From a virus, in the IMG/VR virus record IMGVR_UViG_3300046328_001334, positions 1 to 45,540 of that record: 45,540 nt of DNA. One strand, given 5' to 3'. Every line of letters begins with the position of its first letter. The first letter of the stretch is position 1. The translations under genes and the position numbers were made by a program. The notes below the pieces were generated by a model that worked only from the letters and a program-made list of their open reading frames with translations, was not told where the DNA came from and did no database searches. This document shows positions 1 to 45,540 of the stretch, piece by piece.

Positions 1-665
1 CCCACTAATGGCTGTAGCTGTAAATCTTTACCTACGCCATACGCTACCACAAAACCAACACCCCACTTTTTAGGTTTGGCTTCATTTAGCTTAAAGGCTG
101 TTAATCCTGTAAGGTGTGTATTTGGGTTAAAGCTAAACCCATCTATATACAGTTCTCTAGTGCTGTACCAGTGCTTTCTTCGCCAATAAGTAACTAACCC
201 AATACTATCAGTTACACGATATTGCCACGCACTATCAATATTTACATATCCTTTCAGCTTTAGCCACTTGTCTTTGTAATTAATAATATAAGTAGGTGAC
301 TCGTAGTGGTTCGTATCTAAGTAAACCGTATCTATTTTAGGTTTAAAGCTGCCATTGGTTTCTGTGCCAATAAGTACCACATCTTGCACGGCTTTTACTT
401 TGGGCTTTGCCTTAATTACTTCTACTAAACTATCTATTACCTCTTGGTAATAGTTGTTAATTCCTTCAATATCAACAGCGGTTTCAGTATGCACGGTACC
501 ACCATCATCAGTGTATTGTGTAGGTGGTTTTACAACTAAAGTAGTATTGCCGCTTGCTGGCTTTTGCTTTGATTTATTGCAGGATTCTATTGAGAGAAAA
601 GCAAATAGGCAAATTAAACAACACAGTGTAAATGATATCAATAATTGATAGTAGGTAGTTTTCAT
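1..665 (-). CDS. Membrane-anchored periplasmic protein, spanin-like, left copy (partial)
   Basis: The C-terminal end lies beyond the left edge of the window. The start at 665 overlaps the stop of the upstream small membrane protein by one base (TAATG). The complete right copy is 44168-44866. The protein begins with a short basic segment and one transmembrane helix ending near a Ser-Cys-Asn, followed by a periplasmic region. It resembles proteins annotated DUF6808 in Bacteroidota phages (from memory). Its place after the small membrane protein and DUF5675-like genes suggests a role in lysis of the envelope. That role is inference. Confidence 0.75.
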   Translation of the reverse strand, partial: MKTTYYQLLISFTLCCLICLFAFLSIESCNKSKQKPASGNTTLVVKPPTQYTDDGGTVHTETAVDIEGINNYYQEVIDSLVEVIKAKPKVKAVQDVVLIGTETNGSFKPKIDTVYLDTNHYESPTYIINYKDKWLKLKGYVNIDSAWQYRVTDSIGLVTYWRRKHWYSTRELYIDGFSFNPNTHLTGLTAFKLNEAKPKKWGVGFVVAYGVGKDLQLQPLV

Positions 666-898
666 TATTTGTTTAAATTTTCAGTTAAGTCACTTGTGTT
701 TTCTACGGCAAATTGTGCTACAAGTACCATTACAGCACCTGCTACAGCAGCATGGCCAGCAATAGCAACAATAGTTGCTGGCACATTAGGTATAGTTATT
801 AAACCTGCACTTAAACCCGTTAATGACAAGCCTAATCGGCGAAGTTTTTTGAAAAACTTTGGTGTTGGCGAAACGAGTCGCTCATACAAATGTTTCAT
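665..898 (-). CDS. Small membrane protein, holin-like (left copy)
   Basis: A 77-residue protein with a basic amphipathic N-terminus (residues 1-22, many Lys and Arg), then two short hydrophobic stretches around residues 24-37 and 40-64, and an acidic tail. Size, topology and position between the DUF5675-like gene and the membrane-anchored protein gene fit a phage holin or antiholin. The right copy (44866-45099) differs at only a few residues, so both are intact. No family name is certain. Confidence 0.7.
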   Translation of the reverse strand: MKHLYERLVSPTPKFFKKLRRLGLSLTGLSAGLITIPNVPATIVAIAGHAAVAGAVMVLVAQFAVENTSDLTENLNK

Positions 899-901
899 TG
901 G

Positions 902-1333
902 TTAGCGTTTTATAGTAATAAATACTTTTTCTTTTTTAACGGCTTCGGTAAGCTTGGCGTTTAATGCTTCAAAGGCACGTACACTATTTACCACCATATC
1001 TTTAGTTACCCCAGTACCGGGCAACAAACAACCATCGGTGTTAGTGGCATAGTTGCCTACATGCATTCTTATACCTGTAAAGCCTTTTACGTTTAATAGC
1101 AATGGCAATAAGCGTTTAAAGCGGTTACTCCATGTAATTACCACTTCGTATCTACCAGCAGGGATGGCAGTTTTGCCATACACTTTTTGGGCTGCTATTT
1201 CAGCTAAATTCATGCTGCTATCAAGGCCTCTATCTACATCTTCTAATATGAAGCATTCTGGCTCATCCTCAATAAACAACCTGCTAATGGTTGTTTGATT
1301 ACTCTTTAGTATTGGCTTTAATAGTAGTTCCAC
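902..1333 (-). CDS. DUF5675-like phage protein (left copy)
   Basis: A 143-residue protein with the pattern typical of DUF5675: an LEDxDRG motif near residues 31-37, IPAGRYEV near 57-64, and GIRMHVGN..TDGCLLPG near 86-105. DUF5675 is common in Bacteroidota prophages and has no firmly known function. The His...Gly-Cys arrangement recalls L,D-transpeptidase-like folds, so a cell-wall role in lysis is possible (inference). The right copy is one residue shorter at residues 38-48, the most diverged spot between the two copies. The 5' end overlaps the upstream holin-like gene by 35 bases. Confidence 0.8.
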   Translation of the reverse strand: MELLLKPILKSNQTTISRLFIEDEPECFILEDVDRGLDSSMNLAEIAAQKVYGKTAIPAGRYEVVITWSNRFKRLLPLLLNVKGFTGIRMHVGNYATNTDGCLLPGTGVTKDMVVNSVRAFEALNAKLTEAVKKEKVFITIKR

Positions 1334-1526
1334 GTTGCTTTTTTATACGAGTGATTAAATGTTTACAAACTGCCCAAATAGCTTTCATTAAGGTTTGCCC
1401 AAGCCAAGCTGCTGCACCTGTAATAAAAGCTAGTATTACTGCTGCAATTGCTTCTTTGCTAGTTGCTAATTCTATTAAGCCAATAACCCATCCAGCTAAT
1501 ACAGAAAGTGCGCTTTTGCTATTCAT
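1299..1526 (-). CDS. Holin-like membrane protein
   Basis: From the ATG at 1526 the product is 75 residues: a short N-terminus, a hydrophobic segment (SVLAGWVIGLIELA, residues about 7-20), a second segment with an AVILAFITGAAAWLG core, and a Lys/Arg-rich tail. This matches the size and topology of phage holins that precede lysis enzymes. An ATG at 1559 would add 11 residues but lies upstream of the transcription start predicted from late promoter A. It overlaps the DUF5675-like gene. The window's right end stops before the matching second copy could be seen. Confidence 0.65.
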   Translation of the reverse strand: MNSKSALSVLAGWVIGLIELATSKEAIAAVILAFITGAAAWLGQTLMKAIWAVCKHLITRIKKQRGTTIKANTKE

Positions 1527-1543
1527 TTCGAAATTTCTTTTAC

Positions 1544-1579
1544 CAAAAATGTGTTCCATCACCAAAAAATTAAAGGACA
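1544..1579 (-). promoter_or_regulatory. Late promoter A (before lysis genes)
   Basis: TGTCCTTT occupies 1579-1572 (read on the minus strand), 5 bases after the stop of the connector gene. Exactly 20 bases later comes CATTTTTG at 1551-1544, one base away from the Bacteroidota -7 consensus TAnnTTTG. Transcription would begin near 1538, giving a leader of about 12 bases before the ATG at 1526. Confidence 0.7.
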
Positions 1580-1584
1580 AAAAT

Positions 1585-2580
1585 TTAAAACAAGCCAAAG
1601 GATCCTTTCAAGTTCTCGTTACCATTGCTAGGGCTTTTTTCTACTGTGGCCAAAGGGTATAAAGAAAAATCTGCTGGATTGTCTTGTAAAAATTTAATAG
1701 ATAAGTTCATCCATTCTCTAGCGCTAGAAATGGCTTCGTTTATTAGTACAGATAACTTATTCGCATCTGCAGCAGTGCGGTTATTATTGTCATTACTATT
1801 GGTACCGCCAGTTTCTACCACTGTAAGGCCGTTATCATCTAGCCTTACCGTTAAATGCGGCAGAGCAAAAGCTACCGTGTAGTAAGCAATGGCTTTTTTA
1901 AGCATTACTAGCAGTTCTTTTTCTTTGTCACTTAGTGTAACGGTGCTAGCGGCAAGCTTTGCTTTTAAAGCATTGTACAATGCATCGCCTAGTTTGGGCT
2001 TTATTTGTTGGGCTTCTACGTCTACCATTTTCCAGCGCATTGCCCAAAAGTTGCGGTAAGGTGAAGCGGTGTTGTATTGGTCGTTAAAGTCGCTAGCTGT
2101 TTGTATAAACAAGCTGCGGTATTTTTTAAATTCTGCACTATCTACCCAAAGTGGATAGCTGCTGCGGTTTTCTTCTAAAAACTGCAATAGCAATTCACTA
2201 GCTATTTCTGCTTCTAGCAATTCTGCTTGCCTAAACTTAGTTACCTGGTACTGGTAAGCGGTTTTTTCACTATCGGTTTCGCTACGCCTAGCACCGCTAG
2301 CACTAAGTGAAATTTCGGCAATGGGTGCGTAGTAATAGCCAAGGTAAGGACCTATCACATTGCGGCACTCATGTAGTAATAGCTTGTTGGCGGTACTTAA
2401 ATTATCTTCATTGGTAATTAATGCCAATGCAGCATCAAGGCTATTGTATAAGCTGCTACCTATCAGTTTTACAATATGGTTGCGCTCAATGCTTTGCAAT
2501 GTGCGTTTGATGGCGTAAAATTCTACCGTACCCTTAAAAGATGCGTAATCGGGTAACTTAGTATTGTCTTTAAATAACAT
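1585..2580 (-). CDS. Head-tail connector-like protein (DUF6712-type)
   Basis: A 331-residue protein that begins one base inside the end of the portal gene (TAATG overlap), so the two are translationally coupled. Its first 50 residues (MLFKD..., a Lys-Arg segment, then IGSSLYNSLDAAL) and its helical, mostly soluble composition resemble DUF6712 proteins found directly after the portal gene in Bacteroidota phages. A connector or adaptor role between portal and tail is likely from position only. The C-terminus is rich in Ser, Asn and Gly. Confidence 0.65.
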   Translation of the reverse strand: MLFKDNTKLPDYASFKGTVEFYAIKRTLQSIERNHIVKLIGSSLYNSLDAALALITNEDNLSTANKLLLHECRNVIGPYLGYYYAPIAEISLSASGARRSETDSEKTAYQYQVTKFRQAELLEAEIASELLLQFLEENRSSYPLWVDSAEFKKYRSLFIQTASDFNDQYNTASPYRNFWAMRWKMVDVEAQQIKPKLGDALYNALKAKLAASTVTLSDKEKELLVMLKKAIAYYTVAFALPHLTVRLDDNGLTVVETGGTNSNDNNNRTAADANKLSVLINEAISSAREWMNLSIKFLQDNPADFSLYPLATVEKSPSNGNENLKGSFGLF

Positions 2581-4082
2581 TAGCTTACTTTTTTAACTGT
2601 TCCTGTATTTTGGTCAAGTGTGGTAAGTACTGTATCACGAAAGCGGAAAACAATGTCCTCTTCCCATTCGGCCACACCACCCACTACACGGTTATAATCT
2701 CTCATTAAATAGAGTGGCTCTAGCAATACATTACGCTCAAGCTGCAAGCCTGCGGTGTACATGAGGTAAGCTTCTCGCTTATCGCTACCGCCACTACGCT
2801 GCTGACCACTGCCAAAGCTGCCTGCACCAAACAACACCGGATCTAAACCCATTGCTACCATCATTTGATTATCAGCTGCAGATTGGGTGATGATTTCTTT
2901 GTCGAGGTTGGTTTTGTCTTCTATTGGCGTTATTTTAATACGGCCAAATTCTACACCTTCATGCTTATCGTAGTTAAAAAATGATACAAATGTTTTGTAG
3001 GCATTTTCATTACCAGTCAAGTATTCATCCATTTGTTTCAGCAATTCTTTTTTAGCTGCCACCTGTTCGCTACCATTGTTTTCGCCCATGGTTGCCCATT
3101 TTTCTATACCATATTTTTCTTCAAAATAGGTTTCAGGAATTTCTACATGGTACTTAATGCTAAAGGCTTTTTCGTATAGCATTTTTATCATGCTAGGTAT
3201 TTTACTAGCAATCTCTACCCAGCCAGCCATACGAGCGCCATCCCAAGCAGGTACTTGGTAGTATGTTTTATTAACCGATGGATAATTGACGGGTAGAATA
3301 GCAGATTTGGCCGCAGCCAAGCCTTTGCTACTACGCTGATTCTTAGCTATTTCAGTGAGGCTCTCTAGCGCATCGTACATATCTATACAGTCAACAGACT
3401 TAATAAATTTATTATCTACAGTGGCTAAATTTTCAAGATTGTTAGGGCTATTTACAAGTCCACGAATAGCCTTCTTATCATCAAATTTGGCATATTGATC
3501 AGACGTTGCACCCCATAGTTTAGATAGAAATACTTTGTCAATCTCGCCTCTATCGTTCATTTGCTTAAAGCGGCTATCGCAGCTTTCTTGGTGTACCCAA
3601 CCTGTAATGGTTTTGGTATCGTAACTTAAAATTGCTTCAGGAAAACAGTTGCCAAACCAAGCCCAATCTTGCAAGTACTCAAGCATAAAGCGGTGAAAGC
3701 GCCTATCGTTGAGGGTTTTATAGATAAGCGGATTATCGGCAGGCTTTACCACCTCAAATACTTCTGTTTTACCACCATCTATAATATCTGTAACCTTACC
3801 AGCTATAATACCAGAACCCCACAAGGCACGAGCTTTCCAATCTAGCCCAGCTTTGCCTACACCACAATAGCGCATTTGGTTTTCTATGTTTTGAGGAAAA
3901 CGGTTGTCTTCGCCCCAAAATGCCACGTCTAGCAGGTTCTGCAATTTTTTTACATCAGGTGACGTACCACGAGCATTAGACGAATAGGTGCCAGCGGTGG
4001 TATTTGTTTTAGAAAAATACACTGCTGACTTGCTAGTGCTAAGAAACGCCACTGGGCCAGATATAACAATGCTATCGCTCAT
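2580..4082 (-). CDS. Phage portal protein
   Basis: 500 residues, the usual length for a portal. The C-terminal third has the typical arrangement: a segment ITQSAADNQMMVAMGLDP, a Gly/Ser loop (GAGSFGSGQQRSGGSDKREAY), then a long helix (AYLMYTAGLQLERNVLLEPL) and a beta-rich end. Portals form the 12-subunit DNA channel at one capsid vertex. The start overlaps the previous small gene by 4 bases (ATGA) and the end overlaps the connector gene by 1 base. The terminase lies upstream, but an antirepressor and a lipoprotein gene are inserted between them. Confidence 0.85.
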   Translation of the reverse strand: MSDSIVISGPVAFLSTSKSAVYFSKTNTTAGTYSSNARGTSPDVKKLQNLLDVAFWGEDNRFPQNIENQMRYCGVGKAGLDWKARALWGSGIIAGKVTDIIDGGKTEVFEVVKPADNPLIYKTLNDRRFHRFMLEYLQDWAWFGNCFPEAILSYDTKTITGWVHQESCDSRFKQMNDRGEIDKVFLSKLWGATSDQYAKFDDKKAIRGLVNSPNNLENLATVDNKFIKSVDCIDMYDALESLTEIAKNQRSSKGLAAAKSAILPVNYPSVNKTYYQVPAWDGARMAGWVEIASKIPSMIKMLYEKAFSIKYHVEIPETYFEEKYGIEKWATMGENNGSEQVAAKKELLKQMDEYLTGNENAYKTFVSFFNYDKHEGVEFGRIKITPIEDKTNLDKEIITQSAADNQMMVAMGLDPVLFGAGSFGSGQQRSGGSDKREAYLMYTAGLQLERNVLLEPLYLMRDYNRVVGGVAEWEEDIVFRFRDTVLTTLDQNTGTVKKVS

Positions 4083-4396
4083 AGTACGGGAATTTGATTG
4101 ATATGGGTAATTAAAACGGGGTGAATGCTGCGTATTTTTCTATTAGGCAACTCAATGTTTCTGGTAAAATTTAAGTTGTGGTTAGCCTTTTTAGCTGTGG
4201 TGGTTTTACTAATGGGCGCATCTGTAGCGGCTTGCTGGGCTTGTGGTAGCTGCCTACAAATACGGCATCTTGGGATTTCAATTACTAGACCACCAACTCC
4301 TTTTTGTACATCGGCAGTAATAAAGCGCAACGATACCCATTGGTAGCTTTCTAAAATAGCAAGCGCCTCTTTGAGATTGATGGAATTATTTGCCAT
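4079..4396 (-). CDS. Small conserved protein before the portal
   Basis: 105 residues from the ATG at 4396 (MANNSINLKEAL...). The frame is open further upstream, but the start at 4396 lies exactly 40 bases from late promoter motif B and inside its hairpin. The N-terminal 50 residues (EALAILESYQWVSLRFITADVQKGVGGLVIEIPRC) look like a small beta-rich protein often seen before portal genes in Bacteroidota phages. The rest is Ala/Thr/Lys-rich and basic. Function unknown. It ends in a 4-base overlap with the portal gene. Confidence 0.7.
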   Translation of the reverse strand: MANNSINLKEALAILESYQWVSLRFITADVQKGVGGLVIEIPRCRICRQLPQAQQAATDAPISKTTTAKKANHNLNFTRNIELPNRKIRSIHPVLITHINQIPVL

Positions 4397-4414
4397 GAAG
4401 TAAAAGTGGCAAAT
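4388..4414 (-). promoter_or_regulatory. Start-codon hairpin at site B
   Basis: Arms 4407-4414 and 4388-4395 are an exact 8-bp inverted repeat (ATTTGCCA / TGGCAAAT) around an 11-base loop. The ATG (4396-4394) straddles the loop and the 3' arm. The 5' arm lies upstream of the transcription start predicted from promoter B, so only read-through RNA would form it. Confidence 0.65.
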
Positions 4415-4436
4415 ATGATGTGTGGGGGAAAGGACA
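4401..4436 (-). promoter_or_regulatory. Late promoter B (before portal unit)
   Basis: TGTCCTTT at 4436-4429, 20 bases, then CACTTTTA at 4408-4401. The start codon A (4396) is exactly 40 bases from the first T of the motif, so the transcript should be leaderless or nearly so. A terminator lies directly upstream at 4443-4464. Confidence 0.75.
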
Positions 4437-4442
4437 AAAAAA

Positions 4443-4464
4443 GAGCCTTGTAAATACAAGGCTC
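4443..4464 (-). terminator. Intrinsic terminator
   Basis: Perfect stem GAGCCTTG / CAAGGCTC with a 6-base loop, followed on the minus strand by a run of seven T. It ends the antirepressor transcript and separates it from late promoter B. Confidence 0.85.
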
Positions 4465-4467
4465 GGT

Positions 4468-4492
4468 TGCGAAAACTTTATTGATACAAACG
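4468..4492 (-). repeat. 25-nt element complementary to the leader at 17.68 kb
   Basis: 25 bases between the stop of the 4495 gene and its terminator are the exact reverse complement of 17668-17692 as written on the same strand. Since both loci are transcribed leftward, this RNA would be a perfect antisense to the 5' leader of the 17322-17630 gene. No other copy was seen. Confidence 0.85.
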
Positions 4493-4494
4493 TA

Positions 4495-4827
4495 TTATTT
4501 ATCTAGCGTTTGTTTACGCTCAAGTTCATCTGCTGTAAATTTATTCAAACCTTTAGCATAATCTAATTCGTGCAATAGCATGTACAACGTACCTATTGGC
4601 TCTGTGCGTATTACATCGTTTATCTGTAATACACTTTGGCTACCTATATGCTGCATTTGTGGTATGCCATTTTCTTTTTGCATATTGGCTTGCATCATGT
4701 GTAATACTAGCTGGTGCTTTACCTCATGTACATTTTTAGCTACTTGGGTAAGCATGGCTTCGGCTTGCTCGTTAAGTACTGCGGTTTCGTATACGGGTTG
4801 GTTATTTACGGTTTTATTTGGTAACAT
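4495..4827 (-). CDS. Hypothetical protein, last gene of the antirepressor unit
   Basis: 110 residues, soluble, Gln- and Met-rich, mostly helical (QAEAMLTQVAKNVHEVKHQLVLHMMQAN). I do not recognise a family. It follows the antirepressor gene by 48 bases and is followed by the 25-nt complementary element and a strong terminator, so the two genes probably form one transcript. Being close to the antirepressor, a role in the lysis-lysogeny choice is possible but unsupported by any motif. Confidence 0.65.
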   Translation of the reverse strand: MLPNKTVNNQPVYETAVLNEQAEAMLTQVAKNVHEVKHQLVLHMMQANMQKENGIPQMQHIGSQSVLQINDVIRTEPIGTLYMLLHELDYAKGLNKFTADELERKQTLDK

Positions 4828-4875
4828 GATTTTTAAGTTTAATTGTTTTTGAAAAAAGAAAATGTGACAATGGGT

Positions 4876-5430
4876 TTACTCGAAATTCCAGAATTGTAGT
4901 TGCGTACTTACATAGTTAGCATCTAAACTATTTAAAGTTGCGGTAACAGCCTTTTTTGCTTGTAACAATGTTTGCAACTCTTCATACTCTGGCAACTGCT
5001 TAATGCGCTGCTGTAGTTCTACAATTTTTCTTTCCTGTAAGGTTTTTTCTTTTAATGCATGTTGCCTATTGGCTAGTACACCGTGAAAATGCTCGTACAG
5101 CACTTCGTAACATTGTAACTTAAAATTCTGTAATTCTTCGCTTTCGCTGTTGATAGAAAATAACCAACCGTAGATAAATTTTTCGGGTAAGCAAAGCATT
5201 TCATAACGCTTTCCATCTGCCCCAGTTGTATGCTGTATAGCATATAACTGACTCAATAATTTGTCTTCTTTGATGTTCTTAAATTGCCTGTCGTAATTAA
5301 CATTTAAGGCGGTGCAAATTGGTTTAATGGCTACCCACCATTTACCATCTGCATGTGTGAGAACAATTGGTTGATTGTTTACCTGTAGTACAGGTATAGA
5401 GCTTTGCTCTGCGTGATTGTTGTTTAGCAT
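4876..5430 (-). CDS. Phage antirepressor, P22_AR_N type
   Basis: 184 residues. Residues about 20-122 match the P22 antirepressor N-terminal domain: HADGKWWVAIKPICTALNVN, an IKEDKLL segment, GADGKRYEMLCLPEKFIYGWLFSIN and LQCYEVLYEHF. The rest is a coiled coil (about 125-165). Such proteins usually bind the phage repressor and release it, triggering lytic growth. The start codon lies in the 3' arm of an 18-bp inverted repeat with its own leader, so expression is probably RNA-controlled. It is unusual to find it inside the late block, between terminase and portal. Confidence 0.85.
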   Translation of the reverse strand: MLNNNHAEQSSIPVLQVNNQPIVLTHADGKWWVAIKPICTALNVNYDRQFKNIKEDKLLSQLYAIQHTTGADGKRYEMLCLPEKFIYGWLFSINSESEELQNFKLQCYEVLYEHFHGVLANRQHALKEKTLQERKIVELQQRIKQLPEYEELQTLLQAKKAVTATLNSLDANYVSTQLQFWNFE

Positions 5431-5575
5431 TTTGTAAAAAAATATAGCCTGATAGTCGGGGTGCTAAACAACAATCACGTTTAAGTGAAGTAGTAAAAGG
5501 ATTGACTACCTTTTCCCCGACCAACAGGCTGATGATAAATTGAATTTGAATTGAGAACATAATTGTTGTTTAGCA
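5412..5575 (-). promoter_or_regulatory. Structured leader RNA of the antirepressor
   Basis: Element 2 (5462-5479) and element 3 (5412-5429, the first codons) are perfect 18-nt complements, so pairing hides the ATG. Element 1 (5562-5575) repeats 14 nt of element 3 and can pair with element 2 instead. Between them, arms 5525-5530/5446-5451 and 5515-5520/5456-5461, plus an inner hairpin 5509-5514/5495-5500, form a long stem followed by a T-rich run (5446-5434). This looks like an attenuator with mutually exclusive folds. Confidence 0.7.
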
Positions 5576-5578
5576 ATT

Positions 5579-5609
5579 CAAAAGTATATAAGGTTTTGCT
5601 TGTGGCAAA
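5579..5609 (-). promoter_or_regulatory. Promoter of the antirepressor unit
   Basis: TTTG at 5609-5606, 19 bases, TACTTTTG at 5586-5579: an exact match to the Bacteroidota housekeeping consensus. Transcription should begin near 5573, so element 1 of the leader would sit at the very 5' end of the RNA. Confidence 0.8.
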
Positions 5610-5676
5610 ATCTTTTTTGTATATCGTTTTAGGTATTGTTTTGTTTATTCTAAAACGGCATATTTAAAGGTTTATT

Positions 5677-5732
5677 GTTAGTAATACTAACATTTTTATT
5701 CTAATGGCGAATATTATGTAAGTATTGCTAAC
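5677..5732. promoter_or_regulatory. Two operator-like palindromes
   Basis: GTTAGTAATACTAAC at 5677-5691 is a perfect 15-bp palindrome around one central base. GTAAGTATTGCTAAC at 5718-5732 keeps the outer half-sites with small changes. Centres are 41 bp apart, close to four helical turns, which suits cooperative binding of a dimeric regulator. They lie about 70-125 bp upstream of the antirepressor promoter. Confidence 0.55.
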
Positions 5733-5742
5733 ATTTAATGCT

Positions 5743-6144
5743 TTACTGCTTTGATAATGTATAGTTGTATACAAAAATTGTTAACCGTTGTAAAGCAGCC
5801 CAGTAAGAGTTTAAGTCAAAAAGAACCAAAGAGCTACTCGTATTTCCTTTTATTAAATAGACATCTGTATATTTTAATTGCCCATTTACATATTTGCCTT
5901 TATTGAATTTTAGCGTATCGCCAATAACGTTATAAAAACTAGTATCAGATACGCTTTTATATCTTCTATACGCTTTACCATCGTTTCTTATTTCCAAATA
6001 ATCACCAGGTAATATTTCCAAATTTACCCCATTAGAAATGTAAGTCCATTTGCCATATAAAATATTTGTGTCTACAGTTTCACTTGTTTTTGCGCAAGCA
6101 GTAAAAAGCAATGTAAGTATTGCAATGGTTGCAAGTTTCTTCAT
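5743..6144 (-). CDS. Lipoprotein, lipocalin-like, probable lysogenic-conversion gene
   Basis: 133 residues from the ATG at 6144. The first 17 residues are a lipoprotein signal: MKK, a hydrophobic core and a lipobox LFTAC with Cys17. The mature part contains ILYGKWTY and repeated beta-strand patterns like small Bacteroidota lipocalin-type lipoproteins. It would be attached to the host envelope. Placed between terminase and antirepressor and flanked by long non-coding stretches, it looks like a moron: a gene useful to the lysogen, for example in blocking other phages or changing the surface. Function not shown. An upstream in-frame ATG would spoil the signal peptide. Confidence 0.7.
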   Translation of the reverse strand: MKKLATIAILTLLFTACAKTSETVDTNILYGKWTYISNGVNLEILPGDYLEIRNDGKAYRRYKSVSDTSFYNVIGDTLKFNKGKYVNGQLKYTDVYLIKGNTSSSLVLFDLNSYWAALQRLTIFVYNYTLSKQ

Positions 6145-6486
6145 AATGTTAATTTTGGCTGCAATATACAATTTGCAGGCGTTTTGGTAGCAATTGTAGG
6201 TTAATTTTTCACCATTTTATAAGGTAATCATTTGGCTACCAATGCAATAAAAATGGTTTTGGTTTTTGCGCAAGCAAAAGCCCAAAGAAAACTGCCGCCC
6301 GCACTATGCCGTTGAGGCGTTCGCAGCCGTCGTTGATTAGGCATATATGTAACGGTGGTTGTTGTATGGTAGTTTTATATATAGTGTTACAAGGTAGTTA
6401 CAAGGCTATAGCATAGCCTATAAGCAACAACAGTTGTATGCTAGGTAGCATACAACTGTTGTGTACATACATATATATATGGTGTG
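6145..6486. other. Intergenic region downstream of the terminase gene
   Basis: 342 bases without a gene. It holds a near-perfect 36-bp palindrome (6427-6462), next to it a smaller inverted repeat (AGGCTAT / ATAGCCT near 6400-6417), and two copies of GTTACAAGG at about 6388 and 6399. The rest (6145-6380) is unremarkable, with a more GC-rich patch near 6295-6335. Confidence 0.6.
6427..6462 (-). terminator. Long palindrome after terL, terminator or structural site
   Basis: Arms 6427-6443 and 6446-6462 match over 17 bp with only GG between them. As RNA this gives a 16-bp stem with a 4-base loop, but no clear T run follows on the minus strand. It may end or stabilise the terminase transcript, or act at the DNA level, as it lies next to terL where packaging sites can occur. 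Confidence 0.55.
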
Positions 6487-8127
6487 CTAGTGGCCTATGA
6501 TGATACTGTTGGTAGCGGCTATACTGGTAAGACTATATTTCAATTTACTCTCTAGCATACCGTACACTAGCATATCTAGCGCATCACTATAGTGTGTTGC
6601 TTCTTCAGCTGGATACTTAGGGTCTTTCTCGGGGTCTTTATTCTTTTCAAATCCATTCTGACCATACTTAGTACCTGCAAGGTTAACTGAGGTAATTAAA
6701 CTTTTACAGTTCTCTCTATTAAACGTAAGCACTCTATCATAGTACTTATCTTCTTGCAGTAAGTGACCATACATTCTATACTTACCTTCATGGCTAGGTG
6801 CTTGCCCCATATACATAGGCTTTACTATCCATCCACCTTTACGCAATGCCGCTATTACATCATCACATATACGTGTCTCTTCTTTGTCAGATACAGCCGT
6901 ATGATCGTACCAGTAATAGATGAGCCGCTTCTTCAATGGCTTGTAGTATTCATTGAATTGCTTTAATACATCCTTCAGTTTAGCAGGATATAATGCGTGT
7001 AACCCATTCAATAGTTTAATCTCACTACCAGTATCTTGGGCTACTACTAACGGGTGTATGCGCCTGTTATAGTCAAGGGCAATGTGCAAGGGTAGGTTAG
7101 GGTTAAGGTCTTTATCCTTTCTGCAATCAAGGGTAGGGTTTAAAAAGTCTATGTGGCTATTGTCAAAGTAGCTTTCGTTCTCGCTGAAGTAACCGTGACG
7201 CTCTTCATCAAAGTCAGGATAAAAGCCATTCTCAAGCTTCATTGGCCTAAGGTTTAATATCTGTGTATCAAACTGAAACTCTGATGTGTCACGCAATTGC
7301 TGCTTAATATAATCTATACCAAGTGCATGTATATTATCTAGAGTAGAAGCTTCATGGTAGTATAGTAAGCCTTTGCGTAAGTCGTTAATCTCATCATCTA
7401 TTATGGCAACTTGTTTGGCTGCTTCGGCTTTTTGCTTTGCATTACCATTGGTAAGTACATAGCGTAATTTAAACTTGCATACTTGGTTTTTAAATATTTC
7501 ATTTACTACCTCAACATCCATTGCACTTAGTTTATCTAAAATCCAACGGCCAGAAGTACCCACAGGCATATCGGTAGTAAAGGTGATGCCATGATGGTAA
7601 GGGTTATTTGCAAATGCCGGTACAATGCCACGATTAGCAGGAAATAATTCAGTGGTTAATTTTTCTTCATTCAACAGCTTGGCTTCATCGCCTTTAATAT
7701 GGTCGATTGTTAAACCATTAGACGAGCCTTTTCTATCCTGACTTATAATGTGATTTCCTGAGCCGTTCCACCAACACATAAAGTACTTAAAGTTCAAAGG
7801 TCTACGGTAAGGGCCTTGCCATTTCCACTTTTTAATCCATGCTTGCGATGGCGTTTCCCCTATTAAGTAATGATGACCATAGATATAACCGATCCGCTCA
7901 AGACCAGCCATATACGCTGGTAATGTTCTAGTTAATGCTTGTGTGTAAGTAGCTGCTATTATTACACCAGTGCTACGTGGCATGGTATTTAAATAACAAT
8001 TGGCATCTTTTGGGGCTAACACCCCCTCGGTTTTACCAGTGCCTCTGCCAGCTACTAAATACTCATTGGGTGCACCAATAATTTGGCTGCGAAGCTGTGG
8101 CTTATTAAAATGTACTTGCTTAATCAT
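6487..8127 (-). CDS. terL: Terminase large subunit
   Basis: 546 residues. The N-terminal ATPase has a Walker A motif GRGTGKT (residues 27-33) and a Walker B-like GLTIDHIKGDEAKLL (about 138-152). The C-terminal nuclease shows the expected acidic sites: ALDYNRR (about 350), YYWYDHTA (about 405) and HYSDALDMLVYG near the end. It cuts and pumps DNA into proheads through the portal. The start overlaps the small-subunit candidate by 8 bases. The portal is not directly downstream: a lipoprotein, an antirepressor and two small genes intervene. Confidence 0.93.
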   Translation of the reverse strand: MIKQVHFNKPQLRSQIIGAPNEYLVAGRGTGKTEGVLAPKDANCYLNTMPRSTGVIIAATYTQALTRTLPAYMAGLERIGYIYGHHYLIGETPSQAWIKKWKWQGPYRRPLNFKYFMCWWNGSGNHIISQDRKGSSNGLTIDHIKGDEAKLLNEEKLTTELFPANRGIVPAFANNPYHHGITFTTDMPVGTSGRWILDKLSAMDVEVVNEIFKNQVCKFKLRYVLTNGNAKQKAEAAKQVAIIDDEINDLRKGLLYYHEASTLDNIHALGIDYIKQQLRDTSEFQFDTQILNLRPMKLENGFYPDFDEERHGYFSENESYFDNSHIDFLNPTLDCRKDKDLNPNLPLHIALDYNRRIHPLVVAQDTGSEIKLLNGLHALYPAKLKDVLKQFNEYYKPLKKRLIYYWYDHTAVSDKEETRICDDVIAALRKGGWIVKPMYMGQAPSHEGKYRMYGHLLQEDKYYDRVLTFNRENCKSLITSVNLAGTKYGQNGFEKNKDPEKDPKYPAEEATHYSDALDMLVYGMLESKLKYSLTSIAATNSIIIGH

Positions 8128-8761
8128 TTGGTTTTACCTCCTCAAAATCAATATCTGTAAACATATCAATCTTAACCTTTTTGCCTCTTTTTTCGTTAAT
8201 GGCTTTCAATACCTCTTTCATATCTACATCAGGTGCACCAAGTAAGCGAGGATCAAACACTGCCTCAAACATGTGTCCTTCAAATTGTTCTGGGGTTTCT
8301 TCTTCAACCTCTTGAATTTCTTTCAGTAAGGCAACTACACTTTTGTAAATGCTACCATAGTTTTTAGTATCATTTGCTTCTTTACACCTACGCAGCATTT
8401 TTTTGCCTTCTTCAAGCAATAGCTTCATTTCAAAAGCCTTATTGATATTGATAACAGTGGTAAATAGTTCTTGCGAACACTCTAAGTCTTCATAAGCTTG
8501 TGTAATGCCTATTTCGTAAATACTGCATACGGTATTTAATACCTCAGCTTCTGAGTATTTGCCAGACATTAATTCATTGTAGATGAACTGGTAACGCTCT
8601 AGCTTTTGTTGCTGTGGTTTTGTGAGTTGAATTTTAGAAATACGATTGCTAATGTGTTCTTTAATAACCTGCCAATCTCTTGTTTTAGACACAAGAATTT
8701 CAGTAGCATTACCTACCTGCTCTGCTTTTTTTTGTAACGCTTTTCTAAGGTTATCGCTCAT
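8120..8761 (-). CDS. Terminase small subunit candidate
   Basis: 213 residues from ATG 8761 (MSDNLRKALQ...), one base after the previous stop. It is mostly helical. Residues about 60-105 (ELMSGKYSEAEVLNTVCSIYEIGITQAYEDLECSQ) look like a helix-turn-helix in which the phage DNA end would be recognised, followed by a long helix and an acidic tail. Position directly before terL with an 8-base overlap supports the call. Homology is not obvious by eye. A longer start 5 codons upstream is possible. Confidence 0.7.
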   Translation of the reverse strand: MSDNLRKALQKKAEQVGNATEILVSKTRDWQVIKEHISNRISKIQLTKPQQQKLERYQFIYNELMSGKYSEAEVLNTVCSIYEIGITQAYEDLECSQELFTTVININKAFEMKLLLEEGKKMLRRCKEANDTKNYGSIYKSVVALLKEIQEVEEETPEQFEGHMFEAVFDPRLLGAPDVDMKEVLKAINEKRGKKVKIDMFTDIDFEEVKPND

Positions 8762-8762
8762 A

Positions 8763-9530
8763 CTAATTTGCCTCAAATTTTAATAAGTGCCATCTAGCTT
8801 CTAGTTTTTTAATGTTTGCTTCATGCTTTTGCAGTAAAGCAACACGTTCAGGCGTTTGCTCTCGTTTCTTCATTTTATTAAAGTTCTTACGCAAGTTGTC
8901 TAGTGTGCTCTTTACCAATTCATCGGGCACAGCATCCATTTCTGTTGCTTCGTCATGCTCAGCTTCTTCATTGGGTAAGCGGCCGTGCAGCCTTACATAA
9001 TCGGCTATTTCATACAGCTTACTAGCCCTATTAAATAGCACCACTACATCAACTGCTTTTTTACTGCGCTTTTGTACCAAGTCTGGCCTATTAACATCTT
9101 CATAGCCTTGTACTGTGGCTTCGCCAAATAGTACAGCCCTTAAGTTCATGGCTTCTTTGTACTGATTATCAGCCTTTAGCTTACAGGCTTCGTAAAGCGT
9201 TGGATTAACCGGTTCTTTAGGCGGCTGAACAATGTGAGCTTTGGTTTCTGTTCGAACTGTTGGCGCCAAATATCCCATTCTGCTTTCGACGCTCCCTTCT
9301 GTGGTGGCGGTGTGGGCGGATTCTCCATTTTCGGTAATAACATCTTGCAAACTTTTTAAACGGTTACATTCTGCTAGAAGTTCCTCGTATAATTTTTTAT
9401 TGGTAAAATCGGTTTTGCCTTTTTTTATCAAAGTAATTAACCTGATATCAGGATTGCACTGAGAGTACAAAATTACCCCAGCCCAATACTCTCTACTACC
9501 ATTTAGCCATAAACGTAACGCCTCTAACAT
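8763..9530 (-). CDS. Conserved phage protein upstream of terminase
   Basis: 255 residues, highly charged and helical, with a coiled-coil-prone C-terminus (about 200-250, LDNLRKNFNKMKKREQTPERVALLQKHEANIKKLE). N-terminal residues 1-60 (LWLNGSREYWAGVILYSQ..., KKGKTDFTNKKLYEELLAE) resemble an unnamed protein found before terminase genes in Bacteroidota prophages. A DNA-packaging accessory role is a guess from position. The start codon is fixed by late promoter C (exactly 40 bases) and sits in the loop of an 11-bp hairpin. Confidence 0.7.
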   Translation of the reverse strand: MLEALRLWLNGSREYWAGVILYSQCNPDIRLITLIKKGKTDFTNKKLYEELLAECNRLKSLQDVITENGESAHTATTEGSVESRMGYLAPTVRTETKAHIVQPPKEPVNPTLYEACKLKADNQYKEAMNLRAVLFGEATVQGYEDVNRPDLVQKRSKKAVDVVVLFNRASKLYEIADYVRLHGRLPNEEAEHDEATEMDAVPDELVKSTLDNLRKNFNKMKKREQTPERVALLQKHEANIKKLEARWHLLKFEAN

Positions 9531-9550
9531 ATTGTAATATTAGAGGCGTT
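9517..9550 (-). promoter_or_regulatory. Start-codon hairpin at site C
   Basis: Perfect 11-bp inverted repeat AACGCCTCTAA / TTAGAGGCGTT (arms 9540-9550 and 9517-9527) with the ATG (9530-9528) at the edge of the loop and codons 2-5 in the 3' arm. The 5' arm lies upstream of the start predicted for promoter C. Confidence 0.75.
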
Positions 9551-9570
9551 CGCTAGCTGTTTAAAGGACA
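9535..9570 (-). promoter_or_regulatory. Late promoter C (before terminase unit)
   Basis: TGTCCTTT at 9570-9563, 20 bases, then TAATATTA at 9542-9535. ATG at 9530 is exactly 40 bases from the motif start. The motif lies one base after the stop of the 9572 gene. Confidence 0.75.
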
Positions 9571-9571
9571 A

Positions 9572-9874
9572 TTATTTAATAGTGATATGGTCGTTCTTAA
9601 TTTGGAAACGTAACCATTCTACCATGTCGTCTAAAGTTTCATAAAACTTCTTAGCTTCTTCGAATTTAGTTGGTCGTTTAGTTAATAGTGCTATTAGGTA
9701 CATGAATTGAGGCTTGGGTTCAATAAATTTCGACCACTCAAATTTGGATCCATCCATTACATTGCCATAAACCCCAATAATAATATGCGGTTCACTAGTA
9801 TGAATCACAAAAGCACCTTTACTTTTCGTATTCTGAGGATTGCTAAAAAGAAAACGAGGGTATTGTTTAGCCAT
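9572..9874 (-). CDS. Hypothetical protein after the tape measure gene
   Basis: 100 residues, soluble and mixed alpha/beta. Residues 20-50 (GAFVIHTSEPHIIIGVYGNVMDGSKFEWSKFIE) read as beta strands; the rest is helical with aromatic residues. No family recognised. A good -7 box lies just upstream at 9919-9926, with no clear -33 match, so it may have its own housekeeping promoter. Late promoter C begins right after its stop codon. Confidence 0.65.
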   Translation of the reverse strand: MAKQYPRFLFSNPQNTKSKGAFVIHTSEPHIIIGVYGNVMDGSKFEWSKFIEPKPQFMYLIALLTKRPTKFEEAKKFYETLDDMVEWLRFQIKNDHITIK

Positions 9875-9918
9875 AAAATTGGTGCAAGTTTTACAGGTTG
9901 CGCCCCTGATTTAGAGTT

Positions 9919-9926
9919 CAAATATA
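9919..9926 (-). promoter_or_regulatory. -7 box of a possible promoter
   Basis: TATATTTG, a perfect TAnnTTTG, directly after the tape-measure stop codon. The -33 position lacks a TTTG, so strength is uncertain. The RNA would have a leader of about 40 bases. Confidence 0.4.
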
Positions 9927-12900
9927 CTACCTCCCTGATATACCACTTTGTTTTTTTGCGTTATCCAAGTTCGTCTTAAAACGTTCGTATTCTTTATTTG
10001 AAAACATTACCTGTAACGTAGTGGCCCAAGTGCTTATTTCTGCACGCATTTGCTTTTGCTCTTCTAGTATTTGCTTAGTAAGCATTGGCATCTCATCATT
10101 ACTCACACTTGTAGTATCGGTACTCGTGGTTGCACTTGGTTTACTACTTACACTTTGGCTAGCATAGGCTACACCACCCATAGCCATAATCTTAGGCATC
10201 ATAGGGCTTATGTATTGCGGTGCTTTGGTACGCCAGCTTGGTGCGAAGGTTGCCCCCGGTGCCCAGCTTACACCATTCATGCCATTAAGTGCACTAGTAA
10301 TTTGTGCAGGTGTGCCAGTTACCGTATAGCTGTTTTTATCAGTCATGGTAGCAGCATTTACTACCGCTTCATCGCGTTCTATTAATGTTTTAATCCCCCT
10401 GCTTGGTGCATTATGTTTGTCACCAGTTTTTATCCAGCCACCATCACCAAGTTCTGGTAAGGGCTGTGCAGCTATTGTTGCTACTTGCGCTAAGCCCATA
10501 GCACCTGCAATAACAGCCTGTGGAATATTCCATGGGCCTACAGGCTTGGCAGTTAAAAAACCAATTACAGCTAAGGCTGTACTTGCAAGCCCAGAAGCTA
10601 TGTCAATAGCTTTTTGCCGCTTTGCTTGGTCATATGCTAGTTTTTTCTTTTTCTTGTCTAACTCATCATCTAACTGAGAAGTTTTTAAATTATACTGTTC
10701 TTGACTTATTAACTTTCCCTTTAACTGTTTATCAAGGTCTTTTTTCTTTTTGTCATGGATAGCAGTTTCTTTAGCTAACTGCCTATTTTCTATCGCATTA
10801 AGCAAGCCGTTGATGGTTGTAGCTTGCTTTACTATAAAGTCGCCAGCAGCTTGTATTGCTGCGGCTTTAATGTCTGCACGTTTTTTATCAAATTCAGCCG
10901 TAATTAAATCCTTCTCGGTTTCTGTGCCATGATGGTTTTTAAGTACCTCTTCTTTTTCTAACTCTAAAAGTTTTAGCTGTGCATCAGTATTTTTAGCAGT
11001 ACCAACAGGGCTGCGTAAAACATCTATTTTAAGTTTTGCGGTACTTTCTTTTTTGCCAATTTTGGCAACTATATCGGTATCGTCAAGTATTACACCACCT
11101 ACAGGTTTTACCTTTATTGGCTCAACAATGGTGTATGGTTTTCTATTTTTTAACGCCTTTTCTGCAAATTCATCAGTTGCTTTCTCTATTTGCTGCGTAG
11201 CTTCATTTATTACATTGGCATAATCTTTTTTAGCTGTTTGCTGGTCTATTTTACCAGCTTTAAGCATTGCATCTATTACCGCTTTCTTTTCATCTAGGGT
11301 AGTTTGTATAGCATTAAAAGCAATATCAAGTTCGTCCAGTTTTTCACTGGTTAAATTGCCTATTAGCTTTTCATAGCGTTGCTTTAATGCATCAGCACCT
11401 CTATCTATTAAAGATTTTTTACCATCCGTTTTGCCACCCGTTTTACCGCCATTATTTACTACGGGTGGTATTTCTGCAACTGCATTAGGTGTCGTTTCAA
11501 TTTCCTTACGTATAATAGCTACCGCTTTCATGGTAGTTTTATAGTTATTATAGTATTCAAGGTGTCTTTTAATATCCCCTTTTGCTGCCGCTTCTTTTTG
11601 AATTTTATATTGTTCTTCTCCATTGGCTCGAAGCTTTTTTAGCAAGTCTTGTTTGCTTCGCTCTCTACCATTCTCGTCATTTGAATAATAATCTATTACA
11701 GCGCCTACAGCTTTATTACTAGCATCTTCTGTTTTATTTGCATTGAAGTTTTTTCGTAGATTCCCCAGCTTACCAAAGTCAAATGTTATTACAGCCGTAG
11801 CCATACGTACTACGTTGCCTAGGGTTTTTAAAGCACCTTCACCAAATTTTACTATGTTTTTTAAGAAGGTAGTAAACGAGCCTCCTTCTTTCAAAAATTC
11901 AGACGAAGCCACATTTTTTAATCTTTCCCAACTGTCAATTAATGTATCAGTATTCGTTATGGCTTGCTCATGCGCTACACCTACTTCTTTTACTTGTGTG
12001 GCTAATTGCTTGTAACGGTCAATATTTTGTAATACTATTTGCGCAGCGTTAAAGTTTTCTTTCCCAAAAATGTTTACCAAGGCACTAGCATTATCACTCA
12101 CTTTGCTTAATTCTGTCAATCTATCACCAAGGCTAAGGCTTTTGTCTTTAAGTTTATCGGTGTTTACGCCAGCATCTTCAAGGCTTTTCAATGCTTTTTT
12201 ATCTAGCCCATCCACCGCATTCATGGCTAGTAATACGTTACGCAATTTTACACCTGCTTCTGCGCCTTTTTGCCCTTTTTCTGCTAGCAACTCTATGGCT
12301 GCGGTGCTTTCGTAAATGCTGATGTTGCTGCTTTTGGCTTGCGTACCAAATTGTAATAAGGCATCTGTAATGTCTGGTATTTCGGCTGCGCCATATTTAG
12401 CACCAGCAGCCAAAGCATCTATGTATTTATTGCTTTGCCTAGCACTTGCACCAAATTGGTTAAGTGCATCGGTAAGCCTTGTAGCTGCGTCTGGTAGTTC
12501 TAGCCCACTTGCATCAGCTAGTGTGCTAGCTGCTTGCGTTACTTGTACTAATGCTTCTTTTTGCGTAAGCAATTCAGGCTTTGCACTAGCAATTAGCTTC
12601 ATTGCCTCTACATAGTCTTTTGCGCTTCGTGTACTAGAAGCGCTCATGTCTATTGCAGCATTTTTTAAATACTCTAAGTCTTTACCCGTAGCGCCTGTAA
12701 TGGCAGAAAGATTGGCAACAGATTTTTCAAATTCGGCATTAAAACTTACAAAAGCCTTTACGCCTTCACTAATCATTTGCACACCCATAGCGGCAGCGCC
12801 AGCAATGCCTATACCTGTAAGGCTAGGGGCGGCTTTACTTAAAAAATCGCTAAAGCCTTTACCGCTATTACGTACTTCATTTAAGCGGTTAACAACTGCT

Positions 12901-13220
12901 TTTATTTGTTGGTCTAGCTGTTTAAATTCAGCAGACATTGGCGAAACGTTACCTTTTAAAGCTTTCAGCTTATTCAGTTCTGCGTTAAGCTCTTTTTGTG
13001 ATAATGCCGTTAAGCCAATGTCTTTCTTTAGCTTATCCATTTCAGCCCCAACAGCTTTTAGTTCCTTGGCTTTGGCTATATATTCTTCAGTACCTTTTTT
13101 AAGGCCTAGCATTTCATTTTTTACCTCACCAGATCGTTTTCTTAAATCGTTTAGTTGCGCCTGTGCCTGATTGCCATTTACATTCACAATCAGGTTTACT
13201 ACATCGTTACGTACACTCAT
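9927..13220 (-). CDS. Tail tape measure protein
   Basis: 1097 residues, the longest gene in the window. The N-terminus is coiled coil (about 15-120). A hydrophobic Gly/Ala segment follows (LTGIGIAGAAAMGVQMI, about 134-150), then the TP901-type core: VANLSAITGATGKDLEYLKNA and repeated helical ALNQFGASA / ALLQFGTQA motifs (170-420). The middle and end are Lys-rich coiled coils with a second hydrophobic stretch (about 905-950). The protein sets tail length, is threaded through the tail tube and is injected first. A length near 1100 residues predicts a tail of roughly 150 nm by the usual rule. No sheath gene is seen, so the tail is probably non-contractile. Confidence 0.92.
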   Translation of the reverse strand: MSVRNDVVNLIVNVNGNQAQAQLNDLRKRSGEVKNEMLGLKKGTEEYIAKAKELKAVGAEMDKLKKDIGLTALSQKELNAELNKLKALKGNVSPMSAEFKQLDQQIKAVVNRLNEVRNSGKGFSDFLSKAAPSLTGIGIAGAAAMGVQMISEGVKAFVSFNAEFEKSVANLSAITGATGKDLEYLKNAAIDMSASSTRSAKDYVEAMKLIASAKPELLTQKEALVQVTQAASTLADASGLELPDAATRLTDALNQFGASARQSNKYIDALAAGAKYGAAEIPDITDALLQFGTQAKSSNISIYESTAAIELLAEKGQKGAEAGVKLRNVLLAMNAVDGLDKKALKSLEDAGVNTDKLKDKSLSLGDRLTELSKVSDNASALVNIFGKENFNAAQIVLQNIDRYKQLATQVKEVGVAHEQAITNTDTLIDSWERLKNVASSEFLKEGGSFTTFLKNIVKFGEGALKTLGNVVRMATAVITFDFGKLGNLRKNFNANKTEDASNKAVGAVIDYYSNDENGRERSKQDLLKKLRANGEEQYKIQKEAAAKGDIKRHLEYYNNYKTTMKAVAIIRKEIETTPNAVAEIPPVVNNGGKTGGKTDGKKSLIDRGADALKQRYEKLIGNLTSEKLDELDIAFNAIQTTLDEKKAVIDAMLKAGKIDQQTAKKDYANVINEATQQIEKATDEFAEKALKNRKPYTIVEPIKVKPVGGVILDDTDIVAKIGKKESTAKLKIDVLRSPVGTAKNTDAQLKLLELEKEEVLKNHHGTETEKDLITAEFDKKRADIKAAAIQAAGDFIVKQATTINGLLNAIENRQLAKETAIHDKKKKDLDKQLKGKLISQEQYNLKTSQLDDELDKKKKKLAYDQAKRQKAIDIASGLASTALAVIGFLTAKPVGPWNIPQAVIAGAMGLAQVATIAAQPLPELGDGGWIKTGDKHNAPSRGIKTLIERDEAVVNAATMTDKNSYTVTGTPAQITSALNGMNGVSWAPGATFAPSWRTKAPQYISPMMPKIMAMGGVAYASQSVSSKPSATTSTDTTSVSNDEMPMLTKQILEEQKQMRAEISTWATTLQVMFSNKEYERFKTNLDNAKKQSGISGR

Positions 13221-13223
13221 AAA

Positions 13224-13252
13224 AAAGCTGCAAGCATTTGGCTTACAGCTTT
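13224..13252 (-). terminator. Terminator-like hairpin abutting the tape measure start
   Basis: AAAGCTG / CAGCTTT (7 bp) with a 15-base loop, followed by T residues that run straight into the ATG at 13220. The 5' arm (13252-13246) lies just upstream of the start predicted from promoter D, so only read-through RNA could fold and terminate. The loop contains a six-codon ORF (ATG 13237) whose TGA overlaps the tape measure ATG. Confidence 0.6.
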
Positions 13253-13287
13253 AAAATTGTTTTTATAAAATAGGGTGGTAAAGGACA
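13252..13287 (-). promoter_or_regulatory. Late promoter D (before tape measure gene)
   Basis: TGTCCTTT at 13287-13280, 20 bases, then CAATTTTA at 13259-13252. Transcription should begin near 13246, giving a leader of about 26 bases. Confidence 0.75.
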
Positions 13288-13293
13288 ACCGAA

Positions 13294-15465
13294 CTATATA
13301 ACCACATAACCCGCACCTGGTAATACATCAAATACATCTTGAGAGTATTGGTCGTAACTAAACATTGGTTCATATACGCTGCTATTACTTTTGCTGCCAG
13401 CATACGTTGATGTGCCGGTTGCTGTTACATTGGTGGTATTGCTGCTACTATATTGGTTGCCCGAAAAATCTTGTGTATTGGTAGTTTTCCTTACATCTAC
13501 CACCAAGCCTAAGCCTGTAACATCTATTGGTATGGTGCCAAAAGCATTGCTGTAAAACTCTAGGTACATATCTGCATTGTAATAGCTACTACCATCGCTG
13601 TTAATATTGCCATTGGCATTGCGCTCTACAATTGCTACATACACAGCTGCCGAGCTTGTACCTACATTAACTGTAACAGTTGCACTTACCGTTGGTGTGG
13701 TAGTGCCTACTCGCCTTAATTGATAGGTAAATGTATCTATACCACTAAAGCCAGATGATGGTGGTGTGTAGCTAATAATGCCAGCCGTATTAATACTATA
13801 AGTACCACTCTGCGTGGTGCTACCACCAGTTACTGGTACTACTTCTATTGGGTTGCCATCAGGGTCACTATCGTTTACTAATACGCTACCACTTAAAGTA
13901 ATAGCGGTATTAAAACCATTGCTAATGCTGTAAGTATCGTTTTGGGCAACTAACGTACTGCTACCACTTACCGTTAATGCTTGTGAAGTAAATGCCCCTG
14001 CATCTACTGGGTCGCTTTCTGCATCGCATATAACTCTTGCCCTAATGGTAATACTTGCTGTAGCGCTACCACTTGCCGGGTTGCTAAATGGTTGCCTAAT
14101 GGTTGCGGTATTGCCTATATATGTATAATCGTAGGTAGTGCCGCTAATAATTAATTGCACATTGCATAAGTTATAAGGTATAGGCAGTGCGTACATTATT
14201 AGTAAATAATCTTTATTCAACTGCTTTACTACCAAGGTTTCTACAGCAGGGCAATTGCGTGTAACAGGCATTAAGCCTTTAGGCGTGTAAGCTTCATTTT
14301 GGTAGGCTGGTGAGTAGTCAATTTGCACACCATACATTTTATCTTTATTGCTAAAGAATTTGGTGTTTTTAGCAATTACCACAATTGGTTTTAAGTTGCC
14401 ATCTTCTGCTATATAGCACTCTCTTGTTAAAAAAATATCCCGCAATTTATCGGCTGCATTCTTTTTTATAAAGCCAGTATAGGCGCTAAACTTGGTGGTT
14501 TCATACACACTCGTTTGCAAGGTTTGGGCTTGCAACAATACATCGGTAAATGCTAATGGTGGTATTATGCGTTGCGCTTGCTGCCTATCGTAATCGGCTT
14601 CAAAATCTGTTTGCCCACGCAGCCTAATGGTTTCTAAAGCCCCTAAACTATTGCGGTAATACAACTGAGTGGTATTGTAAAAATTACGGTGCTCAATTTT
14701 GATAGTTGGCATATCTACCACTACATAGCCATTGTTGCATACTACATGTACTTTGTAAGCGGCAATTAATAAGTTAGCTGCAGCTGCCCTGTGGGCTATT
14801 GTTTGTGGGCCAATTGGCGCTACACACACAGCCCATTTATCGCACGTAATACCAGTAGTATTTAGTACCCATGTTTCTGTACTATCATCTTCATAGGTAA
14901 TAAAGAATGTTACTTTTTGCGGTTCGTTATCTGCAAAAGGGTAGAGCCAGTATAAGAATCGTTGCTCATTCATGGCAAAGCGTTCATCGGCATTAAACAG
15001 TAAGCCTTGTTTATTTTGAACAATAGCCACTTCAAAAAATTCACTAGTATGCCAGGCCTCATAAGCTAGTTTGCCCTTTAATGCTAGCCTTGTATTACTA
15101 AACGTAGCTGCAACGCTAATGGCATTATCTACCGTAAGCACCCAACTTATTTTGTAACGCTTTTTATGGCTGCTTAGTACCAAGGGTTTTGATAGCAAAA
15201 GTTTAGGTGTGTACCAGTCAATATATGGCGCTACAATACTGCTGACATCAAACTGCACCAAGCCATTGTTATTTGGTATAAATACTTGGCTTTTCTTTTC
15301 GGTGTAAATGCCACTATTGTAAGTGTCTTCTACCCATACTTTTACCTGCAGCTTTATATCCTGCCCTTGCTGCAATGTGCCATAGGGCGAAATGGCTAGT
15401 ACGTACAACATAGCATTGCCAGTGAGGGCAATTTCATACGGCTGTTTCAATAATGTTACATCCAT
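13294..15465 (-). CDS. Tail protein with Ig/cadherin-like domain
   Basis: 723 residues. Residues 1-420 resemble a tail protein of Bacteroidota phages (GNAMLYVLAISPYGTLQQG, then beta-rich segments). Around residues 500-600 lies a cadherin-like or VCBS-type module: NDTYSISNGFNTAITL, VNDSDPDGNPIEVVPVTG, TYSINTAGIISYTPPS, FSGIDTFTYQL. The C-terminus is Ser/Asn/Thr-rich beta repeats. Such modules usually stick out of the tail and bind glycans. Its start shares one base with the preceding stop. It lies upstream of the tape measure gene. Baseplate/tip versus tail-decoration role cannot be told. Confidence 0.75.
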   Translation of the reverse strand: MDVTLLKQPYEIALTGNAMLYVLAISPYGTLQQGQDIKLQVKVWVEDTYNSGIYTEKKSQVFIPNNNGLVQFDVSSIVAPYIDWYTPKLLLSKPLVLSSHKKRYKISWVLTVDNAISVAATFSNTRLALKGKLAYEAWHTSEFFEVAIVQNKQGLLFNADERFAMNEQRFLYWLYPFADNEPQKVTFFITYEDDSTETWVLNTTGITCDKWAVCVAPIGPQTIAHRAAAANLLIAAYKVHVVCNNGYVVVDMPTIKIEHRNFYNTTQLYYRNSLGALETIRLRGQTDFEADYDRQQAQRIIPPLAFTDVLLQAQTLQTSVYETTKFSAYTGFIKKNAADKLRDIFLTRECYIAEDGNLKPIVVIAKNTKFFSNKDKMYGVQIDYSPAYQNEAYTPKGLMPVTRNCPAVETLVVKQLNKDYLLIMYALPIPYNLCNVQLIISGTTYDYTYIGNTATIRQPFSNPASGSATASITIRARVICDAESDPVDAGAFTSQALTVSGSSTLVAQNDTYSISNGFNTAITLSGSVLVNDSDPDGNPIEVVPVTGGSTTQSGTYSINTAGIISYTPPSSGFSGIDTFTYQLRRVGTTTPTVSATVTVNVGTSSAAVYVAIVERNANGNINSDGSSYYNADMYLEFYSNAFGTIPIDVTGLGLVVDVRKTTNTQDFSGNQYSSSNTTNVTATGTSTYAGSKSNSSVYEPMFSYDQYSQDVFDVLPGAGYVVI

Positions 15466-15911
15466 TAGTTAGTAGTATTTTGGTACTGTAATTCTTTTTT
15501 AAGTAGCTCAATTGTTTCTTCGGTATAGCCGTACAATATTTGGTTTTGCAGCCAACCAAGATTACCATAGGCGGTTTTACTATATACCTTTTTAGGTTTT
15601 CTCACCCTGTCTTTTACTAGTACTTTGCCAGATTGCCTACGGCTTTGCAATTCAACTTTCATGCTGCGTAAGCCACCCAATGGATGGCCATGTCCTACAC
15701 CCATATCTATAAAACGCAAGTATTCTTTAAACGATAATTTACTTACAGCACCATTACCCTGAGCAGCTGCTGCATAGGCTATTGAGTTGTAAGCATCATC
15801 GGTTACACCTATTTTTCGCTTGCGCAGTAAGCCCTGCATCTGCGCCTTTACCATTTGGTTGTATTCGGTAAGGGCTTTCAGGATAAATGTTTGTTTTAAA
15901 TCACCGTTCAT
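15465..15911 (-). CDS. Tail completion-like protein
   Basis: 148 residues, basic, with a helical N-terminus (LTEYNQMVKAQMQGLLRKRK), a central EYLRFIDMGVGHGH and a basic KVLVKDRVRKPKKVYSKTAY stretch. Size, composition and place between the tail tube and tape measure genes match HK97 gp10-like or minor tail-completion proteins. No decisive motif. One-base overlaps on both sides show tight coupling. Confidence 0.55.
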   Translation of the reverse strand: MNGDLKQTFILKALTEYNQMVKAQMQGLLRKRKIGVTDDAYNSIAYAAAAQGNGAVSKLSFKEYLRFIDMGVGHGHPLGGLRSMKVELQSRRQSGKVLVKDRVRKPKKVYSKTAYGNLGWLQNQILYGYTEETIELLKKELQYQNTTN

Positions 15912-16465
15912 TATAAAAATATGCCGTTAGGTAAATCTTGTGTGATGTTGTAATTGTTGCTAAGGGTAAATGAAAACTGAAACCGCCAACCATAAGCATT
16001 GGTTAATACTGGGCCAATTGGTACACGTTCTGCACCTGCCAATTCAAAAAACTTAAATGGTGATGCGCACAAGGTTTTGCCTTTGCCGTAATGGTCGTGC
16101 CAAATTTTGTTTAATAGCTGCGCCATAATGGTTTCAGTTGCTGCATAGGCTCTTTCTTCATCTTGTGGATCATTGGCTTTTGCCTCGCTTACTACCGAAA
16201 AAGCACCCATCAAATTACCCTGAACGTTAAAAGCATGTTCTGCTTTGTAATTTTCTTCATAAAGTTCTAGCAGCAAACAAGTAGGCGCAACAGATGTACG
16301 CATCCCTTTTATTAGGTCTGTGGCGTTCCAGCGGCTAAAGCTGCAACTGCCCGGTGAGCCGTTACCTGTTTCACTTGCAGGGTCATGTACTAAATCCTTA
16401 TGCTTTACTGCTAATTGACGGAAATAATCAATATAGCTTTCTACATTAGTTGCTGTGTTGCTCAT
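15911..16465 (-). CDS. Tail or head completion protein, unnamed
   Basis: 184 residues from ATG 16465 (MSNTATNVESYIDYFRQLAVKHKDLVHD), which is inside the end of the previous gene by 20 bases. A start 16 codons earlier would overlap more and adds a strongly basic extension. The Trp/Phe-rich C-terminus (NAYGWRFQFSFTLSNNYNI) suggests a beta structure. Position is that of a tail terminator or neck protein. Family not recognised. Confidence 0.6.
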   Translation of the reverse strand: MSNTATNVESYIDYFRQLAVKHKDLVHDPASETGNGSPGSCSFSRWNATDLIKGMRTSVAPTCLLLELYEENYKAEHAFNVQGNLMGAFSVVSEAKANDPQDEERAYAATETIMAQLLNKIWHDHYGKGKTLCASPFKFFELAGAERVPIGPVLTNAYGWRFQFSFTLSNNYNITQDLPNGIFL

Positions 16466-17279
16466 ACTGTGCCTCCATTTCTTTTGCGTGAATTGCCTCT
16501 TGTTCCATATCAAAGAAAAACTCTAATACTTTTAATTGCCTAATCTGTAAGCGAGTGCCATTTTTAGGGCCTGCACCTGCATGTATGCACTTGGTAAAGG
16601 CTAGTATATCTGGCTCGTTACTTGTTTTGCCGCCTTCGTGTATAGTAGGAAAAAGCAATGGCAGCCTAGCTCGGCAACCGAAATACCACATAAACGCTGC
16701 GTACAATTGCCATGGTTGCAGCTTTAAAAATTGTGGCACCATCTTTTCGTATTGGTAACGTTTTTCGCTTCCATTACTATTGGTTACATAAGGTTGGTTT
16801 GGCTTGCGCCAAAGTATGGCCATTAAGTTAGCCAAAGGCAAAGGCCCAGGATCTGCAATAAATTCTGAAAAATGTATTTCTGCATCTTCAAACTCACCGC
16901 AGGTAATATCTGCAAATGCATCTTTTGGCCCAACTACTTTGGGCGAGAAGATACCAGGTAATGTAAGGGTAGCTTGTGGCTGTTTTGTGAGTTGGTTATC
17001 AGCAAAGAGAAACTGCAACAAGCTTGGCGCTTGCTCACTAAAATCTGAGATATTAATGTTTTGCTGCCAATGGCTTGGTAAGGTTTGCTTTTGTTGCTCG
17101 GCTCTGTGTCTGATGATATACAATAGCAGTTCTGCCTTGGCCATAGCCTGGCATTCTTCAGTGGCTATTTGTTGCTTGCACAGTTGAATGATTTCTTCAG
17201 TATGCAATTCTTCCCATGCTGATGGTAGCTCAATTGTTACATTGAATTTACCCGGCTGAAATAAATTGATACTTACCAT
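16446..17279 (-). CDS. Tail assembly protein, unnamed
   Basis: 277 residues. N-terminal half (FNVTIELPSAWEELHTEEIIQLCKQQ, a helix-rich MAKAELLLYIIRHRAEQQ, then LLQFLFADNQLTKQ) resembles proteins that follow tail tube genes in Bacteroidota phages and may act as a tail chaperone. C-terminal part has a Trp/Tyr-rich PWQLYAAFMWYFGCRARLPLLFP. No slippery frameshift site was identified. Start fixed by late promoter E at exactly 40 bases. Confidence 0.65.
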   Translation of the reverse strand: MVSINLFQPGKFNVTIELPSAWEELHTEEIIQLCKQQIATEECQAMAKAELLLYIIRHRAEQQKQTLPSHWQQNINISDFSEQAPSLLQFLFADNQLTKQPQATLTLPGIFSPKVVGPKDAFADITCGEFEDAEIHFSEFIADPGPLPLANLMAILWRKPNQPYVTNSNGSEKRYQYEKMVPQFLKLQPWQLYAAFMWYFGCRARLPLLFPTIHEGGKTSNEPDILAFTKCIHAGAGPKNGTRLQIRQLKVLEFFFDMEQEAIHAKEMEAQYEQHSN

Positions 17280-17305
17280 GGTACTAAAGTAGCGTGGTAG
17301 GTAAG
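17272..17305 (-). promoter_or_regulatory. Start-codon inverted repeat at site E
   Basis: CTTACC / GGTAAG arms (17300-17305 and 17272-17277), 6 bp, with neighbouring bases partly extending the pairing. The ATG (17279-17277) lies at the edge of the 3' arm. Weaker than sites B, C and G. Confidence 0.45.
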
Positions 17306-17319
17306 GTAGGTAAAGGACA
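17284..17319 (-). promoter_or_regulatory. Late promoter E (before tail genes)
   Basis: TGTCCTTT at 17319-17312, 20 bases, then TACTTTAG at 17291-17284. The ATG at 17279 is exactly 40 bases from the motif start. Confidence 0.7.
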
Positions 17320-17321
17320 AG

Positions 17322-17630
17322 CTACAGTTTACGCATCATCCATTCAAATTGCAATACACCATAATCGTAAAAGGTAAAGCCTGCTTGGTGCAGCCATACA
17401 GCCACATCTTCACTACTATAATTAAGGCTTGGTATTAACTTTTGTAGCTGCTCGTATATTTCGTTGGTGCTATAATGCAGGGTTGCATCTTTTGGGCTAT
17501 GCACTGGCTCGTAGTGCTGGCGTAACATGTTTTTTACTTTTTCAATTAATCCGGTGGCGTCTGTAGTGGATGCTTCCATAAAGTAAGTGGTTGGTGTGTG
17601 CGAAAACTCTACCAAACGATAGTGTGCCAT
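17322..17630 (-). CDS. Hypothetical protein with its own promoter and folded leader
   Basis: 102 residues, soluble, with many Tyr, His and Trp (for example EIYEQLQKLIPSLNYSSEDVAVWLHQAGFTFYDYG, about 57-92). No family recognised. It is insulated from the tail tube gene by a terminator (17711-17740), has a TAnnTTTG promoter (17696-17703) and a leader that pairs over a long stretch with its first 13 codons. It therefore looks separately regulated, unlike its structural neighbours. The leader also contains the 25-nt element complementary to 4468-4492. Confidence 0.65.
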   Translation of the reverse strand: MAHYRLVEFSHTPTTYFMEASTTDATGLIEKVKNMLRQHYEPVHSPKDATLHYSTNEIYEQLQKLIPSLNYSSEDVAVWLHQAGFTFYDYGVLQFEWMMRKL

Positions 17631-17693
17631 TAAAGGCCACCAACCACTATAAGGTTGTAGCCACTATCGTTTGTATCAATAAAGTTTTCGCAC
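17593..17693 (-). promoter_or_regulatory. Leader hairpin over the start of the 17322-17630 gene
   Basis: On the minus strand the leader reads GTGCGAAAACT (from 17693) and AAACGATAGTG (to 17662). Coding bases 17621-17593 contain CACTATCGTTT and AGTTTTCGCAC in reverse order, so two 11-bp stems form with a small internal loop. An inner pair, AGTGGTTGG / CCAACCACT, lies between leader (about 17640) and codons 14-17. The ATG at 17630 is enclosed. Confidence 0.7.
17668..17692 (-). repeat. 25-nt element complementary to 4468-4492
   Basis: Part of the 5' arm of the leader hairpin. Exact inverted copy of 4468-4492; both are non-coding and both are transcribed leftward, so the two RNAs could pair over 25 bp. 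Confidence 0.85.
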
Positions 17694-17695
17694 GT

Positions 17696-17726
17696 CAAAT
17701 ATAGGTACAAAAAATCCCCTACCAAT
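17696..17726 (-). promoter_or_regulatory. Promoter of the 17322-17630 gene
   Basis: ATTG at 17726-17723, 19 bases, TATATTTG at 17703-17696. The -33 element lies in the loop of the upstream terminator. Transcription would begin near 17690, right at the 5' arm of the leader hairpin. Confidence 0.6.
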
Positions 17727-17740
17727 TGGCAGGGGATTTT
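17711..17740 (-). terminator. Terminator after the tail tube gene
   Basis: AAAATCCCCT / AGGGGATTTT perfect 10-bp stem with a 10-base loop and T tracts on both strands, 24 bases after the tail tube stop. It can work in both directions. Confidence 0.9.
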
Positions 17741-17763
17741 AGCATTTATTAACCACCTATAAA

Positions 17764-18561
17764 TTAAGCTAACAACACAGGATCAGCTGCTACTTTGTAA
17801 ATGCGTGCCTTACCGTCGTACATCGCTTTACATACATAGCCTTTTGTACCATCTTTGGTTGTACCAGTTTCAAAGTCGCTAGTAACCCATGCACTTGTGC
17901 AATCGCAACCAAGTTGGTAATAAAAATCTGCATCGCAGTTAGCATCTGGTACTAGAATTACGTGCGGTACATTCATAATGGCTTCAACTTGCTCCATTAA
18001 AGCTGCAGAAATACCACCCATTACAAATTCTAATTCCCAGTTTTGCTTGTTGCTACCAAGGTCACCCACGGTTTTAGCCCCCAATTTGTTTTTTTGCGGT
18101 AGCAAGTCAAATTTAGCAAAGCCATAAGCCGAAGCCGGTGGCGCTGCAATGCTTACTGTAGGTGCGGTGCTGTAGCCGCTACCATTTGCAGTAATTAAAA
18201 TGCTATCTACCACACCATTTACTAAAATGGCTGTTGCCGTAGCCCCTGTACCACCACCACCAGAAATAGTTACTGCTGGTGCAGTACCATAACCGTTACC
18301 ACCATTGGTTACAGCAATAGCTGTAATTACTTGTGTGGCTAATGTAACCGTACCTGCTGTGGCACGCACATTGGTATTGGCTGGTGTTTTAAATGTGTGT
18401 GCGGCTTTTACCGTAACACTATCGCCCGGCTTTGTAAAAGGCGCTTGTGGCGAACTAACATTATCAAACCACGCCTTAGGCGCAATAAGCACATGCTCAC
18501 CTATACCGCTATCGGTATTAATCGCATTGCCATTGCCTCTTATTTTATCATATGCACTCAT
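17764..18561 (-). CDS. Major tail tube protein with an inserted surface domain
   Basis: 265 residues. Ends (MSAYDKIRGNGNAINTDSG... and WVTSDFETGTTKDGTKGYVCKAMYDGKARIYK) look like a phage tail tube protein. Residues about 65-140 are a Gly/Thr/Ala-rich insert with two repeats of the type VTNGGNGYGTAPAVTISGGG and ITANGSGYSTAPTVSI, a small beta module often added to virion proteins and probably displayed outside. A terminator follows, and the gene stands apart from its neighbours, as expected for a highly expressed protein. Confidence 0.7.
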   Translation of the reverse strand: MSAYDKIRGNGNAINTDSGIGEHVLIAPKAWFDNVSSPQAPFTKPGDSVTVKAAHTFKTPANTNVRATAGTVTLATQVITAIAVTNGGNGYGTAPAVTISGGGGTGATATAILVNGVVDSILITANGSGYSTAPTVSIAAPPASAYGFAKFDLLPQKNKLGAKTVGDLGSNKQNWELEFVMGGISAALMEQVEAIMNVPHVILVPDANCDADFYYQLGCDCTSAWVTSDFETGTTKDGTKGYVCKAMYDGKARIYKVAADPVLLA

Positions 18562-18624
18562 GATTGAAAAAGATTTTGTTATTAATTAATAATTTTTTGC
18601 TTGTAACGCAAGTGTAACAAGGGG

Positions 18625-19047
18625 TTAGGCTTGCTCTACCAGTACGTTTTGACCAGAAATAGCTAATAGCTTGTCTATGATGGTATCATCTAGCGCAGCT
18701 TCAGCAGCAATGTACAAAGTAGGATCGCCAAGTAGTCTGAAAGTAGGGAAAGCCCATTTGTACTTTTTCTTCTTTCTTTCTACCAACTCTTCAGGTATAG
18801 TTGGCTTTTCAGCAACTTCCTTTGTTTTTAAAACGATGCCACCTAATTCAGCTTTTTGCAACTCAAGCTTGCCTATTTTTTCGGCTTGCGCTTGAATTAG
18901 TTTTTCTTGTGCATCAACTTTTGCAGCAAGGCTTTCTAATGTTAATTCGTCCACGATATAAAATTTAAAATGAGATAATGAGGTTTTGCGAATCAGTTTG
19001 CCGTCTATTCTTTCTGTATAGACTTTCGCTGTGTGACCGATCGCCAA
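18625..19047 (-). CDS. Head-tail region coiled-coil protein
   Basis: Up to 140 residues. Residues 36-75 form a coiled coil (LAAKVDAQEKLIQAQAEKIGKLELQKAEL), then a Lys-rich EERKKKKYK-like stretch and a globular end (FPTFRLLGDPTLYIAAEAALDDTIIDKLLA). The ATG at 19047 overlaps the previous gene by 43 bases. A GTG at 18954 (residue 32), directly before the coiled coil, would remove the overlap and is a real alternative. Position between capsid and tail tube genes suggests a head-tail joining or capsid accessory role. Confidence 0.6.
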   Translation of the reverse strand: MAIGHTAKVYTERIDGKLIRKTSLSHFKFYIVDELTLESLAAKVDAQEKLIQAQAEKIGKLELQKAELGGIVLKTKEVAEKPTIPEELVERKKKKYKWAFPTFRLLGDPTLYIAAEAALDDTIIDKLLAISGQNVLVEQA

Positions 19048-19448
19048 TAAATGGTAGTTGCAGCTTTCCCTTTTACGCGTAGATATATTTTGTTACTGAC
19101 CACTGATATTGTAAATGTTGCAGTGCCCAAGCCTGTATCGGTAACTATTGCCGAAACATCTGATATGGTACCAAGTGTAACCGTACCTGCAACCACCTTG
19201 TAACGAAAGGCTCTTATGCCTGTAACAGCATCAGAGGTTGCAGGGTTGTAGCCTACCACATTTACTAGTACTACACCAGCTTCGTTGCTAGTGGTAATAA
19301 TACTATCAATAGCTGTAACAGTGCTATCGGTAGTTTTTAAGCTTTTGGCAAAGCCTTCATCCGCATTGCGGTTAAGGTACTTTTGCCCAGATACTGAAGC
19401 TGTAACTATTGTACAGGCAAGCAGTAATAAGAATGCAATTTTTTTCAT
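19005..19448 (-). CDS. Secreted protein with signal peptide, in the head gene block
   Basis: 147 residues starting MKKIAFLLLLACTIVTASVSGQ, a clear Sec signal peptide with cleavage likely near residue 21. The mature part is Thr/Val/Ser-rich beta structure (TIVTDTGLGTATFTISVVSNKIYLRVKG). A signal peptide is unexpected directly after the capsid gene, because capsid parts assemble in the cytoplasm. It may be exported by the lysogen or infected cell, or the hydrophobic end may have another use. Function unknown. Starts 57 bases after the capsid stop. Confidence 0.7.
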   Translation of the reverse strand: MKKIAFLLLLACTIVTASVSGQKYLNRNADEGFAKSLKTTDSTVTAIDSIITTSNEAGVVLVNVVGYNPATSDAVTGIRAFRYKVVAGTVTLGTISDVSAIVTDTGLGTATFTISVVSNKIYLRVKGKAATTIYWRSVTQRKSIQKE

Positions 19449-19504
19449 GATTGTAAAATGTGGGGGATTTCTCCCCCGATTATGTAATAAGGTTTACGAG
19501 TGGC

Positions 19505-20476
19505 TTACGCTTGCTCGTTTACGAACAATAATTTAGGCTGAACAAAACCAATACCTGCAAACCAGTCTGTCCACGCTTTTAGCTTTCTATCAACACGCTC
19601 AAGGTTGTAGGCATTGATGTTCTCAAACCCTTTAACACCCATGATGGCATTGAATTTTGGTGTACACCAAATACGGTTTTTACCTTGCATACTTGCACGG
19701 CCTACGATGGTGATGTTTTCAAAATCTACAACACTTGTTCTATCGCTTACTTGCTGATAGTTCATGTTGTATTTTGTACGCATACCTTCTTTAAACTTCT
19801 GAACCAAGGTTCTGTTCATGTTTAATTCCATTGGCATGAAGCGATACTTCTCTTCAATAGATTTAATGAACGCTTCTACCTGAGTTACAAAGTCAACAGC
19901 ACTTGTTGCAATAGTACCTGTAGTTATAGGCGTTAAATCACCTGCCGCAATAAAGTCAGTGAATTGTTTTTCAATACCATTCATTACACTTTCTGCTGGG
20001 CTTGCTACACCTTCTTCTGCCTCTACACGTACACCTTTATATATGGCTTTCATTTCCATATCCTCAAGGCTCTTCATGGTTAAGTACTCTTCAAAAATGT
20101 AACGGATCAACGGCCAGTCTTCTACGGTAGCTTTATTGGTAGCTAAGAAAGCTAACCAGCTTCTTTGTACAGCACCTGGGCGGATGTACTGATCAATCTT
20201 CATTTGAAATAGTGGTATGCGCACTGGTGCAAATGAAATGCTTCCTTTGGCTGTAAAGTCCTCTTGGTAAGCTTGTAAAATTTCACCTACTTCTACATTC
20301 GCTTCTCTAAGCTCTGTATTGTTGGTAGGCACAATAGTAAAGGCATCTCTAGTGCCAAAACTTTCGAAAGGTAACATGTGTAGGTTTTGTACACCTTGCC
20401 CTTCTGGTACATAGTACTCACCAAAGTCTTGAACAATTTGTTCAATATCTACGGTGGTGTTTAACTCTAACGACAT
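19505..20476 (-). CDS. Major capsid protein
   Basis: 323 residues, typical capsid length. It follows the protease and scaffold-like genes and precedes the tail genes. Internal features fit a HK97-fold capsid of the kind found in Bacteroidota phages: an N-arm, EEYLTMKSLEDMEMKAIYKG (about 128-147, spine helix and E-loop region) and a C-terminal IVGRASMQGKNRIWCTPKFNAIMG. Assignment rests mainly on order, size and the general pattern. It begins 31 bases after the scaffold candidate. Confidence 0.8.
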   Translation of the reverse strand: MSLELNTTVDIEQIVQDFGEYYVPEGQGVQNLHMLPFESFGTRDAFTIVPTNNTELREANVEVGEILQAYQEDFTAKGSISFAPVRIPLFQMKIDQYIRPGAVQRSWLAFLATNKATVEDWPLIRYIFEEYLTMKSLEDMEMKAIYKGVRVEAEEGVASPAESVMNGIEKQFTDFIAAGDLTPITTGTIATSAVDFVTQVEAFIKSIEEKYRFMPMELNMNRTLVQKFKEGMRTKYNMNYQQVSDRTSVVDFENITIVGRASMQGKNRIWCTPKFNAIMGVKGFENINAYNLERVDRKLKAWTDWFAGIGFVQPKLLFVNEQA

Positions 20477-20507
20477 AATTAAAAGTTAATAAGTTATAAA
20501 ATATTGT

Positions 20508-20957
20508 TTACTTACTCTGTTGTTTTACAAGCTGTTTAGCCGCTTGATTGGCTGGATGCTCTGGCGAATCGAAACGAGGGCGTTCGTTTTTAACTTCTAC
20601 GTGCTGCTCATCTTGCTGTGCAGCAGGCTTACTACCACTTGTGCTACTAGGTTTTTTGCCTAATTCTACAATCTGCGCTTGCAGTGTAGCAATGGTTGCA
20701 GCTTGCGTAGCAGAAAGGGTAGTTGCTTCATCTATGTTGGCTTGCATGGTAGTTATGGCAGTTTCTTTTTCTTCAATAGTGGCTACATGCGCTTCTATGG
20801 TAGCGTTGGCTTGCTCTAGTGCTGGTGCATTGGTAGCAAGTGTTTGCTCAATACTGTTTAAGTGCGCAACACTTAAAAAGCCACCTTCGTTAATGATGCC
20901 GCTTTCGTCAAAATGTTCCGCTGTAGGAACTAGTGCTTGTATTTGTGCGTATTTCAT
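20508..20957 (-). CDS. Scaffolding protein candidate
   Basis: 149 residues, strongly Ala/Thr/Gln/Glu-rich, with a long coiled coil (about 35-100, repeats of ATIEAHVATIEEKETAITTMQANIDEAT and ATIATLQAQIVEL) and a disordered charged tail (SGSKPAAQQDEQHVEV...). Position between protease and capsid genes is the classical place for a scaffold that is removed by the protease. The sequence gives no enzymatic motif. Confidence 0.7.
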   Translation of the reverse strand: MKYAQIQALVPTAEHFDESGIINEGGFLSVAHLNSIEQTLATNAPALEQANATIEAHVATIEEKETAITTMQANIDEATTLSATQAATIATLQAQIVELGKKPSSTSGSKPAAQQDEQHVEVKNERPRFDSPEHPANQAAKQLVKQQSK

Positions 20958-20963
20958 AAAAAA

Positions 20964-21866
20964 TTATTTTTTGTTTCGTTTACCTAGCCATGCAGCTTTG
21001 CTTACTACTTTATCAAATGCCATAACGCCATCGCTTAAGCCTATTTTTTTGCTCTCATTTGCGTAAAACATTTTACCAGTATTCCAGGCGTTTACATTAG
21101 CAGCAGATTTCGGTCTACTAGTGCTTACATGTTTTATAAATTGATCTACATGTAATTTTAAGTCAGCTTCAATAGCACTAGTATCTCCAGCAAGCGCAGC
21201 TCTGTAATCCCCATTCTTATCAGTGCTTTGTGGTGCGTATATTTCTAGCATCTTAACGCCCTCTTTTTCTAGGTAGCCAGAAAAATCTAGCAACGTGCAA
21301 TAGCTACCTATGCTACCTACTTGATCCATTTCGTTGCTGAGGTAAAACTCATCTGAAGCAGAGGAAAAATGTACACCAAGGCTAGCTACCATACCATCTG
21401 CATAACTAAGTACAGGCTTGTTACGGCGCTGTAACACAGATACATAACCGCTTGCAGCTCTAGATTCACCACCGGGTGTATCCATTAGCTGAATGATGCT
21501 GCCAATGTTTTCCCGGCGCATTAAATCCATTAACCAATTGGTACGCTGTATCATACCAGGTTCGCCACAGTCACCATTGTATTTAGTGCAAGGGCCAGTA
21601 ATGGGAATTACACCAACGCTATTAGGTGCTAGGTTGGTATTTTGTACTATTCTATCGCCTACTCGTATAAACAATGGTTGGTTTTCCATTGTGTTAGGAT
21701 CAATGGCAAATGGCATTGCATCATCAGCGCTACCAGAGCGTTGTGCAAAACTTACAGGGCTACCCTTGAGCATTATGGCCACAAGTGGTAGATGCTCAAG
21801 CGCCCATTGCTGATCAATCATCCAACGGCCTCTTAATATGGCTGATATGGTGTGATTGAATGACAT
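20964..21866 (-). CDS. Prohead protease, S49 (SppA/ClpP-like) family
   Basis: 300 residues with the S49 pattern: IIQLMDTPGGESRAASGYV (about 126-144), SYADGMVASLGVHFSSASDEFYLS (about 155-178) where Ser in VAS is the likely nucleophile, then MDQVGSIGSYCTLLDFSGYLEKEGVKMLEIYA. The C-terminal part has the usual FIKHVSTSR and GKMFYANESKKIGLSDGV. It probably trims scaffold and capsid during head maturation. Followed directly (6 bases) by the scaffold candidate. It is the first gene after late promoter F. Confidence 0.88.
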   Translation of the reverse strand: MSFNHTISAILRGRWMIDQQWALEHLPLVAIMLKGSPVSFAQRSGSADDAMPFAIDPNTMENQPLFIRVGDRIVQNTNLAPNSVGVIPITGPCTKYNGDCGEPGMIQRTNWLMDLMRRENIGSIIQLMDTPGGESRAASGYVSVLQRRNKPVLSYADGMVASLGVHFSSASDEFYLSNEMDQVGSIGSYCTLLDFSGYLEKEGVKMLEIYAPQSTDKNGDYRAALAGDTSAIEADLKLHVDQFIKHVSTSRPKSAANVNAWNTGKMFYANESKKIGLSDGVMAFDKVVSKAAWLGKRNKK

Positions 21867-21904
21867 TAATTGTTTTTCATTTTGCGTGAATTACTTTGAG
21901 GATA

Positions 21905-21940
21905 TAAAAATGCCTCGCATTGCGAGGCATTTAAAGGACA
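21905..21940 (-). promoter_or_regulatory. Late promoter F (before protease and capsid genes)
   Basis: TGTCCTTT at 21940-21933, 20 bases, then CATTTTTA at 21912-21905. The 20-base spacer is filled by the terminator hairpin. Leader to the ATG at 21866 would be about 34 bases. Confidence 0.75.
21910..21930 (-). terminator. Terminator inside late promoter F
   Basis: Perfect stem ATGCCTCGC / GCGAGGCAT with a 3-base loop and TTTTTAT after it. Its T run doubles as the -7 box of promoter F, so RNA from upstream ends exactly where the new transcription unit begins. Confidence 0.85.
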
Positions 21941-21953
21941 AAAATTTGAGGTT

Positions 21954-22217
21954 TTATTTCAAACTATTAATACTCGTATCTCTTACTTGTTTTTCGAGTT
22001 CAAAAAGCAAGCTATCTATTGAGCCAATTACAAACTTTACTTGGTCATGTGGCAAGCTGCTAGCATCTACTATTTTTTGTATGGCTTGTAACTTGTTTAC
22101 ATGCTTTGAAATTTCGGCTGGCTCAAACTCAAATTTGAATTTTTTAGCAGGCTGTTGAATGGGCGAAAATGCAGATAATGCAAGCATTGCAAATGCGACA
22201 AAAATTACTTTTCTCAT
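21954..22217 (-). CDS. Small exported protein
   Basis: 87 residues from ATG 22217 (MRKVIFVAFAMLALSAFS), which gives a good Sec signal peptide; the ATG at 22226 would add three residues and overlap the upstream stop. The mature part is Lys/Phe-rich then helical (ISKHVNKLQAIQKIVDASSLPHDQVKFVIGSIDSLLFELEKQV). No lipobox Cys. It follows the SGNH fibre-like gene by one base, so the two exported products probably belong together. Function unknown. Confidence 0.65.
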   Translation of the reverse strand: MRKVIFVAFAMLALSAFSPIQQPAKKFKFEFEPAEISKHVNKLQAIQKIVDASSLPHDQVKFVIGSIDSLLFELEKQVRDTSINSLK

Positions 22218-22218
22218 A

Positions 22219-25095
22219 TTAGTCATTGGTTGTTTTTGCTGGTAAATAATAAGTTACACCGCCTATAACTATTGTTACTGTTCTGTTTGGTGAGGTTGGC
22301 GATACCGTATTTACAGTATTGCCTATTTCAAGCAAACCACCAAACTTTACATTACCTGTTGGTATTTCTAGCCGGTAGCCATTATTCGTGAATGTACCAC
22401 CACTTTGTAAGGTTAAATTGCCATTGCCCCATAACCTTAGTTTTGTTGTATACGCTTGAGCAGCTGAACCAGATGTGCCAATATTAGAAGTTTGTAGGTC
22501 AATATTGCCTGGTGTACCAGTACCAGTACCATCCCTTGGAGAAAATGTAAGATTTGAACCAGCTGCGTTTGTGCCACTATTAAACCCGCCAGAAATACCA
22601 GAAACACTTGTTAATCCGTCTATCGCAATTAAACCATTTGTACCAGTTGAACTAAATCCAAATCTGAAAATACCATTACCATCTGATGAAATAAAACTGT
22701 TATTGCCAAACTTAATTTGAGTGCTAGAACCTAAATTTAGCAAACTTGCAGAAAATGTTTGCGCAGCCGTCCATGTATAACCTTTGGCAGTATCTATTCC
22801 AAGTGTACTACCAGTTAATGTAATGCCTCTACCTGCTGTAATAGGTGCTTGCTTAGTGCCTAGTACACTATCAACATAGTTTTTATCGGTAAATGACCTT
22901 GTTGTATAGCCACTAGCAAAATTTGAGGCATAGCCGGCTAATGCATTAAAGGTCTCAGATACATAGTTTTGAACGGTTTCAGTTATAACTCCATTTGCTG
23001 AAGAAAAATGTGTTCTTCCGCCAAAATAATTATATGCTGTAGCATCTGTACCTGTTGCATAAGTTTCAATAAAATTGCTACTATAAGCCCTGTCATTAGT
23101 TCTTATAGAAATATTTACTGTCTGCGATTGCCCATTTCTTAAACTTACAATTCTAAAATAGTACCTACTATCCTTATAGCTAGGGGTCACCAATTTCATT
23201 TGTAGTTGCATCGCTTCAAAACTAGATAATTCCCATCCTGAAGCTAATCCAGTTACATAATCTGGTCTAACATTAATCCAAGTGTTATTAGGCATCCAAC
23301 TATTAATCGGGATAATAAAACGCCTGCCGCTAGGGCTGTACGTATCACCCAAGTAAATAGGCAGCCGAAATAATGTATCAGTAGCATTGATGGTTATTTC
23401 AATAAAATCACTAACATTTTTAAGATATTTTATGTAGCCAATTTCTTGAAAGCCGTTAATAACATTACTAGTAGTACGTATAGCACTATACCATTGTGGT
23501 GCATCTTTTATTTGCCCAACTGCAAGCTGACCTATAATAACCTTATCGCCGTAAACAGTACCACTATTAAGTATACTAGCTTGAGCCATTGCAATAAACT
23601 GATGGCCTTTAACTGATAAATGCAAGCCGTCAGTTTGAAAATAGGTACTATCAATAAAATTATTGGTAGTAACCGTTGTTTCATCAAAAAACAAGGTGCC
23701 GTAAGCTATTGCCGCCGATTTTAAACTATCACGATACTGATTGAGCCTTGCGTAAGTCCAAGAAAAACCAGCGTAATTAAGGTTTGTAACGTAAGGTGCA
23801 GCATTTAATATAATGGTGCTTGCAGGCCAGCCTTTAGTTGTGATGGCATTTCTAAGCAAAGTATCTAATGCAAGCCTATAACCTGCTGCTGTGTAGTTAC
23901 CATTATTAATATTTACATCGTTTGTACCAAGCGTTACCGATAAGTAACTATAACTAGTATCGTACGTAGGTATAAGGCTTAACTGCGTCATCAAACTACC
24001 ACCATAGGCAACAGGTGATGCTCGCTGCATGGTCATGCCTGTAACGCAGTTATTTGCCTCTGCACACTTTAATAAATTAGCTAGTTGTGTAGGATATCTG
24101 CCACTTGTATCTGTCAACCCGTAGCCTTTACCATTACTATCGCCAATGAATACTATCTTTTTAATCTTAGGCTTTATATTACCGTAATTAATTGGCTTAA
24201 CCGTGTAGTTGTTATTGGTAGCTGCTTTGTCAATTGTAACGTAGTTTGTATCGGCTTTTGGAGCAAGCATCGCACTAGTATCACCATTGGTTATCAAATC
24301 ATACACCGTAGTACCACTACCATTTAAGTACTTAAACCTACCATCTGCACCAGCATACAAATTACTACTACCACTAGTGCTCATAGGTGTGCCACTTTGA
24401 AATCGAAAACGCCCATAACCAAGGCCATACTGTCCATCAATATAAAATGACTTCATGGTATTAAATCTAAATGTACCATTACCATATTCATCAACGTTCC
24501 AGTTTGGGGTAAAAATGCCTCTGTTGTACTGATTCACTAAATAGCCCCCATCATCGTACCAGCCACCCGTAAGCGTATCGGCTCTGTTGGCTGCATTGCG
24601 CCACTTGCCTGTGGCGTTGCTACCATCTTTGTATGCTCTTTCGGTTAAACTATCATTCACCCTTTTAGGTGTTAAATATTTAGTACCGCTATCAGCTACG
24701 TTTAGTTTTATAGTGCTTAATGTATTAAATGCATCGTAGGCTGTATTAGCTACATCTTGTATAGTATTTGCAAGTGCAATACTATCAGCTCTAGTTTTAG
24801 CGGTATCTGTTTTGCCATTAAGCGTAGCTGCGTCTATTTGTATATTGGTAAAATGCGTGCCATTACCAAGCCACAACTTACCCCCTACGATAGCAAGCCC
24901 TTGCTTGTAAGTAGTGGTATCTGTACCTGGTTTAATAGTCCCAGTACTTTGCGCCCTGCCAATAATATCTAGTACCGTATTAGCGCCAAGCCTTTTTTGA
25001 GCTCTAACGGTATCACCTTCTATTTTGTACACACTTTGCGAGAAGCTGTTTATTGCCGCCAGTAATATGGCTAAGAGAAATAAGAGTTTTTTCAT
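22219..25095 (-). CDS. Signal-peptide-bearing fibre-like protein with SGNH hydrolase domain
   Basis: 958 residues. It starts MKKLLFLLAILLAAINSFSQ, a convincing signal peptide. Residues about 40-310 are beta repeats like phage fibres. A central SGNH/GDSL esterase domain shows block I GDSN (about 318), block III LGTND (about 390) and block V DGLHLS with the D-x-x-H pair (about 488). The last 350 residues are Gly/Ser/Thr-rich repeats ending in a fibre-like tip. It would remove acyl or acetyl groups from surface glycans. It shares one base with the previous gene. The signal peptide is odd for a virion part. Confidence 0.78.
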   Translation of the reverse strand: MKKLLFLLAILLAAINSFSQSVYKIEGDTVRAQKRLGANTVLDIIGRAQSTGTIKPGTDTTTYKQGLAIVGGKLWLGNGTHFTNIQIDAATLNGKTDTAKTRADSIALANTIQDVANTAYDAFNTLSTIKLNVADSGTKYLTPKRVNDSLTERAYKDGSNATGKWRNAANRADTLTGGWYDDGGYLVNQYNRGIFTPNWNVDEYGNGTFRFNTMKSFYIDGQYGLGYGRFRFQSGTPMSTSGSSNLYAGADGRFKYLNGSGTTVYDLITNGDTSAMLAPKADTNYVTIDKAATNNNYTVKPINYGNIKPKIKKIVFIGDSNGKGYGLTDTSGRYPTQLANLLKCAEANNCVTGMTMQRASPVAYGGSLMTQLSLIPTYDTSYSYLSVTLGTNDVNINNGNYTAAGYRLALDTLLRNAITTKGWPASTIILNAAPYVTNLNYAGFSWTYARLNQYRDSLKSAAIAYGTLFFDETTVTTNNFIDSTYFQTDGLHLSVKGHQFIAMAQASILNSGTVYGDKVIIGQLAVGQIKDAPQWYSAIRTTSNVINGFQEIGYIKYLKNVSDFIEITINATDTLFRLPIYLGDTYSPSGRRFIIPINSWMPNNTWINVRPDYVTGLASGWELSSFEAMQLQMKLVTPSYKDSRYYFRIVSLRNGQSQTVNISIRTNDRAYSSNFIETYATGTDATAYNYFGGRTHFSSANGVITETVQNYVSETFNALAGYASNFASGYTTRSFTDKNYVDSVLGTKQAPITAGRGITLTGSTLGIDTAKGYTWTAAQTFSASLLNLGSSTQIKFGNNSFISSDGNGIFRFGFSSTGTNGLIAIDGLTSVSGISGGFNSGTNAAGSNLTFSPRDGTGTGTPGNIDLQTSNIGTSGSAAQAYTTKLRLWGNGNLTLQSGGTFTNNGYRLEIPTGNVKFGGLLEIGNTVNTVSPTSPNRTVTIVIGGVTYYLPAKTTND

Positions 25096-25859
25096 TATAT
25101 GCTTAAAATTATTTTACCTACACCGCCACCATTTCTTACTACAAAAGAAGTTGGTGGATTACCGATGGCATCTATAGGCATATTGCCTTTGGTAAATGTG
25201 CCATCACCGTTATCATTCCACAAATCAATATTTGGCCATCTGCCAAATGCTTTAATGCGGGCTGGTATCATATTAATTACTGTATCACCTGCTACATTAT
25301 AGTCTATTTCTTCTACTACAATATTGCAATAGTAGCCACCACCAGTACTAGGGCTAGAGGTAGAAAGATTCCAACCGTAAAACGGTGGTTTACCTTCCTG
25401 TTCCATTACCATGTTTACCTCTATGGCGTTTGTGCTGTTGCTAAGATTTGCGTTTTTATTTGAGAACGTCAATGACAGGCCTTGCTCTTTATTGCCTATT
25501 ATGCGGCGTTGCCTTCTGCTATCGGTAACTACTGCCACTAGCTCGTGGTACTCTAGGGTTTCTAGCGTAGCCAAAATATCGGGGCTAGTATAATTAATTG
25601 CACCGCTAAGCGATACTTCTGTAAAGCTGCCATGCTTACTGCTCTTTGGCTTTTCGTTGTACTCGTAGCTAGGCCATATAAAATTTAGATCAATAAAGCT
25701 TTTGCCAGTAATAAGTATAATAGGTGCTGTAACGTTTTTGGTTAGAAAGTCGGGTACCACATCTGTATCTAGCCATTCTTTTGGTGCTACTTGTATTTTA
25801 CAAATGCCCGGCTGGTGTATGCCCGGCTCAAGTGCTATTGGTGTGTAGTTTGGCTTCAT
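25095..25859 (-). CDS. Hypothetical virion-associated protein
   Basis: 254 residues from ATG 25859 (MKPNYTPIALEPG). An ATG 7 codons upstream lies in a terminator loop and is unlikely. The protein is beta-rich with a receptor-binding flavour (FYGWNLSTSSPSTGGGYYCNIVVEEIDYNV; a Gly-rich end RNGGGVGKIILSI). It overlaps the SGNH fibre gene start by one base, so it may be a fibre-attachment or tip protein. No family recognised. Confidence 0.65.
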   Translation of the reverse strand: MKPNYTPIALEPGIHQPGICKIQVAPKEWLDTDVVPDFLTKNVTAPIILITGKSFIDLNFIWPSYEYNEKPKSSKHGSFTEVSLSGAINYTSPDILATLETLEYHELVAVVTDSRRQRRIIGNKEQGLSLTFSNKNANLSNSTNAIEVNMVMEQEGKPPFYGWNLSTSSPSTGGGYYCNIVVEEIDYNVAGDTVINMIPARIKAFGRWPNIDLWNDNGDGTFTKGNMPIDAIGNPPTSFVVRNGGGVGKIILSI

Positions 25860-25866
25860 AAAACAA

Positions 25867-25894
25867 AAATAGCCCACCATGTAGGGGGCTATTT
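25867..25894 (-). terminator. Terminator before the 25859 gene
   Basis: AAATAGCCC / GGGCTATTT (9 bp, 10-base loop) followed by TTGTTTT and then the ATG at 25859. It is the only clear hairpin between the 25925 gene and the structural block. Confidence 0.8.
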
Positions 25895-25924
25895 CGTATC
25901 GGACACATCCGTAAAAAATATAGT

Positions 25925-26380
25925 CTAAAAAAAGGCTAGATTATTTTTAAGCCTATATCGGTAATAGTCTTTTTTCATGCTATCATCTTGCCAAGCTTCA
26001 ATATCTATACCAAGCTTTCGGCGAGCTTCTGGAAGGTTGGCTTCAATTACTGGCAGAAAAAACATGGCATCATCCATCACTTCATAAAACCGCTCTTTAA
26101 TTTTTTTCTCTAAAAATCTGTTGAAATGCTTGATGTTGGTTTCATTCAAATTTGCGCCATGCATTTGAAAAGCTCGCATGGTTATATACACTCTTATTGT
26201 GGCATCGTACCTGCTTGAAAAGTCTTTACGATCGGGGTTGTTTTTATGTTCTAAAACATCTAGTAGTTTATTGCCAAACTCGTTACTTCTATCTAAAATA
26301 GGCTGTTGCCCTAGCCTGTTAATGAGAAATGCCTTGATGTACTTTTTAGTAGGAATATCTACGCTTATAAATCCTTTCAT
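25925..26380 (-). CDS. Conserved hypothetical protein at the head of the late block
   Basis: 151 residues from ATG 26380 (MKGFISVDIPTKKYIKAFLINRLG). The earlier ATG at 26401 lies within the -7 box (26399-26406), so the shorter start is better. It is basic and helical, with a segment LNETNIKHFNRFLEKKIKERFYEVMDD (about 91-117) and PEARRKLGIDIEAWQDDSMKKDYYRYR near the end, which looks like a nucleic-acid-binding or regulatory protein. I have a vague memory of similar proteins in Bacteroides phages without known function. As the first minus-strand gene of the block, it is a candidate late regulator. Confidence 0.65.
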   Translation of the reverse strand: MKGFISVDIPTKKYIKAFLINRLGQQPILDRSNEFGNKLLDVLEHKNNPDRKDFSSRYDATIRVYITMRAFQMHGANLNETNIKHFNRFLEKKIKERFYEVMDDAMFFLPVIEANLPEARRKLGIDIEAWQDDSMKKDYYRYRLKNNLAFF

Positions 26381-26597
26381 GCAGTAAAAGAGGTTTCCCA
26401 AATTTACGTTTAATATTCAATTTTATAGCATATTCTTTTGCAGAAATTATATTTTTTAAACGATGGCGATAGATCCAGTAATCCATTGAATTATTGTTAA
26501 TGGTTTGTGAGTGGGTGCGAGTATTAGAGCGTTATGTGGCAAGCGTAGCAGACACCCTTAAGTAAACTAAATAATCTTTATATTCGCAAAAAAAATT
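26381..26597. other. Divergent intergenic region, left border of the accessory insert
   Basis: 217 bases between diverging genes. It holds the minus-strand -7 box (26399-26406), a GTTATGT core at 26531-26537 inside GCGTTATGTGGC, which looks like the right-hand core of an integron attC-type junction, and a plus-strand -7-like TATATTCG (26579-26586) just before the restriction enzyme gene. Confidence 0.5.
26399..26406 (-). promoter_or_regulatory. -7 box for the 26380 gene
   Basis: TAAATTTG matches TAnnTTTG; the -33 match is poor. Transcription near 26393 would give a leader of about 13 bases. Confidence 0.5.
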
Positions 26598-29360
26598 ATG
26601 GCATTAAGTTGGAACGAAATAAAAGATAGAGCCTTAAATTTTTCAAAAGAATGGGCTGATACTTCCAACGAAGAAGCAGACGCAAAACCCTTTTTGGTTG
26701 AGTTCTTCAACGTATTTGGCATTAGCAGCAAGCGAGTTTCAACCTTTGAACACCGTGTAAAAAAGTTAGACGATAAAGACGGTTATATTGACCTTCTTTG
26801 GAAAGGCACTATTTTAATAGAAATGAAAAGTAGAGGTAAAAACCTTGACAAAGCCTACCAACAAGCTATTGACTACACTCACGGACTTAAACAACACGAA
26901 TTACCAACGTTTATTTTAATATCAGACTTTGAAAATTTTAGACTGTACGACCTTGAAGACAATTCCGAACGAGGAATTGCAAATGAAAAGTTTACAGAGT
27001 TTAAAATTGGCGACCTTGTAAATAATGTTCAGCATTTTGGTAGTATTTTAGGCTACTCTAAAAAGGTTTATAAAGAGCAAGACCCTGCAAACATTAAAGC
27101 GGCTGAGTTGATGGGTAAACTGCACGACAGACTGGAAGAAATAGGCTACACAGGACACCCATTAGAAGTTTACTTGGTTCGTATTTTATTTTTATTATTT
27201 GCCGAAGACACCACTATTTTTAACAAGCAACAATTTCAAGAATATTTAGAACAGCGAACAGCCGTAGACGGAAGCGACCTTGCAAGTAAACTGCAAGAAT
27301 TGTTTCAAGTATTAAATACACCGAGAGAAAATCGTTTTAAAAATTTGGACGAGCAATTGGCCGACTTTCCATACGTAAACGGAAAACTGTTTGAAGAAAA
27401 CTTGCCTACGGCAAGTTTTGATACAAAAATGCGTCAAGCCTTACTTGACTGCTGTTACATTGATTGGAGTAAAATATCGCCAGCGATATTTGGTTCCATG
27501 TTTCAAAGTGTAATGAACCCAAAAGAACGCAGAAACTTGGGTGCACATTATACCAGCGAAAAAAATATTCTTAAACTTATAAAACCACTTTTCTTAGACG
27601 AACTTTGGAAAGAATTTGAAAACATAAAGGATAACAAAAACAAACTTCCCGAATTTCATAAAAAGCTAAGCACACTTAAATTTCTTGACCCTGCTTGTGG
27701 TTGCGGAAACTTTCTTGTAATTACATACCGAGAATTACGTTTGTTGGAATTAGAGATTTTAAGAGTATTAAATAAATCAGGACAAAGAGTAATTGATGTA
27801 AGAGAAATTATTTGGCTTGACGTAGATATGATGTGCGGCATTGAATATGAAGAATTTCCTGCACGTATTGCCGAAGTAGCCATGTGGCTGATAGACCACC
27901 AAATGAATATGCAAATAAGCAATGAATTTGGGCAATACTTTGTGCGATTGCCACTTAAAAAAGCGGCTAAAATTGTTCACGGTGATGCCTTAGAAATGGA
28001 CTGGGAAAACATTGTTTCTAAAAATGAACTTTCTTTTATTCTTGGTAATCCGCCTTTTATTGGTTCTAAAATAATGAAGCAAAGCCAACGTGACCAAATT
28101 GTAAAACAGTTTGACAATGCAGATGGTAGCGGAGTTTTAGACTATGTAACAGGTTGGTATATTAAAGCAGCTAAATTTATTCAAGACACAAAAATTAAAG
28201 TTGGGTTTGTTTCTACTAACTCAATTGTTCAAGGCGAACAAACGAGCATACTTTGGGGTCATATGTTGAATAAACACAAAATAAAAATTCATTTTGCTCA
28301 CCGAACTTTTAAATGGAGAAACGAAGCAAAAGGAAATGCAGCAGTTTATTGTGTGATAGTAGGCTTCGCCAACTACGACACTAATAACAAGAGCATTTTT
28401 GAGTATGAAGATATTAAAGGCGAAGCCCACGAAATAAAAGCAAAAAATATTAATCCGTATTTGGTTGATGCAAAAGATTTATTGATAAACAAAAGTTCTA
28501 ATCCTATTTGCAATGTTCCGAAAATGAATTTTGGAAATATTGCTTTAGACAGCGGATATTTAATTTTTACAGAAGAAGAGAAAAATGAATTTATTCTAAA
28601 AGAACCTAAATCAGAGAAATGGTTTAAAAAATTACTCGGAGCAATAGAGCTTTTATATAATAAAACCCGTTGGTGTTTATGGCTGGTTGACATTGAGCCA
28701 AATGAATTAAAATCAATGCCTCTAGTACTTGAAAGGATAAGCAAAGTAAAAGAAGCACGACTCAAAGCAAATGATAAAGGAACGCAACGCCTTGCTGAAA
28801 GAGCATCACAGTTTCGAGATTTAAATAATCCTGAAAAATATATTGCTATTCCAATCACAACTGGAGAAAGTAGAAAATACATTCCAATTATATATGCGGA
28901 TAAAACTTTAATACCTGCTGTAACTGTTCAAGCGATTCCTAGTGCAAATCTTTATCACTTTGGAGTTCTAATGTCCTCAATGCATATGGCTTGGGTTAAA
29001 ACAGTATGTGGTAGATTGAAGAGTGATTTTAGGTATTCAAAAGATATTGTTTACAATAATTATCCTTGGCCAGACAATCCAAACGACAAACAACTCAAAG
29101 CAATTGAAACAGCATCACAAAAAGTATTGGATGCAAGACTGCAATTTCCTAACAGTTCACTTGCTGACCTTTACGACCCATTGACAATGCCACCAACATT
29201 GGTAAAAGCACACAATGAATTAGACAAAGCCGTTGACTTGGCTTATAGACCACAACCGTTTACAAGTGAAGCTAACAGAATGGTATTTTTATTTGAGCTT
29301 TACGAAAAATATACGGCAGATTTATTTACAAAAGAGAAAGTAAAGAAAATTAAAAAATGA
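26598..29360 (+). CDS. MmeI-like single-chain restriction-modification enzyme (type IIL)
   Basis: 920 residues, the size of the MmeI family. N-terminal nuclease: Asp65, then Glu75-x-Lys77 in DLLWKGTILIEMKSRG, giving the D-X9-EXK spacing of MmeI. A helical spacer follows, then a gamma-type adenine methylase: motif I DPACGCGNF (364-372) and motif IV NPPF (484-487). The rest is the target-recognition and C-terminal region. One chain would methylate and cut the same site, defending host and prophage. It is one of two plus-strand genes and looks more A-rich, with different codon use. It is intact with no frameshift. Confidence 0.9.
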   Translation: MALSWNEIKDRALNFSKEWADTSNEEADAKPFLVEFFNVFGISSKRVSTFEHRVKKLDDKDGYIDLLWKGTILIEMKSRGKNLDKAYQQAIDYTHGLKQHELPTFILISDFENFRLYDLEDNSERGIANEKFTEFKIGDLVNNVQHFGSILGYSKKVYKEQDPANIKAAELMGKLHDRLEEIGYTGHPLEVYLVRILFLLFAEDTTIFNKQQFQEYLEQRTAVDGSDLASKLQELFQVLNTPRENRFKNLDEQLADFPYVNGKLFEENLPTASFDTKMRQALLDCCYIDWSKISPAIFGSMFQSVMNPKERRNLGAHYTSEKNILKLIKPLFLDELWKEFENIKDNKNKLPEFHKKLSTLKFLDPACGCGNFLVITYRELRLLELEILRVLNKSGQRVIDVREIIWLDVDMMCGIEYEEFPARIAEVAMWLIDHQMNMQISNEFGQYFVRLPLKKAAKIVHGDALEMDWENIVSKNELSFILGNPPFIGSKIMKQSQRDQIVKQFDNADGSGVLDYVTGWYIKAAKFIQDTKIKVGFVSTNSIVQGEQTSILWGHMLNKHKIKIHFAHRTFKWRNEAKGNAAVYCVIVGFANYDTNNKSIFEYEDIKGEAHEIKAKNINPYLVDAKDLLINKSSNPICNVPKMNFGNIALDSGYLIFTEEEKNEFILKEPKSEKWFKKLLGAIELLYNKTRWCLWLVDIEPNELKSMPLVLERISKVKEARLKANDKGTQRLAERASQFRDLNNPEKYIAIPITTGESRKYIPIIYADKTLIPAVTVQAIPSANLYHFGVLMSSMHMAWVKTVCGRLKSDFRYSKDIVYNNYPWPDNPNDKQLKAIETASQKVLDARLQFPNSSLADLYDPLTMPPTLVKAHNELDKAVDLAYRPQPFTSEANRMVFLFELYEKYTADLFTKEKVKKIKK

Positions 29361-29412
29361 AAATAGACAAATAACGAAACATACGGACACGAAAAACGCC
29401 AGCACCTAATAT

Positions 29413-29486
29413 GGGTTTGGCAAAAGAGGGGCTTTTGTGCTTAATTCCGACTTTAGTACTTTTTAATACCCACTTTTGCAAAGCCC
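29413..29486. repeat. attC-like inverted repeat between accessory genes
   Basis: GGGTTTGGCAAAAGAGGGG at 29413-29431 pairs with CCCACTTTTGCAAAGCCC at 29469-29486 across 37 bases. It lies between the stop of the restriction enzyme gene and the convergent HEPN-like gene. Long imperfect hairpins of this type end gene cassettes in Bacteroidota integron-like arrays (from memory). It could also serve as a two-way terminator. Confidence 0.6.
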
Positions 29487-29505
29487 AAAACGATGGCCTA
29501 CAAGC

Positions 29506-30069
29506 TTATTGGCTAGCAGCCTTCGAAATTAACCTTTTCAATGACTTTACTTCATCGTAATCCCTTTCTAAATCGAATTGTATTGATTCTGACTCGTCTT
29601 TAGTTGCAGTACCTAAATAGGAAATAGTCTTTTTAGCTAAATTATACAAGTCATTTAATTTCTCAAGGTCATCATATTTTAAACTGATAGTGTCAGTTTG
29701 ATTAAAGTCATAATGGGCTATACTTTCATCTCTTAATGTCTTGATAACCTCAATGTGGTCAATGTGTTCAGCCAACCAGGATTCTACCTGGTCAGTAGCT
29801 TTGTCTTTCAAATTATCTTTATAGTTCAAATCAATATAATAGAACGAGTATTTATTGTTCTTATTTGGCTTTCCAAACAAGGCACCTAAATCGACAATTA
29901 TACTTCTATAATAAATATGGGCTGTAAAATGTAAAAACTTACTATTTATTAGGATTGGCATGTCATTATCATAACCCGCTTTTATATAATTTACTATTTG
30001 AATTTTCTTTTCTATAAATGCAGTTATGCGATATTGTCTCCGAAGCATTGTTTTGAAAGGTATAGGCAT
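29506..30069 (-). CDS. HEPN/AbiU2-like protein, possible abortive-infection effector
   Basis: 187 residues, mostly helical. It carries Arg113-x5-His119 in LRDESIAHYD, the RX4-6H signature of HEPN ribonucleases, and the surrounding helices (YYRSIIVDLGALFG about 53-66, then the RxxxxxH helix) resemble the AbiU2-type HEPN family. HEPN effectors cut RNA and stop growth on infection. It is convergent with the restriction enzyme gene and lies between attC-like repeats (29413-29486 and 30118-30136), so it is likely a separate cassette. The family call is by eye only. Confidence 0.6.
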   Translation of the reverse strand: MPIPFKTMLRRQYRITAFIEKKIQIVNYIKAGYDNDMPILINSKFLHFTAHIYYRSIIVDLGALFGKPNKNNKYSFYYIDLNYKDNLKDKATDQVESWLAEHIDHIEVIKTLRDESIAHYDFNQTDTISLKYDDLEKLNDLYNLAKKTISYLGTATKDESESIQFDLERDYDEVKSLKRLISKAASQ

Positions 30070-30117
30070 AATAACAATTTTTCCAAAGGTAAGTTTCTAT
30101 AAGGCTGCATACAAATC

Positions 30118-30136
30118 GGGTTTGGTAAAAGTGGGG
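30118..30136. repeat. Third cassette-type repeat, right border of the insert
   Basis: GGGTTTGGTAAAAGTGGGG matches 29413-29431 at 17 of 19 positions in direct orientation, and is followed by a GTTAGCC core at 30155-30161. It marks the right edge of the accessory insert just before the early operon. Confidence 0.6.
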
Positions 30137-30155
30137 TGCATAAAGCCGTAATTCG

Positions 30156-30446
30156 TTAGCCCATTAATTCTAAAATACTCACCTGCTCATTACTAAGTTC
30201 TAAAAACTCAGCAGCAGTAAGAATTGTGTAATCTTTATACCAACTACTAAATATTGGGCCACTGCACCGGTAGTTCCAAGTAACATTCTTGCTTTGGTTT
30301 ACTCTGGTGAAGCTTACAAATCCTTCTATGTAAGGAATAGATTCTTTGTACTCACTGCCACAGAAAGCTGCAATCAGCATATCTAATTGCTCTTTACTAA
30401 AAAAGTGTATGGCCACTTTGTTTTCTCTACAGTAGTCTTGTATCAT
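30156..30446 (-). CDS. Hypothetical early protein
   Basis: 96 residues, soluble, mixed (N-terminal helix MIQDYCRENKVAIHFFSKEQLDMLIAAF; then beta SFTRVNQSKNVTWNYRCSG). No family recognised. It is the last gene of the early operon; its start overlaps the previous stop by 4 bases. The stop codon touches the right border repeat core of the accessory insert. Confidence 0.6.
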   Translation of the reverse strand: MIQDYCRENKVAIHFFSKEQLDMLIAAFCGSEYKESIPYIEGFVSFTRVNQSKNVTWNYRCSGPIFSSWYKDYTILTAAEFLELSNEQVSILELMG

Positions 30447-30634
30447 AGCCGGTTCTTTATTTTGTTATCTAATGTTTTGGCGGCTTTGTTTAGCTGCCAC
30501 TGGCCTAGGGTTGCAAGTAGCAGCATCAGCATACTGGCACCAGCCAAGCAGCCACCCCAAAAGCCTTTTAAATAAAATCCTACACCTAGCAATACAGCTA
30601 GTACAATAAACTCGATGATGCGTTTTTTACTCAT
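30443..30634 (-). CDS. Small two-helix membrane protein
   Basis: 63 residues. Two hydrophobic helices (IIEFIVLAVLLGVGFYL, 5-21, and GGCLAGASMLMLLLATLG, 26-43) followed by a basic tail. 4-base overlaps with both neighbours show translational coupling. Possible membrane effector or superinfection protein; no evidence beyond topology. Confidence 0.6.
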   Translation of the reverse strand: MSKKRIIEFIVLAVLLGVGFYLKGFWGGCLAGASMLMLLLATLGQWQLNKAAKTLDNKIKNRL

Positions 30635-31056
30635 GGTTGTTGTTTTATTTTTTTGTATGAGTAGCAGGCTATTTCAGTATCAAACGTTAGCCACTCATGG
30701 TTTTTAATAAATAAGAAGTCACATAGTTCCATAGCCGTTATGCCGTGGCTGGCTAGTGCCATCATATCTAGCAGGTACTTTAAAGGAAAATAGTTGATGT
30801 TGTGCAGCTCTACCACTATTGGCTCGTGGCTATCATCTTTGGTACTTATTTTAAACCGAAGCTTCTCAAGCACCGTATTAGTGTTAGGTCTTTTACGTGG
30901 TGCCAGGTCTATATGCATAAAGCCATCGCAGCACATTTTGTTATTATAGTTGGTGTTCCAAATCATTTCAGGCAAAGCAGCAGCAGGTTTTACTTCCGAA
31001 AAAATTTCGGGTTTTGCGTTTTCTGCTTTTACTGTCACAAGGGTGTTTTGTTCCAT
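30631..31056 (-). CDS. Hypothetical early protein
   Basis: 141 residues. A disordered start (MEQNTLVTVKAENAKPEIFSEVKP), then a compact domain with RFKISTKDDSHEPIVVELHNINYFPLKYLLDMMALASHGITAMELCDFLF. No catalytic motif is visible. The first codons contain one copy of the ACTGTCAC repeat. It lies directly downstream of the repeat-rich origin candidate. Confidence 0.6.
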   Translation of the reverse strand: MEQNTLVTVKAENAKPEIFSEVKPAAALPEMIWNTNYNNKMCCDGFMHIDLAPRKRPNTNTVLEKLRFKISTKDDSHEPIVVELHNINYFPLKYLLDMMALASHGITAMELCDFLFIKNHEWLTFDTEIACYSYKKIKQQP

Positions 31057-31421
31057 AACTAATTGATTTATAAATGTTTGTGGCTGTTACAGTAGTGTAA
31101 CAGTAGCTTTTTACTGTCACACTTTTTCTGTTACAGTGTGTTACAGCAATGTAACAGTTGCGGTGTTTTTTTGTGTTGCTGTCACAACCTTGAAAGCCTT
31201 ACTGTTATTGACTTTTATACCCTTTATTTTATTACTTGTTACAGTTGTAACAGTTAAAAAGAAAAGTGAGAAAACACCAGTAACGAGGCTGTGGCACGGC
31301 TTAAATGCGATTTTTGCCGCCGAGTGAATCCTACTACTACTACCCCTACTAGTAATGCAACGGCTGAAACTCAATAAAATCAGGGTGTGACAGTAATGTA
31401 ACAGTAGCATGTTTGGGTGTT
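31057..31421. other. Iteron-like repeat region, probable replication origin or control array
   Basis: 365 bases without a convincing gene. TGTAACAGT occurs at 31096, 31150, 31246 and 31397; TGTTACAGT at 31085, 31129 and 31237, TGTTACAGC at 31139, TGTGACAGT at 31386; reverse-type ACTGTCAC/CTGTCACA at 31031 (in the gene), 31113 and 31179. Neighbouring copies are 9-11 bases apart, about one helical turn, in four clusters. AT-rich stretches lie between clusters. It sits between replication genes. Open frames on both strands here are by-products of the repeats. Confidence 0.75.
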
Positions 31422-32030
31422 TTAGGTGGTAAATGGTTCAAATTCTCGTTGCTGTGGTGGTAAGTAGGGTAGCTTCAACCAGTCGAAGAATTCCTGCTCA
31501 CTTAACCACATAGGCGGTAGCTCACCATCAGGGTTAAGGCATTGCCATTTTACCTTGCCACTAGTTTCTGTGCGTAGGCAGTCTTTGGTTTTGCGCAAGC
31601 CCATATCGCTACCACACCAGCCAAGCTTTAGCCAGGCATTAGCAATTGCTTTGTGTGCATATACAGAACTACCTGTACGAATGGCCAACTGACGGTAATA
31701 GTCTTTTGGTTCTGGTAAAAACAAATCAAGCATAGCGCCACCCTTTAATTCAATCTGCATGTAGCGGCCAGTAATGTTACCCTTCACTATTTTAGTAGCC
31801 ATTTGGTCAATAGTGTTGCTGATGGCTATAGGAATACCATAAGTAGGCGTTTCGTTAAATAGCTTACCCGGCTGCTCTATAAATACTTTTCGAGGTATTG
31901 CTACTACTTCTACATCCTTCACCAATGGTCGCTCTCGTCTTATACTGCCTGCAATATCAATCGTGTCGCAGTGAGGTGCTAGCAACTCTACAATACGATT
32001 AGCAAGGCGCTGTGCTTCTAGTAATTGCAT
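31422..32030 (-). CDS. Minimal PolX-type nucleotidyltransferase
   Basis: 202 residues. Residues 27-43 (AGSIRRERPLVKDVEVV) give the Gly-Ser, the Arg-Arg and the acidic pair Asp39/Glu41 of the DNA polymerase beta (PolX) palm; Asp102 in MLDLFLP is the third acid. Length covers only the palm and thumb; there is no 8-kDa lyase domain and no PHP exonuclease. The second acid is Glu rather than the usual Asp. It lies between the iteron region and replication genes, so it may work in replication or end filling. It could also modify a non-DNA substrate. Confidence 0.75.
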   Translation of the reverse strand: MQLLEAQRLANRIVELLAPHCDTIDIAGSIRRERPLVKDVEVVAIPRKVFIEQPGKLFNETPTYGIPIAISNTIDQMATKIVKGNITGRYMQIELKGGAMLDLFLPEPKDYYRQLAIRTGSSVYAHKAIANAWLKLGWCGSDMGLRKTKDCLRTETSGKVKWQCLNPDGELPPMWLSEQEFFDWLKLPYLPPQQREFEPFTT

Positions 32031-32037
32031 GGGTTTT

Positions 32038-32337
32038 TTATAATTGGTGAATGATTTTGATGCCTAGAAGCTGTGCCAATGTGACTTCAATAACTGCGCC
32101 TTTACTTTGGTGGTAATTGTCTAGCGCAAATACTGCATCACATTGTAGCATAGCTATAATATCTTCTTTCATAAATTCTTCCCAACTTTTACCGTGATTG
32201 TGTGGTAAATCAATGGGGCTTACTGGTACATAGCCTATCGCAATCACTTGGCTTTTTGCTTCTTTAAAATTGGCTCTGTATACACTTTCTTCTAAGTCAC
32301 TTATTTTACCAGCGATGTAGCATTTAGGTATTTTCAT
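32038..32337 (-). CDS. DUF4406 protein, deoxyribosyltransferase-like
   Basis: 99 residues. Matches DUF4406: YIAGKISDLEE (7-17), GYVPVSPIDLPHNHGKSWEEFMKEDI (35-60), MLQCDAVFALDNYHQSKGAVIEVTLAQLLGI (63-93). The fold is that of nucleoside 2-deoxyribosyltransferases, so a role in nucleotide handling is plausible. Common in phage early regions. Confidence 0.85.
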   Translation of the reverse strand: MKIPKCYIAGKISDLEESVYRANFKEAKSQVIAIGYVPVSPIDLPHNHGKSWEEFMKEDIIAMLQCDAVFALDNYHQSKGAVIEVTLAQLLGIKIIHQL

Positions 32338-32353
32338 GGTGTTGTTAGTTTTA

Positions 32354-32635
32354 CTATTTTAAACCTGGTCTCGCAATGCCATATGGACTACGATTGCTGT
32401 AAATGGCTGGTGGACGTTGTGTTTTTTGTACAATAGATGGCTTGTTTCTTATAGGATTGCGCTTTTTCTCATTTACTTGTTTTTGATGAAACCGCTTCTT
32501 AGCAGCTTCATAAATGAGATTGATGGTAGGCATATCGCTATCTAGTTCAGCGGCTATTTTACGAAGTGGTTTCTGCTCTTCGGTAACAGCTTGCCATACT
32601 AGCTGCATTACTTCTTCAGTATAAATTTTAGGCAT
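32354..32635 (-). CDS. Small HTH-type protein
   Basis: 93 residues. Residues 5-42 (YTEEVMQLVWQAVTEEQKPLRKIAAELDSDMPTINL) look like a helix-turn-helix of the kind that reads TxREIAxxLG in phage regulators; the tail is Arg/Lys/Pro-rich and likely disordered. Probably binds DNA. 2 bases separate it from the next upstream gene. Confidence 0.6.
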   Translation of the reverse strand: MPKIYTEEVMQLVWQAVTEEQKPLRKIAAELDSDMPTINLIYEAAKKRFHQKQVNEKKRNPIRNKPSIVQKTQRPPAIYSNRSPYGIARPGLK

Positions 32636-32637
32636 GG

Positions 32638-33018
32638 TTACAGGTTTATGAATTTGAGATAGGGACGAGGTGTAAAATCAGCATCAGTAAAACAGTTTGT
32701 TGTAATAACTAATTCGGGTCTTTTAATTTCAAACGAGTCTGTACCCTTTCTATTTACTATAAGATTTTCGGCTGTAATTAATAGCTTCAAGCAATCTTTA
32801 CGGCTTACATCATCTAGCAGGATGATTTCTGTTTCTTCGGTAAGCCGTGACGTCCAGAAATCAGATAAAATATCATGGCCTTGTAGGCAATAGGCATTTT
32901 TTCCCTCAGTCATTTGTATTGCTTTGCTAGTTTTACCACTTGCTGGTGGCCCAGTAATAATTGTAACAGGATTGGTGTTTCTAGTTTGATCAGGTGAGTG
33001 AAATGGAACTGTTCTCAT
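32638..33018 (-). CDS. Small P-loop ATPase
   Basis: 126 residues. Walker A GPPASGKT (23-30) and Walker B EIILLDD (about 65-71); then ELVITTNCFTDAD, where an Asn-rich sensor-like strand follows. Too short for a full helicase, so it may be a loader or accessory factor for the neighbouring SF3 helicase, like small phage DnaC-type or DUF proteins. The start lies 17 bases after the helicase stop. Confidence 0.7.
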   Translation of the reverse strand: MRTVPFHSPDQTRNTNPVTIITGPPASGKTSKAIQMTEGKNAYCLQGHDILSDFWTSRLTEETEIILLDDVSRKDCLKLLITAENLIVNRKGTDSFEIKRPELVITTNCFTDADFTPRPYLKFINL

Positions 33019-33035
33019 ATTTGGTGGTTTTATTA

Positions 33036-35543
33036 TTAAAATGGTAATTCTTCGTTCCCTTGTGGTGGACCAGGGTATTCTAGTTTTTCATCGCTCTTTG
33101 CCGTCATTTCGTTTAGTTGTGCATCCTCGGCACTTACGGCTATGGTGGCAATATCATCTGGTGTTAAAAATTGTTCTCGCTTAAAAATGTATGGGCGGCC
33201 ATTTCTGGTTACATCTATCCGCATGGCTTCGTCTTGGCCATTAGCACCTACCTTTTTACCCCACTTAGGAAATGTGTGACGCTTTGGTGTGTATTTTTTT
33301 ATTTGGTTGCCAAACAAATCTTTTTTAGCAGGATCAAATACATAATACTGCTCGGCTTTAATTTCATCCTTTAGTATTTTTTCTATGTAGTTGGCTTCGT
33401 AGCGGCCTTTAAAAAACTCTTCGTGTATATCCTGCCTAGTCATCATTATTTCTTCAACCCCAAAATCAAAAAACATGTCCTTCAACTTCTGCAGTATCTC
33501 TTTTTTAGGCGTGCTGCCACTGTTGGCCACAACACGTTTTAAGGCTTCTGTTTTTAATAGGCTAGGGTAAAACCACATTCTATTTAGCTTCTCGGTAGTA
33601 AGCTTTCGGTGGTTTAAGAACGATAAGAAGGCTGGAATTTCTTCGGCCATATTATCCAATATGTTCGGGTTTTCGGTTTTAAGTACTGGCACTTTATTGA
33701 CCCAATAACGAATGTCATCATCGGTCATGTAGATAAAGTTTTCCTCGTTGTTGGTAATAAAAATGAACTTGATGAAACAGTCAATTTCTGTTTGATCCTT
33801 ACCCTTTGCATTCAGGGTGATTTTCTTAGCAGTAGATAAACTCTTTACTTTTTCAATAACTGCGTGCTTGTCAATCTTTGTTTCGTCACACGCTACTATC
33901 AGCTTAGTACACCAGTGGGCATTAAAGTCGCCAGCTAAATCCTGATTACCTACAATGGCGCAATTGCTAGCAAACATTAAGCGTAGCAGATTGGCAAAGG
34001 TTGATTTACCTGTATTATTTTCTTTACTTACCAAACACAAGATGGGCAGCTTCTCAGTAGGCCGTTGGTACAGCACTTGTATATAATCTAAACCAAGCTC
34101 TAAGTTGGTATATGTTTTTTTCTCTTTGCTAATGGGGTGTGTAAATGGTATTTCACGTTCGCCAAACAAGTGCTTTAAGTAGCTCATAATGGTTGGACAA
34201 TCTGCTTCTGTGCATGGCTCATCATCCGGCTCGTAGTCAAGCTTTTGATACACATTAAAGCAGCCATCATAACTTGGTTGGTAGTTTACGTGGTCAGGTA
34301 CATTTATAAAATCTTCGTATTTAATTACGTGCTTTATAAACGTTTTACCATGATCATCGGTGATGGTGGTTTTTTGGCGGCTTTTAAATACGGTTTCGTA
34401 TTGCTTATGTGCGTTCTGGCGCTTTACCCACTTGTAATAACTGTCACCAACTCTAAAGTATTTATTGGCATCACCAGGAATAATAATTTCACATTCGCCT
34501 TTGTCTTCATTATAGCGGTATTTGGTGCCGTTAAATAAAAAGTCGCTGCTTTTAAGCCAAGTATTGCGCTGTACATGGTGCAGGTAAAATTCTACTACGT
34601 TACCAAGGTTAAATAATTTTCGCACCTTGCTTAAGCCTGCATCTACATTGTACTTAGCAAACCATTCACCCGGCTTACTTACTTGGGTAATGTCATTAAC
34701 TATTTCATCAATACTATTAGGGCAAGCCACTAAAATATCATCAAGCCCCTTATATTGCTCACGAGGTGTACGATCGTTAAGGTCTTTAATAAAATTCTGT
34801 TGTTCCCAAATGCTATCGGTATTTACAAAGAAGAAAAACTTGTCTACCTTATAATCATCTAGCAATATTTTAAACGCATTGATACTAGCAAAAAACGATG
34901 AAGGCCGCTTGTATAGATCAATTTTGTTTTTCGGGTCTGAAGCTTTGTTGCTTAAATCCAAACAGTCACCATCAACCAAGTACACCACACGCTGCACATC
35001 GCAAGCATGCATTAGCTTGAGGATTTCTTCGTGCAATGCACCAGTTTCTTTACTCTTCATGTGGGTGATAGAAGCAAGGCCCACAATGTCAATGCCATGC
35101 ATACCACCTTTAAAAGCTTTAAAAAAACCTTCGGTAATAAATAGCGTGTGTATTTTCTGTTTCTGCTCGTATTTATCTACTAAGTGTGGCGGGAAAAATG
35201 GGTAGCTACCATGCCCTTTAGGCATTAAGTATTTGGTTTCGCTGCCACCTTTTTCAATAGGGTGCTCAAGGCGAATAATAGACCAGTGGCGGCTATACCT
35301 ACTAGCTTCTGTTTTAATAGTGACTAACTCTCTACTAAGTGTGTACACGATAATTTCAATGCCCTTATCGTGTTTTCTAAATATTTCAACGGCTCTTTTA
35401 GATGCAATAAAATTGCCCTTTTCATCCGTCGCTTGATTGCCTTTTTCATCCGTAGAAAAAAGTAACTCAATCTGATTGTTCTCTGGCGTAATGCCAAGTT
35501 TGGCCATACGGTCATCGTAGTAACTATTTATCTCTTGATTCAT
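33036..35543 (-). CDS. Primase-helicase with TOPRIM and SF3 helicase domains
   Basis: 835 residues. Residues about 130-260 look TOPRIM-like (DUF3854 type): HTLFITEGFFKAF with the Glu, then RVVYLVDGDCLD with the acidic pair. Around 500-640 is the superfamily 3 helicase (DUF5906 type): Walker A KENNTGKST (about 510), Walker B KLIVACDE (about 540), and FIFITNNEE as motif C. The C-terminus has a winged-helix-like part. This is the main phage replication enzyme. It is followed by the small ATPase and preceded by a short gene 8 bases away. Confidence 0.85.
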   Translation of the reverse strand: MNQEINSYYDDRMAKLGITPENNQIELLFSTDEKGNQATDEKGNFIASKRAVEIFRKHDKGIEIIVYTLSRELVTIKTEASRYSRHWSIIRLEHPIEKGGSETKYLMPKGHGSYPFFPPHLVDKYEQKQKIHTLFITEGFFKAFKGGMHGIDIVGLASITHMKSKETGALHEEILKLMHACDVQRVVYLVDGDCLDLSNKASDPKNKIDLYKRPSSFFASINAFKILLDDYKVDKFFFFVNTDSIWEQQNFIKDLNDRTPREQYKGLDDILVACPNSIDEIVNDITQVSKPGEWFAKYNVDAGLSKVRKLFNLGNVVEFYLHHVQRNTWLKSSDFLFNGTKYRYNEDKGECEIIIPGDANKYFRVGDSYYKWVKRQNAHKQYETVFKSRQKTTITDDHGKTFIKHVIKYEDFINVPDHVNYQPSYDGCFNVYQKLDYEPDDEPCTEADCPTIMSYLKHLFGEREIPFTHPISKEKKTYTNLELGLDYIQVLYQRPTEKLPILCLVSKENNTGKSTFANLLRLMFASNCAIVGNQDLAGDFNAHWCTKLIVACDETKIDKHAVIEKVKSLSTAKKITLNAKGKDQTEIDCFIKFIFITNNEENFIYMTDDDIRYWVNKVPVLKTENPNILDNMAEEIPAFLSFLNHRKLTTEKLNRMWFYPSLLKTEALKRVVANSGSTPKKEILQKLKDMFFDFGVEEIMMTRQDIHEEFFKGRYEANYIEKILKDEIKAEQYYVFDPAKKDLFGNQIKKYTPKRHTFPKWGKKVGANGQDEAMRIDVTRNGRPYIFKREQFLTPDDIATIAVSAEDAQLNEMTAKSDEKLEYPGPPQGNEELPF

Positions 35544-35551
35544 TGGTGGGG

Positions 35552-35860
35552 CTAGTGCTTAGGCTTTGGGAAAAAAGAAGAATGGGATTTGTAAATGGTA
35601 AACATGAATCTGCCACCAACACCTGAGAGTGTTATACCGCCATTTGGTAAGTTATCATCCCACCAACTGAATTTGTAAGGCTTACAGCGAGGGTTATTCT
35701 TGTTACATTCTTCTAATGCATGAAGCATTTCTTTCTTAAAAGCATCTAGCTCTATATCTGCCACCAATACACGATTGTATTGAATAAGCACTTCGTTGAT
35801 GGCTTTTTCAAGATTATTAGTAAGCGCAAGGCCAAAGCCTTTGAAGGATAGGTAATACAT
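35552..35860 (-). CDS. Hypothetical early protein
   Basis: 102 residues. N-terminal helix-rich (LEKAINEVLIQYNRVLVADIELDAFKKEMLHALEECNKNN), then a beta hairpin SWWDDNLPNGGITLSGVGGRFMFTIYKS. Not recognised. It is placed between the recombinase and primase genes with 2- and 8-base gaps, so it belongs to the same operon. Confidence 0.6.
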   Translation of the reverse strand: MYYLSFKGFGLALTNNLEKAINEVLIQYNRVLVADIELDAFKKEMLHALEECNKNNPRCKPYKFSWWDDNLPNGGITLSGVGGRFMFTIYKSHSSFFPKPKH

Positions 35861-35862
35861 TG

Positions 35863-37470
35863 TTAAGCAGTTTTAAGCTGCTGAACAAAAAGAAGTAAGT
35901 TTGTAAGTGAATTAAAAGCATTTGAGGGTTCGATTATAGTCCCTTCAAGTCCACTTTTAAAATTTCTTTCCAAACTGAAGGGTTGTTGGTCTAAAACCAA
36001 CAGCCCTTTTTCTTTCATTATCAGCGTGTTGTGAGTAAATATTGGCATCATGTAAGGGGTTCGATACGTTCCCCCAGAATAGTACAAACGTGAGTCGAAC
36101 CCCAGCCTTATAAGCTGTTGCTTATCGTTTGTACTACCAATTTCATATAAATAATGTAGGTCAGAAAGCTTTTCCAATTCGTCTTGAACCAAATACCAAA
36201 TATGTTTTTCTTCCTGTTGTAATTTGTCAAGCTGTGCATTTACAGCTATGCGTTGCTGGCTATGGTGACTGTGCCAACGTTGATAGCTTTCAAAATTCAA
36301 TTGGTTAGCTATCCATTTTTCTTCTACACTGTACAATTTGGCTTCGCAGTCTTCTAAATCTTTAGCAAGTTGCTTAATTCGGTGTTTGTTTTCCTTTTGC
36401 TCAACTTCTAAATCAACAGTAGTTTGGTGCTTTATGGCTGTGATCAGGCGCTGTGGTAGGCTCATAAGCTTTAAAACTTCCACAAGCTGGCCATGCGCTT
36501 TCTTTACACTTAGGTTTAAGTGTGTAGAGGTAGCACATTTGTAATAGAAGAATTTACCACCGTGGCGGCCTGTACTGGCTGCACCGGTTACTGCTTTACC
36601 GCAGTGGCACTTTAAAACCCCACGCAGTGGCATTTCATCGCTTACAATAACCTTGGTGGTACCACCCTTTAATTTATGCTGAGTGGCTAGCCATTGTGTA
36701 CGGCTTATGATAGGCTCATGGCTTGCTTCTACAATTTCGGCTGGTTTGTCTTGGTAAGCTTTCACCGTTAATAAACTGGTGTAAGCTTGCCTAGTGAGTA
36801 TTTTGGTAATGGCGCTATTGCCACTTTGTGTAAAGCCCATTGCAGTAGCTTGCTTGCGTATTTCTAGGATAGGCACATCTGCATTGTATGCGTCAAAAAT
36901 GAAGCGTACAATTTTAGCCGGCTTTTCATCTATTACCAAAATGGGTACTTTCTTCTCGTTCAGTACCTTTTTGTAGCCAAATGGTGCTGCGCCTATATAG
37001 CGGCCTTCTTTCTTCTTAGCTGTGTAAATGCCTGCGTTTATTTTACCTGCACGACGAATATTATCATCTTCAGCTAGTAACAACTGCAAGCCAGTACGAA
37101 AAAAAGAACCGGGATTAGTATAGTCAAATGTTAACCCTTCATTTACACCTACAATTTGAATACGATACAACTTCTGCAATTGCTTTATCATGGTAATGGC
37201 TTCGCCAGCATCACGACTAAACCTGTCAAGCTCTTGCACCACCAAATAGTTTACGCTTTTATGGTGCTTTTGAATAAAGGCTTTTAGCTTGGCCATATCG
37301 GGCCTATCAAATGTTTTGGCGCTGTAGCCTTCATCGGTAAACGTATCTATCACCGTAACATTATTCCTCTCGCACCACTCTAAGGTGCGCATGTCCTGAC
37401 CTTGGATTGAGAAGTGGCTTTGTTTGTCGGTTGAGATGCGTAGGTAACGGATGGCTGTTTTCTGAATCAT
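35863..37470 (-). CDS. Large serine recombinase (integrase)
   Basis: 535 residues. N-terminal resolvase domain with catalytic Ser13 (YLRISTDKQS) and QELDRFSRD at 79-87. Recombinase domain about 150-250 (GAAPFGYKKV). Zinc ribbon with LKCHCGKAVTG and a later YYKCATSTH, then a long coiled coil (about 350-430), as in integrases that use attP/attB. It would integrate and, with a partner, excise the phage. It is co-oriented with the early genes and overlaps the preceding small ORF by 110 bases. No attachment site could be identified from a single sequence. Confidence 0.93.
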   Translation of the reverse strand: MIQKTAIRYLRISTDKQSHFSIQGQDMRTLEWCERNNVTVIDTFTDEGYSAKTFDRPDMAKLKAFIQKHHKSVNYLVVQELDRFSRDAGEAITMIKQLQKLYRIQIVGVNEGLTFDYTNPGSFFRTGLQLLLAEDDNIRRAGKINAGIYTAKKKEGRYIGAAPFGYKKVLNEKKVPILVIDEKPAKIVRFIFDAYNADVPILEIRKQATAMGFTQSGNSAITKILTRQAYTSLLTVKAYQDKPAEIVEASHEPIISRTQWLATQHKLKGGTTKVIVSDEMPLRGVLKCHCGKAVTGAASTGRHGGKFFYYKCATSTHLNLSVKKAHGQLVEVLKLMSLPQRLITAIKHQTTVDLEVEQKENKHRIKQLAKDLEDCEAKLYSVEEKWIANQLNFESYQRWHSHHSQQRIAVNAQLDKLQQEEKHIWYLVQDELEKLSDLHYLYEIGSTNDKQQLIRLGFDSRLYYSGGTYRTPYMMPIFTHNTLIMKEKGLLVLDQQPFSLERNFKSGLEGTIIEPSNAFNSLTNLLLFVQQLKTA

Positions 37471-37591
37471 AAGCTTTGCTTTTGCAATGGGTAATGATGG
37501 CTTTAGAAAATAAAGCTACGATTTGCAATTCATCGTTGCTTAACGAATTTTCGGTGGTGGTAAGGGATAATATTTTGGCATTAGTTTGCAT
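37361..37591 (-). CDS. Small ORF overlapping the integrase start
   Basis: 76 residues, MQTNAKILSLTTTENSLSNDELQIVALFSKAIITHC..., helical in the first 40 residues, then an unstructured end read from the integrase 5' end in another frame (110-base overlap). The first part looks like real protein sequence, so it may be a short leader or regulator of the integrase. A shadow ORF cannot be excluded. Confidence 0.4.
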   Translation of the reverse strand: MQTNAKILSLTTTENSLSNDELQIVALFSKAIITHCKSKAYDSENSHPLPTHLNRQTKPLLNPRSGHAHLRVVREE

Positions 37592-37610
37592 TTTGTTGTT
37601 TTAAAAATTT

Positions 37611-37632
37611 GAGCAGGGTAGAAACCCCGCTC
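37611..37632 (-). terminator. Terminator after the tRNA
   Basis: GAGCGGGG / CCCTGCTC stem (one G-U pair) with a 6-base loop followed by AAATTTTT on the minus strand. It separates the tRNA from the integrase region. Confidence 0.7.
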
Positions 37633-37670
37633 GTGAACTTAAAAATCCTAAACCCTAAACCCGAAAACAG

Positions 37671-37743
37671 TTGCGCAGGTTGGATTCGAACCAACGACCT
37701 CTAGGATATGAGCCTAGCGAGCCGACCGCTGCTCTACAGCGCT
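37671..37743 (-). tRNA. tRNA-Met (anticodon CAU)
   Basis: 73 bases without an encoded CCA. D stem GAGC/GCTC with GG in the loop, anticodon stem CTAGG/CCTAG around CTCATAT, a 5-base variable loop, and T stem GTTGG/CCAAC with loop TTCGAAT. The acceptor stem AGCGCTG/CTGCGCA has two mismatches (positions 1-72 and 6-67), so function may be reduced or the ends edited. An Ile reading after lysidine modification of the CAU is possible. Encoded in the early region directly upstream of the integrase unit. Confidence 0.9.
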
Positions 37744-37756
37744 TATCTATTACCTG

Positions 37757-38122
37757 CTAACCATTTATTATCTTACACATTAAATGCCCGTAACGATTAT
37801 GCTGCTTATGCAAATCTTGCCATTGGTTATAAGATTCTTCTGGTAATGCCTTTAGGTCTAGATGGTTTACATTATGGTGTATAAACACTTGCTCCATGCT
37901 TTTGCTGATAGCATCGGTTTTATGAAACAGGGCGGCCAGTTTATCGCCTTTACTTGGCAGGTCTTTTATTTCCTCCAATATATCTTTATAGGCACAGTCG
38001 CTACACCAATTTTGCTCTGCCCAAAACGATATTGCACCTGTTCTTTGCATGTACACATGTAAATCTTTATCTGTACAGCCACATTCTTTGCAGGTTTGCA
38101 CAGGTTTTTTTGTCTTTGCCAT
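37757..38122 (-). CDS. Zinc-finger-like early protein
   Basis: 121 residues. Cys pairs CKECGC (11-16) and WCSDC (40-44) would bind a zinc ion; the rest is helical and His-rich (FIHHNVNHLDLKALPEESYNQWQDLHKQHNRYGHLM). Possible nucleic-acid or protein-binding role. It shares one base with the previous gene, so the pair is coupled. It sits 14 bases before the tRNA. Confidence 0.65.
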   Translation of the reverse strand: MAKTKKPVQTCKECGCTDKDLHVYMQRTGAISFWAEQNWCSDCAYKDILEEIKDLPSKGDKLAALFHKTDAISKSMEQVFIHHNVNHLDLKALPEESYNQWQDLHKQHNRYGHLMCKIING

Positions 38123-38442
38123 TACCTTATTTTTTTAGCTTTTTTAATAACCGTTTTACGGTCTATTTTCTTTTCATCTACCACTACTGGTAGTGTAGCC
38201 ATTAGTTCTTCTAAAGGGGTTTCGGCAACTTCTGTAGGCTCTGTAGCAAATACCCTATCGTATGGGTTAGATAGGTTTTTGATAAACGCCTTAGCTTCTG
38301 CCTGTGTATCAAAAATTTCAGCATCTACCTTTTGAGTGCTGTATTCTGCTTGTAGCTTATTGGCGGCAGTTTTACCTGTGCCAAATAAGTAACGCTTTTG
38401 GCGGCCTACAAATGTGGTTACGATGTATTTAGTGGCTGTCAT
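38122..38442 (-). CDS. Hypothetical early protein
   Basis: 106 residues. N-terminal beta part (KYIVTTFVGRQKRYLFGTG), then a helix with DTQAEAKAFIKNL, also seen as DTEKEAKAFLV in the 43675-43992 product, and a Lys-rich tail. The shared short motif suggests the two are distantly related. Function unknown. Confidence 0.6.
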   Translation of the reverse strand: MTATKYIVTTFVGRQKRYLFGTGKTAANKLQAEYSTQKVDAEIFDTQAEAKAFIKNLSNPYDRVFATEPTEVAETPLEELMATLPVVVDEKKIDRKTVIKKAKKIR

Positions 38443-38566
38443 GCTGGTGCTTTTTAAGTTGTTTACGATCGGTAATGGCTATGTAAGCCAACCAGGCTAC
38501 AAGGCCAAGCGTAAGGGCTAGTATTACTAGCAGCCAGTACACCAGTGTGTTGTGTTGCAGTGTCAT
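38429..38566 (-). CDS. Short membrane protein, 45 residues
   Basis: ATG at 38566, stop at 38429-38431. The product begins MTLQHNTLVYW, then a single hydrophobic helix of about 20 residues (LLVILALTLGLVAWLAYIAI), then a charged His/Lys tail. It overlaps the start of the next gene by 14 bases and fills what would otherwise be a 138-base gap. The clean single-span pattern supports it as a real small gene. Confidence 0.6.
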   Translation of the reverse strand: MTLQHNTLVYWLLVILALTLGLVAWLAYIAITDRKQLKKHQHDSH

Positions 38567-38580
38567 GTTTTGGGTTTGGT

Positions 38581-38910
38581 TTAGTAGTAAATGTTTATTT
38601 CGGTTTTACCAAAAGCTTCCATTTCGGCTCTGTACACTCTTTCGGCTTCTTCGCTTATAAAAACCTGTTCCATTTTAGCATTATAAGTAGGTACTAAAAG
38701 AATGTCGCCATTGTCATCCTTCTTTACAAAACTTGCATTGAGTGCGTCTACAGTTTCTTTAAAATACTGCAATGCAATAGCATTTGCTCTGTAGAATAAC
38801 ATTACCTGTGCTTTGTTGCTATAAGCAAACCATGGTGAAGCTTTGCTTTGCTTTAAAATGTCTAGTTCAATAGCAATAAGCTGTTGAATTGTGCCTTTGT
38901 AACTGTTCAT
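38581..38910 (-). CDS. Hypothetical early protein
   Basis: 109 residues, helical at the start (GTIQQLIAIELDILKQSKASPWFAYSNKAQVMLFYRANAIALQYF) and acidic near the end. It is bounded by a terminator upstream (38940-38960). No family recognised. Confidence 0.6.
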   Translation of the reverse strand: MNSYKGTIQQLIAIELDILKQSKASPWFAYSNKAQVMLFYRANAIALQYFKETVDALNASFVKKDDNGDILLVPTYNAKMEQVFISEEAERVYRAEMEAFGKTEINIYY

Positions 38911-38939
38911 CTGTTTTGGGATTGTTAAGATTTAAAAAT

Positions 38940-38960
38940 GTGCCACCGAGAATGTGGCAC
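38940..38960 (-). terminator. Terminator within the early region
   Basis: GTGCCAC / GTGGCAC perfect 7-bp stem with a 7-base loop, followed by ATTTTTAAAT on the minus strand, after the stop of the 38993 gene. Confidence 0.75.
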
Positions 38961-38992
38961 CTGATCACTTGCACATATATAGGGGGAACTTG

Positions 38993-39403
38993 CTAGGGGT
39001 TACTGATGGCTTGGCGGTAGTCTATTAAACGTTGCTCCATAAACCTAGCCATGTAGCCAGCATGCGCTGCGTAGTTGCGCTGCTGCCATTGGTATACTAC
39101 ATGTACCATTTCGGTACTGGGTTTTAGGCCATCTTTTATATGATCGGCATAATTGGTTTTAAGCCAGCCGCAAAACTTTGCTGCATTCACACCACTAGTA
39201 GGTAGGCTTAGTGTATCACGAATGCCATCTAAACGCAAAGTTTTTATCGCTACTATTTTGGCTTCACCCATGTTTACACCATCTAGTGTAATGTCGTGTA
39301 CGTCATGTAAAAAATATTTATCATCATCACGCAAGCGAATAGTTTGGAAATAATCGGGAAAAATTTTACCACCCCAGTTTGAGGAAAATTTGGTTGTAGG
39401 CAT
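38993..39403 (-). CDS. Hypothetical early protein
   Basis: 136 residues. Beta-rich N-terminus (IFPDYFQTIRLRDDDKYFLHDVHDITLDGV), later helices with WLKTNYADHI and VVYQWQQRNYAAHAGYMARFMEQRL. Not recognised. Its start codon is preceded by the 13-base sequence TTAAAACAATACA (39407-39419, minus strand), the same sequence that precedes the repressor start. Confidence 0.6.
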   Translation of the reverse strand: MPTTKFSSNWGGKIFPDYFQTIRLRDDDKYFLHDVHDITLDGVNMGEAKIVAIKTLRLDGIRDTLSLPTSGVNAAKFCGWLKTNYADHIKDGLKPSTEMVHVVYQWQQRNYAAHAGYMARFMEQRLIDYRQAISNP

Positions 39404-39424
39404 AATTGTATTGTTTTAAGACAA

Positions 39425-39637
39425 TTAAAGTTGTGATTCGAAGAATTCTATCAATTTTTTTGCTACTGCTTCTTTTTTTGCATGGCCATTAATATACCTT
39501 TTTACAGTAACATAGCTTTGTGTGCATTCTAAAGCAGCCTTCATAATCAACTCCTCTGTAATATCATTACTCAATTCGAGCAATCTATTATTTAATTTCT
39601 GTAACTCTGTTTCGTTTTGCAACAATAAAGGCATCAT
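39425..39637 (-). CDS. Small early protein diverging from the repressor
   Basis: 70 residues from ATG 39637 (MMPLLLQNETELQKL...; two ATG in a row). A TTG further upstream is open but overlaps the -7 box. The product has a helical, DNA-binding-like region (ALECTQSYVTVKRYINGHAKKEAVAKKLIEFF, about 37-68). Position is that of a Cro-like or first early regulator. Family not certain. Confidence 0.6.
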   Translation of the reverse strand: MMPLLLQNETELQKLNNRLLELSNDITEELIMKAALECTQSYVTVKRYINGHAKKEAVAKKLIEFFESQL

Positions 39638-39670
39638 ATTTGCGTTTCTTTTGGTGTACCGTTTGCACGT

Positions 39671-39703
39671 CAAAGATATGTATTAAAACAAGACAATTGC
39701 AAG
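39671..39703 (-). promoter_or_regulatory. Early promoter (leftward)
   Basis: CTTG at 39703-39700, 21 bases, TATCTTTG at 39678-39671, a perfect -7 box. The spacer contains one operator-like repeat (39683-39695). It drives the early operon. Confidence 0.65.
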
Positions 39704-39728
39704 TAATCTTCTCGAAATGATACATTTA
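39696..39728 (+). promoter_or_regulatory. Repressor promoter (rightward)
   Basis: ATTG at 39696-39699, 21 bases, TACATTTA at 39721-39728. Its -33 element is back to back with the -33 of the early promoter, a compact lysis-lysogeny switch. Confidence 0.5.
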
Positions 39729-39745
39729 TTTTAAAACAATACATT

Positions 39746-40183
39746 ATGCTACAGATTAACAAGAAGTTAAAGCAAGCCAGAGAAATGGTAGGTTTAACAC
39801 AACAACAGCTGGCCGAATGGATGCAGATAAGTGCGCATTCGGTAATTAGTGCTTACGAAAAAGGCACAAAAAAGGGTATATCAGAGCAGTATTTAGAGTT
39901 TATGATCACAAACAAGTTTGACTTGAACACGCTGTTTGATAATAGTAAAGAATTAAAGCAATTGCCAGAAGAAGGTGAGAACCGTTATAAGCAATTGGAA
40001 ACTGTTACGAATTATTTTACTGAACCTGCTGAAGCAAGTAAAGACAAGTATGTAGCGCTTTTGCAACAGCAAGTAGATATGCTAAGTAGCGATAAAGTAG
40101 AACTGCAGAAAACCATTGATGAATTGCAAGAGCAGCTAAGATTTATGCGCTCAAATACCAATGGCCGTGCAAAATCCGCTTAG
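39746..40183 (+). CDS. Phage repressor, HTH_3 (cI-like)
   Basis: 145 residues. Helix-turn-helix at about 4-40 (INKKLKQAREMVGLTQQQLAEWMQISAHSVISAYEKG), then a flexible linker and a C-terminal coiled coil (about 95-135, LLQQQVDMLSSDKVELQKTIDELQEQLRFM) that would dimerise. It lacks a LexA-type cleavage domain, so induction is unlikely to be by RecA self-cleavage; the antirepressor at 4876-5430 is the natural inducer. It diverges from the early operon and is convergent with the late block. Confidence 0.85.
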   Translation: MLQINKKLKQAREMVGLTQQQLAEWMQISAHSVISAYEKGTKKGISEQYLEFMITNKFDLNTLFDNSKELKQLPEEGENRYKQLETVTNYFTEPAEASKDKYVALLQQQVDMLSSDKVELQKTIDELQEQLRFMRSNTNGRAKSA

Positions 40184-40296
40184 TGTATCAGCGGCCAGTT
40201 GAAAAAAAACCAATAAAATCCTGTGAAAAACTAAGCTACATGCGTGTGGCTTATAAAGCTGCTAGTGTGTAGGTACGGTTGCTTGCCTAAATACTT

Positions 40297-40839
40297 TTAT
40301 TTTACTTCCACCCATTTAATAATTTGGTTTCTTATAGTATTAGCTGTGCCAATGGCGTTATTGCCATCTATTCTAAAGTAAGTTTCGTGTGTAAACTTGC
40401 CTTGCTTCCATTCTATAATTACATAGGCAGCTTCGGCTTTTTTGTTTTTCTTCCATGCTAGGGCAAATACACCTACTAAAAGTACCCTGCCAAGTGATAC
40501 CTTTTTTTCAATGGTAGATTGGTCTTCTACAGTAACATTATCAATTACACTTGTTGCAACCGTGCCAAGTTTCTTTTCAAGAAAACTATTGCCATCGGCA
40601 ATGCTTAGGTTACCCTTACCATCATTATACAAGTAAACCTTTAAAGGCTTATCAATATCAGGATGTCCCATAAAATATTCGCAGGTAAACTTTGTAGCTG
40701 ACTTAAATGCTAATTCTGCCGCTTCTTCTTCAGCAAATTTTATAGGATCTTCAATGCGCCTTTGTTCACGTTTTTTATTTCCAAAATAACCTATCACAAA
40801 AAAGGCAATAATCAAGATTGCAATGATGGTGAGAATCAT
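40297..40839 (-). CDS. Membrane-anchored hypothetical protein
   Basis: 180 residues: N-terminal transmembrane helix (ILTIIAILIIAFFVIGYFG), a charged linker (NKKREQRRIEDPIKFAEEEAAELAF), then a beta-rich domain with SIADGNSFLEKKLGTVATSVIDNVTVEDQ and KVSLGRVLLVGVFALAWKKNKKAEAAYVIIEW, a PH-like pattern. Not a recognised phage part; a host-envelope or superinfection role is possible. It is the last gene of the late block, convergent with the repressor. Confidence 0.6.
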   Translation of the reverse strand: MILTIIAILIIAFFVIGYFGNKKREQRRIEDPIKFAEEEAAELAFKSATKFTCEYFMGHPDIDKPLKVYLYNDGKGNLSIADGNSFLEKKLGTVATSVIDNVTVEDQSTIEKKVSLGRVLLVGVFALAWKKNKKAEAAYVIIEWKQGKFTHETYFRIDGNNAIGTANTIRNQIIKWVEVK

Positions 40840-40863
40840 AGTAGTTAATTTGCAAGCAATATA

Positions 40864-42759
40864 CTACATTGGTATTAAATAAATTACCATTGGCTCTAGT
40901 TGTGGTATGGTGCGTTCGTTTTTTTGTACTAGGTATATTACACTATCAATTTCTACCTGTGTAGCTTGCTGAATTTGCGCCCACATTTTTTTATCTACCG
41001 TAATACTTGTTTTAACCGTTTCGGCTTTTTCTTTCACATCTTGCCACTTGCTATGCAATGTGGCCAAGCCATCGGTACCATACAAGCTAAGGCTGTATTT
41101 TTCTAGTAGGTTATTGGCAGCATCTCTATTGTGCGTAAAGCTTGTAGGTATGTTATTGCCACTAATTACCTGCTTTTTTATGTAAAAAACACTTAGCCCA
41201 AATGTGGTATTTACCCTTACACCTTTGGCTGTAGCATAGCTGCCTGTGCCTCTTGTGCCTACAAATGGTTTTTTCTCGTATAGGCCACTTGTGCTATTTA
41301 ATTCTACATAGTTGCACAATGGCGCCATGCCTAAAGTAATGGTTCGCCCAGGATCTTCATTTTTGGCATTGCGCTTCTCATAATCTTGCAAAGCTTCGGC
41401 GTAAGCATCCCATTTAATAGCGGCTGGGTTGGTGGCATCAGCTACCGCATAGTAAATATTATCTGCCTGAACAAATACGCAGTAATCTGTAGTGAGGGTA
41501 ACACCAGTAATGGTAAACGTTGCCAAATCTGCAAATGTGGCTACTGTGGCCAGTAGTATTTTTTCGCCTATCCAAGTTTCATTGTTTTGTTTAATGCTTA
41601 ACTCTTTCACTCTATCGCTATGGTAGCCATCATTCGCATCCCAACCAAACGCTAGTTTATAGCCTTTGTTTTGGCTGTTGGTATCTATGGTGCTGTCAAA
41701 TTCATCAATCACATATTGGGTAATTGGTACCACATTTCTTTCGGTAATATTTCTATTACGGTAACGCACCGATACCAGATTATTAGCCCCATCAAAAACA
41801 AAGTAGGCATTAAAGAACGAGAAGGCATTTTTAAGAAAGTCGCTAATGAGCATGTACATGCTATTGGCTGTATTGGGTACATGATTAGCCGGATTGATGT
41901 TGCGGTTAAAATCTTGATACTGCTGGTAAGCTTCTAGCGAGTAATTGTTAAATAGAAAGAGATCATCAAAGTCGGTACCATCTACCACATCGCCTACAAG
42001 CGTAAAGCCAAATTCTTCAAACACTTTTTTAAGCAGCCACTTTAACTGAAAAAATGGTACTGTTCTAAAATCTTTATGTTCTGGTATAGATAAAGTTGAG
42101 GGTACAAGTGGGCTATTTGCATTATTTGGGTCGCTGTTTACAGGTCGGGCAAATTGCCAATCATCTGCACCGCTTCCAGTAATTACAATATTATTTACCG
42201 TGTCTTTCACCAAAAACTCATTGGCATAATCTGGGCGGTTTTTATCAAAATAGTTTTCTATGGCCACTGGTGCAAATGCCAGGAAGGGGTATTGCGGGTA
42301 AAGGCCCTTCATTACATCGGTGGCAAATGCTCTACTTTCTACCGTAGGCCAGTTGATGGTGCCGCCAAGTTGCAGGCTATTCATTTTTTTATTGTAAATA
42401 AGGCTACCAAATAAGCCTTTGGTAGCTGTAATACTTACGCTAAACTTGCCACGCTTGTAACTGAACTTGCCAATTTTCTCAAGTATGGTTAGCTGGCCGC
42501 TTACTATTTCTGGCCAATTATCATCTAGGCAATCAACTTTCCAGAAGCTAACATTATTATTGGCATTTTCTAGTCTTTCGGCAAAGCCAAAAAGCCTACG
42601 GTTATTATCAGTCCATTCTACATCTAGCGGCAAACTAAAATCTCCAGTACTCAAATCATCGTCAAAAGCTTCAGCTAAACCTTCAATATCTAGTTTAGCA
42701 TTTTTTGGAAGGTCTAAAAAGCCCTGCTCAGTAGCGCCATATAAATAAACTTGTAGCAT
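40864..42759 (-). CDS. Tail protein (distal tail or baseplate candidate)
   Basis: 631 residues. N-terminal MLQVYLYGATEQGFLDLPKNAKLDIEGLAEAFDDDLSTGDFSLPLDVEWTDNNRRLFGFAERLEN and the beta-rich remainder resemble tail proteins of Bacteroidota siphoviruses located after the tape measure. A FFQLKWLLKKVFEEFGFTLVGD segment and a VRYRNRNI region are typical. Its order, after lysis genes and next to the repressor, is unusual but it shares the late promoter type with other virion genes. Start fixed by promoter G. Confidence 0.75.
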   Translation of the reverse strand: MLQVYLYGATEQGFLDLPKNAKLDIEGLAEAFDDDLSTGDFSLPLDVEWTDNNRRLFGFAERLENANNNVSFWKVDCLDDNWPEIVSGQLTILEKIGKFSYKRGKFSVSITATKGLFGSLIYNKKMNSLQLGGTINWPTVESRAFATDVMKGLYPQYPFLAFAPVAIENYFDKNRPDYANEFLVKDTVNNIVITGSGADDWQFARPVNSDPNNANSPLVPSTLSIPEHKDFRTVPFFQLKWLLKKVFEEFGFTLVGDVVDGTDFDDLFLFNNYSLEAYQQYQDFNRNINPANHVPNTANSMYMLISDFLKNAFSFFNAYFVFDGANNLVSVRYRNRNITERNVVPITQYVIDEFDSTIDTNSQNKGYKLAFGWDANDGYHSDRVKELSIKQNNETWIGEKILLATVATFADLATFTITGVTLTTDYCVFVQADNIYYAVADATNPAAIKWDAYAEALQDYEKRNAKNEDPGRTITLGMAPLCNYVELNSTSGLYEKKPFVGTRGTGSYATAKGVRVNTTFGLSVFYIKKQVISGNNIPTSFTHNRDAANNLLEKYSLSLYGTDGLATLHSKWQDVKEKAETVKTSITVDKKMWAQIQQATQVEIDSVIYLVQKNERTIPQLEPMVIYLIPM

Positions 42760-42779
42760 GTAGTAAAATTGCTGCTACA
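42752..42779 (-). promoter_or_regulatory. Start-codon hairpin at site G
   Basis: Perfect 7-bp inverted repeat TGTAGCA / TGCTACA (arms 42773-42779 and 42752-42758) with the ATG (42759-42757) at the loop edge. The 5' arm lies upstream of the start predicted for promoter G. Confidence 0.65.
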
Positions 42780-42799
42780 GAAAAGGGTAGGAAAGGACA
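42764..42799 (-). promoter_or_regulatory. Late promoter G (before the 631-residue tail gene)
   Basis: TGTCCTTT at 42799-42792, 20 bases, then CAATTTTA at 42771-42764. The motif abuts the stop codon of the previous gene. ATG 42759 is exactly 40 bases from the motif start. Confidence 0.75.
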
Positions 42800-43081
42800 T
42801 TAAACCCCATCTATCTTATCCAATTCTTGCTCCAATACACGTAACGTATAGTAAAATGCTGTAGGATTGTTAGGGTACCCGTCTTCAACTTTCCATTGAA
42901 TAATGGCTTTTTTAAATTCAGCTTTTGCCATTGGTCTGTCATTACGTAATACAATTAGCTTTTTACCAGCAGTAATCCAGTAACGCTCTATTTGGTTAGA
43001 AACATAGGTACATGTTACCGTCATTCTGTAGTTACGGCTTTCGTGAAAAACCAAAATTGTAAATGTATCACCCACATTCAT
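42800..43081 (-). CDS. Hypothetical protein
   Basis: 93 residues, beta-rich start (DTFTILVFHESRNYRMTVTCTYVSNQIERYWITAGKKLIVLRND) and a helical acidic end. Not recognised. It belongs to the short operon from 43992, driven by a housekeeping promoter, and ends where promoter G begins. Confidence 0.6.
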   Translation of the reverse strand: MNVGDTFTILVFHESRNYRMTVTCTYVSNQIERYWITAGKKLIVLRNDRPMAKAEFKKAIIQWKVEDGYPNNPTAFYYTLRVLEQELDKIDGV

Positions 43082-43102
43082 GGGTGCAAATTACTAAAGT
43101 TT

Positions 43103-43309
43103 TTAGCAATTTTGCAACTCTTTTAAAACTTCTAACAGTTTGGGTAAATGCTTTTTGGGTATTTTTTGTACTGTACCATGGCCATCTGTACGACCAGCAA
43201 GTGCATTGTTTAATACACTAATATTAATATCACTTGCCTTGGCAATACCGCTAAGATTAAGCAAGTGTTTGTTTTTATTGAGGTATGAAATTAGTTCGTC
43301 GTGTCTCAT
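43103..43309 (-). CDS. Small HTH-like regulator
   Basis: 68 residues: DELISYLNKNKHLLNLSGIAKASDINISVLNNALAG (4-39) reads as a helix-turn-helix with NISVLNNAL as recognition helix; then a basic stretch KIPKKHLPKLLEVLKELQ. Phage DNA-binding proteins of this size are common. Starts in a 4-base overlap with the previous gene (43306-43309). Confidence 0.65.
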   Translation of the reverse strand: MRHDELISYLNKNKHLLNLSGIAKASDINISVLNNALAGRTDGHGTVQKIPKKHLPKLLEVLKELQNC

Positions 43310-43599
43310 GGTTCAATGTTGTGTTGTGCAAAATAGAGTTCTAGTGCCTCACGAATAATGCCAGATTGATTATGCTTATTTTTTTTGAGATAGTTCAAAT
43401 ACTTTTCATTGATGCCAATTGTAATTTTTTTTATTGGGCCATGATCTCGTCCATCTCTTAAAAGCAATCCTAATGAAGAGGCTTTCCATTGAATTGCATC
43501 CTTGGTTTTACCAATATTTTTAACCAAATCTGGCAAATCATTATTATGATAGTTTTTTTCTAAATATTCTAGCTGTTCAGCCGTCCATCTTGCTGCCAT
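43306..43599 (-). CDS. Myb/SANT-like plus ribbon-helix-helix fusion protein
   Basis: 97 residues with two predicted DNA-binding parts: residues 3-45 (RWTAEQLEYLEKNYHNNDLPDLVKNIGKTKDAIQWKASSLGL) resemble a Myb/SANT or GcrA-like helical domain, and residues 57-90 (KKITIGINEKYLNYLKKNKHNQSGIIREALELYF) a ribbon-helix-helix. Such a combination would bind DNA as a dimer with an extended site. It is a candidate for the activator of the TGTCCTTT promoters or a repressor of the palindrome at 44059. Not proven. Confidence 0.65.
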   Translation of the reverse strand: MAARWTAEQLEYLEKNYHNNDLPDLVKNIGKTKDAIQWKASSLGLLLRDGRDHGPIKKITIGINEKYLNYLKKNKHNQSGIIREALELYFAQHNIEP

Positions 43600-43640
43600 A
43601 TATTTGCAATTTCATTTTTAACAAAGTGATTAATTTGAAA

Positions 43641-43667
43641 GAAGCCCCGACTGATTATCGGGGCTTC
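43641..43667 (-). terminator. Terminator after the 43675 gene
   Basis: GAAGCCCCGA / TCGGGGCTTC perfect 10-bp stem with a 7-base loop; T-rich on both sides, so possibly two-way. Confidence 0.9.
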
Positions 43668-43674
43668 GCTATTT

Positions 43675-43992
43675 TTAAAACTCGTCTTCTTTTTCGCTTT
43701 CTTCAACTTCAACTTCTTCAATACTTGCAGTTACAGCATCTAAACGTAACATGCCATATTTTTCAATGCTTTCAAGCGCGTCTTGCAGGTTAGCTTCATC
43801 ATTATCACTATTGCCATCAAAGTATCTTTCTGCACGAGTAACTAAAAAAGCTTTCGCTTCTTTTTCAGTATCGAACTCTTTTTCTGCCCAAAATGAACCA
43901 TTACCACTTTTGTTTGAACCCATCCCAAAAGCACTTAATGAACGAGATTGGTAAACTGTTGGGGCTACTGCTGAAATTTTGAAGTTTGTCAT
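43675..43992 (-). CDS. Hypothetical protein under a strong promoter
   Basis: 105 residues. N-terminal YQSRSLSAFGMGSNKSGNGSFWAEKEFDTEKEAKAFLVTRAERYFDG, then a very acidic end (IEEVEVEESEKEDEF). The short FDTEKEAKAF motif is also in the 38122-38442 product. It follows an exact TTTG-20-TATATTTG promoter with an operator palindrome and is closed by a terminator, so it may be expressed in the lysogen. DNA-mimic or inhibitor role is possible given the acidic tail, but this is speculation. Confidence 0.65.
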   Translation of the reverse strand: MTNFKISAVAPTVYQSRSLSAFGMGSNKSGNGSFWAEKEFDTEKEAKAFLVTRAERYFDGNSDNDEANLQDALESIEKYGMLRLDAVTASIEEVEVEESEKEDEF

Positions 43993-44039
43993 TTTTTTAA
44001 TTTTTGTGGGTGATTAGCCCGGTGATTAATTTGATAGCA

Positions 44040-44071
44040 CAAATATACAGTGCTTATTTTTACCAAACAAA
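44040..44071 (-). promoter_or_regulatory. Strong housekeeping promoter of the 43992 unit
   Basis: TTTG at 44071-44068, 20 bases, TATATTTG at 44047-44040: an exact consensus. Transcription would start near 44034, about 40 bases before the ATG. Confidence 0.8.
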
Positions 44072-44084
44072 TATATTTGGTAAA
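44059..44084. promoter_or_regulatory. Operator palindrome over the promoter
   Basis: TTTACCAAA (44059-44067) and TTTGGTAAA (44076-44084) are a perfect 9-bp inverted repeat with an 8-base spacer that covers the -33 element. A dimeric regulator bound here would block the promoter. Confidence 0.65.
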
Positions 44085-44115
44085 ATTTATAAAATTATTT
44101 TTTGGGCAAAAAATT

Positions 44116-44137
44116 GGCCAGGGTAAAAACCCTAGCC
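44116..44137 (-). terminator. Terminator after the lysis cassette
   Basis: GGCTAGGGT / ACCCTGGCC stem (one mismatch) with a 4-base loop followed by AATTTTTT on the minus strand. Confidence 0.8.
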
Positions 44138-44167
44138 GCAACCAAAACTAACTGCTTATGAGAAAAT

Positions 44168-44866
44168 TTAAAATCTTATAAAATTCCGTTGAATACCAAA
44201 GCCCACAAATGGCTGTGGCTGTAAATTTTTACCCAAACCATAACCTACCATAAAACCAACACCCCACTTTTTAGGCTTGGCTTCATTTAGTTTCATGGCT
44301 GATAATCCTGTAAGGTGTGTATTAGGGTTAAAGCTAAAGCCATCTATATACAGTTCTCTAGTGCTGTACCAGTGCTTTCTTCGCCAATAAGTAACTAACC
44401 CAATACTATCAACAACTTGGTATTGCCACGCACTATCAATATTTACATAGCCCTTCAGCTTTAGCCACTTGTCTTTGTAATTAATAATATAAGTAGGTGA
44501 CTCGTAATGGTTCGTATCTAAGTAAACCGTATCTATTTTAGGTTTAAAGCTGCCATTGGTTTCTGTGCCAATAAGCGCCACATTTTGCACGGCTTTTACT
44601 TTGGGCTTTGCCTTAATTACTTTAACCAAGCTATCAATCACTTCTTGGTAATAGTTGTTAATTCCTTCAATATCAACAGCGGTTTCAGTATGTACGGTAC
44701 CACCATCATCGGTGTATTGTGTAGGTGGTTTTACAACTAAAGTAGTATTGCCGCTTGCTGGCTTTTGCTTTGATTTATTGCATGATTCTATTGAGAGAAA
44801 AGCAAATAGGCAAATTAAACAACACAGTATAAATGATATCAATAATTGATAGTAGGTAGTTTTCAT
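44168..44866 (-). CDS. Membrane-anchored periplasmic protein, spanin-like (right copy)
   Basis: 232 residues. Residues 9-28 are a transmembrane helix (FILCCLICLFAFLSIESCN). The middle is a soluble periplasmic part with VDIEGINNYYQEVIDSLVKVIKAKPKVKAV. The last 35 residues (KKWGVGFMVGYGLGKNLQPQPFVGFGIQRNFIRF) alternate and end in Phe, like an outer-membrane beta-strand signature. It resembles DUF6808 (from memory), and could link inner and outer membranes like a one-piece spanin (inference). TAATG overlap with the small membrane protein upstream. A terminator follows. Confidence 0.75.
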   Translation of the reverse strand: MKTTYYQLLISFILCCLICLFAFLSIESCNKSKQKPASGNTTLVVKPPTQYTDDGGTVHTETAVDIEGINNYYQEVIDSLVKVIKAKPKVKAVQNVALIGTETNGSFKPKIDTVYLDTNHYESPTYIINYKDKWLKLKGYVNIDSAWQYQVVDSIGLVTYWRRKHWYSTRELYIDGFSFNPNTHLTGLSAMKLNEAKPKKWGVGFMVGYGLGKNLQPQPFVGFGIQRNFIRF

Positions 44867-45099
44867 TATTTGTCTAAATTTTCGGTTAAGTCACTTGTGT
44901 TTTCTACTGCAAATTGTGCTACAAGTACCATTACAGCACCTGCTACAGCAGCATGGCCAGCAATAGCAACAATGTTTGCTGGCACATTAGGTATAGTCAT
45001 TAACCCTGTGCTTAGTGCAGTTAATGACAAGCCTAATCGGCGAAGTTTCTTGAAAAACTTAGGTGTTGGCGAAACTAGTCGCTCATACAAATGCTTCAT
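44866..45099 (-). CDS. Small membrane protein, holin-like (right copy)
   Basis: 77 residues, about five residue changes from the left copy (665-898): the same basic N-terminus and the same Ala/Val-rich double hydrophobic region. Conserved protein with silent DNA changes shows both copies have been under selection, so neither is a decayed duplicate. Confidence 0.7.
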   Translation of the reverse strand: MKHLYERLVSPTPKFFKKLRRLGLSLTALSTGLMTIPNVPANIVAIAGHAAVAGAVMVLVAQFAVENTSDLTENLDK

Positions 45100-45102
45100 T
45101 TT

Positions 45103-45531
45103 TTAGCGTTTTATAGTAATAAATACTTTTTCCTTTTTTACAGCTTCAGTAAGCTTGGCGTTTAAAGCTTCAAAAGCACGTACACTATTTACTACCATGT
45201 CTTTAGTTACGCCAGTACCTGGTAACAAACAGCCATCGGTGTTTGCGGCATAATTGCCAACGTGCATTCTAATACCCTCAAAGCCTTTTACATTTAATAG
45301 CAATGGCAATAAGCGTTTAAATCGATTGCTCCATGTAATTACCACTTCGTATCTACCAGCAGGGATAGCCGTTTTACCATACACTTTCTTTTCGGCTATT
45401 TCTTCTGCCGTCATGCTATCAAGGCCTCTATCTACATCTTCTAATATGAAGCATTCTGGCTCATCCTCAATAAACAACCTGCTAATGGTTGTTTGATTAC
45501 TCTTTAGTATTGGCTTTAATAGTAGTTCCAC
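45103..45531 (-). CDS. DUF5675-like phage protein (right copy)
   Basis: 142 residues, one shorter than the left copy (902-1333). The change is confined to residues 39-48 (SMTAEEIAEKK-type versus SMNLAEIAAQK-type), a surface-like helix; motif regions GRYEVVITWSNRFKRLLPLLLNVKGF and HVGNY..TDGCLLPG are the same. Upstream the window ends before the holin-like gene that should precede it. Confidence 0.8.
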   Translation of the reverse strand: MELLLKPILKSNQTTISRLFIEDEPECFILEDVDRGLDSMTAEEIAEKKVYGKTAIPAGRYEVVITWSNRFKRLLPLLLNVKGFEGIRMHVGNYAANTDGCLLPGTGVTKDMVVNSVRAFEALNAKLTEAVKKEKVFITIKR

Positions 45532-45540
45532 GTTGCTTTT

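Follow-up and report, generated by a model that had tools for sequence, protein, structure and literature searches.

Organization of the antirepressor leader

The window analysed here is the whole of a 45.5-kb virus record, and all positions without a locus prefix refer to it; the leader and the antirepressor gene that it precedes are read on the minus strand (Table 1). The antirepressor carries a P22_AR_N domain, with a score of 80.2 bits against PF10547 for a cut-off of 30.7. The setting is temperate, with genes for an HTH repressor (39746-40183) and a serine recombinase (35863-37470), and the antirepressor gene (ant) is placed among late genes, as is also the case in P22.

A sequence-only reading of this region had proposed three competing elements around an attenuator, in which element 2 pairs either with element 3, at the start codon, over 18 bp, or with element 1, at the RNA 5' end, over 14 bp, a long stem ending in a T run lying between them. 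The coordinates and arms given there were correct. Element 2, called the guide below, is complementary to element 3 at 18 of 18 positions (2:3 pairing). The 1:2 pairing does contain 14 exact pairs, but 14 bp understates its length: 5462-5481 and 5556-5575 are 90% complementary over 20 nt and pair at all 20 positions once G.U is counted (two G.U for the guide against 5558-5575). The long stem has 16 bp with one mismatch and the T run follows it, which gives the leader the stable, G+C-rich stem and U tract that define an intrinsic terminator or attenuator; a simple terminator scanner missed it because its loop is longer than 8 nt. The core, next to the 5' arm of this stem, forms a perfect hairpin, AAAAGG-TAGTCAAT-CCTTTT (5514-5495). 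On the plus strand, a terminator-like hairpin with a T run (5590-5614) overlaps the spacer and -33 side of the ant promoter, and no plus-strand gene ends there.

Table 1. Features of the leader and antirepressor gene in the window. L011, L154 and L010 are relatives with the complete layout and L243 belongs to a possible partial relative (see text).
Feature	Position	Strand	Evidence or remark
Antirepressor gene, P22_AR_N domain, 184 aa	4876-5430	-	Pfam PF10547, E 1.7e-22; PHROG 524 anti-repressor Ant, E 3e-20
-33 element TTTG, Bacteroidota-type promoter	5606-5609	-	Sequence; 19-nt spacer to -7 box; consensus TTTG/TANNTTTG from PMC6847099
-7 element TACTTTTG	5579-5586	-	Equal offset from element 1 in L011 (one mismatch), L154, L010 and L243
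Predicted transcription start, +1 = G in all members	5574	-	Spacing from PMC6847099 (G of -7 element at -5)
Element 1, copy of the start-codon region at the RNA 5' end	5558-5575	-	Pairs with guide, 14 exact, longer with G.U
5' arm of long terminator-like stem, AGCCTGTTGGTCGGGG	5515-5530	-	3 compensatory pairs among 3 members
Invariant core AAAAGGTAGTCAATCCTTTT, 6-bp hairpin with 8-nt loop	5495-5514	-	Identical in window, L011 and L154
Element 2 (guide)	5462-5479	-	In long-stem loop; complementary to element 3 (18/18) and element 1
3' arm of long stem, CCCCGACTATCAGGCT, directly abutting the guide	5446-5461	-	Pairing and compensatory changes
T run after long stem, intrinsic-terminator-like	~5436-5442	-	Sequence; T-rich tails also in L011, L154 and L010
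Element 3, to which the guide pairs; spans ant +2 to +19, from start codon to codon 7	5412-5429	-	Complementarity to guide
Doubtful open frame of 72 codons, through the leader and past the ant ATG	5342-5560	-	Open in three members, broken in L010

Promoter and predicted RNA start

The promoter, TTTG-19-TACTTTTG (5609-5579, minus strand), is exact, as the sequence-only reading had stated in placing the RNA start near 5573. In F. johnsoniae the G of the -7 element TANNTTTG sits at -5 (PMC6847099). By this rule the +1 of the window is G5574, the second base of element 1, and the RNA is therefore predicted to begin inside element 1. The predicted +1 falls on the G of TGC in element 1 at all five loci (window, L011, L154, L010 and L243); the -7 box stands at a fixed offset and is exact in four of them (window, L154, L010, L243), with one mismatch in L011. 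An exact -7 box occurs in the window with a frequency of 3e-4 per position. Bacteroidota lack Shine-Dalgarno sequences, and structure in the start region affects initiation (PMC6847099).

Departure of the complementarities from chance

Guide and element 3 form the only inverted repeat of at least 18 nt within 200 nt in the window; 60 first-order Markov shuffles of the window yielded none of 18 nt and none even of 14 nt. When sites for the element were sought in this phage with up to three mismatches, three were found for 0.12 expected; all were elements 1, 2 and 3 themselves, the guide having no further site elsewhere. Folding of the 201-nt leader gave z = -6.9, that of the 102-nt terminator domain alone z = -7.0, and the upstream-to-start complementarity of the window z = -6.8.

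Relatives of the leader and the genes that they precede

The complete layout was found at four loci, the window, L011, L154 and L010. L011 (IMG/VR) was found with the P22_AR_N protein profile; its antirepressor is 44-46% identical to that of the window, and its leader keeps the scaffold with a different guide. A scan for the 16-nt core AAGGTAGTCAATCCTT returned 24 stretches, two of which carried the module, namely L011's contig and L154. The gene controlled in L154 encodes an AntA antirepressor (PF08346, E 3.2e-25), which is unrelated in sequence family to P22_AR_N; the U tract of this leader is weak. L010 emerged from a screen of all collected loci for the combination of guide, target and upstream copy. 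It lies in a Bacteroidia-class genome, in a prophage-like region with phage-like genes nearby, one of them apparently an integrase. Its target is a 148-aa gene of no confident family, just downstream of a P22_AR_N gene; here the controlled gene is not a recognisable antirepressor.

A further chromosomal leader, from another Bacteroidia-class genome (L238/L243, on G102:C24, 3 kb, element 1 at L238:1508), has the -7 box at the usual offset, element 1, an 11-bp stem and a guide that matches element 1 at 17 of 18 positions. Guide and start of the downstream 93-aa gene pair over only 7 bp. It may be a partial relative, either degenerate or with its target elsewhere.

Both pairings are kept while guides change

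In a gap-free alignment on the ATG, the core stands 84 nt before the ATG in the window, L011 and L154. In each of the four members the guide pairs with positions +2 to +18 of its own gene at 17 of 17 positions. Non-cognate combinations of guide and target give 8-15 pairs of 17, with a loss of about 8-16 kcal/mol. Element 1 pairs with the guide at 17, 16, 17 and 17 of 17 positions (window, L011, L154, L010), and six of the seven differences between element 1 and target are C->T changes, each of which leaves a G.U with the guide. The long stem is paired at 15, 15 and 16 of 16 positions in the window, L011 and L154, with three compensatory changes. Across these three members 97% of the cells are paired, compared with at most 62% when the arms are slid; a shuffle control gave 19/500, its power being limited by only three sequences.

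The guide, element 1 and target pairings persist across differing guides; therefore, two pairings that share one strand have both been kept while that strand was rewritten. Judging from these alignments, neither a DNA operator, nor chance, nor coding sequence would predict this. The sequence-only reading had named its own weak points, an RNA start downstream of element 1 and the loss of one of the pairings in homologues. The predicted start lies inside element 1 in the window and in three relatives, and homologues keep both pairings (2:3 at 17/17 in all four members, 1:2 at 16-17 of 17). In this computational test neither objection held, because layout, predicted RNA start and terminator-like stem are conserved in three independent relatives with different guides.

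Searches for further members

Of the 395 genomes sampled from the class Bacteroidia, 2 carried P22_AR_N, which is thus rare there. Comparable complementarity was absent from the other P22_AR_N leaders examined, L007 (Nitratiruptor phage NrS-3) excepted. In this phage a hairpin, CTCCTATAA...TTATAGGAG, lies about 60 nt before the antirepressor ATG at 1195; as read from its sequence it would hide a Shine-Dalgarno-like sequence, a different and simpler leader control of a P22_AR_N gene.

In viral contigs, a 14-mer scan for the elements alone gave chance matches only, a strict hairpin pattern gave none, and a codon-degenerate scan for the leader peptide gave 27 stretches, of which only L154 and L011, already known, were related, the other 25 being unrelated. 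The core pattern with up to three mismatches matched in six of 396 genomes, with no excess over the reversed-pattern control. A covariance model (R1) gave 25 matches in 395 Bacteroidia-class genomes, and no layout of guide, target and element 1 was present among those examined; the top two were perfect ordinary hairpins and were rejected. In the window the covariance model also matched, on both strands (E ~0.1), a short G+C-rich hairpin in the serine recombinase gene (35967-36019), which is probably a chance palindrome. The three-element pattern matched in seven Bacteroidia-class genomes, which contributed one true member (L010) and one partial member (L238/L243). No further leader was found among homologues of the L010 and L238 genes. 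The device looks either rare or fast-evolving.

Stability of the competing structures and alternative explanations

The leader could be a purely cis-acting conformational switch, in which co-transcriptional 1:2 pairing serves as antiterminator and liberator of the start codon and in which, failing this, the terminator and the 2:3 pairing silence ant, no RNA being supplied in trans. By nested folding, which is blind to the coexistence of 1:2 or 2:3 with the terminator as pseudoknots, the terminator and 1:2 forms of the terminated RNA are nearly equal in the window (-35.8 and -34.2 kcal/mol), and the minimum predicted for L010 is the 1:2 form; both results suit a switch, as does the conservation of element 1 in every member. 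However, the terminator form is ahead of the 1:2 form by 6-8 kcal/mol in L011 and L154. As isolated duplexes, 2:3 and 1:2 have energies of -26.7 and -23.3 kcal/mol in the window, -23.9 and -19.8 in L011, -26.0 and -25.8 in L154, and -24.7 and -21.3 in L010, and 2:3 is thus the stronger in every member. In these models the state that frees the ATG is unfavoured by thermodynamics alone. A role for 1:2 would have to be kinetic, since RNA polymerase reaches elements 1 and 2 ahead of the terminator's second arm and of element 3, or else one of binding an RNA that comes in trans. As loop-to-tail pairings, 1:2 and 2:3 both cross the terminator stem, and either may thus form a pseudoknot with it.

No ligand, protein site or other signal that would choose between the states is visible, and diversification of the guide between phages is what specificity in trans predicts. 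A trans-acting antisense RNA fits at least as well as a cis switch, because the guide is presented in the loop of a terminator, as in antisense small RNAs. We consider a purely cis-acting switch unlikely. Of the switch put forward in the sequence-only reading, the layout, the predicted RNA start and the terminator-like stem were borne out in three relatives, and the cis step in which 1:2 frees the ATG was not, 2:3 being stabler than 1:2 throughout. That the leader decides whether the phage makes its inducer would be plausible for a temperate phage.

Translation-coupled attenuation is very improbable. In such a scheme, ribosomes making a leader peptide would begin just after element 1, run through the stem and beyond the ant start, and so melt the terminator and 2:3; the guide would prevent this when paired with element 1, a control comparable to icd in P1 immI. 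A frame is indeed open for 72, 56 and 55 codons in the window, L011 and L154, its ATG lying 15-17 nt after the start of element 1; the distance from ATG to core differs only by multiples of 3, and the chance of such openness is 4-9% each. However, substitutions are not concentrated at third codon positions, the frame is closed inside the loop in L010, and the codon-degenerate scan of viral contigs found no synonymous versions. A feature acting at the DNA level, either the operator of a dimeric regulator or a DNA inversion site between the inverted copies, can hardly be upheld, since the long perfect inverted repeat at the gene start that might suggest it is wholly replaced between phages with its complementarity kept and with differences of the G.U type, has the same orientation at 4/4 loci, and encloses a stem that covaries.

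Comparison with known antisense systems

A few proteobacterial phages are known to control their antirepressors with antisense RNA (C4, sar). The leader matched neither C4 (RF01695) nor sRNA-Xcc1 (RF02221), over the whole window at the gathering threshold and over 4800-6200 at E<=10. Rfam searches of the window and of the local region (E<=10) gave only chance matches of the microRNA or snoRNA type below gathering, and no bacterial RNA family in the leader.

C4 of P1 and P7 is derived from the ant operon transcript and pairs with the translation start, and differences in its loops set phage specificity (PMC5320573; PMC8201110; PMC10695390); a conserved motif, c4-a1b1, accompanies it (PMC2864571). 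The leader resembles C4 in being a putative small structured RNA within the antirepressor's own transcript, upstream of ant and on the same strand; in its complementarity to the translation start of an antirepressor on that strand (window, L011, L154); and in guide loops that differ between phages, as do the loops that set specificity in C4 (PMC5320573). It differs in several respects. First, C4 has two short loops, a' and b', whereas the leader has one continuous guide of 17-18 nt in one loop. Second, C4 is a three-stem RNA processed by RNase P (GGW), whereas the guide of the leader lies in the loop of a terminator-like stem. Third, the promoter of the leader is of the Bacteroidota type and the guide's target opens at the start codon instead of at a Shine-Dalgarno sequence. 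The motif c4-a1b1 (Weinberg 2010) bears a name that suggests a second complementary copy, like element 1.

Like the proposed guide RNA, sar of P22 (RF00262) is antisense to the start of a P22_AR_N antirepressor gene, but sar is made from the opposite strand of the arc-ant gap, whereas the guide is on the same strand and transcript as its target. The Rfam scan found sar only on P22 itself (L004). It also found the C4-like sRNA-Xcc1 in a Pasteurella phage (L005:1091-1176) and a Mannheimia phage (L006:1066-1152), upstream of annotated P22_AR_N antirepressors and itself unannotated there. For an antisense-guide reading, sar on P22 ant and sRNA-Xcc1 upstream of these two Pasteurellaceae genes are a precedent in the same gene family.

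In plasmids pT181 and pIP501, an antisense RNA controls the choice made by a transcriptional attenuator. The leader resembles the targets of RNAI of pT181 and RNAIII of pIP501 in choosing between a terminator and an alternative pairing, the tipping of this choice by an antisense RNA being a supposition in the phage; the plasmid antisense RNAs are counter-transcribed, whereas the phage guide would arise by termination of transcription from the promoter that also serves its target. The parallels with C4 and sar lie in function but no Rfam family matches; therefore, we read the leader as an independent antisense-guide module, C4-like in action and outside the C4 family.

Proposed role as an antisense guide RNA

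We consider it probable that the leader encodes an antisense guide RNA which limits antirepressor synthesis and is made by termination of the antirepressor's own transcript, as a functional analogue of C4 and sar. Since the device recurs in unrelated phages, each with a guide of its own that fits its own gene, the leader is in more general terms very probably a re-targetable RNA brake. The sequences themselves provide three elements in exact register, their conservation through guide replacement, covariation of the stem, the position of the promoter, and modularity across unrelated genes; from these we infer the production and termination of an RNA, repression, action in trans, and the roles of immunity and of element 1.

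Transcription from the phage's own promoter would start at element 1, and most polymerases would stop at the stem and U run, giving an RNA of about 135-140 nt with a large loop that exposes the guide. Pairing of the guide with ant mRNA, at the start codon and the codons next to it, would block initiation on read-through transcripts, whether the guide belongs to another RNA (in trans) or to the transcript itself (in cis); the cis 2:3 helix in read-through RNA is very stable, so that action in trans is not required. In a lysogen, the inducer would be kept off and related phages would meet a guide-specific immunity. Element 1, at the extreme 5' end, would be a second, slightly weaker site for the same guide. 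Its likeliest role would be to make the choice of nascent transcripts between termination and read-through depend on guide RNA already present or, where there is none, on the guide of the transcript itself.

A more far-reaching possibility, which we advance tentatively, is that Bacteroidota phages possess a modular immunity circuit, guided by RNA and re-targetable. Guide RNA made by terminating its own target's transcript would bind new transcripts at their 5' end (element 1), thereby enforce further termination, and block the start codons of those that read through. The loop would be self-sustaining, guides would diverge into incompatible specificities, and the module would have moved before unrelated genes.

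The antisense-guide module would apparently be an independent solution in phages with Bacteroidota-type promoters, one scaffold standing before two unrelated antirepressor families; known RNA regulators are few in such organisms, and Shine-Dalgarno pairing is absent. The wholesale replacement of guides, with the three copies still complementary, predicts orthogonal, swappable guides and guide-based superinfection immunity. With four loci, the concerted evolution of the three copies becomes testable, selection alone being set against templated copying within the quasi-palindrome.

Other features of the window

Near both ends of the contig (1-1333 and 44168-45414) lies a gene pair, encoding a lipoprotein or Rz-like protein (MKTTYYQLL...) and a DUF5675 protein, in similar but not identical versions; it is either a duplicated late cassette or an assembly feature. 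Most genes of the window are on the minus strand, and an MmeI-type restriction-modification enzyme (26598-29360) is encoded by one of the few on the plus strand. Between the genes at 5743-6144 and 6487-8127, a perfect inverted repeat, ACAACAGTTGTATGCTA/TAGCATACAACTGTTGT (6427-6462), is probably a terminator.
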